Part shown: piece by piece, positions 1 through 64,000 of the stretch
How positions within the stretch are numbered: the first letter of the stretch is position 1
Layout: each line of letters begins with the position of its first letter
Assembly: GCF_013520985.1 (NCBI RefSeq)
Contig: NZ_JACDTY010000007.1
Span: 186,001-250,000 of the forward strand
Length of the DNA: 64,000 nt
Source: Mesorhizobium neociceri
GTDB taxonomy: Bacteria; Pseudomonadota; Alphaproteobacteria; Rhizobiales; Rhizobiaceae
Direction of reading: 5' to 3'
Position numbers and translations under genes: made by a program
The notes under the pieces: model-generated
What the model was told of the DNA's origin: nothing
The model's database searches: none
The model's input: only the letters and a program-made list of their open reading frames with translations

Positions 1-1683
<1,683 letters not shown>

Positions 1684-1708
1684 ATGGGTACGTATCGAGC
1701 TATCCAAG

Positions 1709-3316
1709 TTATGAGTCCGCGATGACTTTCGAAAATCCAGCATGCTGATCGGCAGCCTTTCCAGCATAAAGTAAGGCACCTACTGCCTTAGCGACCGCTG
1801 GCAGGAAGGTATCTTCGGAGAAATTTTCCGACAGACTGCTCGGCGTCACCTGCGTCGAAACCAAAGACAAAACATGATCGACAACTGGACCCCACATTGC
1901 AGTTAGGTCGACGAGCGAACTATTCTTGGCTTGAGCTACATCGGGCTGGAAAGCCACGGTGAGAGGGTCGACCTTCTTCAACGTGATAGATTCCAACACT
2001 TGCGAAACAACAGCTATAAGAAATGATTTAAACCGTAGATTTCTCAATAGAGAGAGCTGATCCTCTTCAATTTTAATTATGGAAGCCGCCGATGATTTCT
2101 CCTTCAAAACAATCCTACGTTCGTCTATAGCTCGAGCTAAGCTATAAGCAAGAAGGATATGCCTCGCCTTCTTATTTTCAAACGCGTTGGAGTAAAGTGG
2201 TTTTCGTTCGAAAATCTGATTTTTTCCTCGAATTCCGTCTTGATATCGCCCATGAAACGCCAAAAGCGGCTGAGCGACTTCTTCAATGCCTATTTGGTCG
2301 CCCGCCGTTCGAAATCCGCGTTTGCGCACATAGGTATGGCCCAAATCCTCATCTGAGCATTGGATCACACGGCATAAGACATTTACAGATTTTATGTCGC
2401 TCTTCTTTAGATCCACAGAGCCCAAAGAGCCCGTCGTTTGGGCGCCGTTTATTATAGATATTCCGGTTAATTCGATACCGGATTTCGTTTCCTTTTTACC
2501 TAAGGTTAGAAGGGTAATCCCGTTGTTGAATACCCAAAAATCCTTTGGCTTCGTTTCAGCAGACTGTCGAATTCCGGTATTTATTCTCCGTCTCCTACTA
2601 ATGCCTAAGAATCCACGATAGTTTGCAGAAAATAGACGATCTTCATATTTTGAATAAAGTTCATGGAGCCAAAGTCCGGGCACCGAAGCTACAGATGCTT
2701 CCCATTTAGGTCCCGATTCACTAAATTTAACATCAGATGGGAAATGGATAATATCTTTAACATCGATATGAGACTCTTGCGTCGCAAAAATATGCTCGAT
2801 TCTAGAGACGCCGAGTTCTCGTGCACTTATAGAAATGGAGCTATCTCCTAACGCTTTTTGCAAATGCTGGGCAGCAGTCTGAAGTTCCCGCGTTACGTTA
2901 ACCGACTCAGGCAAATTATGAACGTAGAGGAGCTCAATCCCTTCAACCTCACCGTCGTTGATAGCCTCACGGCACTCAACGATAATCTCCCTCAGCGTAG
3001 TTGGTACAGATTTTAGATCACCCGATATCAGCCAAGCAGCAGCTGTATTCAAGTCTGAAGCCTTATTCGCCGGAGCCGCGTCGATTTTCGTTCCCGATAA
3101 ATATCCCTGCGAAAAAATAATCCTTTTGGTGTCGCGATCTAAGTATATAAAATCAATTTTCTTATCGTTGGGTCCATCTGTGATACCCTCAGAAGCCAAA
3201 GCCTCCACATCCGGCTCTTCTAGATATAAAGCCATTACCCAAGCGAGATAGGCATTACCCTCGCCTAATTGCTTTATAAGTCCTGCATTGGCTTTAAAGG
3301 CATCCAAGTATGACAT
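1709..3316 (-). CDS. AIPR-family abortive infection phage resistance protein
   Basis: This 535-residue protein matches the AIPR family (Pfam AIPR), known from abortive-infection phage defence. The family core is visible as NYRGFLG (about 233-239), FWVFNNGITLL (260-270) and INGAQTTGSL (289-298). The N-terminal DGPNDKKID and QGYLS segments (47-75) sit where related proteins carry a nuclease-like fold. The ATG at 3316 is preferred over an upstream TTG because GGGAGGGG precedes it at good spacing. The gene is clearly AT-rich and uses codons unlike its neighbours, which suggests transfer. It lies 32 bp downstream of a small gene on the same strand, probably as one operon, inserted between carB and the RidA genes. 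The defence role is inferred from the family. Confidence 0.85.
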   Translation of the reverse strand: MSYLDAFKANAGLIKQLGEGNAYLAWVMALYLEEPDVEALASEGITDGPNDKKIDFIYLDRDTKRIIFSQGYLSGTKIDAAPANKASDLNTAAAWLISGDLKSVPTTLREIIVECREAINDGEVEGIELLYVHNLPESVNVTRELQTAAQHLQKALGDSSISISARELGVSRIEHIFATQESHIDVKDIIHFPSDVKFSESGPKWEASVASVPGLWLHELYSKYEDRLFSANYRGFLGISRRRRINTGIRQSAETKPKDFWVFNNGITLLTLGKKETKSGIELTGISIINGAQTTGSLGSVDLKKSDIKSVNVLCRVIQCSDEDLGHTYVRKRGFRTAGDQIGIEEVAQPLLAFHGRYQDGIRGKNQIFERKPLYSNAFENKKARHILLAYSLARAIDERRIVLKEKSSAASIIKIEEDQLSLLRNLRFKSFLIAVVSQVLESITLKKVDPLTVAFQPDVAQAKNSSLVDLTAMWGPVVDHVLSLVSTQVTPSSLSENFSEDTFLPAVAKAVGALLYAGKAADQHAGFSKVIADS

Positions 3317-3348
3317 CACGCCCCTCCCGATAAACGTTCGCAATAATT

Positions 3349-3606
3349 TCAGCTAGGCAATTTTAGCGTCCCATTCTTCCAAAGAACACGAAGTCTGTTA
3401 CGAATATTCATCGAAATTTGGCCAACATTCAGATTGCCGTACTTATCACGAGTATCCAATAGGCCATTGAGACGGGCAATTTCGTGAAGTGCTTCTATAT
3501 CCAAACCGCCAACGGGTCGCTTGTAATGCGGAGCAATCACATTTTCCCATTCGCGATTTTCAGGCCGCTTTGCCCAAGCTTCGCGTTGATCAACGGTGAT
3601 ATCCAT
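3349..3606 (-). CDS. Small unknown protein upstream of the AIPR gene, possible partner
   Basis: This 85-residue hydrophilic protein has no signal peptide or membrane segment. I do not recognise a named family. Its C-terminal part (QISMNIRNRLRVLWKNG) resembles short domains built on a Q-x-x-MN-x-x-N-x-LR pattern that I recall from plasmid and phage proteins, but that is recollection, not a search. The ATG at 3606 is chosen over a GTG four codons upstream because GGGA lies just 5' of it. It has the same reduced GC as the AIPR gene that follows 32 bp later, so the two probably arrived and are transcribed together. It could be a regulator, an antitoxin-like partner or a DNA-binding accessory. Confidence 0.7.
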   Translation of the reverse strand: MDITVDQREAWAKRPENREWENVIAPHYKRPVGGLDIEALHEIARLNGLLDTRDKYGNLNVGQISMNIRNRLRVLWKNGTLKLPS

Positions 3607-3736
3607 TGCTGTTCCCACTTTTCGAACCCCATTCGATCTTAGGGCAAGAAATCATATTGGAGAAGCCGATCACGCACTGCGACAGTAATAAACAAAGCTC
3701 TACTCTTAGAGATAGAATCTGGGAAGCTATTCACCC

Positions 3737-4129
3737 TCACGCCACCGCCACACATTCGATCTCGATATCGAACTCCATCGGCCATGACGCCACCGGGACA
3801 AAACTGCGGGCCGGCGGGTTCACGCTGAAATACTTGGCATAGACCCGGTTGATGGCGATGTAGAAGCCGGAATTGACGGCGTAGATGCGCACCATCACAA
3901 CGTTGTCCAGCGAGGTGCCGGCCGCTTCCAGGCAGTGCTTCAGCGCCTTCAACGACGCCTCGGTCTGCGTTTCGATGTCGCCGCGCACCATCTCGCCGGT
4001 CACCATGTCCACCGGCGGCGTCGCCGAGATGAACACGAAGCCGTTGGCCCTGACCGCTGTCGAGCACGGCAGCCCAAGCGCCCGGACCTTGGCCGACATG
4101 ACCGGCACTTCGATGATTTCTTTTTTCAT
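3737..4129 (-). CDS. RidA family protein (YjgF/YER057c/UK114), copy 1
   Basis: This 130-residue cytoplasmic protein belongs to the RidA superfamily, trimeric proteins that deaminate reactive enamine/imine intermediates or related small ligands. Family features are the G-FVFISATPPVD strand, ETQTEASLKALKHCLEAAG helix, VVMVRIYAV strand and the C-terminal FVPVASWPMEFDIEIECVAVA. The usual RidA arginine region is present as VRIY, but the C-terminal substrate loop differs from archetypal RidA, so the substrate is open. A paralogue of identical length follows upstream on the same strand, and the last 55 bp of the two coding regions are identical. A promoter-like element shared with copy 2 and the cupin gene lies just upstream. 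Confidence 0.9.
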   Translation of the reverse strand: MKKEIIEVPVMSAKVRALGLPCSTAVRANGFVFISATPPVDMVTGEMVRGDIETQTEASLKALKHCLEAAGTSLDNVVMVRIYAVNSGFYIAINRVYAKYFSVNPPARSFVPVASWPMEFDIEIECVAVA

Positions 4130-4154
4130 GGTGGCGCTCCCTTTGTTTGCAGGG

Positions 4155-4183
4155 AGCTTATCCCGGCGCGGGCGGAACGCCAG
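4155..4183 (-). promoter_or_regulatory. Putative promoter of RidA copy 1
   Basis: On the minus strand CTGGCG and TAAGCT are separated by exactly 17 bp. The same pair with the same spacing occurs before RidA copy 2, and a variant (CCTGCG/CTAGAC) occurs before the cupin gene. It sits 26-54 bp upstream of the ATG at 4129. The hexamers are far from the alphaproteobacterial consensus, so the call rests on the conserved arrangement. Confidence 0.4.
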
Positions 4184-4213
4184 CGCCGACGCATGGTCCA
4201 GCCGCCGCTCAGT

Positions 4214-4606
4214 TCACCCCACCGCCACACATTCGATCTCGATATCGAACTCCATCGGCCATGACGCCACCGGCACGAAGGTGCGCGATGGCGGATTTTC
4301 CGGGAAGTGCCTGGCATAGACGCGGTTGATGGCGCTGTAGAAGCCAGCATTGGCGGCGTAAATGCGCACCATCAGCACGTTGTTGAGCGAGTTGCCCGCC
4401 GCTTCGAGACAATGGCGTAACGCCCTGAGCGACGCCTCGGTCTGTACCTCGATATCGCCCTTGACCAGTTTGCCGGTGACGAGATCGAGCGGCGGTATGC
4501 CGGAGACGAAGACCAGCCCTGCCCCCTTGGTCACCAGCGACAGCGGCACGCCGAGCGCACGCACCGCCGCCGACAGCACCGGCACATCGATGATTTCCTT
4601 GTTCAT
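4214..4606 (-). CDS. RidA family protein, copy 2
   Basis: This 130-residue paralogue of the preceding RidA gene has the same domain along its whole length (VFVSGIPPLD, EVQTEASLRALRHCLEAAG, VLMVRIYAANAG, FVPVASWPMEFDIEIECVAVG). The open frame runs about 100 codons further upstream, but the ATG at 4606 with AGGGAGAA before it gives the length of the family and of copy 1. It is expected to act as an enamine/imine deaminase or ligand-binding homologue, with unknown substrate. Roughly 200 bp of RIME-like repeat separates the ATG from a promoter-like element at 4813-4841, so the mRNA leader would contain stable hairpins. Confidence 0.9.
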   Translation of the reverse strand: MNKEIIDVPVLSAAVRALGVPLSLVTKGAGLVFVSGIPPLDLVTGKLVKGDIEVQTEASLRALRHCLEAAGNSLNNVLMVRIYAANAGFYSAINRVYARHFPENPPSRTFVPVASWPMEFDIEIECVAVG

Positions 4607-4627
4607 AATGTTCTCCCTCTGATGTTT

Positions 4628-4800
4628 GTGCCAAGCTCCCTCACCCGCTCTCCGCTTCGCTCGGGCGACCGTTCCGGGGCGAGCCGCGTGTCTCGCCCGT
4701 CCTTCGGAGAGGAGCCTGTCAGCGCCGGCGCCTCCCTCTTCTCCCCAGCGGGGAGAAGGTGGCCGCGAAGCGGCCGGATGAGGGGGCCGGCGCCGACTCT
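4628..4800. repeat. RIME-like intergenic palindromic repeat
   Basis: This stretch contains a CTTCTCCCC/GGGGAGAAG palindrome (about 4738-4758) followed by a GTGGCCGCGAAGCGGCC hairpin and GGATGAGGGG. The layout resembles the RIME repeats scattered through rhizobial genomes. Related elements occur at 5383-5581, 30171-30345 and 33709-33876. It lies in the predicted leader of RidA copy 2. Confidence 0.75.
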
Positions 4801-4812
4801 GCGATTGCTTGA

Positions 4813-4841
4813 AGCTTATCCTGCCGCCCGGCGAACGCCAG
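4813..4841 (-). promoter_or_regulatory. Putative promoter of RidA copy 2
   Basis: CTGGCG and TAAGCT on the minus strand are spaced by 17 bp, matching the element at 4155-4183. The flanking sequence is also similar over about 43 bp, so promoter and gene seem to have been duplicated together. It lies some 207 bp from the start codon, with the repeat in between. Confidence 0.4.
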
Positions 4842-4859
4842 TGCGGATGCATGTCTCCA

Positions 4860-5324
4860 TCACCCCTGCCCCGGATACGGCGTCCCATCCTTGTGCAGGA
4901 ACCGCCCATCCGAACTCGGGCTCATCATGTCGATGTCGGAGCAGGTGATGACATCGTCCTGAGAGCGCGAGCCGACTTCGAGGTAGCGCGCCGTGGCCGA
5001 GGAACGGTTGATCATGTGATGGCCGTTGCCGCTGTTTTTCGCAAAGGTCGCACAGTCGCCGGCCTTGAGCAGCGTCTCGCCGCCATCCTCGACCAGCACC
5101 AGCTCGCCTTCCAGCACATAGACGAGCTCGTCTTCATGGCTGTGCCAATGGCGCTGGCTCGACCAGCCGCCGGGCGGCAAGGTCATCAGGTTGACGCCGA
5201 AGTCGGTGAGGCCTCCGGCGTCGCCAAGGCGGCGGCGCGTGCGGTCGGCGCAAGGGGCGTCGAAGGGCGCAGGGTAGCCGGAGCCTTTGCGGACGGGCAC
5301 GGATGGCATGTCGATCTTGGGCAT
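4860..5324 (-). CDS. Cupin domain protein
   Basis: This 154-residue protein has a single cupin barrel. Motif 1 is visible as RHWHSHEDELVYVLEGE, with two His and Glu as likely metal ligands, and motif 2 as the GDCATFAKNSGNGHHMINRS stretch. The C-terminal tail (YLEVGSRSQDDVITCSDID, HKDGTPY) is typical of a subgroup of proteobacterial single-domain cupins of unknown enzymatic role. It starts at ATG 5324 with AGGGAG upstream. It lies on the same strand as the two RidA genes and carries a related promoter-like element, so a shared role in metabolite clean-up is possible but unproven. Confidence 0.85.
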   Translation of the reverse strand: MPKIDMPSVPVRKGSGYPAPFDAPCADRTRRRLGDAGGLTDFGVNLMTLPPGGWSSQRHWHSHEDELVYVLEGELVLVEDGGETLLKAGDCATFAKNSGNGHHMINRSSATARYLEVGSRSQDDVITCSDIDMMSPSSDGRFLHKDGTPYPGQG

Positions 5325-5350
5325 GGGATGCTCCCTTGTTTTGGTGTTGA

Positions 5351-5379
5351 GTCTAGATCAGACGCGGGCGGAACGCAGG
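5351..5379 (-). promoter_or_regulatory. Putative promoter of the cupin gene
   Basis: CCTGCG and CTAGAC are spaced by 17 bp on the minus strand. The spacer TTCCGCCCGCG is identical in its first 11 bases to the spacer before RidA copy 1. It ends 26 bp from the ATG at 5324, the same distance as in RidA copy 1. Confidence 0.4.
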
Positions 5380-5382
5380 CCT

Positions 5383-5581
5383 CCCCTTCTCCCCTTGTGG
5401 GAGAAGGTGGCCTCGCGAAGCGAGGTCGGATGAGGGGTGTTCCAGCTTGGCGATACGCCCGTGTTACAACCGCCTCATCCGCACAGAGAAGGCGACAATC
5501 GCCGCCGCCTCATTCCTTCCAGCACCCCTCATCCGTCTCGGCGCTGCGCGCCGATCCACCTTCTCCCACAAGGGGAGAAGG
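5383..5581. repeat. Pair of inverted RIME-like repeats
   Basis: Two copies of the CCTTCTCCC...GAGAAGG palindrome with GGATGAGGGG tails face each other (5383-5441 and 5524-5581). About 80 bp of unrelated sequence separates them. No gene is evident inside. They fill the gap between the DUF899 gene and the cupin promoter and could form a large hairpin at the end of the transcript from upstream. Confidence 0.75.
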
Positions 5582-5597
5582 TAAGGCCGCGCTTCTC

Positions 5598-6341
5598 TCA
5601 ATGACAACACGCCTCGCCATACTGCAGCTGTTCATGCCAATCCGGCCGTCCTTCCGGCGTAAAATCCATCAGGTTCCACAAGATCTCGCAGGTGCCGATG
5701 GCGCGGGGATCCTGGCCTGGATCCGTTGGCGCGAAACCAAGCTCCGAACTCCAGAAATGCCTGATGCCGTCTCCATCGCGGTGAAATACCGACATCAGTG
5801 GCAGCTGCGCGCCGTCATCGGCCTCGGCGTGGTAGTCGCGTTTGAAATCATTGCCGGCGGAAGAAATGAGCCGGATGTTCCTCCAGCCGCGGTCGCGGCC
5901 GAGCGCCATCATGTTTTCCAGCGCGGTCTTGGCCACCACGGCGAAATTGAAGCCGGCGCCTTCGAGGTGGCCGACCGCGCCGTCGAGCTGATCGAGCAGC
6001 GCCGTGCAGGACGGGCACGGCTGGTCCTTCCTCGCCAGCTTCGCGGTCTCGCCGCTCGCCGCCACATCGCGCGTTTCCTGCGGATGGCGCGGGAACATCA
6101 TGTTGTAGAGGATCAGCGAATCCTTGCCCGGCGCAAACAGCTCCGACAGCTTTATCCGCGCCGGCCTGCCCTCCGCATCCAGCCCGTCGAAGACATAATC
6201 CTGCGGCACCAGCCCGCCTGGCGGCAGGGCACGCCGCGCGACGGCCACGGCCTCCATGGCGCGACGCAATTCGATTTCCTTCTGCAAAAGCTTTTCGCGG
6301 GCGGTGCGATATCTAGCGGATTCATTGGGGAAGGTGATCAT
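5598..6341 (-). CDS. DUF899 family thioredoxin-like protein
   Basis: This 247-residue protein matches the DUF899 family, thioredoxin-fold proteins of unknown substrate. Visible features are the N-terminal helix (ARYRTAREKLLQKEIELRRAMEAVA), the segment DYVFDG, SLILYNMMFPRHP, a CPSC pair at 109-112 in the thioredoxin active-site position, the GRDRGWRNIRLISSAGNDF stretch and a C-terminal HEQLQYGEACCH. No signal peptide is seen, so it should be cytosolic. The ATG at 6341 follows AAGGAG. A redox role is inferred from the CxxC motif. It is separated from the sugar transporter genes by about 100 bp, on the same strand. Confidence 0.85.
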   Translation of the reverse strand: MITFPNESARYRTAREKLLQKEIELRRAMEAVAVARRALPPGGLVPQDYVFDGLDAEGRPARIKLSELFAPGKDSLILYNMMFPRHPQETRDVAASGETAKLARKDQPCPSCTALLDQLDGAVGHLEGAGFNFAVVAKTALENMMALGRDRGWRNIRLISSAGNDFKRDYHAEADDGAQLPLMSVFHRDGDGIRHFWSSELGFAPTDPGQDPRAIGTCEILWNLMDFTPEGRPDWHEQLQYGEACCH

Positions 6342-6444
6342 GGTCGTCTCCTTGGCCGTCGCGCCGGCGTCCCGGCACGGATTGCTTTACGGCCCAAGGA
6401 CGTTTCGCCGCGATCGGTTCCGACATTTTTGCACGCCCACCGTC

Positions 6445-7269
6445 TCATCCCTTGACCCCGCCGGCGGTGAGGCCGGAGACGATCTTGCGCTGGAAGATGA
6501 GAACCAGCACCACCAGCGGCACCGTGACGATCACCGACGCGGCCATGATGTTGCCCCATGGGATCTCGAACTGCGAATTGCCGGAGAGCAGCGCGATCGC
6601 CACCGGTACGGTCCGCTGCGCGTTGTTGGAGGTGAAGGTCAGGGCAAAGAGGAATTCATTCCATGCGCCGATGAAGGCCAGCAGCCCTGTGGTCGCCAGC
6701 GCCGGCCACATCAGCGGCAGGAAGACCCGCGTGATGATGATCCACGGCGTCGCGCCGTCGAGGATCGCCGCCTCCTCGACCTCGACCGGCAGGTCGCGGA
6801 CGAAGGTGGTCAGCACCCAGACGGTGAACGGCAGAGTGAAGATCATGTAAGAGAAGATCAGCGCGAACAGCGAATTGTAGAGGTGAAACAGCCGGATCAG
6901 TTCGAAAAGCCCGGCCAGCACCGCCACCTGCGGGAACATCGACACCGACAGGATGGCGAACAGCAGCGCCGAGCGGCCGCGAAATCGGATGCGTGCCAGC
7001 GCATAGGCGGCGGTGACGCCGAGAAACAGCGAGATTGCGACGACCGCGCCCGAGACGAACAGCGAATTCATCAGGTTGCGCACGAAGGCGCCCTCGGTCA
7101 GCACGGACCGGTAATTGGCGAGACTGAACGTCTTGGGCCAGAGGTCGGCCTGGAACAATTCAGTTCCCGATTTCAGGCTGGTGACGATGGCGTAGTAGAA
7201 CGGGAACACGGCGACGAAGACGATTACTGCGACCAGCAGGTAGAAGGCCGTGCGCTTGACGATCCACAT
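6445..7269 (-). CDS. Carbohydrate ABC transporter permease (MalG type)
   Basis: This 274-residue inner-membrane permease belongs to the CUT1 sugar transporter family. It has about six membrane segments, with the first at residues 8-30. The family EAA loop is visible as EEAAILDGATPWIIITRVFLPLMWPAL, the contact site for the ATPase subunit. It is the third gene of a minus-strand operon, starting 1 bp after the stop of the other permease. No ATPase gene is present nearby, so this transporter must borrow one encoded elsewhere. The sugar cannot be read from the sequence. Confidence 0.92.
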   Translation of the reverse strand: MWIVKRTAFYLLVAVIVFVAVFPFYYAIVTSLKSGTELFQADLWPKTFSLANYRSVLTEGAFVRNLMNSLFVSGAVVAISLFLGVTAAYALARIRFRGRSALLFAILSVSMFPQVAVLAGLFELIRLFHLYNSLFALIFSYMIFTLPFTVWVLTTFVRDLPVEVEEAAILDGATPWIIITRVFLPLMWPALATTGLLAFIGAWNEFLFALTFTSNNAQRTVPVAIALLSGNSQFEIPWGNIMAASVIVTVPLVVLVLIFQRKIVSGLTAGGVKG

Positions 7270-7270
7270 G

Positions 7271-8275
7271 TCAGCGGCCCCCGTCCAGGCTTATCCGGCC
7301 GATCCGGATATAGGAAATGGTAAGCAGCGCGAGGATCAGGAACAGCAGCGTCGAGGCGGCCGAGCCATAGGCGAACTTGTCGAACTCGAACAGGTTCTCG
7401 CGCGCGAACACCGACATCGACTTGGTGTGCACGTTGTTGGGCGTCAGCACATAGATCAGGTCGAAGATGCGCAGCGCATCGAGCGCGCGGAAGATCACCG
7501 CCACCATCACCGCCCGGCGGATGAGCGGCAAGGTCACCCGCCAGAATATCTGCCACGAGTTGGCGCCGTCGAGTTTCGCCACCTCGATGATCTCGCCCGG
7601 CAGCATCTGCAGTGCCGCCAGGATCAACAGCGCCATGAACGGTGTCGTCTTCCAGATATCGACGATCAGCACGGCGACCATCGCTGTGTCGGCACTGGCC
7701 GTCCAGGCGATCTTGCCGTCGATCAAGCCGAGGTTGAGCAGCACCACGTTGATGATGCCGAACTGGTCGTTGAGCATCCATTGCCACATCTTCGCCGAGA
7801 CGATCGTCGGGATCGCCCAGGGGATGAGGATCGCCGCCCTGACGATGCCACGGCCGGCGAACTCGGCATTGAGCACCAGGGCAACGATCATGCCGAGAAC
7901 CGTCTCGCAGCTCACCGAAACCACGGTGAAACGCACCGTGTTCCAGACGGCGCCCCACCAGACCGGGTCGACGAGCAGTCCGTCATAGATGGTCCGGCCG
8001 CTCGGCAGGTGCAGCACCGAGAAATAATTGGCGAAGCCGACCCATTGGCGGGCCTCGAGGTCGGACAGCGAGGCGTCGGTGAAGCTGAAATAGACCGTGC
8101 GCACCAGCGGCCAGCCGGCGATGGCGGCGAGCACCAGAAGCATTGGCGCAAGGAACAGCCAGGCCGAGCGCACGCGCTGGCGCATCAGTCGCGAGGGTGG
8201 CAGCGGGGCTCGGGCTGTTCCGGGCATCGGTTCGCCTCCGGCCATTGCGACCGGCTTCGCCGGCGCGGTGGTCAC
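7271..8275 (-). CDS. Carbohydrate ABC transporter permease (MalF/UgpA type)
   Basis: This 334-residue permease has a Pro-rich cytoplasmic N terminus, a first membrane segment at about 35-55 (SAWLFLAPMLLVLAAIAGWPL) and the EAA loop (EVAKLDGANSWQIFWRVTLPLIRR). It starts with GTG at 8275, overlapping the TGA of the binding-protein gene by 4 bp (GTGA), which suggests translational coupling. It forms a heterodimer with the downstream permease by family analogy. Confidence 0.92.
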   Translation of the reverse strand: MTTAPAKPVAMAGGEPMPGTARAPLPPSRLMRQRVRSAWLFLAPMLLVLAAIAGWPLVRTVYFSFTDASLSDLEARQWVGFANYFSVLHLPSGRTIYDGLLVDPVWWGAVWNTVRFTVVSVSCETVLGMIVALVLNAEFAGRGIVRAAILIPWAIPTIVSAKMWQWMLNDQFGIINVVLLNLGLIDGKIAWTASADTAMVAVLIVDIWKTTPFMALLILAALQMLPGEIIEVAKLDGANSWQIFWRVTLPLIRRAVMVAVIFRALDALRIFDLIYVLTPNNVHTKSMSVFARENLFEFDKFAYGSAASTLLFLILALLTISYIRIGRISLDGGR

Positions 8276-9540
8276 CAGCCGCTGCCCTTCAGTTTGGTCA
8301 GCGTCGCTTCGAGATCGGCGAGGTTGTCGGCGGCGCTGCCTTCACCAGTCATGGTCTCGTGGACGGCATTCCAGAACTGGCTCGACGCCTCGTTGTATTT
8401 GACCTTGACCGCGGCCGAGGGACGCGGCGTCGCATTGAGGAAGATCCGCTTCCAGCGCGGAACGATCGGCTGTTCCCTGGCGATGTCGGCATCGTCATAG
8501 AGCGCCTGGATGGTCGGCAGGTTGGAGGTCTTCAGCGTGCGGTATTTCTGCATCTCCGGCGAGGCGATGAACTTGACCAGCTCGATCGCCGTGTCCGGGT
8601 TCTTCGAATACTTCGACACCGCAAGGTTCCAGCCGCCCAGTGCCGCGGCCGGCCGGGCACCTTCGCCGGTTCCGGCCGGCAGCGGTGCGACATCGAACTT
8701 GCCCTTGATCGGCGAGCCCTCACTGTTGCCGAGCGCATAGGCATAGGGCCAGTTGCGCATGAAGACGGCATTGCCGGTCTGCCAGACGCCGCGCGATTCC
8801 TCTTCCTGGTAGGCGAGCACGCCAGCTGGCGAGATGGTGCCGATCCAACCCTTGGCCATGTCGAGTGCTGCCGCCGCTTGGCTGTTGTTGATGGAGATGG
8901 TGCCGTCCGGCTCGATGATCTGGCCGCCGCCATTCGACATCACCCATTCGAGCGCGTTGCAGGTCAGGCCTTCATAGGCGTTGCCCTGGAAGACGAAGCC
9001 CCATACGTCGCGGTTGCCCGCCGCACGCTCCTTGTCGACAATGAGCCTGGCGGTGTCGGCCAGTTCCTTCCAGGTGACCGGCACCTTGGCGCCGTATTTG
9101 TCGAGGAGATCCTTGCGATAGTAGAGCGCCGGCGCATCGGTGAAGATCGGCAGGGCGACCAGCTTGCCGTCGACGGTCTGCGACTGGATGATCGACGGAA
9201 AATGGGTGGCGACGACATCCTTGGTCGCGGCAGTCAGGTCGACGAGTTGGCTGGCGAGCTGCGGGGCCCAGATGACGTCGGTCTGGTAGACGTCGATGTC
9301 GCTGTTTCCGGCGGCAAGCCACAGCCTGTACTGGCCGAACTGATCGGTCGTCGACGACGGCATGACGACGATGGTGACCTTGTTGCCGCTCTCTTTCTCG
9401 TAGCGATCGAGTATCTCGCGCAGAACCTTGATGCCGTTGCCGGTGTCGCCCGAGACGATTGACAGGTCGACGGCACGCGCCGGCGTGGCCGCCAGCATGG
9501 CGGCGACGGCGAGCATCCGAAATGCGTGAAAAAACTTCAT
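8272..9540 (-). CDS. Extracellular sugar-binding protein of ABC transporter
   Basis: This 422-residue periplasmic binding protein of the CUT1 class (solute-binding family 1) has a signal peptide (MKFFHAFRMLAVAAMLAATPARA) cleaved near residue 23. The mature part has typical segments (YEKESGNKVTI, YYRKDLLDKYG, GNAVFMRNWPYAY, ALGGWNLAVSKYS) and ends with a family-like FWNAVHETMTGEGSA tail. It belongs near the trehalose/maltose/alpha-glucoside binders, but the ligand is not certain. The ATG at 9540, with AAAGGAGA upstream, is preferred over an upstream in-frame start because it places the signal peptide at the N terminus. It is the first gene of the three-gene transport operon. Confidence 0.9.
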   Translation of the reverse strand: MKFFHAFRMLAVAAMLAATPARAVDLSIVSGDTGNGIKVLREILDRYEKESGNKVTIVVMPSSTTDQFGQYRLWLAAGNSDIDVYQTDVIWAPQLASQLVDLTAATKDVVATHFPSIIQSQTVDGKLVALPIFTDAPALYYRKDLLDKYGAKVPVTWKELADTARLIVDKERAAGNRDVWGFVFQGNAYEGLTCNALEWVMSNGGGQIIEPDGTISINNSQAAAALDMAKGWIGTISPAGVLAYQEEESRGVWQTGNAVFMRNWPYAYALGNSEGSPIKGKFDVAPLPAGTGEGARPAAALGGWNLAVSKYSKNPDTAIELVKFIASPEMQKYRTLKTSNLPTIQALYDDADIAREQPIVPRWKRIFLNATPRPSAAVKVKYNEASSQFWNAVHETMTGEGSAADNLADLEATLTKLKGSGW

Positions 9541-9948
9541 GGTGGTGGATCTCCTTTGCCGCCCGCGACGGAGACCTCCCCACGGTAGCTCTTCGGATCC
9601 CACCCGGCACTTGAATGCGGAGCGAGGCTATTGGGTTCCCGACTCAAGCCATTCCGTTTGATCGGCGACCGCGCCGGTCCCTCTGCCGGCTGAAGTTTTG
9701 AAGGGTGACGATTGGCTGGATCGATGCCCCGGCGCTCAGCGCTCACAGGGCAAAACGACTGGCGGGCCCCAAACCCCCGCCTGGGACCCGCCAAGGAGTG
9801 GCTGAACACATGCCGGTGCAGCCGCTCCACATCTGCCAGTCGTCGATCCGCCATCGGTCGAAAGGCATGGATCGTGAAGTAGCACCCGGTTGCGGCGGCC
9901 TATGTGAAGCAGTTCACAATCGGCAGGATTTCAACAGTGCAATCCGCC
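9541..9948. other. Intergenic region upstream of the sugar transporter operon
   Basis: No convincing gene is seen in these 400 bp. It should hold the promoter of the sugar operon. Two structures stand out: a GGCGGGCCCC/GGGACCCGCC inverted repeat around 9761-9791 without a T-run, and GTGAA-GCAG-TTCAC at 9904-9917, an operator-like palindrome close to the end of the acetyltransferase gene. Confidence 0.5.
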
Positions 9949-10437
9949 TTAGCCTTCCCAGGCGACGGGCACCATGCCCAGCCGCTCATAGAGCCTGAGC
10001 GCGGCGGCATTCTCGACCGTGTTGGTCTTCAGGTCGACGTGGTCGGCGCCGCGATCGCGAAAGGCGGAGAAGACGTGCCACATCAATGCTTCCGCAATGC
10101 CCCGGCCGCGCGCCTCGGGGTGGACGGCGAGGTCCCTGACAAAGGCCGACCTCCTGCACAGCGCAGCCGCCACCAGCCGGCCCTTGGCGTCGATGACTAG
10201 GAAACACAGCGCCGCGTCGAATTCAGGATTACCTGACATGCGCGGCCACCATTCCTCGAACGGGCCGTCTGTACCGTCGTCGAACACTTCGGTCAAAAGT
10301 GCATGCACGGCCGATGCATCACCGGGCTCGAAGCAGCGCATGACGAAACCCTCCGGCCAATGCGGGGCAACGATTGTCTCGTCGAGGATCTTGCGCAGCC
10401 GGATATCGTTTGGAGCCGGCGGGCGCGGTTCAGGCAT
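9949..10437 (-). CDS. GNAT family N-acetyltransferase
   Basis: This 162-residue single-domain acetyltransferase uses acetyl-CoA to modify an unknown amine. The acetyl-CoA loop is visible as VRDLAVHPEARGRGIAEALM (motif A, R-G-R-G). The preceding strand LVAAALC and the C-terminal ENAAALRLYERLGMVPV (motif B) complete the fold. It starts at ATG 10437 and ends the region downstream of the lytic transglycosylase gene, 5 bp away on the same strand, so both are probably co-transcribed. Substrate is not predictable. Confidence 0.88.
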   Translation of the reverse strand: MPEPRPPAPNDIRLRKILDETIVAPHWPEGFVMRCFEPGDASAVHALLTEVFDDGTDGPFEEWWPRMSGNPEFDAALCFLVIDAKGRLVAAALCRRSAFVRDLAVHPEARGRGIAEALMWHVFSAFRDRGADHVDLKTNTVENAAALRLYERLGMVPVAWEG

Positions 10438-10442
10438 TGTGC

Positions 10443-11378
10443 TCAGGCGTCGGGCTGCAGCCGGCGGCGCTTGCGATCGACGCCGAGGCCGGTCGCCTCG
10501 AGCAGGCCTTTGCGCTTGGCGTCGAAATAATAGCCGGTCTGGTAGAGCCAGTCGGCCTTCTTGGCATTGCCGTCCGACACCAACCAGGCGCCGCGCAGGT
10601 ATTTGACCGCGTATTTCAGATTGGTCTCGGCGTCGAACAGGCCCTTGGCCGGCCCGTCATAGCCCATGCCGCGCGCCGTCGCGTGCTTGATCTGCATCAG
10701 GCCCCAATGGCCGTTATTGTAGGCCTTGGGATTGTAGGTGCTTTCGCGGCTGACGACACGGCGCACCAGATCGACCGGCACCTCGTAGAGTACGGCGTAT
10801 TTCTGGATCAGCTGGTCGATGTCGCCGCGCATGCCGGTCGCACGCTCTTCTGCTGGCGCCGGGCTGAGCGGGGCGGCAGGGAACTGCACCAGGGCAGCCG
10901 GATTCTGCGGCCCAACATAGGCCACCTGCTGTACGCCGGGCAAGGTTTTCTGGCCATCTTTGGCGGTCGCCGGCATGACAAGCCCGGCGGTCGTGTATGT
11001 CTCAGCCGTGACTGGCTGCCCGGCTTTGGCAGGCGCTGGCGCCTGCCAGGCACTGGCGGCTATGACTGCGGGCACGGCCGGAGCCGTGGGCGTCGCGCCG
11101 GCAAAGGCCGCGGTCGCGGCAACCGGCTGCGCAGCGGCATCGAGCGCTGGGGTTACGGGCGTCGCTTCGGCCGCCTGGACGGGGGTTGTGCCCGAGGATT
11201 GCGGCAGCACCGAAACCGTGTCGGGCAGCGGCACGGTGAACCCGGCATCGCTGCCGGCGACGGTCGCGGTTTCAGTCAGCGCAGGCGTAGCCTTCATCTG
11301 CGAAGTCGATTGGCAGCCGCTGAGTGCAGCGGCACCGACGATCACGCAGATCGCAATAAAGTTGAATTTTGCTGGCAA
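10443..11378 (-). CDS. Lytic transglycosylase (SLT domain) lipoprotein
   Basis: This 311-residue protein cleaves peptidoglycan glycan strands, by family. Its N terminus is a lipoprotein signal with lipobox ALSGC (Cys22). A low-complexity Ala/Pro/Thr linker of about 150 residues follows, then an SLT domain: LIQKYAVLYEVPVDLVRRVVSRES with the catalytic Glu near 212, GHWGLMQIKHATARGMGY, and TNLKYAVKYLRGAW. The start appears to be TTG at 11378, since no ATG fits the signal peptide. It diverges from the methyltransferase gene. The localisation is the periplasmic face of a membrane, most likely. Confidence 0.88.
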   Translation of the reverse strand: MPAKFNFIAICVIVGAAALSGCQSTSQMKATPALTETATVAGSDAGFTVPLPDTVSVLPQSSGTTPVQAAEATPVTPALDAAAQPVAATAAFAGATPTAPAVPAVIAASAWQAPAPAKAGQPVTAETYTTAGLVMPATAKDGQKTLPGVQQVAYVGPQNPAALVQFPAAPLSPAPAEERATGMRGDIDQLIQKYAVLYEVPVDLVRRVVSRESTYNPKAYNNGHWGLMQIKHATARGMGYDGPAKGLFDAETNLKYAVKYLRGAWLVSDGNAKKADWLYQTGYYFDAKRKGLLEATGLGVDRKRRRLQPDA

Positions 11379-11556
11379 GCCGCGCGGGTCCGGTTTGTCG
11401 GGTTGTTAAGAAGTCCTTACACCAGCGATTCCTGGTGAGCAATCGGGGCCGTCTGGTGGTTTTCGGGTGGCGAGAGCTGGCCCCAGATGCCATATTGTTC
11501 TGCATATGTACCGGTCGGTATGCCGGTTTTCGCCACTTTGCGGAAAGGAGCGCATC

Positions 11557-12138
11557 ATGGAAACGACATCTTCGATCACAGCCGGCCACGCAGTGTTAGA
11601 AACAGTGATCGGCTTCATGGGCATTGCCTGGAGCGAAAAGGGCCTGATCCGGCTCTGCCTGCCCGAAAAGAGCCCCGAAGCGGTGGAGCGCCGGCTGATG
11701 CGGCACCCCGGTGTCTCAGGCAATACGGTCGCCGACACTGGGCAGCCGCAATGGGTCGTCGAGCTGATCGCCTCGATCAAGGCCTATGCCTCAGGCGAGG
11801 ACGTCGATTTCTCCGGCGTGCCGGTCGATTTGGACGGCGTCGACGACTTCCGCCTCGCCATCTACGACGCGGCGCGAAAGCTCGGCTATGGCGAGACAAC
11901 GACCTATGGCGAACTGGCCAAGCGCGCCGGCCAGCCCGGCCTGCCGCGCGAAACCGGGGCAGCGCTCGGCGCCAACCCGGTGCCGCTGGTCATCCCGTGC
12001 CACCGCATCCTGGCCGCGGGTGGCAAGATCGGCGGCTTCTCGGCGCCCGGCGGCTCGGTCACCAAGGAAAAGATGCTGGCCATGGAAGGCGTCCGCGTCG
12101 GCCCGCCGCCCCCGGCCCAGGTCTCGTTCGGGTTCTAA
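11557..12138 (+). CDS. ogt: Methylated-DNA--[protein]-cysteine S-methyltransferase
   Basis: This 193-residue suicide repair protein moves the methyl group from O6-methylguanine onto its own cysteine. The active-site motif PCHR has Cys148, followed by GGKIGGFSAPGGSVTKEKMLAME, and the helix-turn-helix recognition region is YGETTTYGELAKRAG (111-125). The ATG at 11557 with AAAGGAG seven bases upstream is chosen over an earlier in-frame ATG. There is no Ada-type N-terminal regulatory domain. The symbol ogt is used by analogy with single-domain enzymes. Confidence 0.93.
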   Translation: METTSSITAGHAVLETVIGFMGIAWSEKGLIRLCLPEKSPEAVERRLMRHPGVSGNTVADTGQPQWVVELIASIKAYASGEDVDFSGVPVDLDGVDDFRLAIYDAARKLGYGETTTYGELAKRAGQPGLPRETGAALGANPVPLVIPCHRILAAGGKIGGFSAPGGSVTKEKMLAMEGVRVGPPPPAQVSFGF

Positions 12139-12157
12139 GAATCAGAACCCGAAAGGA

Positions 12158-12496
12158 CTAATGCCTGCGCAGGAAGCGGCGATGGAAATGGTCATTCTCG
12201 ATCCGCTTGCAGAGATAGACCGGGCAGGAATCGGTATCGGCGCTCGGCACATAGGCACGCTTCCTGACCTCGCCGATGTTGCAGAATTGCTGGCTCTGCA
12301 CATAGCGGTCGAAGAGCGGTAGCCCCGGCACGCGTCTGGACTGATAGCGCAGGATGACCGCGCCCTGGCGGGCGATCGTGCCTTGCACCCTGTCGCAGCT
12401 CATACGGGTGGGGTCGTAGCGCGAAATCGCCTGCGCTTCGGCGGCCGCCAGCGTCAGACAGACAGCCAGCAGAATGGTTTTCACGACGGTTTTCAT
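12158..12496 (-). CDS. Small secreted protein of unknown function, conserved-looking in rhizobia
   Basis: This 112-residue protein has a clean signal peptide (MKTVVKTILLAVCLTLAAAEAQA) and a mature part with four cysteines (MSCDRVQG, QFCNIGE, DSCPVYLCKR), so two disulfides in the periplasm are likely. The ATG at 12496 is preceded by GGGAGA. It converges with ogt and diverges from the cold-shock gene. I recognise the pattern C-x-x-V-Q-G/ILRY/FDRYV from uncharacterised alphaproteobacterial proteins, but no function is known to me. Confidence 0.75.
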   Translation of the reverse strand: MKTVVKTILLAVCLTLAAAEAQAISRYDPTRMSCDRVQGTIARQGAVILRYQSRRVPGLPLFDRYVQSQQFCNIGEVRKRAYVPSADTDSCPVYLCKRIENDHFHRRFLRRH

Positions 12497-12617
12497 GGTT
12501 GTCTCCCAAAACCGGACTAACGCCGTGGGGCGTCCCGATCTTCCCGATTGCTCAACGCTTTCATGCGATTGGGGCGGCCTTTGGGCGATGCCACGGCGGC
12601 GCCATTTTTCGAGCCGT

Positions 12618-12646
12618 CTTGTTTTTGGTGCAAAACCTGCCTATAT
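12618..12646 (+). promoter_or_regulatory. Promoter of the cold-shock gene
   Basis: CTTGTT at 12618-12623 and CTATAT at 12641-12646 are separated by 17 bp, close to the alphaproteobacterial housekeeping consensus. Transcription from about 12653 would give a 130-nt leader before the cold-shock ATG, typical of temperature-regulated csp mRNAs. Confidence 0.75.
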
Positions 12647-12782
12647 GAGGTCCATTGATATTTCGGCCGATCGATCCGGGCCTCGCGATCTTCGCGTTTG
12701 CTGACGTCTATCTCCAAAATCTCGATACACACCGGCTGAACCTCGGTTCGGTCAAACCAAAGCAAATGCGAGGACTATTCAT

Positions 12783-12995
12783 ATGGCAACTGGTACGGTC
12801 AAGTGGTTCAATGCCACCAAGGGCTTCGGCTTCATTCAGCCTGATTCGGGCGGCGCGGACGTTTTCGTCCACATCTCCGCTGTCGAGCGCGCTGGGCTGT
12901 CGACCCTGGTCGAAGGCCAGAAGATCAACTTCGAGATCGAGCAGGACCGCCGCACAGGCAAGTCGTCCGCTGGTTCTCTGAGCAAGGCAGCCTGA
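12783..12995 (+). CDS. cspA: Cold-shock protein, CspA family
   Basis: This 70-residue single cold-shock domain binds single-stranded RNA and DNA and acts as an RNA chaperone. The RNP1 motif is KGFGFIQP and RNP2 is [10 protein letters not shown]; the N terminus GTVKWFN is canonical. GAGGA precedes the ATG. A consensus promoter lies 137 bp upstream, so the leader is long, as expected for a cold-regulated mRNA. A terminator follows after a 165-bp 3' region. The paralogue number cannot be assigned from this window. Confidence 0.95.
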
Positions 12996-13160
12996 TTTTG
13001 CGATAGCGCGCGCTGAACGAGAGTTCGGGGCGCGCGGCAGGTCACGGATGTACTGACAGTCGCGCGAGAAGCGCGTTGGAGCGGAAAGACTCGACCAGCT
13101 GGATCAGCAGATAGCTGCCAGCCCGGACTTAAAGCTCCCAATCAGGCTACCGAAAATGGG

Positions 13161-13187
13161 AAGGCGGGATTTATCCCGCCTTTTTGT
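13161..13187 (+). terminator. Intrinsic terminator downstream of cspA
   Basis: AAGGCGGGAT and ATCCCGCCTT form a perfect 10-bp stem with a very short loop, followed by a T-run. It ends the cspA transcript about 165 bp after its stop codon and insulates the toxin-antitoxin genes. Confidence 0.9.
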
Positions 13188-13241
13188 TTGTCTGGTGCAG
13201 ATACTTGGCCCTGCAACCTCGATCATGTTATTTTCCACTCC

Positions 13242-13442
13242 ATGACCAAGCTCGAACAGATCGAAAAATCCGTCGCAGCCCTGAGCCCCGAGGAACTGAA
13301 GGCCTTTGCCGCATGGTTCGAGGCGCTTCGGGCGGATATGTGGGATCGGCAGATCGAAGCCGACGCCAAGGCAGGCCGGCTAGACAAGCTTGCCGAACAG
13401 GCCCTGGCTGACCATCGCGGTGGCCGGACCCGGCCTCTGTGA
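13242..13442 (+). CDS. Putative antitoxin of a ParE/RelE-type toxin-antitoxin pair
   Basis: This 66-residue, mostly helical, acidic protein begins MTKLEQIEKSVAALSPEELKAF and has a DRQIEADAKAGRLDKLAEQAL tail, a pattern common in small antitoxins paired with ParE/RelE-like toxins. It lacks an obvious ribbon-helix-helix, so its DNA-binding ability is uncertain. The stop overlaps the GTG of the next gene by 4 bp (GTGA), the coupling typical of such pairs. It should wrap and neutralise the downstream toxin. Confidence 0.75.
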   Translation: MTKLEQIEKSVAALSPEELKAFAAWFEALRADMWDRQIEADAKAGRLDKLAEQALADHRGGRTRPL

Positions 13443-13693
13443 ACCACGTCGCCTCTCCATCATTCTGGGAGGGTTATGAAAAACTGCCATCGTCGATCAG
13501 AGCAAAGGCGGACAGGCGTTTTGCCAGACTCCGTTCTGACCCGTTTGACCCGTCATTGCATTTCAAGCAGGTCGGACGCTATTGGTCGGCGCGTGTGGAT
13601 GACAACTACCGGGCTGTCGCTGTTCGCAATAATGACGATGTGATCTGGTTCTGGATCGGAACACATGCCGACTATGAACATCTGCTGAAGTAG
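13439..13693 (+). CDS. RelE/ParE superfamily toxin
   Basis: This 84-residue protein has the compact RelE/ParE fold pattern: a helical hairpin (FWEGYEKLPSSIRAKADRRFARLRSDP), then strands with SLHFKQVGRYWSARVDDNYRAVAVRNNDDVIWFWIGTHADYEHLL. The R-V-DDNYRAV strand and the HADYE C-terminus are typical of the HigB/RelE-like group that cleaves mRNA at the ribosome. Gyrase poisoning as in ParE is the alternative. It starts at GTG 13439, overlapping the antitoxin stop. Confidence 0.8.
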   Translation: MNHVASPSFWEGYEKLPSSIRAKADRRFARLRSDPFDPSLHFKQVGRYWSARVDDNYRAVAVRNNDDVIWFWIGTHADYEHLLK

Positions 13694-13727
13694 TCGAGCC
13701 ATTCTGCGATTTGTTTTGGCGCGATCC

Positions 13728-14588
13728 TCAGCGCCGCAGATGCAACGGCACCACCTTGTTGTCAGCGCCCATCAGCGCCTCGATCGACAGCGGCTCCTGG
13801 TTGAAGAGCGTACCGGCCAGCGTCGGGCGGCCGAGATGATATCCCTGCAGCAGGTCGACACCACCATCCAGCGCGACGCGCAGATGTGTCGCCTGCTCGA
13901 TGCCTTCGACCAGCACCTTGGCGCCGCGATCGTGCAGCGACGAGACAAGCGGCCGGAAGAAGCGCTCGGCGGCCGCGTGGCGGCAGAATTCGGCGAACCA
14001 GCCGCCATCGATCTTCACGATATCCGGTTGAAGCAGGCTCATCCGCTCCGCGGTCGAATGGCCGGTGCCGAAATCGTCGATGGCGATGCGAACGCCGTGG
14101 CGCCGCATCTCGCGCACCAGCGGGGCCAGCACTTGATCGTCGGCGGCCTGCTCCGTGATTTCGCAGACCAGCATGCCGGCATGCAGGTCGAGATCGCCGA
14201 GATGCCGGGTCATCAGCCGGATCTCGGCCAATGCACGCCCGAGATGATCGTTGATCATCGGGTTGTAGTTGAAGAACAGGTCGAGCCCGTCGACGCCGAT
14301 GTTGCGGAAATTTCTAAGATGCAGCATCCGGCACATCGTCTCGACAAACAGGCGGTCGCCCGCCGTGATGCTGTCGAAGAACACGGAAGGCGCAACCGGC
14401 ATGGCCGCGCGGTGCGGTTCGATCAGTGCCTCGACGGCGACCGCGGCCAGCGCGCCGCCGCGTGGCGTAAAGATCGGCTGGTAGGCGCTCTTCAGCCGAA
14501 ACGCGCCATAGACGCCGTATTCGATGCCGACCTCGTCGGCGAAGATAGCTTCGCCGACGTCGCGCCGCCGCTCGCGCTGCCCGGTCAT
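13728..14588 (-). CDS. EAL domain protein (cyclic-di-GMP phosphodiesterase-like), second gene of pair
   Basis: This 286-residue protein is one EAL domain without sensory or membrane parts. Catalytic residues are largely kept: the EAL triad at 53-55 (EALIEPHR), Asn in FNYNP, Glu in CEITEQ, the two Asp in AIDDFGTGHS, Lys in DIVKIDG, Glu in LVEGIEQ and Gln in QGYHLGRP. Breakdown of cyclic-di-GMP to pGpG is therefore plausible. The start at 14588 overlaps the stop of the upstream EAL gene by 4 bp, so the two are translationally coupled. The lack of a GGDEF or sensor domain means input must come through partners or expression. Confidence 0.88.
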   Translation of the reverse strand: MTGQRERRRDVGEAIFADEVGIEYGVYGAFRLKSAYQPIFTPRGGALAAVAVEALIEPHRAAMPVAPSVFFDSITAGDRLFVETMCRMLHLRNFRNIGVDGLDLFFNYNPMINDHLGRALAEIRLMTRHLGDLDLHAGMLVCEITEQAADDQVLAPLVREMRRHGVRIAIDDFGTGHSTAERMSLLQPDIVKIDGGWFAEFCRHAAAERFFRPLVSSLHDRGAKVLVEGIEQATHLRVALDGGVDLLQGYHLGRPTLAGTLFNQEPLSIEALMGADNKVVPLHLRR

Positions 14589-15529
14589 GGGCCGATCCTG
14601 CGCCCGAACACCCGGCCCGGCCGCGCTGCAGCGGTTCGGCCGGCAGGCGCCTTGGCTGGCTCGGTCGCCGCGGCAGGTGGCTGCGCATCCTTGCCGAAAA
14701 CGCGAAAGCTGGTCGGCGCCAGTTCCGGCTTTGCCAGCACGAAACCCTGCACCATCGAGGCGCCCGATTTTTCGGCCAGTTCAAGCTGCCAGCCCTCCTC
14801 GATGCCCTCGAACACGGTGCGGATGCCTTGCTGTTCGAAGTTCGTCACCATGGTGGTCAACAGGGCAAAGCCGGCCCCGGACTCCATCAGCTGCGTGATC
14901 CAGTGCGCATCGAATTTGACGATGTCCGGCTTGAGTTCCTTGATGCGGTTGATGTCGGATTCATCGGCTCCATAGTCGTCGACGGCGATGCGGAAGCCAT
15001 TGGCACGCAGCGCCTCGACGAAGCTGTAAAGCGTTTCCTGCGACGCCGATTTCTGCTCGGTGACCTCGCACACGATGCGGCGCGGATCGATCCCGGCCTC
15101 GTGCAACACCAGGCGCATGTCGCGCAGCGCGTTGTCGGCGATGGAACGCTCGGTGAACACCGACGGGTCGAAATTGATGAAGATCGAGGCCTCTTGCGGC
15201 AGGCAGGCGCCGGCGTTGAGCAAATGCAGCGTGCGCGTCAGCGCCTCGATATGCAGGCGGTCGCCGGCCGGACAGGTCGAGAAGAAATTCATCGGCGATT
15301 GCGGCTCGCCGTCGCGGAACGGCCGGATCAGCCCCTCGAACGCCGCCACCGACAATTTGCCCTCGTTGAAGGCGAAGATCGGCTGGAAGGCGCTCTGCAG
15401 GGTGTAGAGCCCCCAGACACCTGAAGAGGTGCCGTCATCGTTACGGATGATGTGGGCAAGCCCGATGCTGCGCGACAAGGGTCCCTCGCTCCGCGAGACA
15501 GGCGAAATGGCTGGCGATCCTGCAGTCAA
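14585..15529 (-). CDS. Divergent EAL domain protein, first gene of pair
   Basis: This 314-residue protein is a stand-alone EAL domain with a Pro/Ala-rich C-terminal tail of about 45 residues. The signature triad has become EGL (AFEGLIRPFR). INFDP, CEVTEQ, AVDDYGADES, DIVKFDAHW, VFEGIEE and QGFVLAKP keep most metal and catalytic residues. It may be a slow enzyme or a cyclic-di-GMP sensor. No ATG fits; a TTG at 15529 is the likely start. It overlaps the second EAL gene and they resemble one another along their length, which points to tandem duplication and possible heterodimers. Confidence 0.82.
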   Translation of the reverse strand: MTAGSPAISPVSRSEGPLSRSIGLAHIIRNDDGTSSGVWGLYTLQSAFQPIFAFNEGKLSVAAFEGLIRPFRDGEPQSPMNFFSTCPAGDRLHIEALTRTLHLLNAGACLPQEASIFINFDPSVFTERSIADNALRDMRLVLHEAGIDPRRIVCEVTEQKSASQETLYSFVEALRANGFRIAVDDYGADESDINRIKELKPDIVKFDAHWITQLMESGAGFALLTTMVTNFEQQGIRTVFEGIEEGWQLELAEKSGASMVQGFVLAKPELAPTSFRVFGKDAQPPAAATEPAKAPAGRTAAARPGRVFGRRIGP

Positions 15530-15703
15530 AGGTTTTAACGGCCGTTGATGAATTTATTCTTGCCGGGGATGCGCCCCATGGATTGCAAGGTCCCAAGCTC
15601 GGACGAAACCCGGCATACGCGGTGCTCCAAAGGCCGATCTTCACAGGCCCTTGACCCTGGCTCATCCGACAATGCTTGCACTTGGCGGGTTGATGCGACA
15701 TGA

Positions 15704-16957
<1,254 letters not shown>

Positions 16958-16975
16958 TCAGGACAGCCTGAAACA

Positions 16976-17006
16976 GAAAAACCCGGCGTCACCGCCGGGT
17001 TTTTTG
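16976..17006 (+). terminator. Intrinsic terminator of aatA
   Basis: ACCCGGCG and CGCCGGGT pair around a TCAC loop and are followed by six T residues, with an A-run before the stem. It lies 20 bp after the aatA stop codon. Confidence 0.92.
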
Positions 17007-17081
17007 TTGGCGCCTCATGCTCTTGCTCCGGCATAGGCGGTGGCGAAGAGTTTCGTGCATGCCGGTTTCGCCGCCATGCGC

Positions 17082-17477
17082 TCAGCCGCCATATTGTTCA
17101 GGGGTTACCGCTTCCATCCAATCGGCATGGACGCCGTCGAGCGCTTCCTGCATGGCGACATGGCTCATCGTCGTCTTCGGACCCGCACCATGCCAATGCT
17201 TCTCGCCGGGCTCGAACGAGATGACGTCGCCGGCTCTGATCTCCTGGATCGGCCCGCCCCATGCCTGCGCGAGGCCGGCGCCCGAAGTGACATAGAGCGT
17301 CTGGCCAAGCGGATGCGTGTGCCAGTGGGTGCGTGCGCCGGGCTCGAAGCTGACCAGCGTGGCGCGCAGCCGCGCCGGCGCTTCCTTCTCGATGATCGGC
17401 GTCTGCAGAACGCGGCCGGTGAAATACTTCTCCGGGGCGATGATGGTCGGCACGCTGCCGCAGGCAATGATCTTCAT
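17082..17477 (-). CDS. Cupin domain protein
   Basis: This 131-residue single-domain cupin has a metal site in motif 1 (RTHWHTHPLGQTLYVTSGAG, with the His-x-His and downstream Glu position replaced by Gln) and motif 2 (GDVISFEPGEKHWHG). The pattern HWHTHPLGQTLYVTSG...GEKHWHGA resembles the carboxymuconolactone/quercetinase-like and mandelonitrile-lyase-like small cupins. ATG 17477 with GAGGA upstream is preferred over a TTG three codons earlier. The substrate is unknown. It converges with aatA. Confidence 0.85.
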   Translation of the reverse strand: MKIIACGSVPTIIAPEKYFTGRVLQTPIIEKEAPARLRATLVSFEPGARTHWHTHPLGQTLYVTSGAGLAQAWGGPIQEIRAGDVISFEPGEKHWHGAGPKTTMSHVAMQEALDGVHADWMEAVTPEQYGG

Positions 17478-17525
17478 CTTTGGCAATCCTCGAGTTCGGC
17501 TGAACCTACCCTGCCCCGGCGCCGG

Positions 17526-18077
17526 CTACCACCCCAGCCGCGGCCAGAACAAGCCGGCACGCCCACGATAGGCCTTGTATGAGTCGGCGAGCGGTGTGCG
17601 CGAAAACTTCTTCTCTTCGTCGAGCGCCGCAAACACATAGAGGACGGCAATCCCAGCGACGGGCACTACCGCCCAGATCGACCAGGTCGCGATTCCCCAC
17701 CCGATCCAGAAGATGATGTAGGACGTATAGAACGGGTGGCGGACATAGCCATAGGGGCCGTCGGTCAGCAGGCTGTGCGGATCGTCAGGCGCGAATGCGA
17801 AGCGCAGCCGCGCCTTGCGCGACGTGACAATCGCCCACCAGAACAGGGCCGAGCTTGCCAGTTCGATGACGAGCCCGATGAGCTTTGCCGAAACCGGCTG
17901 CGATTGGATCCACAGTATGGCCAGAAAGAACAGCGCCGTGGCGATGACCGCCGCCGATATCACGATGGCGCCTGGAGACATGGCCTGCGATTGGAAATGC
18001 GCCCGCATCGACCAGACATACTGGCCAAGCGTCGCGATGCTGCAGATCGAGACAAGAAGGTCGAGGGCTGGTTCCAT
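17526..18077 (-). CDS. Isoprenylcysteine methyltransferase-like integral membrane protein
   Basis: This 183-residue membrane protein has about five hydrophobic segments. The C-terminal signature is DGPYGYVRHPFYTSYIIFWIG followed by DEEKKFSRTPLADSYKAY, the SAM-binding pattern of the ICMT/PEMT-like family. The open frame extends further, but the ATG at 18077 starts directly at the first membrane segment. By family it methylates a lipid or small hydrophobic acceptor; the acceptor is unknown. A second gene of the same superfamily lies at 22100. Confidence 0.8.
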   Translation of the reverse strand: MEPALDLLVSICSIATLGQYVWSMRAHFQSQAMSPGAIVISAAVIATALFFLAILWIQSQPVSAKLIGLVIELASSALFWWAIVTSRKARLRFAFAPDDPHSLLTDGPYGYVRHPFYTSYIIFWIGWGIATWSIWAVVPVAGIAVLYVFAALDEEKKFSRTPLADSYKAYRGRAGLFWPRLGW

Positions 18078-18225
18078 TGTCGGGATTCCGCGGTGGTTGC
18101 CATGGACCCGGCGGTCACGCCGATGGTCGATTTCTAGAAATCCTTTCTTAACCACATGTTTAAAGAACATATAGAGCCCGCGATGCGATGTTGGCCTTCA
18201 GGCAAATCTGAAGGTCTAATCCAGC

Positions 18226-19083
18226 ATGAGCATTTCCGACCGCACGTTCCGCACGCCCCAGGCCGATTTGCGCCTCAGCCAGTCGTCGGGCTCCGGCATA
18301 CCCATCGTCATGATTCATGGTTCCGGCAGTTCGCGCGCCGTGTTTGCCCGTCAGTTCGACAGTCCGCTCGCCGATGCCCACCGGCTGATCGCCTTCGACC
18401 TTCCCGGCCATGGTGAGTCCTCCGATGCCCGCGACCCGGCAACCGCCTATACGATTGCCGGCCTTGCCCAGACCACAGCCCGACTTCTCGATGCCTTGGG
18501 CATCGACCGCGCCATCATCTTCGGCTGGTCGCTCGGCGGCCATGTGGCGATCGAACTTGCCAGCTTCCACCATGCGGTGAGCGGCCTGGTGCTGACCGGG
18601 GCGCCGCCGGTTTCGAGGGGGCCTCTCGGAATGTTGCGCGGCTTTCATGCCAACTGGGACATGCTGCTCGCTTCCAAGAAGGTCTACTCCGAACGCGACG
18701 TCGAGCGTTTTGAGGCGCTTTGCTTCGGCGACACCGCAAGTCCGTCTTTCCGCGAAGCCATAAGGCGCACCGACGGCAGGCTTCGCGCCGGCGTCGCGCG
18801 CAGCATGTTTGCCGGCGGCGGCGCCGACCAGAAACAGGTGGTCGAACACGCTTCGTTCCCGGTCGCTGTCATCAACGGAGAGCATGATCCGCTGGTGCGG
18901 CTGAGCTACTTCGAGACGGTGGCCTACGCCTCGCTGTGGGAACAGTGCCATGTCATATCAGGCGCCGGCCATGCACCGTTCTGGGAACAGCCGGAGCTGT
19001 TCAACCCGCTGCTGTCGCGCTTTGCCGAGGCGGTAGTGAAGCAGAGCACAGCCAGTCCTGCGCTGCAAAGCCAGGCCCGCTGA
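18226..19083 (+). CDS. Alpha/beta hydrolase
   Basis: This 285-residue protein has the alpha/beta-hydrolase fold: oxyanion segment IHGSGSSRAVF, DLPGHGESS, nucleophile elbow GWSLGGHVA with Ser in the middle, the acid in GEHDPLV and the terminal His in GAGHAPFWEQP. A full catalytic triad is therefore present. There is no signal peptide. The ATG at 18226 has GAAGGT upstream. Substrate cannot be read; candidates are esters or lactones. Confidence 0.88.
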   Translation: MSISDRTFRTPQADLRLSQSSGSGIPIVMIHGSGSSRAVFARQFDSPLADAHRLIAFDLPGHGESSDARDPATAYTIAGLAQTTARLLDALGIDRAIIFGWSLGGHVAIELASFHHAVSGLVLTGAPPVSRGPLGMLRGFHANWDMLLASKKVYSERDVERFEALCFGDTASPSFREAIRRTDGRLRAGVARSMFAGGGADQKQVVEHASFPVAVINGEHDPLVRLSYFETVAYASLWEQCHVISGAGHAPFWEQPELFNPLLSRFAEAVVKQSTASPALQSQAR

Positions 19084-19327
19084 AACTTCCCGACAGTTTC
19101 TGATCCCGGCTTCTGCCTCTCCGCCAGACGGCCGCGCATTTCTATTTTCCTTGCCCTGCCGGCTAACCCGTGGGACGATGGGTTTGGGCAGGTGGCTAAA
19201 TGAAAACAACCCCGCCCGCGACGGTCGAACAGGCCGGCCGCCGCTTACGTCAGGGTGCGATCGGCGCAAAACCGTTTCCACTTTTGCTGATCGCACTCCA
19301 AAGGCAACGCCTGAGTGGAGGTCAGCC

Positions 19328-21379
19328 ATGGGTACTCGCGCCGGAGGACGACGCACGGGACCGAAATGCATTGCCATAGTCGGTCCCTTTGCAAGCGGTA
19401 AGACGACACTTCTCGAAGCCATCCTCGCCCGTACGGGCGCCATCCCCCGCCAAAATCCTGTTTCATCGGGAAGCACCGTTTCCGATCATTCGCCCGAGGC
19501 CCGCGCCCATGCCATGAGCGTCGAGGCGACTTTTGCCACCACCGAATTCATGGGCGAGCAGCTCACCTTCGTCGACTGTCCCGGATCGATCGAATTCTCC
19601 TTCGAGGCAGAGCCGGTGCTGGCCGCCTGCGACATCGCCGTGGTCGTCGCCGAGGCCGACGAGAAGAAGATCCCCGCCTTGCAATTGATCATGCGCAAGC
19701 TCGACGATCTCGGCGTGCCGCGCATCCTGTTCCTCAACAAGGTCGACAAGGCGATCGCCGGCGTGCGCGACACACTGAAGATGCTGCAGCCGACGAGCGC
19801 GGCGCCGCTGCTGCTGCGCCAGATTCCGCTGCGCAAGGACAATGTGGTGATCGGTTCGATCGACCTGGCGCTGGAGCGCGCCTACATCTACCGCGAATAT
19901 GCCGAAAGCCAGGTTGCCGAAATACCAACTGACGACAAGGCGCGCGAGCTGGAGGCCCGTTTCTCCATGCTGGAGACGCTTGCCGACCATGACGACCAGT
20001 TGATGGAGCAGTTGCTGGAGGAGATCGAGCCGCCGAAGGACGCGGTCTTCGACGATCTGTCCGCCGACCTGCGCGCCGGCGCGGTGACCCCGGTGCTGAT
20101 CGGCACCGCCGAAAAGGGCAATGGCGTGCTGCGCCTGCTGAAAGCGATCCGCCATGACGCGCCGGACGTTGAGGCGACGCGTAAGCGGCTCGGCGTCCCG
20201 GACGGCAACCAGACCGTCGTCCAGGTGATGAAGACCATCCACACCGCGCATGGTGGCAAGCTGTCGGTGTCGCGCGTGCTCTCCGGCCAGATCGCCGATG
20301 CCGCCGAGCTTTATTTGTCGAACGGTGAGACGGCGAAGATCTCGGGCATCTACAAGATGCTCGGCAAGGACCAGTCCAAGCTCGTTGCCGCCAAGGCCGG
20401 CGACACGGTGGCGTTGGGCAAGCTGGACGAGGTCAAGACCGGCCAGACCCTGAGCTCCGCCAAGGGCGGCATGAAACCGCTGCTTACGCTGGCGCCGCCG
20501 CAGCCGGTCTTTGCCTTCGCGCTGCGGCCGAAGGAGCGCAAGGACGAGGTCAAGATGTCGGCGGCCATCCAGCGCCTGGCCGAGGAAGATCCCTCGCTCA
20601 CCCTGCGCCACAACCAGGACTCGGCCGAGACCGTGCTGTCCGGCCATGGCGAGATGCATCTGCGGGTCGTGCGCGAGCGGCTGGAAGGCAAGAACCAGAT
20701 TCCGGTCGAAGGCCATGCTCCGGCCGTTCCCTATCGCGAGACGATCCGCAAGACGGTGCAACAGCGCGGCCGTCACAAGAAGCAGTCCGGCGGCCATGGC
20801 CAGTTCGGCGATGTGGTGATCGAGATCAAGCCGCTGCCGCGCGGCTCCGGCTTCCAGTTCTCGGACACCATCACTGGCGGCGTCGTGCCCAAGACTTACA
20901 TCCAGTCGGTAGAGACCGGCGTGCGCGACTATCTGAAATCCGGCCCGCTCGGCTTCCCTGTGGTCGATGTCGCCGTCAACCTCTCCGACGGCTCCTACCA
21001 CGCGGTCGATTCCTCGGACATGGCCTTCCAGATGGCGGCCAAGCTGGCGATGAAGGAAGGCATGGCGGCCTGCTCGCCGGTGCTGCTCGAGCCGGTGATG
21101 AAGGTCGAGATCGTCACGCCGTCAGAAGCCACGTCGAAGATCATTGCGCTGATCCCGCAGCGGCGCGGCCAGATCCTCGGCTACGACGCGCGGCCCGACT
21201 GGCCCGGATGGGATGTCGTCGAGGCGACCATGCCGCAGGCCGAGATCGGCGATCTGATCATCGAACTGCGCTCGGCGACCGCCGGCGTCGCCAGCTATCG
21301 CTGTGCCTTCGATCATATGGCCGAGCTTACCGGACGGTTGGCCGACGAGGCGATGAACACCAACGGCAAGGCTGCATGA
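19328..21379 (+). CDS. Elongation factor G-like GTPase paralogue (divergent)
   Basis: This 683-residue protein has all EF-G domains in order: GTPase (P-loop GPFASGKT at 19-26, DCPG at 83-86, NKVD), domain II, domain III, domain IV (GHGQFGDVVIEI), and domain V (PQRRGQILGYD). The open frame extends upstream, but ATG 19328 with GGAGG before it places the P-loop at the N terminus. The residue after DCPG is Ser87 where translocating EF-G has the catalytic His, and the RGIT switch I motif is lost. It is therefore probably not the main translocase. Ribosome rescue, recycling or a stress role is inference. It probably has its own promoter in the 244 bp upstream. Confidence 0.88.
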   Translation: MGTRAGGRRTGPKCIAIVGPFASGKTTLLEAILARTGAIPRQNPVSSGSTVSDHSPEARAHAMSVEATFATTEFMGEQLTFVDCPGSIEFSFEAEPVLAACDIAVVVAEADEKKIPALQLIMRKLDDLGVPRILFLNKVDKAIAGVRDTLKMLQPTSAAPLLLRQIPLRKDNVVIGSIDLALERAYIYREYAESQVAEIPTDDKARELEARFSMLETLADHDDQLMEQLLEEIEPPKDAVFDDLSADLRAGAVTPVLIGTAEKGNGVLRLLKAIRHDAPDVEATRKRLGVPDGNQTVVQVMKTIHTAHGGKLSVSRVLSGQIADAAELYLSNGETAKISGIYKMLGKDQSKLVAAKAGDTVALGKLDEVKTGQTLSSAKGGMKPLLTLAPPQPVFAFALRPKERKDEVKMSAAIQRLAEEDPSLTLRHNQDSAETVLSGHGEMHLRVVRERLEGKNQIPVEGHAPAVPYRETIRKTVQQRGRHKKQSGGHGQFGDVVIEIKPLPRGSGFQFSDTITGGVVPKTYIQSVETGVRDYLKSGPLGFPVVDVAVNLSDGSYHAVDSSDMAFQMAAKLAMKEGMAACSPVLLEPVMKVEIVTPSEATSKIIALIPQRRGQILGYDARPDWPGWDVVEATMPQAEIGDLIIELRSATAGVASYRCAFDHMAELTGRLADEAMNTNGKAA

Positions 21380-21399
21380 CAGGCGGTGCTGATCCGCAC

Positions 21400-21505
21400 A
21401 AAAAACGGCGCCCGGATGATCCGGACGCCGCTCCTATTGCGGACCGTCTTCTTGGGAGGAAAACGGCAGGTCCGCCGCATGTATCCGCCGCGCCTGGCGG
21501 CACTG
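21400..21505 (-). ncRNA. Candidate AbcR-type (alpha-r15) small RNA, copy 2
   Basis: No gene fits this stretch, but on the minus strand it has the shape of a trans-acting sRNA of about 105 nt. A hairpin with GCGGACC...GGTCCGC arms presents TTTTCCTCCCAAG in its loop, and a strong terminator with a U-run ends it. The CUCCCA motif is the known target-binding element of AbcR RNAs, which repress ABC-transporter mRNAs with Hfq. A weak CTATTC at about 21512-21517 could be the -10 box; a poor -35 would fit activation by the LysR protein encoded nearby. The 5' end is an estimate. Confidence 0.6.
21406..21430 (-). terminator. Intrinsic terminator of candidate sRNA copy 2
   Basis: On the minus strand CGGCGTCCGGAT and ATCCGGGCGCCG pair (one G-U wobble) and are followed by six T residues. 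No minus-strand gene ends here, so the terminator itself is evidence for an untranslated transcript. Confidence 0.85.
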
Positions 21506-21705
21506 GCAGACGAATAGGTTCGGACGCGGTAGCCGCCTGAGCCCGGATCTTCCGAGTGATGCCCCCATCTCCCGGACGAACCAAACCGCGTCCTATGATC
21601 TGCTTAAACGATGAATCGCGCCTGCGCCATGTTACCTGAGGTTACATGTCACTGTTACGCGGCAATGCTGATCGGTTTTTTTCGGCGGTTGCGGCAGGCC
21701 TGAAA

Positions 21706-21823
21706 ACAAAAAAGCCGGATCAACGAAGATCCGGCTGAGTTTGATTGGAAGTGCCTGTTAAGGCTAACCTCCAGAGGGGAACACTCGAGGGCGCTAATGG
21801 GAGGAGAACGCGCCCAGGAGATG
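21706..21823 (-). ncRNA. Candidate AbcR-type (alpha-r15) small RNA, copy 1
   Basis: This minus-strand unit of about 118 nt has a promoter-like CTTGTT-N17-ACATAT at 21858-21830, a first hairpin with GGGCGC/GCGCCC arms and the loop TTCTCCTCCCATTA, a second TTCCCCTCTGGAGG region, and a terminator with a U-run. Length, the CUCCCA loop and the tandem arrangement with the unit at 21400 match the AbcR1/AbcR2 pair of rhizobia and Brucella. Those RNAs are encoded beside a LysR gene of the LsrB/VtlR type, which lies 0.8 kb away here. Family assignment is by pattern and synteny, not alignment. Confidence 0.65.
21712..21736 (-). terminator. Intrinsic terminator of candidate sRNA copy 1
   Basis: AGCCGGATC and GATCCGGCT form a perfect 9-bp stem with a short loop, followed on the minus strand by TTTTTTG and further T residues. 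There is no coding region ending upstream on that strand. Confidence 0.9.
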
Positions 21824-22099
21824 ATCTATATATGTGCTCATCATGCCCAAGAAACAAGCATCTATTTTGCAACACACGCATGCAAAAAGGCGCAGGCTGT
21901 GGTCTAACCCATTTTGGGGCCCGATAGGACCAGAAAAAGACTTCAAATGGCCTGCGCGAACGGCCCATTGCTGTCAAGGGACCATCACTGGGCCTGATTT
22001 CCGCGCCGAAACGCAAGAAACTGGAATGACGTCGAATCGAGCAGAGCGCGGTTATTTTTGCAGCATCGGACCGGGATAGGGTCGGCGAGGAGACCTGAA

Positions 22100-22597
22100 A
22101 TGCGGACAGCTCAGGCGATTGCCGGCAGCGCGGTCTTCTTCATCGCCGCACCTTGCATCGTCGCCGGTGTGGTGCCCTGGCTGCTGACCGACCACTACCA
22201 TCTGCCGCTATCGACTGTGCCGGGCTTCGTTCCGCTCGGCTGGCTTCTGATCCTCGCGGCAATCGCCCTGCTCGTTCATTCCTTTGCCCGCTTTGCGCTC
22301 GAAGGCCTCGGCACGCCGGCACCTGTCGCACCCACCGAGAGACTGGTGATCGGCGGCATCTACCGCCATGTCCGCAACCCGATGTATGTCGCCGTGCTGT
22401 CGATCATCCTCGGCCAGGCGCTGCTGTTTTCGAGCTGGACCGTCGTCGCCTATGCCGTCATCGGCGCGATCGCCATGGGCTCCTTTGTGAAGCTTTACGA
22501 AGAGCCGACACTGGCCAGCCGCTACGGCGCCGAATACGAGACCTACCGCCGCAACGTCCCCGGCTGGCTGCCGCGGCTGACGCCGTGGCGGGGGTAA
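22100..22597 (+). CDS. Isoprenylcysteine methyltransferase-like membrane protein
   Basis: This 165-residue integral membrane protein has about four hydrophobic segments. It carries the methyltransferase signature (LVIGGIYRHVRNPMYVAVLSIILGQ) and the downstream EEPTLASRYGAEYETYRRNVPGW motif. A lipid or small-molecule methyltransferase activity with SAM is expected from the family. ATG 22100 follows GAGGAGA. It lies between the sRNA pair and the LysR gene, converging with the latter. Confidence 0.82.
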   Translation: MRTAQAIAGSAVFFIAAPCIVAGVVPWLLTDHYHLPLSTVPGFVPLGWLLILAAIALLVHSFARFALEGLGTPAPVAPTERLVIGGIYRHVRNPMYVAVLSIILGQALLFSSWTVVAYAVIGAIAMGSFVKLYEEPTLASRYGAEYETYRRNVPGWLPRLTPWRG

Positions 22598-22619
22598 GCA
22601 GCACCTCCCAAGGGCATGT

Positions 22620-23516
22620 TTAAAACGACCAGCTGCGCGCTTTGGCGATGATGAAATCCCGGAACACGTGCAGCTTGGCCTGGTTCTTCATCGCGTCGGG
22701 ATAGGCGAAATAGGTGTCGAAGGACGGCACCTCGGTCTCTGGCAGCAGCTGCACCAGATCCGACTCCTTGGAGATCACATAGTCGGGCAGCATGGCAATG
22801 CCGGCGCCGCCCTGCACGGCGCGCTTGATCGATAAGATGTCGTTGATTTGCAGCGTCGGCACCCTTTGCCCGCCTTCGAAATCGCCGATCGTTTCCAGCC
22901 AGTTCAGCTCCGACAGATGCGACGGCACCGGCACGCCGAAGGTGACGATGCGATGGTTCTTCAGGTCTGCGACCGAGGTCGGCTTGCCGTGTTTGCCGAC
23001 ATAGGCCGGCGAGGCATAGAGGTGGAAATGCACCGTGAACAGGCGGCGCTGGATCAGGTCGGGCTGCTGCGGCTGGCGCAGCCTGATCGCGCAATCGGCC
23101 TGGCGCATGGTGAGGTCGAGTTCCTCATTGGCGAGGATCAGCTGCAGGCTGATTTCCGGATAGAGCTCGATGAATTCCTGCACCCGCTCGGTCAGCCAGC
23201 CGGCGCCGAGCCCGACTGTCGTCGTCACCCTGAGCACGCCGGACGGCCGATCCTTGGCCTCGGTCAGCCGCGACTTGATGGTCTCCAGCTTCATCAGCAC
23301 GTCATGGGCCGTGCGGAACAGCATCTCGCCCTGCTCGGTCAGCACCAGGCCGCGGGCATGCCGGTTGAATAGCGGCACGCCGACATCGTGTTCGAGCGCG
23401 CTGACCTGGCGTGAAATCGCCGATTGCGACAGATGCAATGTCTCGGCGGCATGGGTAAACGACCCAGCCTCCGCCGCAGCGTGAAACACGCGAAGCTTGT
23501 CCCAGTCCAACGCCAT
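22620..23516 (-). CDS. lsrB: LysR family regulator, LsrB/VtlR-like
   Basis: This 298-residue LysR regulator has a winged helix at the N terminus (LRVFHAAAEAGSFTHAAETLHLSQSAISRQVSALEHDVG) and a LysR substrate domain with GAGWLTERVQEF and the HLYASPAYVGKHGKP stretch. Its place next to trxB and lrp, and near the sRNA pair, matches the LsrB (Sinorhizobium) / VtlR (Brucella, Agrobacterium) locus, whose product controls abcR2, envelope and redox genes. The open frame extends upstream, but ATG 23516 gives the usual LysR length. The name rests on sequence character plus synteny. Confidence 0.82.
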   Translation of the reverse strand: MALDWDKLRVFHAAAEAGSFTHAAETLHLSQSAISRQVSALEHDVGVPLFNRHARGLVLTEQGEMLFRTAHDVLMKLETIKSRLTEAKDRPSGVLRVTTTVGLGAGWLTERVQEFIELYPEISLQLILANEELDLTMRQADCAIRLRQPQQPDLIQRRLFTVHFHLYASPAYVGKHGKPTSVADLKNHRIVTFGVPVPSHLSELNWLETIGDFEGGQRVPTLQINDILSIKRAVQGGAGIAMLPDYVISKESDLVQLLPETEVPSFDTYFAYPDAMKNQAKLHVFRDFIIAKARSWSF

Positions 23517-23596
23517 TGAGTTCCCCTCGTTCTGTTTTTGGCGTCTGAATGAAAAATCAGGCTTTTGAACGGCTTGCTCCGCCGTCTTGATAGATT

Positions 23597-24571
23597 TTAT
23601 TCCGCCGCTTCGCGGAGCACCTCGATGCCGGCCAGGTATTTTTCCGCCTCGAGCGCGGCCATGCAGCCAAGCCCGGCGGCGGTCACCGCCTGGCGGTAGA
23701 TGTCGTCGGTCACGTCGCCGGCGGCGAACACGCCGGGTACGTCGGTGCGGGTCGAATTCGGCGCCGTCCACAGATAGCCGTTCGGCTTCTGCTTCAGCTT
23801 GCCGACAAACAGCTCCACCGCCGGCGCATGGCCGATCGCCACGAACACGCCGTCGACCTTGAGATGGCTGATCTCCCCGGTCACCGCATTCCTGAGCTTC
23901 AGCCCTTCGACCGAAGGCGGCAGCGGTGTCTTGCCGGGCCGGCCGGTGATCTCGTCGACGATCGTATCCCAGATGACGCGGACATTGTCCTTCTTCAACA
24001 GCCGCTCACGCAGGATGCGCTCGGCGCGGAAATCGTTGCGCCGGTGGATGACGGTCACGCTCTTCGCCAGATTGGAGAGGTAGAGCGCCTCCTCCACCGC
24101 CGAATTGCCGCCGCCTATGACAGCGACATCCTTGCCGCGATAGAAGAAGCCGTCGCAGGTGGCACATGCCGAGACGCCGAAACCCATGAAGGTCTGTTCG
24201 GTCGGGATGCCCAACCACTTCGCCTGCGCGCCGGTGGCGATGATCAGCGCGTCGGCCGTGTAGATGGTGCCGGAATCGCCTTTGGCTCGGAACGGCCGCA
24301 CGTTGAGATCGACCTCGGTGATTATGTCGTTGATGATGTCGGTGCCGACATGCTCGGCCTGTTTCAGCATCTGTTCCATCAGCCAAGGACCCTGGATCGG
24401 ATCGGCGAAGCCGGGATAGTTTTCGACATCGGTGGTGATCATCAGCTGGCCGCCCTGCTGCAGGCCGGCGACGAGCACCGGCTTCAGCATGGCGCGCGCG
24501 GCATAAACCGCGGCGGTATAGCCGGCCGGGCCGGAACCGATGATGAGAACAGGCGCGTGCTTAGTGGTCAT
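23597..24571 (-). CDS. trxB: Thioredoxin-disulfide reductase
   Basis: This 324-residue flavoenzyme reduces thioredoxin with NADPH in the cytoplasm. It shows the FAD motif GSGPAG (12-17), the redox pair CATC (136-139), the NADPH-binding GGGNSAVEEALYLS and the C-terminal FAD motif FAAGDVTD. The ATG at 24571 has AGAGG upstream. It is 80 bp upstream of the LysR gene on the same strand, so partial co-transcription is possible, and it diverges from lrp across 256 bp that must hold both promoters. Confidence 0.96.
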   Translation of the reverse strand: MTTKHAPVLIIGSGPAGYTAAVYAARAMLKPVLVAGLQQGGQLMITTDVENYPGFADPIQGPWLMEQMLKQAEHVGTDIINDIITEVDLNVRPFRAKGDSGTIYTADALIIATGAQAKWLGIPTEQTFMGFGVSACATCDGFFYRGKDVAVIGGGNSAVEEALYLSNLAKSVTVIHRRNDFRAERILRERLLKKDNVRVIWDTIVDEITGRPGKTPLPPSVEGLKLRNAVTGEISHLKVDGVFVAIGHAPAVELFVGKLKQKPNGYLWTAPNSTRTDVPGVFAAGDVTDDIYRQAVTAAGLGCMAALEAEKYLAGIEVLREAAE

Positions 24572-24827
24572 CTAAAGCCTCTGCGGGGCAGACAATCGAG
24601 TGTGCCTTGGAAAAAGACGTGAAATGTCGCTGGTAATGTAAGGGTTGCCAACCACGCCAGCAAGACGGACAGGCCGTCGTCCCCGGAAAGCTTCGGCCCA
24701 CAGGCTTATTCGTGCAATCACCGCTTTCGTTACCGCCCGAAAATCGCCTGACCAAGGGCTGGCATCGCCACAAAAGTCGTTTAATGACGAGATCGCGAAA
24801 GATTCTTGCGCTTAAGCTGAGACAGCC

Positions 24828-25304
24828 ATGCCCCTGAAAGCCGACCTCGACGCCATCGACTGGAAGATCCTGCGCGAGCTTCAGGCCGACGGGCGCATGA
24901 CCAATGTCGAACTGTCGAGCCGCGTCGGCATTTCCGCCCCGCCTTGCCTGCGCCGTGTCCGTCGGCTGGAGGAGACCGGCATCATCCGCGGCTACCGCGC
25001 CTTGCTCAACGCGCCGGCGCTCGGCATGGATGTCGTCGCCTTCTGCCTGATCGGCCTGCACCACCAGGCTGATGCCGAGCTCAAAACCTTCGCCGAGCGC
25101 ACCCGCGGCTGGCCGATCGTGCGCGACGCCTGGATGGTGTCGGGCGAATCCGACTTTCTGCTGCATTGCGTGGCGAGCGATCTCGGCACCTTCCAGACCT
25201 TCGTCATCGAGCAACTCGCCTCGGCGCCCAATGTCGACACGGTGCGTACCGCGCTCACCATCCGCCGCGTCAAGGACGAAGGGCTGGTAGCGTTCAGCGC
25301 TTGA
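24828..25304 (+). CDS. lrp: Lrp/AsnC family transcriptional regulator
   Basis: This 158-residue regulator has the N-terminal helix-turn-helix (DLDAIDWKILRELQADGRMTNVELSSRVGISAPPCLRRVRRLEETG) and a C-terminal RAM ligand-binding domain (VSGESDFLLHCVASDLGTFQTFV). It should form octamers or dimers that bind an amino acid and regulate amino-acid or redox genes. The symbol is used in the family sense only. It is divergent from trxB, an arrangement seen in other rhizobia. Confidence 0.92.
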   Translation: MPLKADLDAIDWKILRELQADGRMTNVELSSRVGISAPPCLRRVRRLEETGIIRGYRALLNAPALGMDVVAFCLIGLHHQADAELKTFAERTRGWPIVRDAWMVSGESDFLLHCVASDLGTFQTFVIEQLASAPNVDTVRTALTIRRVKDEGLVAFSA

Positions 25305-25347
25305 TCGGGATCATTCTCGCGGCCAGTCAGGCCAAGGGCAGCACGTG

Positions 25348-26343
25348 CTATCTGCGTTCCACGGTGAGAACGACAGGCATTCCCCAGGCCACGTCCAGCG
25401 GAGCCTGAAGAAGCGATACCTTGCCATCCACGACCTGGGCTTCCCACCTCGCATAGTGCTTCAGGTGATAGTTTCCGGAGCGAACGCTCAGACCGGCGAT
25501 CGGCCCGCCATCAAGATTCAATGCCGTCTTGAGCTCAAGTTCAGCCTCGAGAAGGAAATTTGCCAGCCTGTCCAATGAGAAGAAGGCATCCTTGGTCGAA
25601 CCGACGATGATCCGGCCCTGACGGTCTTCCGCGATAAACGTTCGGTTCGCCAGCCAGTTGCTCTTGGCGCGGACATTGTTGCGGCCGTCCTCGCCAACAA
25701 GCAGCGGATAGGAAACCATGGCGTTTTCAGCATTTTCCAGGACTGCGCGCCAGTCGCGCCCGGCCAGATCGACTACCTGCGTGCCAGAGGCATTCGCAAC
25801 CCATGCCCCAGCCTTGGCATCGTACTCATCAGGTCCGAGCCTGTCGCCCTTGCTGATAAAGGGCGTGTCGGCTTCGCCCTTAAGTCCGAAATAGCTGCCA
25901 TTGACGATTAGAACGGTGCCGCACGCGCCGTCGGGATCGAGTGCCGCTTCCCACTGATCGATGTCCTTGGCACCACTGGGCTCGTTATGGGCGACGAAAC
26001 CGAATTTGGCTGGATCGAAACGGTTGAGATAGAGCCTGTCAATTTCACGATCGCCCGCCATGACGGGGATTTCTCTGACCTGGAATCCGGGCTCGGTTTC
26101 GCTCCATGAGCTGGCTCCAGCGGTCACGCCAGGAATTTCCGGCTTCAAGGCAAGCCGCATGGCAGGCGAGAGACGCGCATCATCGGGTGCAACGGTGACC
26201 CAATAGCTTCCGCCTCGGCGAAGAAGAACATTAAGCCCATACACGCCGTGTTTTTGCCAAACATACCCCACGGCTGAAAGCACAGCCAACGTTGACAAGA
26301 CAACGGCAATAGAGATCGCTTTCTTCAATGAATTCCCCCTCAT
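25348..26343 (-). CDS. Phosphodiester glycosidase family protein (NAGPA/DUF2233-like)
   Basis: This protein of about 331 residues has one N-terminal membrane anchor (ISIAVVLSTLAVLSAVGYVW) and a periplasmic domain with VNGSYFGLKGEADTPF, RTFIAEDRQGRIIVG and the signature ALNLDGGPIAGLSV, characteristic of the phosphodiester glycosidase fold. The substrate is probably a phosphate- or sugar-linked envelope component. Start choice is open: ATG 26361 and 26343 are in frame, and a TTG at 26328 follows AGGGGG at ideal distance. Base composition is a little lower in GC than around it. Confidence 0.78.
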   Translation of the reverse strand: MRGNSLKKAISIAVVLSTLAVLSAVGYVWQKHGVYGLNVLLRRGGSYWVTVAPDDARLSPAMRLALKPEIPGVTAGASSWSETEPGFQVREIPVMAGDREIDRLYLNRFDPAKFGFVAHNEPSGAKDIDQWEAALDPDGACGTVLIVNGSYFGLKGEADTPFISKGDRLGPDEYDAKAGAWVANASGTQVVDLAGRDWRAVLENAENAMVSYPLLVGEDGRNNVRAKSNWLANRTFIAEDRQGRIIVGSTKDAFFSLDRLANFLLEAELELKTALNLDGGPIAGLSVRSGNYHLKHYARWEAQVVDGKVSLLQAPLDVAWGMPVVLTVERR

Positions 26344-26546
26344 TCTTCGATAGACTGACATCTGCAAATTTCTTGCTTGAATGATGTCTGATCTCTGCAG
26401 TTTTTCCGCAAAAAGCGCGTAGCTCTTCCCTGGGGGAATTGCTCAAAAGCAAAGAACGGCGCGACTCACCGTCTCTGTGAAACGATGAGAAGATTCAGGT
26501 AAGTTATTGAGATTGCTGCGGGGGAACAGATCGGGAAAGGGGCCGG

Positions 26547-27200
26547 CTAGCTCAGTCTCGACCCGAGCGACTCGACCGCCGCCAGCAGCCCTCCCAGATC
26601 GCCGGGGTTGCGCAGCGGCAGAACCTCGAAGCCCGGTTCGTTGGCCCCCTCGCCGTCGACCAGCCAGCCACGCTCCAGGCCGGCGCGCTGCCCCGCTTCC
26701 ATGTCCGCCGGCTTGTCACCGACGATCAGCGAACGTTTGAGATCGAGGCCAAGACGCGTCCGCGCCTCCAACAACATGCCCGGATTGGGCTTGCGCATCG
26801 GGTGATCGGCGATGGCTAGTGGCCCGTTGCCTGCCTCGTGATAGGCGCAGGCCAGAACCATGTCGACGAAGGCATTGTCGTCGGCAAGCAGTTCGAGAAC
26901 CCGGCCGTTGACGGCGGCAAATTCCTTCCAGCCGAAATAGCCGCGCGCAATGCCGGACTGGTTGGTGACGATGACCACCGGAATGTTGCCCCGGTTGGCC
27001 GCAGCAATCACCGGCATGATGCCCTCGCGCAGCACCATTTTGGCTGGATCGTCGGGATAGCCGGTATCGACATTGATGGTGCCATCGCGGTCGAGGAACA
27101 GCGCCGGCGTCCCGGCTGAAAAGACCCGCGAACCGACCCGCTCGACCCACAGGCCGGGCTCTGCCAGCGGGTATGGACCGGAGGTGCTGGTGTCAGCCAT
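26547..27200 (-). CDS. gmhB: D-glycero-D-manno-heptose 1,7-bisphosphate 7-phosphatase
   Basis: This 217-residue HAD-family phosphatase removes the C7 phosphate in ADP-heptose synthesis. HAD motif I is FLDRDGTIN with the nucleophilic Asp, motif II is VVIVTNQSGIARG, and motif III is KPNPGML followed by IVGDKPADMEAGQRAG. It carries the GmhB-type loop with His (CAYHE) in place of the full Cys-rich zinc loop. It overlaps gmhA by 8 bp and is the last gene of an hldE-gmhA-gmhB operon. Confidence 0.9.
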   Translation of the reverse strand: MADTSTSGPYPLAEPGLWVERVGSRVFSAGTPALFLDRDGTINVDTGYPDDPAKMVLREGIMPVIAAANRGNIPVVIVTNQSGIARGYFGWKEFAAVNGRVLELLADDNAFVDMVLACAYHEAGNGPLAIADHPMRKPNPGMLLEARTRLGLDLKRSLIVGDKPADMEAGQRAGLERGWLVDGEGANEPGFEVLPLRNPGDLGGLLAAVESLGSRLS

Positions 27201-27765
27201 CGCTGAGACGCGCTTCGACCACTTCGCAGAGATAGTGATAAAGGCACAGATGCCCCTGCTGGATGATCGGCGTCGAGGTCGAGGGCACGTTGAGCAGGAT
27301 GTCTGTAAGCGGCTTGAGCTTGCCGCCGGTGTCGCCGGTCAGGCTGATCACGGTCATGTCCATCATCCGCGCCTGTTCGGCGGCGGCAAGAATGCTCGGC
27401 GAATTGCCGCTCGTCGAGATCGCCAAAAGCACGCCGCCGGCCGCGCCATGCGCCTCGACCTGGCGTGAAAACACCGTATCGAAACCGTAGTCATTGCCCC
27501 ATGCCGTCAGCACCGCTGCATTGGCCGGCAGCGCGATGACATTGTAGGCTTTGCGCTCCTTCAGGAAGCGGCCGACCAGTTCGCCGGCAATATGGATGGC
27601 GTCACTAGCCGAGCCGCCATTGCCGCAGATCAGCAATGCCTTTCCAGAAGAAAGGGCGGTGACGACAGCCACTGCCGCCCGCTCCATCTCGCCGGTCAGG
27701 TCGCGCTCGACCATCGCGTTGATGGCAGCCGCCGAGCGGACCAGGTAATCGTTCAGTCCCGACAT
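27193..27765 (-). CDS. gmhA: Sedoheptulose 7-phosphate isomerase
   Basis: This 190-residue SIS-domain enzyme turns sedoheptulose 7-phosphate into D-glycero-D-manno-heptose 7-phosphate, the first step to ADP-heptose. Characteristic segments are LLICGNGGSASDAIHIAGELVGRF, YGFDTVFSRQVEAHG, LLAISTSGNSPSI and the C-terminal GHLCLYHYLCEVVE. It sits 8 bp downstream of hldE and overlaps gmhB. Confidence 0.95.
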   Translation of the reverse strand: MSGLNDYLVRSAAAINAMVERDLTGEMERAAVAVVTALSSGKALLICGNGGSASDAIHIAGELVGRFLKERKAYNVIALPANAAVLTAWGNDYGFDTVFSRQVEAHGAAGGVLLAISTSGNSPSILAAAEQARMMDMTVISLTGDTGGKLKPLTDILLNVPSTSTPIIQQGHLCLYHYLCEVVEARLSDG

Positions 27766-27773
27766 GAAATCCC

Positions 27774-29267
27774 TCAGTTGGTGGCGCCGCCGGCGCGCAA
27801 TTTGCCGATGGTGCCGGTGGTGCTCTTGCCGGCGACGAGATCGACCAGCACGACGCGTCCGCCCGCTTTCTGCACCACATCGGCACCGACCACGGTTTCG
27901 ACGGTGTAGTCGGCGCCCTTGACCAGTATGTCGGGCAGCAGCGCCTCGATCAGCGCCAGCGGCGTGTCCTCCTCGAACACCACAACTGCATCGACCGACG
28001 CCAGGGCCGCGAGCACGCAGGCGCGGTCATGCTGATCGTTGACCGGACGGCCCGGTCCCTTCAGCCTGCGCACCGAGGCATCGCTGTTGAGGCCGAGCAC
28101 CAACCGGTCGCATTGGCTGCGCGCCGCATGCAGCAGGCTGACATGGCCGGCATGCAATATGTCGAAGCAGCCATTGGCGAAGCCGACGCTGAGGCCCTCG
28201 TCCTTCCACGCCGCGACCATGCGAGCTGCCGATGCCGCATCGAGAATGGCGTCCTTGTGCGCGGTCGGCCCATGCGAGCGGAACAGGGCGCCGGTGAGTT
28301 CCTCGACCGTCAGCCGTACCGTGCCGCGTTTGCCCACCACCACGCCGCCGGCGGCATTGGCGATGGATGCGGCCATGACGCGATCGGCGCCCGCGGCCAG
28401 AGCCAGCGCGAAGCTCGCGATCACCGTGTCGCCGGCACCTGAAACGTCGAACACCTCACGCGCCTGGGTGGCGATGTGGCGCGCCTCATCGGGGCCTACG
28501 ACGCTCATGCCCTTTTCGCTGCGGGTGGCGACGACGAAGTCGAAGCCATGCGCGGCAATCAATTCGCGTGCCGCAGCTACGATCTCGTCATCGGCAAAAA
28601 CCGGATGACCGACCGCTTCGCCAAGTTCTTTGCGGTTCGGGGTGATGGCGGTCGCCCCGGCATAGCACGCATAGTCGCGGCCCTTCGGATCGACCAGCAC
28701 CGGCTTTCCCGCCTCGCGGCAGATGGCGATCAGTTCGGCGGCGACGCCGTCGAGCAAAATGCCCTTGCCATAGTCGGACAGGATGACGATGTCCGCGCGG
28801 GTCAGTGCGTCCCGAAAATGCCGAATCAGGCCGGCCCGTTCCTTGTCGTCGAGCGGCTTGATCTCTTCCTCGTCGAAGCGCAGCACCTGCTGGTTGAGCG
28901 CGCTGAAGCGGCTCTTCGACGACGTCATGCGGTCCCGCGCCTGCGCCAGGCCAGCTGTATCGGCGCCGAGTTCACCGAGCATCCGCACAAGGTTGTCACC
29001 CGCCACATCGGTGCCGATGACTGAGACGGGGATAGCGCTGGCACCCAGCGAGACGATATTGGCCACGACATTGCCGGCGCCGCCCATCGTCGAGGTCTCG
29101 CCACGACCGTGCAGAACCGGGATCGGCGCTTCCGGTGAGATCCGCTCGATGACGCCGTTGACGAAACGGTCGAGGATGAAGTCACCGACCACCAGCACGG
29201 CGACGTCGCCAAAGCGGGCAATGGCGCGATGCAAGGGTTCGGGAGAAGGCGGATTGTGCTTGATCAT
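27774..29267 (-). CDS. hldE: Bifunctional heptose 7-phosphate kinase / heptose 1-phosphate adenylyltransferase
   Basis: This 497-residue protein fuses two enzymes of the ADP-heptose route. The N-terminal PfkB-type kinase covers about 1-325 (VLVVGDFILDRFVNG, GGAGNVVANIVSLGA, and the catalytic DVSGAGDTVIASFAL). The C-terminal nucleotidyltransferase covers about 345-480 (FANGCFDILHAGHVSLL with the HxGH motif, then VDAVVVFEEDTPL and ILVKGADY). First gene of the minus-strand heptose operon. The domain order and length match enterobacterial HldE (RfaE). Confidence 0.95.
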   Translation of the reverse strand: MIKHNPPSPEPLHRAIARFGDVAVLVVGDFILDRFVNGVIERISPEAPIPVLHGRGETSTMGGAGNVVANIVSLGASAIPVSVIGTDVAGDNLVRMLGELGADTAGLAQARDRMTSSKSRFSALNQQVLRFDEEEIKPLDDKERAGLIRHFRDALTRADIVILSDYGKGILLDGVAAELIAICREAGKPVLVDPKGRDYACYAGATAITPNRKELGEAVGHPVFADDEIVAAARELIAAHGFDFVVATRSEKGMSVVGPDEARHIATQAREVFDVSGAGDTVIASFALALAAGADRVMAASIANAAGGVVVGKRGTVRLTVEELTGALFRSHGPTAHKDAILDAASAARMVAAWKDEGLSVGFANGCFDILHAGHVSLLHAARSQCDRLVLGLNSDASVRRLKGPGRPVNDQHDRACVLAALASVDAVVVFEEDTPLALIEALLPDILVKGADYTVETVVGADVVQKAGGRVVLVDLVAGKSTTGTIGKLRAGGATN

Positions 29268-29391
29268 GTCACTGGCAATGCGAGGGAAAGGCCGATCTCA
29301 ATCACGCTGAAAATTGTCAATTTACGGGCCGGATCGTTCATGGCGAAGCCGATATACCGCAAATCCACGCAGCGCAACGTCAGGGCAGCCG

Positions 29392-30024
29392 TCAGCTCTT
29401 CTGCAGGGCGACGTGGACGCCCAGTCCGACCAGCACCGCGCCGCCCGCCCGCTGCATCATGCGTTGCGCACGGCTCGAACGCCGCAACCGGCCGATGACC
29501 GCACCAGCCAGGAACACGCAGACGATATCGGCCGAGGAAAACATCAGATTGACGATGGTGCCCAGCACGACGAACTGCAGCCAGACCGGGAAGGCCGCCG
29601 AGGCATCGATGAACTGTGGCAGGAACGCCATGAAGAAGATCGCCGTCTTTGGATTGAGCACCTCGACGGTGATGCTCTCGAAAAAGGCGCGGCGCGCCGA
29701 TTTGCGCTCCAGAATAGGCAGCGCCGTGTCGCCCTCCCCGCGCTTGCGGAACAGGGACACGCCGAGCCAGATCAGATAGAGCGCGCCGATCAGCTTGACC
29801 GCCATGTAGAGTGGCGGCACGGCGTGGAACAGCACCGACAGCCCGGCGGCAGCGGCGAAGACATGGAAATAACCGCCGAGATGGATGCCAAGTGCAGCCG
29901 TCAGCCCCGACCAGCGCCCGCGCGCCATGGTCTGCGCGGCGGCATAGAGCATCGCCGGACCCGGAATGTAGGCAAAGATCGCCGTGGTGGCGAAAAACGC
30001 AATGAGCAGTTCGGTCGACGGCAT
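29392..30024 (-). CDS. LysE family amino-acid exporter
   Basis: This 210-residue inner-membrane protein has about six hydrophobic segments and the LysE family start (FFATTAIFAYIPGPAMLYAAAQTMARG, with G/A-x-x-x-GPG-like region) and GSLYLIWLGVSLFR-like segment. By family it exports an amino acid or homoserine lactone-like compound. ATG 30024 with AGGAG upstream is preferred. The upstream 100 bp contain a 14-bp tandem repeat and an inverted repeat that look like an operator. Confidence 0.87.
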   Translation of the reverse strand: MPSTELLIAFFATTAIFAYIPGPAMLYAAAQTMARGRWSGLTAALGIHLGGYFHVFAAAAGLSVLFHAVPPLYMAVKLIGALYLIWLGVSLFRKRGEGDTALPILERKSARRAFFESITVEVLNPKTAIFFMAFLPQFIDASAAFPVWLQFVVLGTIVNLMFSSADIVCVFLAGAVIGRLRRSSRAQRMMQRAGGAVLVGLGVHVALQKS

Positions 30025-30082
30025 TCTTTTGCTCCTGATGAATGATTGCATTTCTGGCGGGCTACGTCTCACTGCCCTCATA

Positions 30083-30129
30083 TCCATCCATATTGGTCCA
30101 TCCATATTGGCGATATCACGGATATGGAT
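30083..30129 (-). promoter_or_regulatory. Tandem and inverted repeats upstream of the LysE-type gene
   Basis: Two adjacent perfect copies of TCCATCCATATTGG (30083-30110) are followed by CGATATC, and ATCCATAT (30100-30107) pairs with ATATGGAT (30122-30129) 14 bp apart. The block lies 59-105 bp upstream of the LysE-type ATG. A regulator-binding role is likely; no regulator gene is adjacent. Confidence 0.55.
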
Positions 30130-30170
30130 ATCTTCGAACTCGACCAACTATCTTACCAGGCGTTGGCGCT

Positions 30171-30345
30171 GCCCCTCACCTGCCTGCCGGCATCCTCTCC
30201 CCGTATAGTGACGGGGAGAGGGGCGCTCTCATCGATGGTTTCGCCATCGCCAGCGTTGCAAGAAAAGCGGCAGGTTGCGGCCAATACCCTTCTCCCCGTC
30301 AATATACGGGGAGAAGGTGCCGGCAGGCGGATGAGGGGCGGCGCT
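30171..30345. repeat. Composite RIME-like repeat, left copy
   Basis: About 175 bp: an outer CCCTCACCTGCCTGCCGG/CCGGCAGGCGGATGAGGGG inverted pair, two CTCCCCGT...ACGGGGAG hairpins, and a central core with TCATCGATGGTTTCGCC and CGTTGCAAG. The same composite occurs in opposite orientation at 33709-33876. Confidence 0.8.
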
Positions 30346-30404
30346 GACTTCACGTGATTGTCGGCAATCAACCCATAGCGACTGCACTGCTGGCGGCGGC
30401 GGCT

Positions 30405-30641
30405 TTAGTCACGATCCAACTCTCGAGAGTACTCTTCAAGCATCTCGACATGTTCGGGAGGAGCATCCTTGGCGGCGTAGGCGCGGCGGCTGTCGTTGAC
30501 GAAGCGAGCCTGGTAAGCCTCGATACTCATCAGGACGTATCTCGGCTTGTTGTGACGGGTGATGGAGACCGGTTGCTGGCTGGCAGCCGCAAGCACGTCT
30601 CCGAGATTCTGTTTCAGATCGGTAGATGGATAATGCTTCAT
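30405..30641 (-). CDS. Phd/YefM family antitoxin, no toxin alongside
   Basis: This 78-residue protein has the Phd/YefM N-terminal fold (MKHYPSTDLKQNLGDVLAAASQQPVSITRHNKPRYVLMSIEAYQA) that binds its own promoter, and a C-terminal charged tail that would neutralise a toxin (EHVEMLEEYSRELDRD). The ATG at 30641 follows CGGAGT. No toxin frame follows on the minus strand; instead the composite repeat begins 60 bp downstream. It is either an orphan antitoxin, a remnant of a pair cut by the repeat, or a regulator in its own right. Three 9-bp direct repeats lie just upstream. Confidence 0.85.
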   Translation of the reverse strand: MKHYPSTDLKQNLGDVLAAASQQPVSITRHNKPRYVLMSIEAYQARFVNDSRRAYAAKDAPPEHVEMLEEYSRELDRD

Positions 30642-30662
30642 GGGTACTCCGTTTTGCACACA

Positions 30663-30689
30663 ATAGACAAAACAGACAAAATAGACAAG
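30663..30689 (-). promoter_or_regulatory. Three 9-bp direct repeats before the phd-like gene
   Basis: ATAGACAAA, ACAGACAAA and ATAGACAAG follow one another without gap, 22 bp upstream of the phd-like start codon. They are AT-rich within GC-rich surroundings. An autoregulatory operator is plausible, since Phd proteins bind repeated sites in their own promoters. Confidence 0.5.
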
Positions 30690-30776
30690 AACGGAATGGA
30701 AGGGTGGCCGACACTTCATCGACAGTCCGGCTGGCCTCCCTTATAAGGACCGGAATCGCAGCAACCAGAGGCCTTC

Positions 30777-31727
30777 ATGATCATCGTCACGGGCGGCGCC
30801 GGCATGATCGGCTCCAACATCGTCGCCGCACTCAATGCCGAAGGCCATGACGACATCCTCGTCGTCGATGACCTCACCGATGGCCACAAGATCGCCAATC
30901 TGGCTGATCTCAAGATAGCCGACTATCTCGACAAGGACGAATTCCTGCCCCGCATCGAAGCCGGCGACCTCGGCCGCGTCGAGGCCGTTTTCCACCAGGG
31001 CGCCTGCTCGACCACCACCGAGTGGAACGGCAAGTTCATGATGGAGGTGAACTACGCCTATTCGAAACGGCTGCTGCATGCTTGCCTGTCGCTGCGCCTG
31101 CCCTTCCTCTATGCCTCCTCGGCTTCCGTCTATGGCGGCGGCTCGGAGTTTCGCGAGGATCCGGCGCTTGAGCGGCCGCTCAACGTCTACGCCTATTCGA
31201 AGAAATTGTTCGACGACTATGTCAGGCGCACCGTCTTCGATAGCGATCATTCGCAGGTCGCCGGTCTGCGCTATTTCAACGTCTACGGACCGCGCGAGGC
31301 GCACAAGGGCGCAATGGCTTCGGTCGCTTTCCATCTGTTCAACCAGGTCGAGCGGGGCGAAAACCCAAAATTGTTCGGCGCTTATGACGGTTTTGGACCA
31401 GGCGAGCAGAGCCGCGACTTCATCCATGTCGGCGACGTCGCCGACGTCAATCTGTGGCTGTGGAAGCGAGGCTCTAGCGGCATCTTCAACTGCGGCACCG
31501 GCCGCGCCCAGCCGTTCCGCGCCATTGCCGAAACCGTCATCGACACGCTGGGCAAGGGCGAGATCGAATTCATAGAATTCCCCGACCATCTCAAGGGCAG
31601 CTACCAGAGTTTTACCCAGGCTGATATGTCCCGCTTGCGCGCAGCCGGCTATAATGGGCAATTCCGCACCGTGGAAACCGGCGTCAGAGACTATGTCGAA
31701 TGGCTGAAAGCCCAACGATCCTCGTGA
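30777..31727 (+). CDS. hldD: ADP-L-glycero-D-manno-heptose 6-epimerase
   Basis: This 316-residue SDR-type enzyme epimerises ADP-D,D-heptose to ADP-L,D-heptose, the donor for the LPS inner core. The NADP-binding motif is GGAGMIGSN (6-14), the catalytic tyrosine-lysine pair is in YAYSKKLFD, and the substrate segment is [18 protein letters not shown]. It completes the pathway begun by gmhA, hldE and gmhB on the other strand. It overlaps waaF by 28 bp. Confidence 0.95.
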
Positions 31728-32707
31728 TCGGCCCACGCTGGGTGGGCGACATGGTCATGGCGCAGTGCCTGTTCTCGGCGCTGAAAGAACTCCATCCCAA
31801 CGCCGCCATCGACGTGCTGGCCCCGGCCTGGGCGGCACCCTTGGTCAAGCGCATGCCCGAACTGCGCCAGCAGATCGATTTCCCCCTAAAACCCGGCGCG
31901 CTCGAATTCACCATTCGCCGCCGCTTCGGCCGCCTGCTGCGCGGCCGCTACGACATGGCGTATGTCCTGCCGGGAAGCTGGAAATCGGCGCTGATCCCCT
32001 TCTTCGCCCGCATCCCGCGCCGCTTCGGCAATTTGCGCGAAATGCGCTATGGCCTGCTGACCGACATCGTGCCGCTGCCCGAGGCCGTCAAGCGGCGCAC
32101 CGCGCAAGCCTATTTCGGCCTTGCCCAGGGCGGACATTTCCGGCCGCCGCAGCTGACCGTCGATGCGAGCAATCAGGGCGAGCTTCTCGCCCGCTTCGAC
32201 CTGCAGCCGGGAAAATTCGTCGCCATGATGCCCGGCGCCGAATTCGGCCCGGCCAAGCGCTGGCCGAGCGAAAGCTATGCCGGCCTCGCCCGCGAGATGA
32301 TGGCGAAAGGCTTTCGGGTAGCGCTCTTCGGCTCGAAGAATGACCGCGACGTCACCGCCGAGATCGCAGCACTCGCGCCCGGTGTCGTCGATCTGGCAGG
32401 GAAAACGCGGCTGGAAGACGCCATCGACCTTATCGCCGCAGCGCGGCTGGCGGTGTCCAACGACAGCGGGCTGATGCATGTCGCGGCCGCCGTCGGCACG
32501 CCGATCGTTGCCGTCTACGGCTCGACCTCGCCGGAAAACACGCCGCCGCTCGCCGAGCAGCGCGAACTGATCTGGCTGCATTTGTCCTGCTCGCCTTGCC
32601 ACCAGAAGACCTGCCCACTCGGCCATCTCAACTGCCTGAAGACGCTGGATGTCGCGAAGGTTGCAGCGGCGGCGGACCGTTTGCTGGAACTTCCGGCCGT
32701 CGCATGA
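31700..32707 (+). CDS. waaF: LPS heptosyltransferase II
   Basis: This 335-residue GT9 glycosyltransferase adds the second heptose to the LPS inner core on the cytoplasmic side of the inner membrane. Signature segments are [19 protein letters not shown] at the N terminus, [11 protein letters not shown], and the donor-binding [25 protein letters not shown], with a Cys-rich [16 protein letters not shown] tail typical of WaaF. The start lies inside hldD, and the stop overlaps the next gene, so the three genes form an operon. Confidence 0.92.
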
Positions 32708-33684
32708 AGGTGCTGATCTTCAAGACATCGTCGATGGGCGACGTCATCCACACCTTCCCCGCTGTCGAGGATGCGCGCCGCAAGCGCCCTGATATCTCCT
32801 TCGACTGGTGCGTCGAAGAGGCTTTTGCCGGCATCGTCGCGCTGCATCCGGCGATAGCAAAGATCCATACCGTCGCCATCCGGCGCTGGCGCAAGCATCT
32901 GTTCAACGCCGGCACATGGCGAGAGGCGACAAGCTTGCGCCGCGCTCTGCAAGCAGGCGGGTACGACCTCGTCATCGATGCGCAGGGGCTGCTGAAATCG
33001 GCCCTGGTGGCGAAACAGGCAGCGGCACCAATCGCCGGCTTCGACCGCGCAAGCGCTCGTGAGCCCTCGGCGACGCTGTTTTACCAGCGCAAATACCCCA
33101 TGCCTCGTGACCTGCACGCCATCGAGCGCACACGGAGGCTGTTCGGGCTGGCGCTGGGCTACGAGCCCGATCTTTCAACGCTGGCGTCAGGCATCGTGCC
33201 GCCGCTGGGCGGCTTAGCCGGCATTGACGGCAAGACGGCCTTCCTGCTGCACGGCACCAGCCGCGAGGACAAGAAATGGCCGGCCGAAGACTGGATCGGA
33301 GCCGCCCGCCTGCTGGCTGAACGGGGAATGACGCCAGTCACCACATGGTCGAACGAGCGCGAGAAGGCCGTCGCCGAGGCGATCGCCAGGACCGTGCCGT
33401 CAACAATCGTGATGCCCAAATCACCGCTGGCAGACATCGCCGCCATCCTCGGCCGCTCGACGCTGGTCATCGGCGCCGACACTGGCCTAACCCACCTCGC
33501 CGCCGCCTTCGGCCTGCCAACGGTCGCAGTGTTCCTGGCGACGGAGCCGAGTTTGACCGGCCCACGCGGAGCGTATGCGTCAACGTTGATGGCGGCGGCT
33601 GGTGGGCGAATGGCACCTGCGGAGGTCGTAGCCGAGGCGGAAAGGCTGCTGAAGCTCTGTCAGGTCAATGCCGACAAGGCCTGA
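32704..33684 (+). CDS. waaC: LPS heptosyltransferase I
   Basis: This 326-residue GT9 enzyme transfers the first heptose to Kdo in the LPS inner core. Visible features are [21 protein letters not shown] at the N terminus, DAQGLLKSALVAKQA, LLHGTSREDKKWP and the donor-binding GADTGLTHLAAAFGLPTVAVF. The open frame extends upstream into waaF, but ATG 32704, overlapping the waaF stop by 4 bp, gives the family length. Third gene of the hldD-waaF-waaC operon. Confidence 0.92.
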   Translation: MKVLIFKTSSMGDVIHTFPAVEDARRKRPDISFDWCVEEAFAGIVALHPAIAKIHTVAIRRWRKHLFNAGTWREATSLRRALQAGGYDLVIDAQGLLKSALVAKQAAAPIAGFDRASAREPSATLFYQRKYPMPRDLHAIERTRRLFGLALGYEPDLSTLASGIVPPLGGLAGIDGKTAFLLHGTSREDKKWPAEDWIGAARLLAERGMTPVTTWSNEREKAVAEAIARTVPSTIVMPKSPLADIAAILGRSTLVIGADTGLTHLAAAFGLPTVAVFLATEPSLTGPRGAYASTLMAAAGGRMAPAEVVAEAERLLKLCQVNADKA

Positions 33685-33708
33685 TTTAGTTATTTCGATC
33701 AGTCAGCG

Positions 33709-33876
33709 CTGCCCCTCATTGCCCTGCCAGGCATTTCTCCCCGTGAACGGGGAGAAAGAGGCTGGCCGCAACGCTGGCGCCGTCCTTGCAACGTCGAAAA
33801 CGGGCGAAACCATCGATGACTGCGTCCTTCTCCCCGTTCACGGGGAGAAGATGGCGGCAGCCAGATGAGGGGCGGC
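33709..33876. repeat. Composite RIME-like repeat, right copy (inverted relative to left copy)
   Basis: It has the same architecture as 30171-30345: outer CCCCTCAT...ATGAGGGG ends, two CTCCCCGT..ACGGGGAG hairpins, and a core with CTTGCAACG and GGCGAAACCATCGATGA, which is the reverse complement of the left copy's core motifs. It separates waaC from greA. Confidence 0.8.
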
Positions 33877-33919
33877 GCCAACCTCAGCTCAAAAAGCGCA
33901 GGTCAGGCGTGAACTTGCC

Positions 33920-34393
33920 CTAAATAAACTGCACCTGGACGATCTCATAACCCCGTGCGCCGCCGGGCGCATTGACCTCGATGGCGTCGCCTACTTCCTT
34001 GCCGATGAGTGCGCGCGCAATCGGCGACGAGATCGAGATACGGCCCGATTTCACGTCCGCTTCCTGGTCGCCGACGATCTGGTAGGTCTTCTTCTCCTCG
34101 GTGTCCTCGTCGACCAGCACGACGGTCGCGCCGAACTTGACCTTGTCGCCGCTGAGCTTGGTGACATCGATCACCTCGGCGCGCGCGATATAGTCTTCGA
34201 GCTCGTTGACGCGGCCCTCATTGAGGCTCTGCGACTCCTTGGCGGCATGATATTCGGCATTTTCGGACAGGTCGCCATGCGAGCGCGCTTCGGAGATCGC
34301 CTCGATGATGCGCGGCCGCTCTTCCTGCTGACGCCAACGCAGTTCTTCCTTCAATGACGCGAACCCCTCGCCTGTCATCGGGACCTTGTTCAT
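33920..34393 (-). CDS. greA: Transcription elongation factor GreA
   Basis: This 157-residue factor enters the RNA polymerase secondary channel and stimulates cleavage of backtracked RNA. It has the N-terminal coiled coil with the acidic tip ([18 protein letters not shown]) and the C-terminal FKBP-like domain ([33 protein letters not shown]). ATG 34393 is preferred over an upstream in-frame start, as it gives the usual length. A CTATAT box on the minus strand at 34515-34520 may be the -10 of its promoter, though no good -35 is seen. Confidence 0.97.
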
Positions 34394-34621
34394 GATGCCT
34401 GACCTTTCCTGCCGCCACCCCCGCATTTCGGGGAAAGCCTTGTCGATGGGTACAAAAAGAAAACGGGTCCGGAAGCCTCGGGCTAACGGAACCGTTTCAC
34501 CGCAATTTCCCCCAATATAGCGATCTTCGCGCGCTTTTCACGCTGAAAAAGCGGGCTTTTGAAAAATCATGGTCCGATTGTGCAGTTGCCGCCACGGCAT
34601 GCGCGCTGTGTTGCGGCTGCG

Positions 34622-34660
34622 ACAACAAAAAGCCGGCTGCGATTGCTCGCAGCCGGCCCA
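34622..34660 (-). terminator. Intrinsic terminator of the TPR gene
   Basis: GCCGGCTGCGA and TCGCAGCCGGC form an 11-bp stem with a 4-base loop, followed on the minus strand by TTTTTGTT. It lies about 25 bp downstream of the TPR gene stop and isolates it from greA. Confidence 0.92.
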
Positions 34661-34680
34661 AAGAAGCCGTTGGGGTGGGG

Positions 34681-35217
34681 TCAGCTTCTCATGAAATGGT
34701 AGATCTGCTCGGCCAGCATGCCGTATTCGCGCGAACCTTTGCCGGTGCGCTTCTCGATTTCGGCCAGCTGCTCCTGGGCGCCGGCCAGGTCGCCAATCTG
34801 CAGATGCGCCTCGCCGAGATATTCGCGCACCAGCGTATAATCGGGATTGATGCGCAGCGCTTCCTCGTAATAGCCGAGGCCGACCGTGACGCGGCCGGAA
34901 TGGCGGTGCGAATAGCCGAGATAGTTGAGGATGCGCGGATCCTGCTTGTTCTCGGCCAGGCTGAGCACGGCGATCGCCTCATCATAGCGCCCTGCCATCG
35001 CCAGATCGTGGCCGGCCTCATAGATGTTGTTGTCGTCGAGCATGCCGTATTTCGGCGCGACGCACTTCTTCAGCTTCTTGTCCCAGACCTCGCCCTTCTT
35101 GCATTTCGTGCTCCCGCCGTCGCCGCCTCCGCCGCCCTCGCCGGCGGTAAATGCTGGCGCCGCAAACAGCGGCAGAGCGACAACAGCTAGAACTTGAATC
35201 AGCAAACGTCTGCGCAT
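34681..35217 (-). CDS. Secreted TPR-repeat protein
   Basis: This 178-residue periplasmic protein has a signal peptide (MRRRLLIQVLAVVALPLFAAPAFTA), a Gly-rich stretch, a short Cys-containing motif (KCKKGEVWDKKLKKCV) like those in small secreted rhizobial proteins, and two or three tetratricopeptide repeats (YEAGHDLAMAGRYDEAIAVL, LNYLGYSHRHSGRVTVGLGYYEEALRINPDY, REYLGEAHLQIGDLAGAQEQLAEIE). It should bind other proteins. ATG 35217 with AAGGAGG upstream is well supported. A strong terminator follows. Confidence 0.88.
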   Translation of the reverse strand: MRRRLLIQVLAVVALPLFAAPAFTAGEGGGGGDGGSTKCKKGEVWDKKLKKCVAPKYGMLDDNNIYEAGHDLAMAGRYDEAIAVLSLAENKQDPRILNYLGYSHRHSGRVTVGLGYYEEALRINPDYTLVREYLGEAHLQIGDLAGAQEQLAEIEKRTGKGSREYGMLAEQIYHFMRS

Positions 35218-35437
35218 CGAAGCCTCCTTGAGGGATAATGATGAAATGCTAACGCCGGGCGGACACCATTTCATCCCGGAAAAGCCGCCGCCGTCAAAAC
35301 TATTTCCCAAAACCCTCTTCAAAAGACAGGCGTGCGAGTCAAAATTCCGCCGGCGATGAGGCCAGCCGGCCGAAGGTGACGTGACGCGCGCTGCAAATCC
35401 GCTATCATCCTGGAAATGACCAGCGGAGTGCGCGAGA

Positions 35438-35863
35438 GTGCAACAGCGCCGTGAACGGGAATGGGAGCTATCGATCGGCCCGGACACCGTGCGGCTGTTC
35501 ATTCTCAAGGCAAAGGGTCTGAGCGCTGCCGTCAACGAAGACTATACCGACGGCGCCGAGCATGAGGTCGAGTTCGACGGCGACACGCACGACAATCACC
35601 ACCATGACGGCCTTGCCGAGGAAAGCGCGGAAAACCTCAGCGAAGAAGAGCTGCGCGAACTGATCAACGACCTCAATGTCGACGAGGCGGCCGAGCTCAT
35701 CGCGCTGGCCTGGGTCGGCCGTGGCGACTATGACGCGGCGGAATGGGCCGATGCGGTTGCCGCCGCGCGCGAGCGCGCCAACAAGCGCACGGCAAAATAT
35801 CTGCTCGGCATGCCGCTGCTGGCCGACTGGCTGGAGGAAGGGCTGGAGGCGATTGGCGCGTAA
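35438..35863 (+). CDS. DUF3775 family protein
   Basis: This 141-residue cytosolic protein matches the DUF3775 family seen in alphaproteobacteria. It has an IGPDTVRLFILKAKGLSAAV start, an acidic middle and a conserved half (LSEEELRELINDLNVDEAAELIALAWVGRGDYDAAEWADAVAAARER...YLLGMPLLADWLEEGL). The function is unknown. The start is a GTG at 35438 with GGAG upstream. It precedes the two extensin-family genes, separated by about 75 bp. Confidence 0.85.
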   Translation: MQQRREREWELSIGPDTVRLFILKAKGLSAAVNEDYTDGAEHEVEFDGDTHDNHHHDGLAEESAENLSEEELRELINDLNVDEAAELIALAWVGRGDYDAAEWADAVAAARERANKRTAKYLLGMPLLADWLEEGLEAIGA

Positions 35864-35939
35864 CGCCGGGGTAACCGATCGTGATCGGGCGCCTGCGCTT
35901 TTCCCGGCAACCTCCGTAAGCCCGCGCCGTTTAGGGCCA

Positions 35940-37112
35940 ATGGCGGCGCTTGTCTTTTCCAGAATATGCGGGTTGGCGCTGGCCATGGTGGTGGCCGGAT
36001 TGCTCGCGACTCCTGCTGACGCCAAACATCGATGGCATCACACACCGCTGTCACCACGGATAGAGCAGCCGCTGACACAGCGAGCCGACCAGCCGCTAAA
36101 GCCGCGCAACAAGCACCGCCTGAAAGCGCGGGGCAAGCGGCATACAGTGCCGAAGCAGGCAGAGCCGAAAACGCCGGATCCGCAGCCCCCGGTTGCCGGC
36201 GTTCCGGTGCCCGAGGCGCGCCCCGCGAAGGCGCAGAAGGCCGACGTTCCGATTGAAGAGCAAAAGACCGAAGGTCCCAAGACCAGCGGTGCGCCCAACC
36301 GGTCCAATGACAATCGGTTCAACGAAGAAAAGTCCCGTCAGAAAAAGCAGGCGCGGCCCGAACCGTCAGCCCCGGAGCCGTCAACCAATACGGAAAGTGA
36401 GCCTGAGCCGCCGGCAGTGGTGCCGGTTCCGACACAGAGGCCCGACGTCACAAAGCCTGAGGTCGAGCCGCCGGTCGTCGCCCCGCAGCCGCCTGAAAAA
36501 CCCGCGGATGCCGACGACAAGAAGATGCTGCCCGACCCCCGCTCGGCCGATTTGCCCGACGCAAAAATGCCGGCGGAGGAAGTTGCCTGTCGCGAGCGGC
36601 TGACGGCGCTTGGCGTCGAATTCGAGGAGCACAAGGCGGAAAGCAATCCCGACATCGGCTGCTCGATCCCTTATCCCCTGGTGCTGAAGTCCCTTGGAAA
36701 ATCCATCGCCATCGGCCCCGCGACCGAGCTCAACTGTCCGATGGCCGAAGCGGCCGCCCGCTTTGCCGCCAATGTCATCCAGCCGGCTGCGAAAGCCGAA
36801 TTCGGCGCCGACCTGAAATCGATCAACCAGGCATCGGCCTTTGTCTGCCGGCCGCGCAATGGCACGCGCAAACTGTCGGAGCACGCGTTCGGCAACGCCC
36901 TCGACATCGCCAGCTTCACCCTGTCTGACGGCAGGAAGATCGAAGTCGGTCCAACGCCGCCTGAGAAGGACGCGAAATTCCTCAACGCCGTGCGCAAGGC
37001 CGCCTGCGGACCGTTCAAGACCGTGCTTGGACCTGGCGCCGACCCTGACCACGCCCTGCATTTCCATCTCGATCTCGAACCGCGCCGGCACGGCGGCACC
37101 TTCTGCCAGTAG
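35940..37112 (+). CDS. Extensin-family (Extensin_C) secreted protein with long Pro-rich linker
   Basis: This 390-residue protein has a signal peptide (FSRICGLALAMVVAGLLATPADA), about 170 residues of charged, Pro-rich low-complexity sequence, and a C-terminal Extensin_C domain from about 210. That domain carries LSEHAFGNALDIASF and ALHFHLDLEPRRHG, which reproduce the SxHxxGxAxD and HxHxD metal pattern of peptidase family M15. A peptidoglycan-remodelling role is inferred from that similarity. ATG 35940 starts at the signal peptide. The next gene is a paralogue. Confidence 0.85.
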   Translation: MAALVFSRICGLALAMVVAGLLATPADAKHRWHHTPLSPRIEQPLTQRADQPLKPRNKHRLKARGKRHTVPKQAEPKTPDPQPPVAGVPVPEARPAKAQKADVPIEEQKTEGPKTSGAPNRSNDNRFNEEKSRQKKQARPEPSAPEPSTNTESEPEPPAVVPVPTQRPDVTKPEVEPPVVAPQPPEKPADADDKKMLPDPRSADLPDAKMPAEEVACRERLTALGVEFEEHKAESNPDIGCSIPYPLVLKSLGKSIAIGPATELNCPMAEAAARFAANVIQPAAKAEFGADLKSINQASAFVCRPRNGTRKLSEHAFGNALDIASFTLSDGRKIEVGPTPPEKDAKFLNAVRKAACGPFKTVLGPGADPDHALHFHLDLEPRRHGGTFCQ

Positions 37113-37226
37113 GCTGGCAGGCTGACCCACGTGCCGCATTTCGGCCGCAGGCATGAACGCGAGCGCTGAGTTTTCCTTTACCCTTGATCGTTAAAATCCC
37201 ACCGATCAGGGACAGGAATTCCGCCC

Positions 37227-38027
37227 ATGGCCGGACTATTTCGCGCCGCCGCGATGGTCGCGCGCCAATCAAAACGCGCAGCGATGCTGGCCGCCGGTCT
37301 TGCGATGGCCGCCGTTTCAGCCTGCAACACCGGCAGCGTGCTGTCGCTGCAGCCGGCCGTCGACGTCGGCTCGCAGACCGCGGCCGTGCCGCAGTATGAA
37401 GGCATGCAGAAGCTCGTCCCGTCCAACCCCTACATGACCGCCGCCTATCCGCGCATGGACGAGCCGATGTCCGAGCCCGAACAGATGCCTGCCAGCGAAA
37501 CCGACTGCCGCGGCGAATTGAGGCGCCTCGGCGTCGTCTACACCGATGTCCAGCCGATCCATGAGGGCCAGTGCGGCATCGACTGGCCGGTCAAGGTCTC
37601 GGCCATCGGCGGCATCCAGATGAAGCCGGCGGCGACATTGACCTGCGACATGGCCGCCAGCTTCGCCGCCTGGACGAGGAACGAGCTCGTTCCCTCCGCC
37701 CGCTGGCGTTATTTCTCCGGCGTCAAGACCATCCACCAGGGCTCGAGCTATTCCTGCCGCAACATCGCCGGCGAAGGTGTTTTGTCCGAGCACGGCAAGG
37801 GCAACGCGCTCGACGTCATGAGCATCGAGCTCAACAATGGCGACGACATCGACGTGCGCAAGCCTGGCCTGTTCGCCTTCCGCACCCGCGGCTTCCTTAA
37901 CAATGTGCGCGCCGACGGCTGCCAGTATTTCACCACGGTGCTCGGCCCCGGCTACAATTACGACCACCGCAACCATTTCCATTTCGACATCAAGAACCGC
38001 AAGAGCGGCTATCGCGCCTGCCGCTAG
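37227..38027 (+). CDS. Extensin-family lipoprotein
   Basis: This 266-residue paralogue has an N-terminal signal with a lipobox-like AVSAC (Cys near 33), a short linker and an Extensin_C domain: TDCRGELRRLGV, SYSCRNIAGEGVLSEHGKGNALDVMSI and YNYDHRNHFHFDIKNR. It retains the same SEHxxGNALD and HFHxD metal-site pattern. It is probably anchored in the outer or inner membrane and acts on the cell wall, alongside the upstream homologue. Six bp after the stop lies the convergent ChaC gene's end. Confidence 0.85.
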   Translation: MAGLFRAAAMVARQSKRAAMLAAGLAMAAVSACNTGSVLSLQPAVDVGSQTAAVPQYEGMQKLVPSNPYMTAAYPRMDEPMSEPEQMPASETDCRGELRRLGVVYTDVQPIHEGQCGIDWPVKVSAIGGIQMKPAATLTCDMAASFAAWTRNELVPSARWRYFSGVKTIHQGSSYSCRNIAGEGVLSEHGKGNALDVMSIELNNGDDIDVRKPGLFAFRTRGFLNNVRADGCQYFTTVLGPGYNYDHRNHFHFDIKNRKSGYRACR

Positions 38028-38033
38028 GAAAGA

Positions 38034-38753
38034 TCAGGCGCACTGGGCGTCACCAGTGGAAGCGATGATGTGTCGTGCCACCAGATCCTGGATGCGCCAG
38101 AGATTCCGGTCGCGAATCCCGCTCTCCTCCAGTTTGCTGACGGTTCGGAATAGGTACTGCGCCGACGAGCCCCAATGACCGGCAGCCTGCGCCAGCGTGT
38201 TGGCAACCTGCTCCAATGGCAACCGGCCGGCATAGGCCCTGCCGTCTGGCGCGGCGACGAAGGCCAAGGCACGCAGCGGCCCGTCCTTGGTCTTGACCTT
38301 GATCCAGCATGGCACGTTGGTTGGCGGGTTGGCATCGATCTCGCGGCGCATCAATTGGCCAAGTTGCCCGAAATGGTCTTCCGCGGGCAGCCGATAGACG
38401 ATGCCGTTGCAGCTGCCGCCTCGATCGAGGGCCAGCATCAAGGCCGGCAAATCGCGGGTTCCGCGCCAGCGGGTCAGCTTCAGGCAGAACGAGCGGTGCC
38501 ATCCCGGCGCCGTGGCCGGGCGCTGCTCGACATGGGCGAATTCGGGGTTCCAGATCAACGACCCATAGGCAAAAACCCACAGCGCTTCAGGCCGATGTTC
38601 CGACAGGAGTTGCTCGACAAGACTATCGAACTCCGCGTCTGTATGCTCGGTTGTTCCGGGCTCGGGACCCGGATCCGGTTCGATACGCTCGACCCTTGCG
38701 ACAAGGTCGGCGGTCAATGCCATCGAGCGGCGCCCCACCTGCTTCCTATCCAT
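38034..38753 (-). CDS. chaC: Gamma-glutamylcyclotransferase, ChaC family
   Basis: This 239-residue enzyme breaks glutathione into 5-oxoproline and Cys-Gly in the cytoplasm. The substrate loop is VFAYGSLIWNPEFAHVEQRPA, and the catalytic Glu lies in YRLPAED-containing region as expected for the family. The C terminus YLFRTVSKLEESGIRDRNLWRIQDLV is typical. Start ATG 38753 is used; an in-frame ATG at 38723 is the alternative. Mapped by family to glutathione turnover. Confidence 0.88.
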   Translation of the reverse strand: MDRKQVGRRSMALTADLVARVERIEPDPGPEPGTTEHTDAEFDSLVEQLLSEHRPEALWVFAYGSLIWNPEFAHVEQRPATAPGWHRSFCLKLTRWRGTRDLPALMLALDRGGSCNGIVYRLPAEDHFGQLGQLMRREIDANPPTNVPCWIKVKTKDGPLRALAFVAAPDGRAYAGRLPLEQVANTLAQAAGHWGSSAQYLFRTVSKLEESGIRDRNLWRIQDLVARHIIASTGDAQCA

Positions 38754-38866
38754 TCCTGCTCACCCCACGCAAAAACGATGGCCGACGATAGAACGGCTGC
38801 GCGCTCCTGACCATTGATTTCCAGGGTCCGTCAGGCGACAGATACCGCACGGATCGAGCCGCATTC

Positions 38867-39574
38867 ATGAGCCAACGAAGCCTGCGACGACGCGCATTGA
38901 CCTGGCTGGCGGCGTTCTGCGCGGCCTGGCTGGGGCTTGCCTATGTCGCCGCGCCGGAATTCTGGACGTTTCACGACCGCGGCTTTCGCAAGCAGACCTT
39001 CGAGATGGTGACGCACACGCCGCAAGGTATTCCGGGCGACCCGATCAATGTCGGCCTTGTCGGCAGCGAAAAGGAGCTTGTGCATGCCTTCGCCGTGGCC
39101 AGATGGGATACGGCCGATGGCGTGACGCTGAAGACAGCGATCGAAATCGGTGAAAGTGTGCTGCTCGATCGTCCCTATCCCGACGCCCCGGTCAGCCGGC
39201 TGCTGTTCGAAGGCCGCGCCCAGGACCTCGCCTTCGAAAAACCGGTCGGCGGCAGCGCCGACCGGCACAATCATGTCCGCTTCTGGCGCACCGATGCGAC
39301 CGGCGACGATGGCCGCCCGCTATGGCTGGGCTCGGCCAGCTTCGACCGCGGCGTTGGGTTGAGCCACGACACCGGCGCCATCACCCACCATATCGGTCCC
39401 GACATCGACGCCGAGCGCGACCTCGTGATCCATGACCTGTCGGCTGCAGGCATGGTGATCTCGGTGAGCGATATCCCCGGCATCGGCGCAACCAGGACCG
39501 GACGCAATGGCGGCGGCGATCCCTATTTCACCGACGGCAGGGCCATTGTCGGCGTGCTCAGGCAAATCCCCTGA
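38867..39574 (+). CDS. LssY C-terminal domain protein
   Basis: This 235-residue protein has one N-terminal membrane segment (ALTWLAAFCAAWLGLAYVAA) and a periplasmic LssY_C domain: GDPINVGLVGSEKELVHAFAVARWDTA, PVSRLLFEGRAQDLAFEKPVGGS, RHNHVRFWRT and ITHHIGPDIDAERDLVI. The domain's biochemical role is unknown; it is often linked to PAP2 phosphatases, but none is fused here. Confidence 0.85.
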   Translation: MSQRSLRRRALTWLAAFCAAWLGLAYVAAPEFWTFHDRGFRKQTFEMVTHTPQGIPGDPINVGLVGSEKELVHAFAVARWDTADGVTLKTAIEIGESVLLDRPYPDAPVSRLLFEGRAQDLAFEKPVGGSADRHNHVRFWRTDATGDDGRPLWLGSASFDRGVGLSHDTGAITHHIGPDIDAERDLVIHDLSAAGMVISVSDIPGIGATRTGRNGGGDPYFTDGRAIVGVLRQIP

Positions 39575-39644
39575 ACCATTGTCATTTTTCAAAAATCATC
39601 GCGGACTATTTTCCAGCGGCCTGCGGCAATGCTATTGACCCCTG

Positions 39645-40955
39645 ATGCTATACGTCGAAATCGCTACCGTGGTCGTCCTCATCTGTGTGAACGGCCTTCT
39701 GTCGATGTCCGAGCTCGCCATCGTTTCGTCGCGCCCGGCACGGCTCAAGGCGATGATCGACCGCGGCGTCAATGGCGCCGGGCGCGCGCTGGCGCTCGGC
39801 TCCAACCCCGGCAAATTCCTGTCATCGGTGCAGATCGGCATCACCTTGGTCGGCGTGCTTTCGGGCGCCTTTTCCGGCGCCACGCTGGGCGGCAGGCTGT
39901 CGGTGTACCTGGCCTCGACCGGCATCCGCGAGAGCGTCGCCGATCCGCTCGGTGTCGGCATCGTCGTTGCTATCATCACCTATTTCTCGCTGATCGTCGG
40001 CGAACTGGTGCCCAAGCAGATCGCCCTGCGCGATCCCGAACGCGTCGCCGCCCGCGCCGCCCCGGCGATGACAATCCTCGCCACTGTCGCGGCGCCGTTG
40101 GTCTTCCTGCTCGACATTTCCGGCCGCGCCATATTGTGGCTGCTCGGCCAGCGCGGCGAGAGCGACGAGAAGGTCACCGACGAGGAGATCAAGATGCTGG
40201 TCGCAGAGGCCGAGCATCACGGCACCATCGAATCCGACGAGCGGCGCATGATTGCCGGCGTCATGCGGCTCGGCGACCGCGCCGTGCGCGCGGTGATGAC
40301 GCCGCGGACCGAGGTCGACTGGATCAATCTGCAGGCGGATGAGAGCGCCATCCGCAAGCTGTTGATGGACACCCAGCATTCGCGCCTGCCGGCGGGCGAT
40401 GGCGGTGTCGACGTCATGGTCGGCGTCGTCCAGACCCGCGACGTGCTGGCGGCGATCCTTGCCGGCCGCGCGCTCGACCCGCGCAAGCATGTGCGCACTG
40501 CCCCCATCGTCTATGACCAGGCCGATGCGCTGGACGTTCTGCAGAAGCTGAAGGATTCCGACGTGCCGATGGCACTGGTCCATGACGAATACGGCCATTT
40601 CGAAGGCATCGTCACCCCGGCCGACATTCTGGAGGCCATCACCGGCGTCTTCCGCGCCGACCTCGATGCCGGCGAGGAAGAAAACGCCGTCAAGCGCGAG
40701 GACGGCTCATGGCTGCTCGCGGGCTACATGCAGGCCGACGAGATGGCGGAAGTTCTCGGCATCGACCTGCCGGAGAACCGCGACTACGAGACCGTCGCCG
40801 GCTATGTGCTGTCACACATGCACCATTTGCCGGCGACCGGCGAATGCGTCGACGCCCAGGGATGGCGCTTCGAGGTGGTCGACCTCGACGGCCGCCGCAT
40901 CGACAAGCTGATCGCCACCCGCCTGCCCAGCGGTCATCGCGAAGTGGTGCGCTGA
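39645..40955 (+). CDS. Hemolysin/CorC (CNNM) family transporter
   Basis: This 436-residue protein has the DUF21/CNNM membrane domain (about 1-200; SELAIVSSRPARLKAMIDRG, GKFLSSVQIGITLVG, GELVPKQIALRDPE), two CBS domains (VMTPRTEVDWINL; DVPMALVHDEYGHFEGIVTPADILEAI) and a C-terminal CorC_HlyC domain (GSWLLAGYMQADEMAEVLGI...GYVLSHMHHLPATGE). By family it takes part in Mg2+ or other cation transport and membrane stability rather than haemolysis. Confidence 0.92.
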   Translation: MLYVEIATVVVLICVNGLLSMSELAIVSSRPARLKAMIDRGVNGAGRALALGSNPGKFLSSVQIGITLVGVLSGAFSGATLGGRLSVYLASTGIRESVADPLGVGIVVAIITYFSLIVGELVPKQIALRDPERVAARAAPAMTILATVAAPLVFLLDISGRAILWLLGQRGESDEKVTDEEIKMLVAEAEHHGTIESDERRMIAGVMRLGDRAVRAVMTPRTEVDWINLQADESAIRKLLMDTQHSRLPAGDGGVDVMVGVVQTRDVLAAILAGRALDPRKHVRTAPIVYDQADALDVLQKLKDSDVPMALVHDEYGHFEGIVTPADILEAITGVFRADLDAGEEENAVKREDGSWLLAGYMQADEMAEVLGIDLPENRDYETVAGYVLSHMHHLPATGECVDAQGWRFEVVDLDGRRIDKLIATRLPSGHREVVR

Positions 40956-40967
40956 CAACAGCTATCC

Positions 40968-41882
40968 TCAAACTGCAGCTTCGATCGGTTCGGCAAGCTT
41001 CGGACTGGAGCGCGAGGCGATCAGGCAACTGGCGACGATCAGGGCGGCACCCGCCAGCGTGGTCCAGGTCGCGGCCTCGTCGAAGAACAGCCAGCCAAAC
41101 ACGATCGCCCAGATGAAGGCCGAGTATTCCGTCGGGATCAGATATTGCGCTTCGGCCCGCGCATAGGACCAGCTCATCAGGAATTGGCCGGAGAGAGACA
41201 ACGCCGTCACGCCGGCCAGGGAAAGCCAGAGATTGCCCGGCAGGGCAACGGCCAACCAGGGCGCGGCGGGGAGAAGGACGGCGGCAACGCACAGGTTCTG
41301 GAACAGCATGATCTCGACTGGCATTGCCACCAGCGCCTGCCGCCGCGAGAGGATCAGATTGTAGGCGTAGAACACCGTCGATGCGAGCACAGCCACCGTG
41401 CCAAGCAGAGCATCCCCGGTATAGTTCCCTTGCCCGAACTGTCCGGCCATGATGATGACGACACCGGCGATGCCCGCCACCGACGCCCAGATCGCCTGAC
41501 GCTGTATGCGTTCGCCCAAGAGCAGCGCGGCCAGCAGAAGAGCAAACAGCGGCGCGACGAAACTAAGCCCGATCCCATCCGCCAGCGGCAGCCTGGCAAG
41601 CCCCCAGAAGAACGACAGCAGGACGATGCCGACGACCACGGCGCGCAGCGCATGCAGCCGCACTACGGAAGGCGTGGGAAGCGTCCGCGGCCCCGCCGCC
41701 CAGGCCGTGCCCGCGACCACGGTCGCGAGCATGCTGCGCCACAGCACTGTGTTGTAGACGCCTACGGCGATGACCAGGATCTTCATCGCCGCATCCATGG
41801 CTGACAAAAGGAAGATCGCGACCGCACAGACCAGCACCGGGATCATGGGGGAAACGATGCCTGTCAGGCTGGGTGACTTCAC
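40968..41882 (-). CDS. EamA/DMT family transporter
   Basis: This 304-residue inner-membrane protein has ten predicted hydrophobic segments in two EamA repeats (RAVVVGIVLLSFFWGLARLPLADG in the first; the second ends IPTEYSAFIWAIVFGWLFFDEAATWTTLAGAALIVASCL). By family it exports metabolites or drugs. It starts at GTG 41882; an in-frame ATG twelve codons on is an alternative. It converges with the CorC-like gene. Confidence 0.88.
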   Translation of the reverse strand: MKSPSLTGIVSPMIPVLVCAVAIFLLSAMDAAMKILVIAVGVYNTVLWRSMLATVVAGTAWAAGPRTLPTPSVVRLHALRAVVVGIVLLSFFWGLARLPLADGIGLSFVAPLFALLLAALLLGERIQRQAIWASVAGIAGVVIIMAGQFGQGNYTGDALLGTVAVLASTVFYAYNLILSRRQALVAMPVEIMLFQNLCVAAVLLPAAPWLAVALPGNLWLSLAGVTALSLSGQFLMSWSYARAEAQYLIPTEYSAFIWAIVFGWLFFDEAATWTTLAGAALIVASCLIASRSSPKLAEPIEAAV

Positions 41883-41983
41883 GGGACATGCTCATGTGAT
41901 GGATCGCAGCCGGCTATATCAGAGCAAAACGACAGGGCCAGATGGCAGCCCTGTCCATATGGCGGTCCAACGGCGGTCCAGCT

Positions 41984-43546
41984 TCAGTGTGCGTCGGGCG
42001 GCGGCGCTTTTGGTGTGACGTTGCGCAGGAATGGAACCAGCGCGGTGGCGATGACGAAGGCGACCATGATGACCAGGAACGCATCGGCGTAGGCCATGGT
42101 AGAGGCTTCGCGATAGGCCAGTGCCCAGAGCTGCTTCAGCGCCGCGGCATGACCATCGGCGACAGCACCCGGCAACTGGCCATAACGCTGCCCGACATTG
42201 TCGAGGAGCCGCATCGCCGCTTCGTTTTGCGGCGTCAGATGCGAAGCGATGGTCAGGAAATGGAAGTTGGTGCGGTCGTTCAGGATCGCGCCGCAAATGG
42301 CGATGCCGACCGCGCCGCCGAGATTGCGCATCGTGTTGAACAGGCCGCTGGCATATTTCAGCCGCTCCGGCGGCAGGCTGCCGAGGCCAAGATTGACGCT
42401 CGGCGCCACCGCGAAGACCTGCGGGAAGCCACGAAAGATCTGCGGCAGAAGCAGCTCGGCCGCGCTCCACTGGCTGGTGATGGCGCTAAAGCTCCACATC
42501 GACGCACCGAAGGATGCCAGCCCGAACATCATCAGCCAGCGCGTGTCGAAGCGCTTGGCAAGGAAGATGTAGACGGGCACGCCGACCATCGAGGCGACGC
42601 CGGTGGAAAACACCGCCACGCCGGTCTGGAAGGCGTCGTAGCCCCTGACATAACCAAGGAACAGCGGCGTCAGATAGATTGTGGCGAAGATGCCGATGCC
42701 GGTGACGAAGGACAGGAAGCAGCCAATGGCGAAGTTGCGGTTGCCGAAGGCGCGAAAGTCCACCACCGGCTGCGCATAAGTCAGGCTGCGGATGACGAAC
42801 AGAACCATGGTAACGCTGGCAACGATGGCGCCGTTGCGGATCGTGGCATCGTCGAACCAGTTCCAGCGCGTGCCCTCCTCCAGCACATATTCGGCCGTGC
42901 CGAGGCTGACCGCCATCAGCACCATGCCGATATAGTCGGCGCCTTTCAGCAGCGACGGATCGGCCTTGTCGATCTTGACCAGCAGCGCGACGAGGATGGT
43001 GATGATGGTGCCGGGAATGACGTTGACATAGAACAGCCAGTGCCAGTTCAGCGTATCGGTGATCCAGCCGCCGATGACGGGGCCGAGCGTCGGCGCGATC
43101 GACGCGATGCTGCCGACCACCGCCGCCGCATAGACCCGCTTCGGTCCCTGGAAATAGTGGAATGACGAGGTGAACACCGTCGGGATCATCGACGCGCCGA
43201 GCAGCCCCTGCAGCGCGCGGAACACGATCATGCTTTCGATGCTCCAGGCGAAGCCGCACAGCATGCTGGCCAGCGTGAAGCCGGCCGCCGAGAAGGTGAA
43301 AAGCCAGCGTGTCGAAAACACTCGGGTGAGCCAGCCCGACAGCGGAATGACGATGATCTCCGCCACCAGATAGGAGGTCTGCACCCAGCCGATCTGGTCC
43401 TGCGCCGCCGACAGGCCGCCGCCAATATCCTGCAGCGAGGACGCCACGATCTGGATGTCGAGCAGCGCGATGAACATCCCGACGCACATCACCATGAAAG
43501 GCAGGATACTGACGAAGAAGGACTGCGGGGCAGCGCGCTCTGACAT
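41984..43546 (-). CDS. DHA2-family multidrug efflux MFS transporter (EmrB-like)
   Basis: This 520-residue inner-membrane protein has 14 hydrophobic segments. It carries the DHA2 signatures ALLDIQIVASSLQDIGGGLSA and WVQTSYLVAEIIVIPLSGWL, the GLLGASMIPTVF and GPVIGGWITDTLNWHWLFYVNVIPG motif C region. It would pair with the HlyD-type adaptor encoded just upstream, 7 bp away, to pump drugs across both membranes. The operon order is regulator, adaptor, pump. Confidence 0.92.
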   Translation of the reverse strand: MSERAAPQSFFVSILPFMVMCVGMFIALLDIQIVASSLQDIGGGLSAAQDQIGWVQTSYLVAEIIVIPLSGWLTRVFSTRWLFTFSAAGFTLASMLCGFAWSIESMIVFRALQGLLGASMIPTVFTSSFHYFQGPKRVYAAAVVGSIASIAPTLGPVIGGWITDTLNWHWLFYVNVIPGTIITILVALLVKIDKADPSLLKGADYIGMVLMAVSLGTAEYVLEEGTRWNWFDDATIRNGAIVASVTMVLFVIRSLTYAQPVVDFRAFGNRNFAIGCFLSFVTGIGIFATIYLTPLFLGYVRGYDAFQTGVAVFSTGVASMVGVPVYIFLAKRFDTRWLMMFGLASFGASMWSFSAITSQWSAAELLLPQIFRGFPQVFAVAPSVNLGLGSLPPERLKYASGLFNTMRNLGGAVGIAICGAILNDRTNFHFLTIASHLTPQNEAAMRLLDNVGQRYGQLPGAVADGHAAALKQLWALAYREASTMAYADAFLVIMVAFVIATALVPFLRNVTPKAPPPDAH

Positions 43547-43553
43547 GGCGTCC

Positions 43554-44657
43554 TCAGTGCGACGCGGTATCGACCGTGACCACGGTGGACAGACCTGGCC
43601 GCAGTGCGACCTTCTGGGTCTGATCCTGGTCGATTGCGATCCGGACGGGAACGCGCTGGACGATCTTGGTGAAATTGCCGGTCGCGTTCTGCGGCGGGAT
43701 CACGCTGAAGATCGCCCCGGTTGCCGGCCCCAGGCTGGTGACATGGCCTTTGAGCGGCGCATCGGGCGCAATGTCGGTATAGACCGTGGCAGCCTGGCCG
43801 TCGGTCATGTTGCGCAGCTGGTCTTCCTTGAAATTGGCGTCGACCCACAGCCCAGATGCCGGCACGATGGTCAGCAGATAGCTGCCCGGCGAAACATAGG
43901 TGCCGACCTGCGCCAGCCTGTTGCCGACGACGCCTTCGATGGGTGAGCGTATCTCAGTGAAGCCGAGATCGAGCTCTGCCGTATCGACATCCGCCTTGGC
44001 GGCCGCGACTGCGGCGGTGGCTTCCGCGATCTGGGTGTTGAGCACGTCGAGTTGCTGCTTGGCCGCCGCCAGCCCGGCACGCGAGGCGGCAACGGTAGCC
44101 TTGGCCTGACCGTCGGCGGCAAGGCTTCTCTGCGCATCCTGCTGCGTCCCGGCCCTGGTGGTGGCCAGCACTTCATAGCGCTTGGCATCCTGGGCGGTGA
44201 AGGTAGCGGCAGCGCTCTTCGCCTCGAGATCGGCCACGGCCTGTTCGATCACCGAATTCTGCAGCGAGATTTGGGCGCGCAGATTGTCGAGCGCCGATTG
44301 CTGCTGCTGAACGGAAGCCTGCGCATGCTCCAGCGCTGCCTTGAACGGCCGGTCATCAATGCGGATGATGAGCTGTCCGGCGGCAACATGCTGATTGTCT
44401 TCGACCAGGATCTGGTCGATATGGCCGGCAACCCGCGGCGCCAGCGGCGTGACATTGCCGCCGACATAGGCATCGTCGGTAGAGACGAGGAAGCGGCCGG
44501 CCTGCCACCACTCGACGCCGTACCATCCGGCGGCACCGATGGCGATCACCGCTGCCAGCGTCAGCCACGGCTTGCGGCGCTTTTTGGCGGGCGCGGCGAT
44601 CTGCACGACTGGTGGCTGCGCCGGCTGCAGTTCGGCGGCGGAGAGAACCTTGTTCAT
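43554..44657 (-). CDS. HlyD family membrane-fusion protein (EmrA-like)
   Basis: This 367-residue periplasmic adaptor has one N-terminal membrane segment (WLTLAAVIAIGAAGWYGVEWW), a biotinyl-lipoyl-like half motif (AGHIDQILVEDNQHVAAGQLIIRID), a long alpha-helical coiled coil (about 85-225), and beta-barrel strands (TEIRSPIEGVVGNRLAQVGTYVSPG). It joins the inner-membrane pump to an outer-membrane channel. Its ATG overlaps the regulator's stop by 4 bp. Confidence 0.92.
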   Translation of the reverse strand: MNKVLSAAELQPAQPPVVQIAAPAKKRRKPWLTLAAVIAIGAAGWYGVEWWQAGRFLVSTDDAYVGGNVTPLAPRVAGHIDQILVEDNQHVAAGQLIIRIDDRPFKAALEHAQASVQQQQSALDNLRAQISLQNSVIEQAVADLEAKSAAATFTAQDAKRYEVLATTRAGTQQDAQRSLAADGQAKATVAASRAGLAAAKQQLDVLNTQIAEATAAVAAAKADVDTAELDLGFTEIRSPIEGVVGNRLAQVGTYVSPGSYLLTIVPASGLWVDANFKEDQLRNMTDGQAATVYTDIAPDAPLKGHVTSLGPATGAIFSVIPPQNATGNFTKIVQRVPVRIAIDQDQTQKVALRPGLSTVVTVDTASH

Positions 44658-45208
44658 TTGCCCCGCGCCTCGTCCGACCTATGCTCGATCACTGTGTTCT
44701 CCACCAGCGGAAGGCCTGAGCCTTCGCTGCTGAAGCGATAGCGCCGCCGCATGCGATCGGTGGCCGTGGGTCCGGTCGCCATGGTGAACTCCTCGCTGTC
44801 GAGCGTCCTGCCGCTCTCACGGTCGACCAGAACCGGCTCGGCCCAGCGTCCGTCCGCTCTGTCCACCACCACCAGGCTCGGGCCTTCGGGCGCCAAGTGC
44901 TTGTTGCCCCAGGCAAGCAGGGAGATAAGCACCGGCCGGAAATCGCGCGCCTTGGCGGTCAGCACATATTCATGGCGAAGCGGGCGCTCGCAGTAGACGC
45001 GCTTCTCGAACAGGCCACGCTCGACCAGGCTGTTCAACCGCCGCGTCAGAATGTTGGGCGCAATGTCCAGGCTCTTCTGAAACTGGTCGAAGCGCGTCAG
45101 GCCCTGGAACGCGTCCCTGAGCAAAAGAATACTCCACCACTCCCCGACAGCGTCGAGGCTGCGCGCGATCGGGCACGGGCGGGTTTCGAAGCTTGTTTTG
45201 GCAACCAT
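44654..45208 (-). CDS. HxlR family transcriptional regulator of the efflux genes
   Basis: This 184-residue protein has an HxlR winged helix (PCPIARSLDAVGEWWSILLLRDAFQGLTRFDQFQKSLDIAPNILTRRLNSLVERGLFEKR) starting with the conserved Cys at about 12, which often senses electrophiles or oxidants. The extra C-terminal half (about 100-184) is longer than in minimal HxlR proteins. The ATG at 45208 is preferred to an upstream TTG. A promoter and palindromic operator candidates lie directly upstream; autoregulation and control of the emrAB-like genes is likely. Confidence 0.88.
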   Translation of the reverse strand: MVAKTSFETRPCPIARSLDAVGEWWSILLLRDAFQGLTRFDQFQKSLDIAPNILTRRLNSLVERGLFEKRVYCERPLRHEYVLTAKARDFRPVLISLLAWGNKHLAPEGPSLVVVDRADGRWAEPVLVDRESGRTLDSEEFTMATGPTATDRMRRRYRFSSEGSGLPLVENTVIEHRSDEARGK

Positions 45209-45233
45209 GACGAAGGTCTCTTTCAAAATGAAA

Positions 45234-45271
45234 GTGACTCATAGCCAAGTTAATTGCATTATGCAAGTCAC
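45234..45271 (-). promoter_or_regulatory. Promoter and operator of the HxlR-efflux operon
   Basis: On the minus strand CTTGCA (45267-45262) and CTATGA (45244-45239) are spaced by 17 bp. The perfect palindrome TTGCAT-T-ATGCAA (45254-45266) overlaps the -35 side. GTGACT (45234-45239) and AGTCAC (45266-45271) form an outer inverted pair flanking the promoter. Both are good candidates for HxlR binding. Confidence 0.65.
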
Positions 45272-45283
45272 TCAGATGTGATC

Positions 45284-45574
45284 ATGGAAGCATGCACGCG
45301 CCCGGCGCGCGTGGTCGTCGGCCAATCCTTCGGCGCCGACGACATCAATGCCCAGACGGCGCCGATCCAGCCCCGGCTGGTCGAAGGCCTCGGCCTCGGC
45401 ATGCTCGCCGAACCGCGCAAGGCTCAAGCGGCGGCGTGAGTGGAGGGGCCGGCACGCAGCCGGTCTCCTGCTCGTCCACCTGCAACTCTATCGGCGCGTG
45501 ATGGCACCGGCGAAAAAAGGTGACGCCCGCGAGCGGAACTCAGGGGCGTCAGACAGTCCGTTCGGTGGATGATT
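45284..45574. other. Intergenic stretch with a short unassigned frame
   Basis: A 51-codon plus-strand frame opens at ATG 45284 (start MEACTRPARVVVGQSFG) and ends at 45439. Its codon pattern is rhizobial, but the product looks like a fragment; there is no clear ribosome-binding site and I do not recognise it. The rest of the gap shows nothing beyond likely promoter sequence for a divergent transcript. Confidence 0.3.
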
Positions 45575-46051
45575 TCAGTCGTTCGGGCCGTAGCCGTTTG
45601 GATAATATCCGCCATCGCCGCCATTGCCCATCAAGAAGGCGCTGCCGGTGTCAACCCGGAGCTGCTGGCTCAAACCATCGAGTTGGTGCAACAACTGCTG
45701 ATACTGTCCAACCGGTATCGCGCCATGTCCCGCGGCTCTTTGGGCAGCCTGGCTGATGTGAGCGGCCCGCATATGCAGCCTATGCGCCTCGGCCGGCTCG
45801 ATCTTTTTCACTTGCATCGCGTCCTCGATGCCTTTGTCCACGCCCTGTATCTGATTGATCAAGGCTGTCACGCGGCCGCCGGTGATGCCGTAGTCCACGC
45901 CTTGTGCTTGACCGATCGAGCCGGTCACGAGTGGATCCGTGTGGAACGCCCGGTCGTTGACAGTGTCGGCGGCATCGAGCGCACCGGCATAGGCAACGCC
46001 GCCGGCGCAAAGAGCAAGCGCTGTGCCCATATAGATAGCTTTGATGTTCAT
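45575..46051 (-). CDS. Small secreted protein of unknown function
   Basis: This 158-residue protein begins with a signal peptide (IYMGTALALCAGGVAYAGA). The mature part has a helical middle (RVTALINQIQGVDKGIEDAMQVKKIEPAEAHRLHMRAAHIS and QYQQLLHQLDGLSQQLR) and a Gly/Tyr-rich end (GGDGGYYPNGYGP). The ATG at 46051 follows AAGGAGA. A similar small secreted gene lies next upstream, suggesting a locus of envelope proteins. I do not recognise the family. Confidence 0.75.
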   Translation of the reverse strand: MNIKAIYMGTALALCAGGVAYAGALDAADTVNDRAFHTDPLVTGSIGQAQGVDYGITGGRVTALINQIQGVDKGIEDAMQVKKIEPAEAHRLHMRAAHISQAAQRAAGHGAIPVGQYQQLLHQLDGLSQQLRVDTGSAFLMGNGGDGGYYPNGYGPND

Positions 46052-46216
46052 GATATGGTCTCCTTCCTGGATTGAGCGATCGTCCCATCGACGACCGCGG
46101 TGGTAATCTGTTGGCAGTGGAGGCTGGCTGGATCGACGCTGGCACTAGGACGTGCGTTACCGCCGCGGGCCCGGACGCCTCAGGTCTATCGATGAATGGA
46201 GTTGGCGGCGGCTTGG

Positions 46217-46618
46217 CTACGGGCAGTAATAGCGATGCACGCCCCACCCGTACGAACGGTAGTCCCCGCAATACGGTCCATATTGGCCAAGTCCAAAGAA
46301 TGGGACAAAGAAGTCGTCCAAGTCGTCACCGCCATGGAAGCGACCAAAATGGCGCCTTCCGTAGAAGCGATGATCGCCATTGAAGCGGTGACGCATACCG
46401 AAGCCGCGATGCATGGCGAAGTTGCCATGGCTCCTGTTGAAAGAATGGCCGCCGAAGCTGCGGCCGCCACCGAAGCCGCCATGATTCCTGAAGTCGCCAT
46501 GGCTCCTGATGAATATGGCGCCGTCATCGCCACCGCCAGCGATCGACGCCGTTGCCGAGCCGGTCGCCAGCACGGCGCCCAGGGCGATCGTCGCAAGCAT
46601 TGTCGTTGAGTTTTTCAT
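46217..46618 (-). CDS. Gly/His/Phe-rich small secreted protein
   Basis: This 133-residue protein has a signal peptide (MLATIALGAVLATGSATASIA). The mature part is dominated by Gly, His, Arg and Phe in short repeats (GGFGGGRSFGGHSFNRSHGNF; HRFYGRRHFGRFHGG), then an aromatic tail with two Cys. Such composition can bind metals or surfaces, but that is inference. ATG 46618 follows AAGGAG. The open frame extends much further upstream, but that part lacks coding character. Confidence 0.7.
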   Translation of the reverse strand: MKNSTTMLATIALGAVLATGSATASIAGGGDDGAIFIRSHGDFRNHGGFGGGRSFGGHSFNRSHGNFAMHRGFGMRHRFNGDHRFYGRRHFGRFHGGDDLDDFFVPFFGLGQYGPYCGDYRSYGWGVHRYYCP

Positions 46619-47085
46619 AGCACGCACTCCTTCGAGCAGACGGCTGCTCACCGTAGCGATGGGGGTGCGGTCGGACTTGGAGACGCGACCCTTCAGCATC
46701 GCAGAGCTGGCGTTTCGGGATCTTGCCGTCATGTCGGGTCGCGATGGGGCTACCCCCGACGGTTCTCGATCCGCCTGGATTCGAGATGGGCATTTGGCCG
46801 GCAAATGATAATTGGCGATGCCTGGAAGAAGGTATTTGGATTTTACGAAGACTGTCCCGCCGCTCAATGTCCTTCGGTCGCTGCTCAGGCCGCGTCGCGG
46901 GGTGCTGCGCCCTTCGGGCGCTGACCATCACGATGTCGCGACAAGGCCTTCTCGCCCGGCGTGCGTTTATTGATTGCCTGGCTTTCGGCACATATGTGCA
47001 AGGGGTTGGCCTTCCGCATCAGGCCGAACAGCCTGACCATGAAGTTGGAGATTGGCCGGCGTTTTGACTATCGCGAGTATTCGGA
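46619..47085. other. Intergenic region between the Gly/His-rich protein and a LysR gene
   Basis: These 467 bp hold no gene I can support. They separate divergent transcripts and should contain both promoters. Several AT-rich patches are seen but no clear -35/-10 pair or palindrome. Confidence 0.4.
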
Positions 47086-48096
47086 GTGGCTCCTTTCCAG
47101 CTCACTGAACTGACCGCCTTCGTGGCAGTCGCGGAACATCTCAGCTTCACCAAAGCGGCGGCTGAGGTCGGGATAGCCCTGCCCACCATGAGCCAGACCA
47201 TCCGGTCGCTCGAGGATCGGCTCGGCGTTCGGCTGTTCAATCGCACAACGCGTAGCGTCGCCATGACGGAGGCCGGGGTTCGCCTTCTGGCTGAAGTACA
47301 GCCGATCCTCCAAGGCATCGATCACGCTCTCGAGAGCGTCAATTCGTTCCGCGACAAACCAATTGGGGCATTGCGCCTGGCTGTCTCGCGGCCGACCGCC
47401 GCGATACTGGCCCCCATGGTGCTCCCGCCGCTCATCCAGCCATTTCTCGCGGAATACCCTGCCATTCACCTTGAAATCCATGTCGATGACACGAACAACG
47501 ACATTGTCAGCGGCAGGTTCGATGCCGGGATTCGTGTCGGGCACAAGATCGAGCGCGACATGACGATCTTGCGCATCGCGGACGAGTTCAGGATGCTTGC
47601 GGTCGCCGCTCCGAGTTATTTGGCGCGGCATTCGAGACCGTCCCTTCCAAAAGATCTGCATGCCCACGACTGCATCCAATTCCGGTCGCCCTTAGATGGC
47701 TCCATACATCCCTGGGTCTTCACACAGGGCGATCGGCATACCGAGATTGCAGTCGAAGGCTCGCTCATCGTCAATGATCTTGACATGCTGCTGAGCACTA
47801 CTCTCGAAGGAGTCGGTATCGGCTACCTCCCGGAGCCGATCGTCGCGAGGCATCTTGCGCGAGGCCGGCTGGTGACCTTGCTGGAGGGCTGGAGTCACAC
47901 GCTGCCTGGCGTTTTCCTTTATCATCCCAGCCGTCGTCAAACGCCCATGCCGCTTCAGGTCTTTCTTAGATTCATCGAGAAATGGCGAAAGAGCGCCTTG
48001 GCAGCTCATCGCTCTCGTGAAACCGGCGGCCAAGGCCGTCAACCGGCACAATACCCCATTCTCGTGCGGCAAGAGCGGCTCGATGAGATGGAGTAG
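47086..48096 (+). CDS. LysR family transcriptional regulator
   Basis: This 336-residue regulator has a LysR helix-turn-helix (ELTAFVAVAEHLSFTKAAAEVGIALPTMSQTIRSLEDRLGVRLFNRTTRSVAMTEAG) and a substrate domain of the CrgA-like group (GRFDAGIRVGHKIERDMTILRI, SYLARHSRPSLPKDLHAHDCI, LEGVGIGYLPEPIVARHLARGRLV). The start is GTG 47086. The protein ends in an extra 30-residue charged tail. The glucanase gene follows 125 bp later in the same direction; its promoter may be separate. The target is unknown. Confidence 0.88.
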   Translation: MAPFQLTELTAFVAVAEHLSFTKAAAEVGIALPTMSQTIRSLEDRLGVRLFNRTTRSVAMTEAGVRLLAEVQPILQGIDHALESVNSFRDKPIGALRLAVSRPTAAILAPMVLPPLIQPFLAEYPAIHLEIHVDDTNNDIVSGRFDAGIRVGHKIERDMTILRIADEFRMLAVAAPSYLARHSRPSLPKDLHAHDCIQFRSPLDGSIHPWVFTQGDRHTEIAVEGSLIVNDLDMLLSTTLEGVGIGYLPEPIVARHLARGRLVTLLEGWSHTLPGVFLYHPSRRQTPMPLQVFLRFIEKWRKSALAAHRSRETGGQGRQPAQYPILVRQERLDEME

Positions 48097-48221
48097 GATC
48101 GCGCGGGCCGCCGGCACATCTTCGGCCGGGGCGTCTGTCGCTATCCGCCTCCGCCTTCCTCACTTATGATTGACCGGCCAAAAAGGTGGGAAGCGCAGCG
48201 AAAGCCGCTATATCGATAGCC

Positions 48222-49523
48222 ATGGATGCATCGAACGAACACGCGCTGAACGACGAGCTCCTCCAAGACATCCAGCGCCTGTCCTTTGAGTATTTTCTCA
48301 ACGAAGCCAACCCATCAAATGGCCTGGTCGCCGACCGCAACACGCCAACGTCGCCTGCCAGCATAGCCGCCGCCGGGCTCGCTTTGTCGTCTTATCCCGT
48401 CGGTGTCGAGCGCGGTTTCATGACGCGCGCCGCCGCGATCGAGCGGACGCTCGCTACCCTTCGCTTCTTCTGGAACGCACCGCACGGGCCGGAGCCCGAT
48501 GCCACCGGCTACAAAGGCTTCTACTATCATTTCCTCGACATGAAGACCGGCCGACGCGTCTGGAACTGCGAGCTATCCACGGTCGATACCGCGCTTCTGC
48601 TGGCCGGCGGTCTGGCCGCCGGCGCCTATTTCGACCAGGACGCCGAATCCGAACTGGAAATCCGCCGGCTCGCCGATGCACTCTACCGCCGCGCCGACTG
48701 GCGCTGGGCGCAGAATGGCGGCGCCACCGTCACCCATGGCTGGCGGCCTGAAAAAGGCTTCCTGCGTTACCGCTGGGAAGGATTCGACGAGGCGCTGATC
48801 CTGTACGTGCTTGGTTTGGGATCGCCGACCCACTCGCTGCCGCCCGAGAGCTACGCGGCCTGGCTGTCCACCTACAAATGGAAGACAATCTACGGCCGCG
48901 CGCTGGTCTATGCCGGCCCGCTCTTCATCCACCAGTTCTCGCATATCTGGATCGACTTTCGCGGCATCCGCGATGCCTTCATGCATGACCACGATAGCGA
49001 CTATTTCCAGAACAGCCGCCAGGCGACCTACCTGCAGCGCGACTACGCCATCCGCAATCCGAAGGGATTCAGCGGCTACGGCGAAAATTGCTGGGGTGTC
49101 ACCGCCAGCGACGGACCTGGCCCTACCAAGCGCGAAATGAGGCTCGATGGCCGCCGCTTCTTCGGCTATCTCGCCCGCGGCGCGCCCTTCGGCCCGGATG
49201 ACGGCACGCTGTCGCCATGGGCGGCGATCGCCTCCCTGCCCTTTGCGCCGGAGATCGTGCTGCCGGCGCTGCGCCATTTTCACGAGATGGACTTGCATGT
49301 GGGCAATCCTTACGGCTTCACCGCAAGCTTCAACCCGACGATCGCCGCCGCTGACGGCCGCGCCTGCGGTTGGGTGTCGCCGGACCATGTCGGCATCAAT
49401 CAAGGGCCGATCGCCCTGATGATCGAGAATTACCGGTCGGACTTCCTGTGGCGGCTGATGCGCCGCGTGCCGGCCATCGCTACAGGTCTCCGCCGAGCCG
49501 GGTTTTCCGGCGGTTGGCTGTGA
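48222..49523 (+). CDS. Glucoamylase-like glycoside hydrolase (PF10091; GH144-like)
   Basis: This 433-residue protein matches the family of endo-beta-1,2-glucanases and related enzymes (glycoamylase domain). Visible family segments are DIQRLSFEYFLNEANPSNGLVADRN, the GYKGFYYHFLDMKTGRR stretch, NCELSTVDTALLLAGGLAAG, WEGFDEALILYVLGLGSPTHSLP, and SGYGENCWGVTASDGP, with SHIWIDFRGIRDAF in the substrate region. No signal peptide is seen, so the enzyme may be cytosolic. Mesorhizobia make cyclic beta-1,2-glucans, so such a glucan is the likely substrate (inference). ATG 48222 is used; a GTG at 48186 is the alternative. Confidence 0.85.
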   Translation: MDASNEHALNDELLQDIQRLSFEYFLNEANPSNGLVADRNTPTSPASIAAAGLALSSYPVGVERGFMTRAAAIERTLATLRFFWNAPHGPEPDATGYKGFYYHFLDMKTGRRVWNCELSTVDTALLLAGGLAAGAYFDQDAESELEIRRLADALYRRADWRWAQNGGATVTHGWRPEKGFLRYRWEGFDEALILYVLGLGSPTHSLPPESYAAWLSTYKWKTIYGRALVYAGPLFIHQFSHIWIDFRGIRDAFMHDHDSDYFQNSRQATYLQRDYAIRNPKGFSGYGENCWGVTASDGPGPTKREMRLDGRRFFGYLARGAPFGPDDGTLSPWAAIASLPFAPEIVLPALRHFHEMDLHVGNPYGFTASFNPTIAAADGRACGWVSPDHVGINQGPIALMIENYRSDFLWRLMRRVPAIATGLRRAGFSGGWL

Positions 49524-49591
49524 CGGGCAGCGATCCAACGCGCATTGCCGTCAAGGCATCAGCACGACCTCGTCGATCCGACGGCATCATG

Positions 49592-49618
49592 AAAAAGGGC
49601 GGCGCAAGCGCCGCCCCT
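49592..49618 (-). terminator. Intrinsic terminator of the FMN reductase gene
   Basis: GGGCGGCG and CGCCGCCC pair around a CAAG loop, followed on the minus strand by TTTTTC. It lies about 27 bp past the stop of the minus-strand reductase gene. Confidence 0.88.
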
Positions 49619-49643
49619 TGGATTGATCCTGGGAGGATAAGGC

Positions 49644-50249
49644 TCAGGCTGCCTGGGCTTCGCCGGCAATCGCGTCGGCCTGACGCGCCGCTTTAAGCAC
49701 CCGGGCCCACCAGGCAACGTCGTTGACCAGGGCTGCGGCTGCCTGGTTCAGATGTTCGATCTCCTCGAGCTTCTTCTCGCCCTGGCGTACCGCCAGGAAA
49801 TCGCCCCAGGCAATGTGGACGGCGGACTTGACCGGCGCCATCTGCAATTCGACCGCGGCAAGGCGCAGGTGCTCGACCGCACGCGAGCCACCGACGCTGC
49901 CATAGCCGACGAAACCGGCCGGCTTCTTGTTCCACTCATTGGCGGCGTAATCGATGGCGTTCTTCAGCACGGCCGTCGGGCCATGGTTGTATTCGGCGGC
50001 GGTGAAGATGAAGCCGTCGAATTCGGCGACCTTCTTCTGCCAGCGCTTCGCAACTTCATTCTGCGACGGCGCCCAGGCAGACGAAGCAACCTCGTCGAAG
50101 AAGGGCAGCGGCCAGTCGCGCAGGTCGACGATCTCGACATCGATGTCGGCATGCGTCTTGGCGATCTTGGCGATCCACTGGGCGGGCACATCGGCGAAAC
50201 GCGCGGCGCGTGTCGAACCGACGACAATGGCGATTTTGGGCTTGGACAT
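49644..50249 (-). CDS. NAD(P)H-dependent FMN reductase-like flavoprotein
   Basis: This 201-residue protein has the flavodoxin-like fold of the NADPH-dependent FMN reductase family: IAIVVGSTRAARFADVPAQWI (phosphate loop), FDGFIFTAAEYNHGPTAVLKNAIDYAANEWNKKPAGFVGYGSVGG. It should reduce quinones, azo dyes or FMN with NAD(P)H. The ATG at 50249, with GGAG six bases upstream, is preferred over one four codons earlier. It diverges from an HxlR regulator, a typical arrangement in which the regulator responds to electrophiles and controls the reductase. Confidence 0.92.
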   Translation of the reverse strand: MSKPKIAIVVGSTRAARFADVPAQWIAKIAKTHADIDVEIVDLRDWPLPFFDEVASSAWAPSQNEVAKRWQKKVAEFDGFIFTAAEYNHGPTAVLKNAIDYAANEWNKKPAGFVGYGSVGGSRAVEHLRLAAVELQMAPVKSAVHIAWGDFLAVRQGEKKLEEIEHLNQAAAALVNDVAWWARVLKAARQADAIAGEAQAA

Positions 50250-50274
50250 GGGGCTCTCCATATATGTAAAAGCT

Positions 50275-50291
50275 GGTATCGTTTGGATACC
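50275..50291. promoter_or_regulatory. HxlR-type operator in divergent promoter region
   Basis: GGTATC-GTTTG-GATACC is a perfect inverted repeat with a 5-bp spacer, centred between the divergent reductase and HxlR genes. A further half-site, GATACTG, lies at about 50304. The symmetry and place suggest binding by the adjacent regulator. Confidence 0.65.
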
Positions 50292-50338
50292 GGCGCTATA
50301 TGAGATACTGTCAAACCACTGCGCAAGGAGGCACCGTT

Positions 50339-50707
50339 TTGTTACTGAGGCACCCGCACAACACCGAAGACTGCCGCGCCGTCTCGGAAATCCTGCAGCG
50401 CGTCGGCGACAAATGGACCGTCCTGGTCGTCGGCAAGCTGGGCGGCGGACCGCTCCGTTTCAATGAATTGCGCGCCGCGGTCGGCGGCATTTCACAGAAG
50501 ATGCTGACCACCACTTTGCGCGGTCTGGAGCGCGATGGTTTCGTCACCCGGACCGTGTTCCCGACCATCCCGCCGCGCGTCGATTATGAGCTGACAGAGC
50601 TCGGCCATGAGCTGCTGATTCCGGTCGGCGCGCTCGGCGAATGGGCGCGCAGGAACACCGTACGCGTCCAGGCGGCGCGCGAAAAATTCGATGGCGCGCA
50701 CGCCTGA
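50339..50707 (+). CDS. HxlR family transcriptional regulator
   Basis: This 122-residue regulator has the compact HxlR winged helix: a conserved Cys near the N terminus (NTEDCRAVSEILQRVGDKWTVLVVGKLGGGPLRFNELRAAVGGISQKMLTTTLRGLERDGFVTRTVFPTIPPRVDYELTELG). TTG at 50339 is taken as the start because AAGGAGG lies seven bases before it; an ATG at 50300 would add 13 residues but has no ribosome-binding site. It probably senses electrophiles through the cysteine and controls the divergent FMN reductase. Confidence 0.88.
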   Translation: MLLRHPHNTEDCRAVSEILQRVGDKWTVLVVGKLGGGPLRFNELRAAVGGISQKMLTTTLRGLERDGFVTRTVFPTIPPRVDYELTELGHELLIPVGALGEWARRNTVRVQAAREKFDGAHA

Positions 50708-50867
50708 AACCCTTGCGGTGGAAGGGTTTTTCCCTCGAAGACGCACGGTTCTGGTTCAACCGAGCCGCCTTGCATCCTCGGCCACGTCGTCGCGATCCAG
50801 CAGCCGGGTCTCGTTTGCCGGCGCATCATCAATTTGAGTTCAATAAGCGTGTTCTGTTGGGAGGCCT

Positions 50868-51071
50868 TCAGGCCTTTGACGCAGGGTTGCCGCAACACAT
50901 CGTACCGCAGGTCTCGGCCCTCGCGGTCCGCTGGTCGCCGACTGTCCGGTCGTGCTTGCAGGCGACGCTCGGAAGCTCTTTCCTGATCTCGGTATAGGCG
51001 GTCGTGCCAAGCAGGCAGATCACCGCGACAAGGGCCGCCACGAGCCAGCCGTTCAGCATATGTTGACGCAT
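50868..51071 (-). CDS. Small single-pass membrane protein
   Basis: This 67-residue protein starts at ATG 51071 behind a strong GGAGGA. It has one membrane segment (LNGWLVAALVAVICLLGTTAYT) and a short tail with four cysteines (ACKHDR, ETCGTMCCG). No family is recognised. The strong ribosome-binding site and the helix-plus-Cys layout argue for a real gene rather than a chance frame. It lies alone, with about 115 bp to the thioesterase gene upstream. Confidence 0.6.
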   Translation of the reverse strand: MRQHMLNGWLVAALVAVICLLGTTAYTEIRKELPSVACKHDRTVGDQRTARAETCGTMCCGNPASKA

Positions 51072-51186
51072 TGTCTTCCTCCGCCGTCCGCAGAATCGGA
51101 GACGAAGGCAACCATTGGATGTCGCGCAGCGCATCGCCCGCGCGGGAGATGTTACAAACTCGTAAGCTTGGCAGAATCGACTTGCG

Positions 51187-51582
51187 TCAGCTTTCCGCTG
51201 GAACCGGCTTTGGCTTGCCCTCGCTATCCAGCGCCACCATGACGAAATCGGCATGCGTGACCTTCTCCATCAGATCGGAGAGGTAGCGCTGCGCCCAGGC
51301 TTCGACCTTGAGCGTCATCGAGGTGCGGCCGACGCGCTCGACATGGGTGTAGATGCATAGCGTGTCGCCGATCTTCATCGCCTTGGCGAAGGACATTTCC
51401 TTGACCGCCGCCGTCACCACGCGGCCCTTTGCGCGCTCGGCAGCGCGGATACCGCAAGCAAGATCCATCTGCGCCATCACCCAGCCGCCAAAGATATCGC
51501 CGGCCGCATTGGCGTCCGATGGCATGGCCAGCGTGCGCAGCGTCAGATCGCCAATCGGCCGGCCGTCCGCGTAGTGCACCAT
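51187..51582 (-). CDS. Acyl-CoA thioesterase (YciA-like hotdog)
   Basis: This 131-residue hotdog-fold thioesterase hydrolyses acyl-CoA. Family segments are LRTLAMPSDANAAGDIFGGWVMAQMDLACGIRAAERAKGRVVTAAVKEMSFAKAMKIGDTLCIYTHVERVGRTSMTL; the conserved Asn-x-x-Gly-x-Ile-Phe-Gly-Gly is present as NAAGDIFGGW, with the active Asp in MAQMDLA. ATG 51582 follows AAGGGGA. Confidence 0.9.
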   Translation of the reverse strand: MVHYADGRPIGDLTLRTLAMPSDANAAGDIFGGWVMAQMDLACGIRAAERAKGRVVTAAVKEMSFAKAMKIGDTLCIYTHVERVGRTSMTLKVEAWAQRYLSDLMEKVTHADFVMVALDSEGKPKPVPAES

Positions 51583-51808
51583 GCCGTGTCCCCTTGAGAT
51601 CGATTACCCTCGATCCCGTAGCGTCATGGCGCTGACAGGTCAACGCGATGCGCGAGGCCGGCTGCGCGCGATGTCGTTTCCTTGATGACATTTCAGAACC
51701 ATGCGCCTTCCAGTCGCTTTTTTCACAACGCATGCCGGAAGGCACGGCGACGCGGCGAGCCTGCCGCGTCTAGGCTGCGGCCAGTTTTCCGGAGCCGTCC
51801 AAATTCAC

Positions 51809-53425
51809 ATGCAGACCTATGACTTCATCATCGTCGGCTCCGGCTCGGCCGGCTCGGTTCTGGCCGACAAGCTGTCGGCTTCCGGCCGTCACTCCGTGCT
51901 GGTGCTGGAGGCCGGCGGCACCGACCGTCGCTTTTACGTGCAGATGCCGCTCGGTTACGGCAAGACCTTCTTCGATCCGGCGGTCAACTGGAACTACAAG
52001 CCCGAGCCGGATCCAGGCCTCGCCGGCAACGTCGACCACTGGCCGCGCGGCAAGCTGCTCGGCGGCTCCAGCTCGATCAACGCCATGGTCTGGATCCGGG
52101 GCGCGCGCGAAGACTTTGACGACTGGCGCGATGCCGGCAATCCCGGCTGGGGCTATGACGAACTGTTGCCGGGCTTCAAGGCGCTCGAGGACAATGAGGC
52201 CGGCGCCGACAGATGGCGCGGCACCGGCGGGCCGATGCACATCACCGACACGACGAACGCCGTTCATCCGCTGACCAAGCGCTATCTCGCCGCCGGGCAG
52301 CAGGCCGGCCTGCCGCTCAACCCGGACTTCAATGGCGCTGCCCAAGAGGGTGTCGGCGTCTATCAGATCTCGACCAAGGGTGGACGCCGCATGTCGGCAG
52401 CGCGCGCGTTCCTGCGCCCGGCGATGAAGCGAGGCAATGTCCGCGTCGAGACGAATGCGCTGGCGAGCAAAATTCTATTCGAAGGCAAGCGCGCCGTTGG
52501 CATCGAGTATTTGCAGAACGGCGAGACGAAGACGGCGCGCGCCGGCCGCGAAATCATCCTGTCCGCCGGCTCGATCAACTCGCCGCAGCTGCTGCAGCTG
52601 TCCGGCGTCGGCCCCGCAACACTGCTCAAGGGGCTTGGGATTCCGGTCGTCCATGCCAATGAAAATGTCGGCGCGCATCTGCAGGACCATGTCGGTATCA
52701 ACTACACGTTCAAGGGCAAGGTGCCGACGCTCAACCAGATCCTGCGGCCCTGGTGGGGCAAGCTCTTGGTCGGCATGCAGTACATCCTGACCCGCTCCGG
52801 GCCGCTGTCGCTGTCGATGAACCATGGCGGCGGTTTCTTCCGCACCGACCCGGCGTTCTCGCGCCCCAACATGCAGCTTTATTTCCAGGCCTTCTCGACT
52901 GTCATCCCGAAGAGTGGCGAGAGGCCGATCCTGACGCCGGATCCGTGGCCGGGCTTTTCGATCGGCCTGTCCAATTGCCGCCCATCGAGCCGCGGCGAAA
53001 TCATGATCCGCTCCAGCAATCCGCTGGACTATCCCAAGATCGTCGCCAACGCCTATTCCACCAATGCCGATGTCGACGAGATGCTGGCGGCGGTAAAATT
53101 CGTGCGCAAGATCGCCTCTATGCCTGCCATGGCCGAGATCATCGCCGAAGAAGTCCTGCCCGGCCCATCGATCCAATCGGATGCCGACCTGATCACGGAT
53201 TTCAGGAAACGCTCGGGCACCGTCTATCACCCGGTCTCGACCTGCCGCATGGGGCCCGATGCCAGGAGCGCGGTCGTCGACCCGCGCCTGAAAGTGCACG
53301 GGCTCGAAGGCTTGCGCGTCATCGACGCCTCGATCTTTCCCGCCAACATCACCGGCAACACCAACGCCGCCTCCGTCATGACCGGATGGAAGGGCGCCGA
53401 ACTGGTTCTGGAGGACCAAAAATGA
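51809..53425 (+). CDS. GMC family FAD oxidoreductase (choline/alcohol dehydrogenase type)
   Basis: This 538-residue flavoprotein oxidises an alcohol group. It shows the FAD motif IIVGSGSAGSVLADKLS, GMC signature 1 (RGKLLGGSSSINAMVWIRG), signature 2 (GSINSPQLLQLSGVGP), and C-terminal catalytic His-Asn in TVYHPVSTCRMG and ANITGNTNAASVMTG. ATG 51809 starts directly at the FAD motif. Its stop overlaps the next gene's ATG by 4 bp. It forms a three-gene operon with an enolase-superfamily protein and a dehydrogenase, suggesting breakdown of a sugar-like or polyol compound. Confidence 0.9.
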   Translation: MQTYDFIIVGSGSAGSVLADKLSASGRHSVLVLEAGGTDRRFYVQMPLGYGKTFFDPAVNWNYKPEPDPGLAGNVDHWPRGKLLGGSSSINAMVWIRGAREDFDDWRDAGNPGWGYDELLPGFKALEDNEAGADRWRGTGGPMHITDTTNAVHPLTKRYLAAGQQAGLPLNPDFNGAAQEGVGVYQISTKGGRRMSAARAFLRPAMKRGNVRVETNALASKILFEGKRAVGIEYLQNGETKTARAGREIILSAGSINSPQLLQLSGVGPATLLKGLGIPVVHANENVGAHLQDHVGINYTFKGKVPTLNQILRPWWGKLLVGMQYILTRSGPLSLSMNHGGGFFRTDPAFSRPNMQLYFQAFSTVIPKSGERPILTPDPWPGFSIGLSNCRPSSRGEIMIRSSNPLDYPKIVANAYSTNADVDEMLAAVKFVRKIASMPAMAEIIAEEVLPGPSIQSDADLITDFRKRSGTVYHPVSTCRMGPDARSAVVDPRLKVHGLEGLRVIDASIFPANITGNTNAASVMTGWKGAELVLEDQK

Positions 53426-54636
53426 AGATCACCGACGTCAAGACCTGGGTTGTCGGCAATCCGCCGCCCGGCATCGGCGGCAAATATTTCATCTTCGTCA
53501 AGCTGATCACCGATGGCGGCGTCGTCGGTTACGGCGAGGCCTACAACGCCACCTTCTCGGCGCACACGACCGCGAAGATGGTCGAGGACATGGCCGAGCG
53601 CTACCTGATCGGCCGCGACCCGCACGACATCGAAAACTTCTTCCGCCGCGCCTATTCCTCAGGCTTTACCCAGCGCCCCGACGTATCCGGCATGGGCTGC
53701 TTCTCGGCGCTGGAAATGGCCTGCTGGGACATTATCGGCAAGGAAGCCGACAAGCCGGTCTACAAACTGCTCGGCGGCCAGGTGCACGAAACGCTGCGCT
53801 CCTACACCTATCTCTATCCGCACACCGGCAGCGTCCATTCCGAGGACGCGCCGGACGGCCGGAACGTCTACAACGACCCCGAGCTGGCAGCCGCCTGCGC
53901 GCTCGAATATGTCGAGCAGGGGTTTACCGCCGTCAAGCTCGACCCGGCCGGCCCTTACACGGCCTTTGACGGTCACCAGCCGCGCCTCGTCGACATCGAT
54001 GTCTCCACCCGCATGATCAAGGCGATCCGCGAAGCTGTCGGCACCCGCGCCGACATCCTGTTCGGCACGCATGGCCAGTTCACCGCTTCCGGTGCGCTGC
54101 GCATGGCGCGCGCCATCGAGCCCTATGATCCGCTGTGGTTCGAAGAACCAGTGCCGCCTGATATGCCGGAAGTGATGGCGCAGGTGGCGCGTGGCACGTC
54201 GATACCGATCGCTACCGGCGAGCGGTTGACGACGAAATCCGAATTCGCCCGCGTCATCGAGAACCGCGCCGCGACCATCCTGCAGCCGGACCTCGGCCGC
54301 TCCGGCGGCATTCTGGAAACCAAGAAGATCGCGGCGATGGCCGAGGCCTATCACATCCAGATCGCGCCGCATTGCTATTGCGGCCCGATCGTCGGCGCCG
54401 CCAACATCCAGCTGGCGGTGACGCTGCCCAACTTCCTCATCCTGGAATCGCTGAAGCAGTGGGACGGCTTCCACGCCACGCTGTTGAAGAAGAAGATCGA
54501 GTGGCAGGACGGCGACGTCATCCCGTCGAAGGAGCCCGGCCTCGGCGTCGAGCTCAACGAGGCGGTCTGCGACGCGCACCCCTACACCGGCAAGGATTTG
54601 CATCTGCAGATGATGCAGACGCCGCTGATGCCGTGA
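53422..54636 (+). CDS. Mandelate racemase/muconate lactonizing enzyme family protein
   Basis: This 404-residue enolase-superfamily protein probably dehydrates or epimerises a sugar acid. Typical segments are VKLITDGGVVGYGEAYN, SALEMACWDIIGKEADKPVYKLLGG, FTAVKLDPAGPY, FEEPVPPDMPEVMAQVA, IATGERLTTKSEF and APHCYCGPIVGAANIQLA. Metal ligands Glu in WFEEP and Glu in TGER are kept, but the first ligand position reads GTHGQ where Asp is usual. The ATG overlaps the GMC stop, and the next gene's GTG overlaps its own stop, so translation is coupled. Confidence 0.88.
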   Translation: MKITDVKTWVVGNPPPGIGGKYFIFVKLITDGGVVGYGEAYNATFSAHTTAKMVEDMAERYLIGRDPHDIENFFRRAYSSGFTQRPDVSGMGCFSALEMACWDIIGKEADKPVYKLLGGQVHETLRSYTYLYPHTGSVHSEDAPDGRNVYNDPELAAACALEYVEQGFTAVKLDPAGPYTAFDGHQPRLVDIDVSTRMIKAIREAVGTRADILFGTHGQFTASGALRMARAIEPYDPLWFEEPVPPDMPEVMAQVARGTSIPIATGERLTTKSEFARVIENRAATILQPDLGRSGGILETKKIAAMAEAYHIQIAPHCYCGPIVGAANIQLAVTLPNFLILESLKQWDGFHATLLKKKIEWQDGDVIPSKEPGLGVELNEAVCDAHPYTGKDLHLQMMQTPLMP

Positions 54637-55550
54637 GCGAGCGCTACGCCTTCATCGGCCTCGGCCATCTCGGCGGCAACCTTGCCGCCAGCCTTCTGCG
54701 CAACGGTTTTGCCGTTACCGTATTCGACCGTAACCCCACGGCCGTCGAGCGCCTCGTGGCGCTCGGCGCCACCGCCGCGAACAGCCCGGCTGAAGCGGTG
54801 GCAAAGGCCGGCAACGCCATCACGTGTCTGCTCTCGCCAAAGGTCAGCGAGGCGGTGCTGGCCGCCCCCCATGGATTGCTGGAAGGGCTACCCAAGGGCG
54901 GCACCTGGATCGAGATGTCGACGAATGGCCGCGACGAGATTCTGCGCCTTGCCGCCCTCGCCTCGGCCAAGGGCATCGAAACGCTTGAGTGCCCTGTCAC
55001 CGGTGGTGTGCACCTGGCGGCGGTCGGAAAAATCACCGCGCTGGTCGGCGGCGATGCAGCTCTCTATGAGCGGCACCGTCCGGCCATCGAAGCGATGTGC
55101 GCAAAGTCATTTCTGATGGGACCGCTCGGCTCGGCGGCGGTGATCAAGGTGATCACCAACATGCTGGCCTTCATCCATCTCGTCGCCGCCGGCGAGGCGC
55201 TGATGCTGGCCAAACAGGGCGGGCTGGATCTCGCCCAGTCCTACCACGCCATCGTCGCCTCTTCCGGCAACAGCTTCGTCCACGAGACCGAAAGCCAACT
55301 CATCCTCAACGGCTCCTACGACATCGGCTTCACCATGGACCTGGCGTTGAAGGACCTCGGGTTCGCGCTCACCATGGCCGAGCAATCCGGCGTGCCGCTC
55401 GATCTCGCCACGCGCGTCAACGCAATTTTCGAACAGGGCAAAGCGGCCTATGGCGGCGGCGCCTGGTCGACCCAGATCGTCAAATTGCTCGAGGAAGCCG
55501 TCGGCACCGACCTTCGCGCGCCCGGTTTCCCGGCCAAACTGGAGACCTAG
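54633..55550 (+). CDS. NAD(P)-dependent beta-hydroxyacid dehydrogenase
   Basis: This 305-residue enzyme resembles 3-hydroxyisobutyrate/tartronate semialdehyde dehydrogenases. It has the N-terminal Rossmann motif FIGLGHLGGNLAASLLRNGFAVTVFDRNP, the conserved CPVTGGVHLAAVGKITALVGG, and the catalytic Lys in GSAAVIKVITNMLAFI, then KDLGFALTMAEQSGVPL in the C-terminal helical domain. GTG 54633 overlaps the preceding stop. It would be the last step of the small catabolic operon; the substrate is unknown. Confidence 0.9.
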   Translation: MSERYAFIGLGHLGGNLAASLLRNGFAVTVFDRNPTAVERLVALGATAANSPAEAVAKAGNAITCLLSPKVSEAVLAAPHGLLEGLPKGGTWIEMSTNGRDEILRLAALASAKGIETLECPVTGGVHLAAVGKITALVGGDAALYERHRPAIEAMCAKSFLMGPLGSAAVIKVITNMLAFIHLVAAGEALMLAKQGGLDLAQSYHAIVASSGNSFVHETESQLILNGSYDIGFTMDLALKDLGFALTMAEQSGVPLDLATRVNAIFEQGKAAYGGGAWSTQIVKLLEEAVGTDLRAPGFPAKLET

Positions 55551-55695
55551 CCGGGTAATTTGTCCTGCGATTTCAGACTGCTAAACGGATCTGCGGATTC
55601 TCGATCGAAACAAGCTGAATCAATCTCGCAGCCGCTTGATTCAAAAGGTCAGCTCCGCTCAGATACCTTCACGCGTGATAGCCTGGGAAACAGAT

Positions 55696-56337
55696 ATGAA
55701 GAAGCTGACCTTGTTCGCATTTCTGGTCTTGTGTGGATTTGGCAACGCTTCCGCGGCTGCGGAAAGGCACGCACCTTCATCCGTCCTTCCGAAGGATTTG
55801 AGCAAACTGGAGGGGATGTACTGGTATAATACCAAGACCGACTTCTTTAACAACGGGAAGACGGAAAAGCACGACGCTACCGACGTCTTGGAATTGGTCC
55901 CATACGACATGGACTCAATGTATTTCCGGGCGTCGCTGCAATTTTCCAATGGTCATTCTTGCTCGATTTCCGGAATAGCGGAACGAGATCAGGGACGGCT
56001 TACCTACTATGATACGACCTACGGAAATGGGTGCGTTTTGCATGTCGTCCCGACGTCGACGAGCGTGACTTTGGACGACCCGACGAGCCAGTGCCGGGCA
56101 ATGAGTTGCGGAGCCAGAGGCCTTTACGGCTACGAGCAGTTCTCGCCGAAGCATAAGAAGAAAATCACCTACATGGCCAAATTGAAAAACTCCACCCAGT
56201 ATCAAGAAGCTGTGGTGGATTACGACAGACTGAAACTTGCCAAGGCGCGCGGAATTTCCCCTGAGTGGTCCAACGCCAAGGCTATGCTTGGAATTTACGC
56301 CTTTTGGGGAATCTCGAAGGTGTCAGGCAGGCCCTAA
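55696..56337 (+). CDS. Secreted unknown protein, N-terminal part of a frameshifted ankyrin-repeat gene
   Basis: This 213-residue frame has a signal peptide (MKKLTLFAFLVLCGFGNASAAA) and a domain I do not recognise with four cysteines (HSCSISG, GCVLHV, QCRAMSCGARG). It ends at TAA 56337 shortly after reading TTT TGG GGA. The next frame continues as an ankyrin repeat, in register only after a one-base shift at 56302-56309 (TTTTGGGG). GC content is lower than the surroundings. It is either a pseudogene or a sequence error; the intact product would be about 326 residues. Confidence 0.7.
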   Translation: MKKLTLFAFLVLCGFGNASAAAERHAPSSVLPKDLSKLEGMYWYNTKTDFFNNGKTEKHDATDVLELVPYDMDSMYFRASLQFSNGHSCSISGIAERDQGRLTYYDTTYGNGCVLHVVPTSTSVTLDDPTSQCRAMSCGARGLYGYEQFSPKHKKKITYMAKLKNSTQYQEAVVDYDRLKLAKARGISPEWSNAKAMLGIYAFWGISKVSGRP

Positions 56338-56675
56338 TACAGGGAGCCGATTTAGAATTCGACGGCAAGCAAGGTTGGGGCCCGGTATCGGGTGCCGGGT
56401 ACAGCCGGAACATAGCTATCACGCAGTTGCTGCTGGATCATGGCTTGAACGTCAACAAGACGGAAAACGGTAGAACGCTGCTGTCCCACGCTGTTTACAA
56501 TGGACCGGGACAGGCAGGCGGCGACCAGCAATTTGGCTATGTAAAATGGTTGCTCGGCAAAGGAGCGGACGCTAACATTCCCGACAGAGATGGGCTGAAG
56601 CCGGTTGATATAGCCATTAGATCAAAGGCTGATAGGCAAATCGTCGATTTGCTGGCCGCCAAGACCGAACCCTAA
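56265..56675 (+). CDS. Ankyrin-repeat C-terminal part of the frameshifted gene
   Basis: In this frame the product has ankyrin repeats: NLEGVRQALIQGADLEFDG, NIAITQLLLDHGLNVNKTENGRTLLSHAVYN, FGYVKWLLGKGADANIPDRDGLKPVDIAIRSKADRQIVDLL. The frame opens at a GTG at 56265, inside the preceding frame, with no convincing ribosome-binding site, so the repeats more likely belong to the same gene as the upstream signal-peptide part. They should mediate protein contacts. Confidence 0.6.
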   Translation: MVQRQGYAWNLRLLGNLEGVRQALIQGADLEFDGKQGWGPVSGAGYSRNIAITQLLLDHGLNVNKTENGRTLLSHAVYNGPGQAGGDQQFGYVKWLLGKGADANIPDRDGLKPVDIAIRSKADRQIVDLLAAKTEP

Positions 56676-56692
56676 TCGCTCAACGCCTTGAT

Positions 56693-57631
56693 TCAATATC
56701 TGAGCGTCAGCGCGCCCGGCAGGATCTCGAAGGTCGCGGGAATACGCCCCGGCGACTCGCCATCTATGTCGACCAGCGCGCAGTTCTTCTCGGCATCGCC
56801 GAGCGGTTCGACCACCACTTTCCTGCCGCGCAATATGGTGATGGCCGGATGATTGCGATGCCGTCCGCCGTAGAGCAGGCGGATGTCCCAGATCAGCTTG
56901 AGCTTGCCTGCCGCGCGCAGGATGACGATGTCGAACTGGCCGTCGGCGAGCTCGGCATCCGGCGCGATCATCATGCCGCCGCCGAAGAATTTGCCGTTGG
57001 CCACCGCCACCAGCGCCATGCGCGCCTCGACCGGTGCGCCGTCATCGACGGTGATCCGGACGTCCTGGAAACGGTAGCGGATGAACTCGACCACGGTGCG
57101 CCACAGGAACAGCGCCTTGGCTGACATCTTGCCCTTGCGCTTGTCGGCATTGACCGCGCGGTCGGTGGCGCCGGACAGGCCGAGGCTGGCGATGTTGATG
57201 AAGTGGCGGCTGGCCAGCGCACCATGATCGTCGATGTAGCAGATGCGCCCCGCATCGACATTGCGCGCCTTCGCCTCGGCGATCCGCTTCAGCACCGCAT
57301 CCACCTCTTTCGGCAGGCCGAGCCCGCGCGCGAAATCGATGCCGGTGCCGCAAGGCAGCAAGCCAAGCTCGGTTGTCCGGCCACTCTCGTCGAATGCCTG
57401 CAACAAGCCGTCCGCCACCTCGCTGGCGGTGCCGTCGCCGCCGGCCGCGATCACCAGATCGAAACCGCTGGCCGCGAGGTCGAGCGCCAGCCTTTCGGCG
57501 TCGCCCTCGGCCTGCGTCTCGCGCAGCTCGAAGTCGCCGAAATGCGTTTTCAGCGATGCGGCGACCTCCGGCCAATGCCGTTTCAGCCGGCCGCCGCCGG
57601 CAATCGGATTGAGCACCACCCCGACTTTCAA
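56693..57631 (-). CDS. Diacylglycerol kinase-like lipid kinase (YegS family)
   Basis: This 312-residue protein has the DAGK catalytic domain: VGVVLNPIAGGGRLKRHW at the N terminus, LVIAAGGDGTASEVADGLL (the GGDGT ATP loop), LPCGTGIDFARGLGLP and the C-terminal DGQFDIVILRAAGKLKLIW and VDIDGESPGRIPATFEILPGAL. It phosphorylates a lipid alcohol at the inner membrane. TTG 57631, preceded by GGGGAGG, is the start; the open frame runs on 68 codons upstream without coding character. Confidence 0.9.
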   Translation of the reverse strand: MKVGVVLNPIAGGGRLKRHWPEVAASLKTHFGDFELRETQAEGDAERLALDLAASGFDLVIAAGGDGTASEVADGLLQAFDESGRTTELGLLPCGTGIDFARGLGLPKEVDAVLKRIAEAKARNVDAGRICYIDDHGALASRHFINIASLGLSGATDRAVNADKRKGKMSAKALFLWRTVVEFIRYRFQDVRITVDDGAPVEARMALVAVANGKFFGGGMMIAPDAELADGQFDIVILRAAGKLKLIWDIRLLYGGRHRNHPAITILRGRKVVVEPLGDAEKNCALVDIDGESPGRIPATFEILPGALTLRY

Positions 57632-57835
57632 CGACGCCTCCCCAAAAGGACGGCGGGACGTGGTGGCCGCAAGTCCTTTGCCGGCATTGAAACCCGTGCA
57701 GACCGCCGGAGCAAGGGGCGCAGCCGATTGAAGTGTCAAAAAGCGGGAAGGCTGTCTAAAGCAGCAGCCGCAAGAATTCAGAGGTTCGCGGCAAACGATC
57801 CCCGATAATCCCGTTATCCACAGGCTCGCGCCCAT

Positions 57836-58330
57836 TCCCCAAAACCCTTACCCGGCGTAAGTTTAACCCATCTCAGGCGGCTACCGATCGCCACGCCGAA
57901 AGGCAAAGCGAAAAGGCGGATTTCCTGAGGCCCGTACGGCCCGAAGCGAGAGCAGGCTTGCCTGTTCGAGGGACGGATGCCGAGACCTACGGGGCCGCGG
58001 AAAGCGTGCGAACGCCAACGGCGGACCGATGCTGCCATGAAGGACGGCAAAAACCTTCGATGGCGCGCTGAGCGAAGCTCGCAAGGGTGGAGAACGGCGT
58101 GGTCTGGAACGGGCACTGCCCTCGGGTGGTGACTGGCAGGACCGTCAAAATCAAGGCCGGCATGGCGCGACGACTTTACGGAAGTTGCTGCCGCGACCGT
58201 GTCCTGATCTGACAGGGAGGCGCTGGGAGAAATCCCGGCGCCGACTGTCTTTGGGCCTCCGCCACACACACCAGCCGGGGCTGCAACCCTCGGTAAAATC
58301 GGCTAACGTCCAGTGTCGTTTGAAGGGGGA
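57836..58330. other. Intergenic region with a likely repeated noncoding element
   Basis: No gene is supported. The stretch 57880-58140 is rich in pieces such as GCCTGAGGCCCGTACGGCCCGAAGC and GCGGACCGATG that I recall recurring in mesorhizobial intergenic DNA and that are often miscalled as small hypothetical proteins. It contains overlapping open frames on both strands with no ribosome-binding site. Confidence 0.4.
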
Positions 58331-58411
58331 TACTTCATGACGCTGATCCGGAAGCCGGCCGCCACCTGCATTCCGCACCGACGCTGCTGTCCTGCCACGG
58401 CCTGACCGGCC

Positions 58412-59533
58412 ATGACCCTGCTCCGCTGGCTGAAGCGCATCGTCAAGACGATCCTCTGGCTGGTCGTCATTGTCGTGCTGGTCCCGATCGCCGGCCTCGC
58501 CTACGGCTTCCTGACCACATCGTCGCCGGAACCGCTTGCCGGCACCGGCGACAGCGCTCCACCAAAGGCGCTGGCTGACAAAGTCCGCGCCGAGATTGCG
58601 GGCTACCAGCGGCCGGAAACATCGACCTTCCTCGCCTACCCCGAATGGGCGACCGTCCATGCCGCGCGAGACTATGCCGGCTTTGTCGCCAAGGATCAGC
58701 CGAGCGGCTTCCCCTACTGGTCCTACATCGGCCAGTTTTGGCAGGACTATGCCACGATCCTGCGCGCCAGCTCTGCCAAGAAATTTGACTATACCGACCA
58801 GCAGATGCCGATGGTTATGGGCACCGGCTACACGCTCGGCTACGCGCTGCAGTGGGCCTATGAGAACACGGTCGGCCGCATCACCGAGGCCACCGCTGGC
58901 AAGCGCACTGCCACCGACATCTACCAGGCCAAAGCGGCGGCCGACTATGCCGGCTTTCTCGGTCAGTCATCATGGTACCAATTCCATTACGCCGAAAAGC
59001 GCGCCGAACTGTTTGCCGTACAGCCCTCACCCGGCGATGGAGCGGTGCGTAGCGGCGAGCGCAAGCTCGCCTTCGGCTTCGCCGACACGGTCAAGCAGGG
59101 CTCCGCGTGGCTGGTCGGCGAACTCGGCACGCCCTCCGACCCGGCCTCGCTCGACATCCATGTCTGGGCCAAGGGTCCGGTCGGCGAAGCGACGCGTGAA
59201 GAAGCCGATACTTTGCTGGAGCGCGACTTCGCCGCTGACGGTACCATCTTCATCACCAGGCGCGGTCAGCCGTTCACCGACATGATCCCCCGGCTGATCG
59301 ACAAAGGCGTGTCCTTTGTCGAGATCGGCGGCAATGACCAAATCATGATCACCATTCTGTCGGCGGCCGAGCTTGCGCCGCCCGAAGGCGCCCGCGCGCT
59401 GTTCAGCCAGCCGATCCCGGTCGATCCGGCCAACCGCCGCAGCGGGCTGATCGTCGCCGTGCGCAAGCTGCACCTTGTGCTGCCGGCGTTGCTGAAGGCC
59501 GGCGCCAGGCTGGAGCACGTCTACGACTACTGA
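58412..59533 (+). CDS. Membrane-anchored protein of unknown function
   Basis: This 373-residue protein has one N-terminal membrane anchor (ILWLVVIVVLVPIAGLAYGFL) and a large periplasmic region with many aromatic residues (FLAYPEWATVHAARDYAGF, PYWSYIGQFWQDYATIL, GTGYTLGYALQWAYENTVGRI, SSWYQFHYAEKRAELF). I do not recognise the family, though its regular composition and codon use mark it as real. The hairpin GGCCGGC/GCCGGCC after the stop (about 59556-59580) may help stabilise the 3' end but has no T-run. Confidence 0.75.
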   Translation: MTLLRWLKRIVKTILWLVVIVVLVPIAGLAYGFLTTSSPEPLAGTGDSAPPKALADKVRAEIAGYQRPETSTFLAYPEWATVHAARDYAGFVAKDQPSGFPYWSYIGQFWQDYATILRASSAKKFDYTDQQMPMVMGTGYTLGYALQWAYENTVGRITEATAGKRTATDIYQAKAAADYAGFLGQSSWYQFHYAEKRAELFAVQPSPGDGAVRSGERKLAFGFADTVKQGSAWLVGELGTPSDPASLDIHVWAKGPVGEATREEADTLLERDFAADGTIFITRRGQPFTDMIPRLIDKGVSFVEIGGNDQIMITILSAAELAPPEGARALFSQPIPVDPANRRSGLIVAVRKLHLVLPALLKAGARLEHVYDY

Positions 59534-59577
59534 AGCCGCGACGGCCGCACTGCGACGAGGCCGGCCTCCACGCCGGC

Positions 59578-60180
59578 CTACTGCTTTGGCCCGATGCCCG
59601 GGATCAAATTAAGGACGGAGTTTATGTATTCCGGCCGTACAGCGCCGCTGATGAGCGTGAAGGTGGCGAGCATGATGCTGGCCAGGGCTCCGTCATGCCA
59701 AGGCCTGAAGGCCAGCGCGTCGACGGCATAAGCCCAGAAGGGGAAAGCGAGCATCGACATGACGATGTTGGCGCCGGGAGCCTCCGCATTGTCGGCGGCA
59801 TCGCTCACCGATTTCAGGTACACCGGCGTCATTGCCAGCGCGATGAACAGCACGGCCCATGAAATGGTCCAGACGCTGATGCCGGCCATTTCAATCTTGT
59901 AGATGGCTGCCTGCACCTGGCCCGGAATATCCGTGGATTCTGCGGCCACCGCATCGGTCAACGCCTTGGCGGCTGGCTTCTCGACCGCATTGACGAGGAT
60001 CGAATTGACGAAGATGAAGAACGCCACGACCTCGGCGGGCACATATTTCGCCACCCGGTCGAGATAACCATCGCCGTCTTTCGAGTCTGTTTCGCCCTGA
60101 CCGTTCTGCCCGCCTTCGTCGTCTGCAACGCCCTCAAGATTGCCTTTCGACACCACCGCGGATCGGACAACTCTTCCCAT
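59578..60180 (-). CDS. Multi-pass membrane protein of unknown function
   Basis: This 200-residue protein has a polar N terminus of about 45 residues, the segment LDRVAKYVPAEVVAFFIFVNSILV, and three further hydrophobic helices (ISVWTISWAVLFIALAMTPVYL, ANIVMSMLAFPFWAYAVDAL, ASIMLATFTLISGAV). ATG 60180 follows GGAGGGG. I recognise the KYVPAEV...F pattern from uncharacterised bacterial membrane proteins only. Upstream sequence is AT-rich. Confidence 0.75.
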   Translation of the reverse strand: MGRVVRSAVVSKGNLEGVADDEGGQNGQGETDSKDGDGYLDRVAKYVPAEVVAFFIFVNSILVNAVEKPAAKALTDAVAAESTDIPGQVQAAIYKIEMAGISVWTISWAVLFIALAMTPVYLKSVSDAADNAEAPGANIVMSMLAFPFWAYAVDALAFRPWHDGALASIMLATFTLISGAVRPEYINSVLNLIPGIGPKQ

Positions 60181-60466
60181 GATAACCCCCTCCGATACTG
60201 TTGTATCACCCCATCAGTATTGTAGTAGAAAACCGCGCCAAGAAACAGTTGTCGTAGCCGTAGCCGGTAAGATTATTTTAGACTTCTTACAGAAAATACA
60301 CCATGGCCGACGCCCTATCTAATCCCGGGCGTTTCGAATCCACCTATAGTGAGCCATTTCCGAAAACCTGCCGCCGTGGTCGTTTCGCAATCATGGCCAA
60401 AATCCCGCCTTGTTCGCGCGCGATGGAAGGGGTGGCTGCCGGGGGGGCAATCCGAAGGACAAGACC

Positions 60467-60988
60467 GTGATCAAGACCGCCCTTGTCGCCATGACCATCG
60501 TCGGCTGCGACTGCGACGCCAAGCTTTGCGAATATATCGGCGAGACGCCGGCGAAGTGGACGACCATCGCCGACTGCGAAGCGGCGATGAAAAGTCAGAT
60601 GCTGCACCAGAAGAACTTCGACTATCCGCTGGTCTCCGGCATCTGCCGCACCAAGGGTTCGGCGCCCTCTTCGCAACTGGCGGCGACCGCATCCCGCCCG
60701 GAACTGAAGCCAGCCAGCCGGAGTGTTCAATCTGAAAGCCCATTGCCGCCGGAACTGAGCCATCGGCCGAGCGTTCCCGTCGGCTCGCCGACGACGGCCA
60801 TGGAAGCAGCAGCAGCCCGGCCCGTCGCCTACGAGCAAGTGGTCGATGGCGGAACCGGCGTGCTCTACCGCACCAGGAACGGCTATGCCGTGGTCAAGAC
60901 CGACCTCGGCCGTGCCGCATCGGCAACGGTCGGCATAGCCAAGCGATCCGCGAACTGGCTGGCAGGGCTCGTGCCGAGCGGGCTCTGA
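60467..60988 (+). CDS. Secreted or surface protein of unknown function with a Cys-rich start
   Basis: This 173-residue frame starts at GTG 60467 with AAGGAC upstream. The N-terminal 60 residues hold six cysteines (VGCDCDAKLCEYIGETPAKWTTIADCEAAM, SGICRTKG), a pattern also seen in small rhizobial periplasmic proteins, though the hydrophobic signal is weak. A Pro/Ser/Ala-rich linker and a C-terminal stretch with ATVGIAKRSANWLAGLVPSGL follow. Family and role are unknown. Confidence 0.6.
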   Translation: MIKTALVAMTIVGCDCDAKLCEYIGETPAKWTTIADCEAAMKSQMLHQKNFDYPLVSGICRTKGSAPSSQLAATASRPELKPASRSVQSESPLPPELSHRPSVPVGSPTTAMEAAAARPVAYEQVVDGGTGVLYRTRNGYAVVKTDLGRAASATVGIAKRSANWLAGLVPSGL

Positions 60989-61077
60989 ACGGCCTCGCTG
61001 CCCGTGTCGCACTGCGGTTGAAAATCCTTGCTAGATGCTTGATGGTATCTGCCATCAAGGTGGAGGATCGCCATCCC

Positions 61078-61572
61078 ATGAAGCATGCAATTCGCGTTAT
61101 GCTGTCCCTGATATTGGTGTCTTCTCCGATAGCCGCCGGAGCGCAAAACTCCAGCCAGGGCGACGACAAGGTCGTCAACGTCGCCAGGGACGATCCGGAT
61201 ATGGCGGCCGCCATTGCGCAGGCGCGCGCCAGCCTCGATCAATTCCTGTCCTTGTCGGATGCACCGCCTGCCGGAACTACCGGCTACAAATTGAAGGTCG
61301 AGGTCAAGGACGGGGACACTTCGGAGCATTTCTGGATCATCCCCTTCCACAAGACCGCAAGCGGCTTTGCCGGAACATTGGCCAATGAGCCGCAGGCCGT
61401 GCACAATGTGACTGCCGGCCAGGAACTCGAATTCACCCGAGACGATATCTCCGACTGGGGCTACACCAGGAACGGCCGCCAGGTCGGCAGCTTCACCGTC
61501 TGCGTGCTGTTCAAGACGATATCGAAGGAAGAAGCCGACTATTATCGCCAGAACTACGGTTTCGACTGCTGA
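61078..61572 (+). CDS. DUF2314 domain protein, secreted
   Basis: This 164-residue protein has a signal peptide (IRVMLSLILVSSPIAAGA) and a DUF2314 domain: MAAAIAQARASLDQFLSLSDAPPAGTTGYKLKVEVKDGDTSEHFWIIPF, GFAGTLANEPQAVHNVTAGQELEF, ISDWGYTRNGRQVGSFTVCVLF. The domain is of unknown function (YegJ-like). ATG 61078 is chosen over an upstream in-frame ATG because it starts the signal peptide. Confidence 0.85.
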   Translation: MKHAIRVMLSLILVSSPIAAGAQNSSQGDDKVVNVARDDPDMAAAIAQARASLDQFLSLSDAPPAGTTGYKLKVEVKDGDTSEHFWIIPFHKTASGFAGTLANEPQAVHNVTAGQELEFTRDDISDWGYTRNGRQVGSFTVCVLFKTISKEEADYYRQNYGFDC

Positions 61573-61578
61573 CTAACG

Positions 61579-62556
61579 TCAGCCTGGCTGAACCTCGCCA
61601 TCCGTCGCGCCGATCTTGCGCACCAGCGCCGCCGTCGCCAGGATCGCGCCCATATCGGCGATCATCGGCGCAATGTGGCTGGTGTAATCGAGCGGCACGG
61701 AAATGGCCGGCAGTTCGAAGAAGTTCTTCGGCTGCGGCAAAAGCAGGAAACCGTCGCTGCCGTTGAGCGCCACCCGCGCCGGATCATCGCGCCATGTCTC
61801 ATTCAGCCATTTCAGCGCCTGCGCCAGCCGGCCGCTCACCAGCGGTTGGGCGGCGGCGACATTGTCGGTGCGGAACTCATAGTCGCCATCAAGCAGCGGA
61901 TCGCCGCTCGACAATTCCTGCATCTTGCCGGCGAAGATGCCGCGAAAGAAACCGACGACCGCATTGCTGCGGCGCGTCGCCACCAATGTGCCGGGGAATG
62001 GCGCGATCGTCTCGAAGGCGACGATGACGCCCTTGAAGACCGTCGACGAGCCTTTGCCCGAGCCTTGGCGTAACTCCGCCTCGTAAAGCTCGAACGGAAA
62101 CTGCTCGTAGCGGCCTGACACGATGTCATCGAAGCTCTGCCGGTTGAAGGCGCCGACCACCGCGCGCGGCAGCCGGTCGAAGGAATTCGGCGTCACGCTG
62201 TGCTGATAACGCACATCCCTGATGAAGCTGAAGATGATCGGCAGCAGCGTATCGCGAAACGATTGCTGCAGCCGCGTCGCCGGCCTCATCGCCTGGAAAT
62301 AGAGCAGCAGCGCCGCGAAGAAACCGCCGACATAGAGGAACACATGCGGCGTCGAGAACCACTGCTCGTTCAAGTCGGCGACCTTGTTGAACAGCCAGGC
62401 CACCAGCACCACAAAAACCAGCAGCAGCCCCAAAAACACCAGCACCCGCCAGCGCACCTGACGGTAGGCCGAAGCCCGTCCGGCCTCATAGGTTTCGATG
62501 TTCTTCCTGATGCCGGCGATGACCGCTTCATCAGGCATGAAATCCGCTGTTTCCAT
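61579..62556 (-). CDS. DUF3137 family membrane protein
   Basis: This 325-residue protein has two membrane segments (VLVFLGLLLVFVVLVAWLF; PHVFLYVGGFFAALLLYF) and a cytosolic DUF3137 domain (YEAELRQGSGKGSSTVFKGVIVAFETIAPFPGTLVATRR, LDGDYEFRTDNVAAAQPLVSGRLAQALKWL, DGFLLLPQPKNFFELPAISVPL). Function is unknown. ATG 62556 follows GAGGGGG. It converges with the DUF2314 gene, 6 bp apart. Confidence 0.85.
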   Translation of the reverse strand: METADFMPDEAVIAGIRKNIETYEAGRASAYRQVRWRVLVFLGLLLVFVVLVAWLFNKVADLNEQWFSTPHVFLYVGGFFAALLLYFQAMRPATRLQQSFRDTLLPIIFSFIRDVRYQHSVTPNSFDRLPRAVVGAFNRQSFDDIVSGRYEQFPFELYEAELRQGSGKGSSTVFKGVIVAFETIAPFPGTLVATRRSNAVVGFFRGIFAGKMQELSSGDPLLDGDYEFRTDNVAAAQPLVSGRLAQALKWLNETWRDDPARVALNGSDGFLLLPQPKNFFELPAISVPLDYTSHIAPMIADMGAILATAALVRKIGATDGEVQPG

Positions 62557-62607
62557 CGCCCCCTCGCAAGCCCATTTCGCCTATCATACCGTTTTTGCGG
62601 AAAGCCG

Positions 62608-63654
62608 TCAGTCGCCGAAAATCGCCTTCAGCCGCACCTCGACCTTGCTCTTCATCCGGCCTGCCAGCGCCTCCACCGGCACCAACCGTTCATGCCCGCC
62701 GGCGCGCAACCGCATGAAGGGATGCATCCGGTAGCCGGCGATCGCGCCGCGCCTGCCGAGATCGGCGCTGACATCGACGACGAAAATGCCGCCGATGCGG
62801 CCAGGCCATGGCTGGCGCGCCAGCGCCGTGCCGAGGAAGTCGCCGAGCCCATAGGCGACAAGCGTCTTGCCGACCCACTGCACCGGTTGCACCACATGGG
62901 CATGGTGTCCGGCGATCAGCCCGACGCCATATCCGGCAAGCAGCCTGGCCAGCGCCTGCGTCTGCGGCTGCGGAAAATGCCGGAACTCCCAGTCCCAGTG
63001 CGGGATGGCGCAGGTGAGATCGATGCTCTTGTCGGCCGCGCCTTTTGGCCATGCTGAGGGATCACTTTGCATCGACACAAGCTTAGTGAATGGCCCGGCG
63101 TCGGCATTGCGCCACAGCGTGAAGGCGGCAAAGCCGATCGTCAGCGGCCCGACCTTGACCTGCTCGACCGGTCCCTTTTTTGCGGTGCCGATGGTGCGGA
63201 TGCCGAGCCGCTTTAGCGACGCAACGGTCTCGTTGAAACCGGCGACGCCCTGGTCGAGCACATGGTTGTTGGCCAGCGACAGCACCAGCCTTTCACGCGC
63301 AATGCCGAGCGCAGTCAGCGCCTCGGCGAGAAACCGTTCGCTCATCGCATGATGCGTGCCGAACCGCGTGCCGAGCGCCACGCTTGGCTGCTCGACGATC
63401 GGGCTTTCGCAATTGCCGATCACCAGATCGGCCGATCCCAGCAGCTTTGCGATCATTGGATCGCACTCCGGCGCGCTGCGGTTGGCCACAGCCGAAATGT
63501 CGCCGACGAAAGCCAGCCGCACCTTCCGCGCCGGCGGCGGATCGATGATGGTTGTGGCGGCAATCGGTGCAAAATCCCTGACATCGCCACCGAGCGACGG
63601 CTTCAGGAAGCGCGGCAGCCATGACAGTTTGTAGGAAAGCGGATAGTTCGACAC
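62608..63654 (-). CDS. CapA family protein (poly-gamma-glutamate biosynthesis-like, metallophosphatase fold)
   Basis: This 348-residue protein has the CapA domain: RLAFVGDISAV, ADLVIGNCESPIVEQPSVALG, LSLANNHVLDQGVAGFNETVASLKRLGIRTIGT, and LIAGHHAHVVQPVQWVGKTLVAYGLGDFLG, which hold the Asp, Asn and His metal ligands of the metallophosphatase fold. No signal peptide is seen. It lies 50 bp upstream of the DUF3137 gene on the same strand. The start is GTG 63654. Polyglutamate or other capsular substrates are known for the family, but not shown here. Confidence 0.87.
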   Translation of the reverse strand: MSNYPLSYKLSWLPRFLKPSLGGDVRDFAPIAATTIIDPPPARKVRLAFVGDISAVANRSAPECDPMIAKLLGSADLVIGNCESPIVEQPSVALGTRFGTHHAMSERFLAEALTALGIARERLVLSLANNHVLDQGVAGFNETVASLKRLGIRTIGTAKKGPVEQVKVGPLTIGFAAFTLWRNADAGPFTKLVSMQSDPSAWPKGAADKSIDLTCAIPHWDWEFRHFPQPQTQALARLLAGYGVGLIAGHHAHVVQPVQWVGKTLVAYGLGDFLGTALARQPWPGRIGGIFVVDVSADLGRRGAIAGYRMHPFMRLRAGGHERLVPVEALAGRMKSKVEVRLKAIFGD

Positions 63655-63789
63655 GCGACGCCCAATCGTTTGCCTTGTGTAGACGGTCTGCCTGGGAAGT
63701 GTCGACCGTCCGTCCTTGAAACACTGCCGTAGGCAGACACGGCGCCAAATGCGTGTAATCTCCGCGTAGTCGCATAGTGGAGGAATGAG

Positions 63790-64000
63790 ATGACACGCGT
63801 AGCAAGCCTGTTGGCATCCGCCCTGCTTTTGTTACTGCCACTATCTTCGGCGTCGGCCGCCGCGCCCGAAGCGGCAACCGCGCTGTTCGAGGCCAAGACC
63901 GTGACCAACCGCAACGCCGCTCTCACAACACTCGAGGCTGCGGCACCAGGCGATCCGGCATCGGCCTATGCCGCCGGCGCCGGTGAATTCTTCACCGCGC
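63790..64000 (+). CDS. Secreted protein of unknown function (3' end outside window)
   Basis: A frame opens at ATG 63790 after GGAGG and stays open to the window edge (70 codons). It begins with a signal peptide (VASLLASALLLLLPLSSASA) followed by an Ala-rich segment (LFEAKTVTNRNAALTTLEAAAPGDPASAYAAGAGEFF). I recognise no family from this fragment. It diverges from the CapA gene. Confidence 0.7.
   Translation, partial: MTRVASLLASALLLLLPLSSASAAAPEAATALFEAKTVTNRNAALTTLEAAAPGDPASAYAAGAGEFFTA

Follow-up and report, generated by a model that had tools for sequence, protein, structure and literature searches.

An AbcR1-like small RNA beside lsrB/vtlR in Mesorhizobium neociceri, and an apparently undescribed structured RNA behind it

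AbcR small RNAs tune nutrient uptake in plant symbionts as well as in plant and animal pathogens. Their two seed motifs, M1 (CUCCCA) and M2 (GUUCCC), are defined in the available sections of PMC5461406, and the box recognized by the regulator VtlR, GCAT-N3-TG-N3-T, is defined in those of PMC7486931, where lsrB is also said to leave the AbcR levels of S. meliloti 1021 unaffected. According to the portion of PMC8844928 at hand, AbcR1 is dependent on LsrB, and in the S. meliloti promoter PabcR1 the LsrB box spans positions -61 to -49. Finally, chain A of PDB entry 9HH1 is the LsrB of A. tumefaciens (PMC11975290, accessible part).

The window analysed here, by which we mean the whole 64-kb stretch of Mesorhizobium neociceri DNA, had been predicted to carry a tandem pair of AbcR-like RNAs next to such a regulator. 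The two non-coding minus-strand units are indeed present, each with a strong terminator hairpin and a CUCCC-bearing loop (Table 1), and, taken as a whole, the original prediction is partly confirmed as an observation and partly supported as an interpretation. We assign a probability of about 0.62 to the reading that the locus is a two-sRNA module, in which an ortholog of AbcR1 (unit 2) stands under LsrB/VtlR and a separate sRNA of approximately 193 nt (unit 1) has a different activator. In a scan of the window at Rfam gathering scores, the single match over its cut-off was ar15 (RF02345), and since the ar15 model matches unit 2 and not unit 1, one of the two units is an AbcR by the very covariance-model check that had been proposed. 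Unit 1 itself is real, while the length of about 105 nt first attributed to it is wrong, that estimate having covered only the 3' half of the conserved RNA. The gene order Lrp-trxB-lysR-(PEMT)-unit 1-EF-G-like gene recurs across the homologous loci. In particular, the membrane methyltransferase gene between the regulator and the sRNAs is where it had been placed, yet it is not a local change, as had been suggested, because, of the 60 named loci with lysR in view, 48 have it in this place and 12 do not (e.g. L127, L147, L153 and L157).

Table 1. Positions of the features of the locus within the 64-kb window.
Feature	Positions	Strand	Basis or remark
EF-G-like gene running towards unit 1; provisional start	19343..21379	+	PF03764, PF00009
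Unit 1, structured sRNA, 193 nt (start inferred)	21402..21594	-	conservation, covariation, models R1 and R2
Unit 1, terminator	21401..21431	-	12-pair stem followed by a U run; double changes at 6 of the 12 pairs
Unit 1, 3' hairpin GCGGACC...GGUCCGC with CCUCCC (CUCCCA) loop	21439..21475	-	loop-type motif in 119/128 homologs
Unit 1, conserved motif GCGGCGGACCUG	21467..21478	-	GCGGCGG[AG]CCT in 128 of 155 sites
Unit 1, 5' domain: closing stem GGACGCGG/CCGCGUCC and long inner hairpin	21522..21594	-	
Unit 1, almost invariant apical hairpin GAUG-GGGG-CAUC	21558..21569	-	GATGGGGGCAT in 150 of 155 sites found by a regular expression that itself demanded a GGGG-type apical hairpin
Unit 1, operator GTAACAGTGACATGTAACCTCAGGTAACAT	21629..21658	-	GTAAC at -64, -51 and -41 from the inferred start
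Unit 2, AbcR sRNA (Rfam ar15), AbcR1-like	21708..21822	-	cmscan 43.9 bits; fold z -6.5
Unit 2, terminator stem, then T run	21713..21736	-	terminator scan and fold
Unit 2, M2 seed GUUCCC	21777..21782	-	motif of PMC5461406 (available sections)
Unit 2, M1 seed CUCCCA, loop of hairpin 1	21798..21803	-	motif of PMC5461406 (available sections)
LsrB/VtlR box GCAT-N3-TG-N3-T, -61 from the unit 2 start	21871..21883	-	box of PMC7486931 (available sections)
PEMT-family membrane methyltransferase gene	22100..22597	+	PF04191
LysR regulator, LsrB/VtlR ortholog	22620..23516	-	206/298 identity to 9HH1; adjoins trxB
trxB-type gene (pyridine nucleotide-disulphide oxidoreductase)	23597..24571	-	PF07992

The assignment of unit 2 follows from several features. 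Its ar15 score exceeds the gathering cut-off of 40 bits, its fold energy lies far below that of shuffled sequences, and it contains both AbcR seeds. The LsrB/VtlR box in front of it is a perfect match, lies within the inverted repeat TTTTGCA-N9-TGCAAAA, and has the same position relative to the start as in AbcR1 of S. meliloti. It should be noted that this box is short and its sequence occurs 13 times in 64 kb when both strands are counted, so that its weight rests on position and conservation: among 38 ar15 genes of this locus (37 from relatives plus that of the window), the exact box is found within -75 to -45 in 31, and a looser GCAT...TGCA repeat in 36. The neighbouring protein, predicted to be LsrB/VtlR on the ground of its LysR gene lying beside trxB, is a full-length LysR protein that is 69% identical to chain 9hh1_A, and this claim stands; high identity, the adjacent trxB and the box 5' of abcR are all shared with LsrB/VtlR, and no tested feature differs. 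A homolog search with it returned, among the names shown, the LysR family and nothing more specific. We take the gene at 23597..24571 to be trxB on the strength of its family and of its position next to lysR. By analogy with the family, from which its AbcR1 function is taken over, unit 2 would be activated by the neighbouring LsrB/VtlR regulator and would act through its CUCCCA and GUUCCC seeds on the ribosome-binding sites of transporter mRNAs. The genome as a whole has three ar15 matches over the cut-off. The other two, at G000:C15:47061-47147 (L001, 49.5 bits) and G000:C65:278912-279007 (L002, 46.0 bits), are shorter genes located elsewhere; both show weak similarity to SorX, and no LsrB box was found in the 130 nt 5' of either. 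Adjoining the copy on C15 is a match to the cspA thermoregulator below its threshold (L001:1754-2065, 46.3 bits, cut-off 78).

Unit 1 is highly conserved. A search with positions 21380-21720 gave matches in 144 of 146 genomes of the genus, and the homologs, aligned over 62 loci after 8 partial or paralogous ones had been left out (the fold being computed on 32 of the 62), share one layout: the operator is followed by AGGACGCGG, which looks like a start, then by a conserved 5' domain and, after a linker that varies, by a conserved hairpin and the terminator. From this conservation and spacing we infer that the RNA starts near 21594, and its length follows from that. It begins with a 5' domain of 73 nt, whose stems covary, and continues with a GCGGCGGACC stretch, a hairpin that usually has a loop of CCUCCC type, and the terminator; a simple terminator scan of the minus strand flagged solely the terminator of unit 2. 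Over 47 sequences of the 5' domain, with L106 omitted, 13 of 24 pairs show double changes, as compared with 7.2 +- 1.2 in shuffles and 6-11 when the structure is slid along the alignment, and the double-change cells number 68, against 14-36 in the slid versions; since the structure was taken from the window's own fold, the test favours it over the slid versions. Over the whole of unit 1 (33 sequences), double changes are seen at 14 of 49 pairs, 6 of them in the terminator stem, while shuffles give 7.1 +- 1.4 and slid versions 5-8. The structure given here is that of the 5'-domain model, R2; model R1 has a weaker automatic consensus. Even in L107, where the apical hairpin reads AATG/CATT, its pairing is kept. 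Of the 155 sites found by regular expression, 128 have the motif GCGGCGG[AG]CCT no more than 180 nt from the 5' domain, and CCTCC or CTCCC is present in 119 of these 128 homologs and absent in 9. Lineages whose hairpin has lost the CCUCC/CUCCC loop are found in L103-L107, and in L107 the terminator stands close behind GCGGCGGACCUGA. Diverged relatives also exist: a 5' domain alone, with neither operator nor 3' part and with no ar15 nearby, was found at L059:1306-1379, L060 (near 1301-1378) and L061:1306-1379, that is, in two other Mesorhizobium genomes, G080 and G053, the former having two copies approximately 7.5 kb apart, whereas L062:1301-1485 is a diverged second copy of unit 1, lacking the GTAAC operator, in G044, a genome in which a normal copy is present as well.

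The operator of unit 1 is equally well kept. After removal of one unrelated site (L199) and of the orphan or decayed paralogs without operator (L059-L062) from the 155 distinct sites, 150 remain, and in 145 of these GTAAC-N4/5-GTAAC begins 51-54 nt 5' of GGACGCG; in the other five (L097, L100, L101, L105 and L106) the operator is degenerate. In the genome of the window, GTAACNNNNNGTAACNT occurs once and its backward-read control twice, while the longer operator pattern with up to 3 mismatches occurs once and its control never. As the control of the shorter pattern matched twice, its single match is not beyond chance, and the weight of the operator rests on its conservation. With the patterns tested, no second operator site that would define a regulon was found in this genome. 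The promoter of unit 1 probably depends on an activator other than LsrB/VtlR, perhaps one of the OmpR/PhoB winged-helix type, as suggested by direct GTAAC repeats that have a 10-nt period and reach to approximately -37. The operator may resemble boxes of the CpxR or MtrA type. ChvI was considered as the factor in question and set aside, because its motifs as given in the available part of PMC9731502, N-GCC-N8-GCC and TTGC-N3-GCAA, do not fit; literature searches on ChvI gave nothing relevant among the matches listed.

Beyond the genus, unit 1 is also found in relatives. Model R1 reached at least 40 bits in 29 of 297 genomes of the family, belonging to 13 of 109 genera, and 41 further genomes gave only weaker matches (E <= 0.1); the one such locus inspected, L108, is without operator. 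The 5'-domain model detects a single copy in the window's genome, where all other matches have E values of 4 or worse, and, in a search of the order (297 genomes, 122 genera), it matched 8 genomes, all of Mesorhizobium. Both the family and the order search were run with stricter filters, which lose weak matches. The carriers named among the matches listed include Mesorhizobium, Aminobacter, Aquamicrobium, Pseudaminobacter and their kin; L118, L151, L176 and L179, which have neither the operator nor the GCGGCGGACC motif, were left out as chance matches. In all 35 full-length homolog loci tested, an ar15 gene lies 5' of unit 1 on the same strand, namely in 15 of 15 genus loci given and in 20 of 20 non-genus loci given (24 fetched), at a distance of approximately 90-350 nt in the latter. 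One locus, L095 (495-1175), has three ar15 genes in a row ahead of unit 1 and is the only one tested with more than one. Among other Rhizobiaceae, tandem ar15 genes are seen in at least 35 genomes (counted by eye among the matches listed, at scores of about 92 bits or higher), none of them among the 29 carriers; as this floor lies above the ar15 scores seen in carriers (up to 55.7 bits), the statement about carriers rests on the 35 linkage loci. The trxB-lysR pair adjoins ar15 in 21 of the 30 ar15 loci fetched from that list. In a tree of 53 LysR proteins, the 32 carriers form one side of a branch with a support of 100/100. That said, the non-carriers in this tree are the best ar15 scorers and are unevenly sampled, and because non-carriers nearer the clade lie outside the sample, a single origin is not proved.

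What could such an RNA be doing? A trans-acting sRNA under another input is the most economical reading of unit 1. Judging from the sequence, it would be a trans-encoded sRNA with a length of about 193 nt, found behind AbcR in the Mesorhizobium-Aminobacter clade; its 5' domain may act as a stable scaffold that displays the almost invariant GGGG loop, and its 3' part would display the conserved GCGGCGGACCUG stretch and, usually, an anti-Shine-Dalgarno loop of the CCUCCC type. Most likely, it would base-pair with mRNAs and so regulate them within the sphere that AbcR1 also serves, in response to another signal. Anti-Shine-Dalgarno pairing cannot be its whole role, since 9 of 128 homologs lack the loop but keep the remainder of the RNA, and the persistence of the 5' domain and of GCGGCGGACC in the lineages without a CCUCC/CUCCC loop implies that other contacts matter. 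Genomic sites complementary to CGGCGGACCUG number 24, as compared with 23 for the reversed control, which is no enrichment, and they show no clear pattern at start codons. A short open reading frame from the apical AUG was also considered and discarded: the lengths from the hairpin to GCGUCC fall in all three frames (98, 26 and 24 of 148), so no reading frame is conserved.

An unlikely, if conceivable, alternative is that unit 1 is an antagonist of AbcR, i.e. a sponge or target mimic whose AUGGGGG hairpin pairs with the CUCCCAU seed, such that a second signal lifts repression. The geometry of the two sequences fits, as does the linkage to ar15 in each of the 35 full-length loci given, and among 12 genomes tested, 9 have AbcR CCUCCCA and the GGGGG hairpin as their best predicted contact, the other 3 using the same hairpin against a UUCCCC/UCCCCU stretch. 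However, a fixed contact follows from two near-invariant sequences, and the accessibility-corrected energies, from -3.8 to -5.8 kcal/mol, offer no advantage over shuffled versions of unit 1, of which 7-17 in 20 did equally well in every one of the 12 genomes. The fuller scenario of a dedicated AbcR1 counter-RNA, in which LsrB would make AbcR1 in response to redox, a second signal acting through the GTAAC-repeat activator would make the masking GGGG-loop RNA, and abcR2 would have been replaced by this RNA once, at the base of the Mesorhizobium-Aminobacter clade, is to our mind speculative and rather improbable. Another reading that we hold to be doubtful is that unit 1 owes its effect chiefly to proteins bound by its 5' domain, as a scaffold or titrating RNA, with the anti-Shine-Dalgarno loop in a secondary part. 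No part of the RNA is more constrained than the 5' domain, which in G080 and G053 (L059-L061) also occurs with the 3' part missing, and the absence of the loop from the 9 homologs mentioned points in the same direction; what speaks against it is the result for CsrA. CsrA is the classical titrated protein, and in the window's genome it was not found (no PF02599 match at E <= 0.001, with 3 of 14 control genomes positive), and its titration by unit 1 was set aside.

Could unit 1, then, be a second AbcR, as the original prediction had it, in a tandem abcR1/abcR2 like those of Sinorhizobium and Agrobacterium? The tandem order beside trxB-lysR, the CUCCCA loop and terminator of unit 1, and the frequency of tandem ar15 genes in relatives (at least 35 genomes with two or more within approximately 500 nt) all agree with this, and for unit 2 the claim is borne out. 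We nevertheless regard it as very unlikely for unit 1, since the ar15 model, the M2 motif and the fold all speak against it. A permissive scan of 811 bases (21300-22110) gave no ar15 match at unit 1 up to E = 10. M1 is present in the unit 1 of the window and in 101 of 148 homologs, while M2 is missing from the former and present in only 5 of the latter. In place of the approximately 115 nt and three stem-loops of an AbcR, unit 1 has an inferred length of about 193 nt and a different conserved fold, with its own 73-nt 5' domain and its own operator, and L095 has three ar15 genes next to unit 1. A further reading, that the conserved stretch is no RNA gene at all and belongs to a UTR or acts as a DNA element, is likewise highly improbable, given the covarying stems, the operator at a fixed distance, the terminator, and a flanking gene that is convergent, ends at 21379, and in four Aminobacter loci (L120, L141, L160 and L168) has its start 1.6-2.0 kb from unit 1.

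The separate sRNA of our main reading was also compared with other described RNAs. In Rfam 15, no family exceeds its cut-off at unit 1. The best scores of the permissive scan were 20.4 bits for Scr1601, 18.7 for CcsR1 (RF02791; 29.0 in L095, cut-off 65.3), which leaves unit 1 outside the CcsR/cuckoo RNAs, and 18.0 for RcsR1 (RF02552, cut-off 60), all far too low; ar14 (RF02344) reaches 32.4 bits in L091 against a cut-off of 58.8. Literature searches, including the available portions of PMC3927594 and PMC7143759, yielded no description of it. In M. huakuii 7653R, MH_s25 (PMC5596092, accessible part) is similar in being 187 nt long and on the minus strand between two plus-strand genes. It was set aside as an ortholog on account of its position between speF and SAM_alpha, the closed genomes compared having the order SAM_alpha, speF, unit 1; this argument assumes synteny. 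The accessible part of that catalogue lists no candidate at the expected place, and its Table 1 names no ar15.

The closest known counterparts of the locus as a whole are the AbcR1/AbcR2 systems (RF02345) of Sinorhizobium, Agrobacterium and Brucella, with which unit 2 shares the covariance model, the seeds, the box and the place behind trxB-lsrB. In many Mesorhizobium loci, unlike in those systems, lysR and the sRNAs have a PEMT gene between them. The slot after the first ar15 gene, which is occupied by a second one in other Rhizobiaceae, is here taken by unit 1, whose only common feature with AbcR is a loop of CUCCCA type. Since unit 1 is highly conserved, exceeds no family's cut-off in Rfam 15, and stands behind AbcR in all 35 full-length loci tested, its regulator and its relation to AbcR1 are directly testable. 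The known part of the locus is the AbcR1-like unit 2 beside lsrB/vtlR, and the new part is apparently unit 1: where other Rhizobiaceae have a second AbcR, this nitrogen-fixing clade and its relatives apparently have at the lsrB locus a single AbcR and, behind it, an unrelated structured RNA with a switch of its own.
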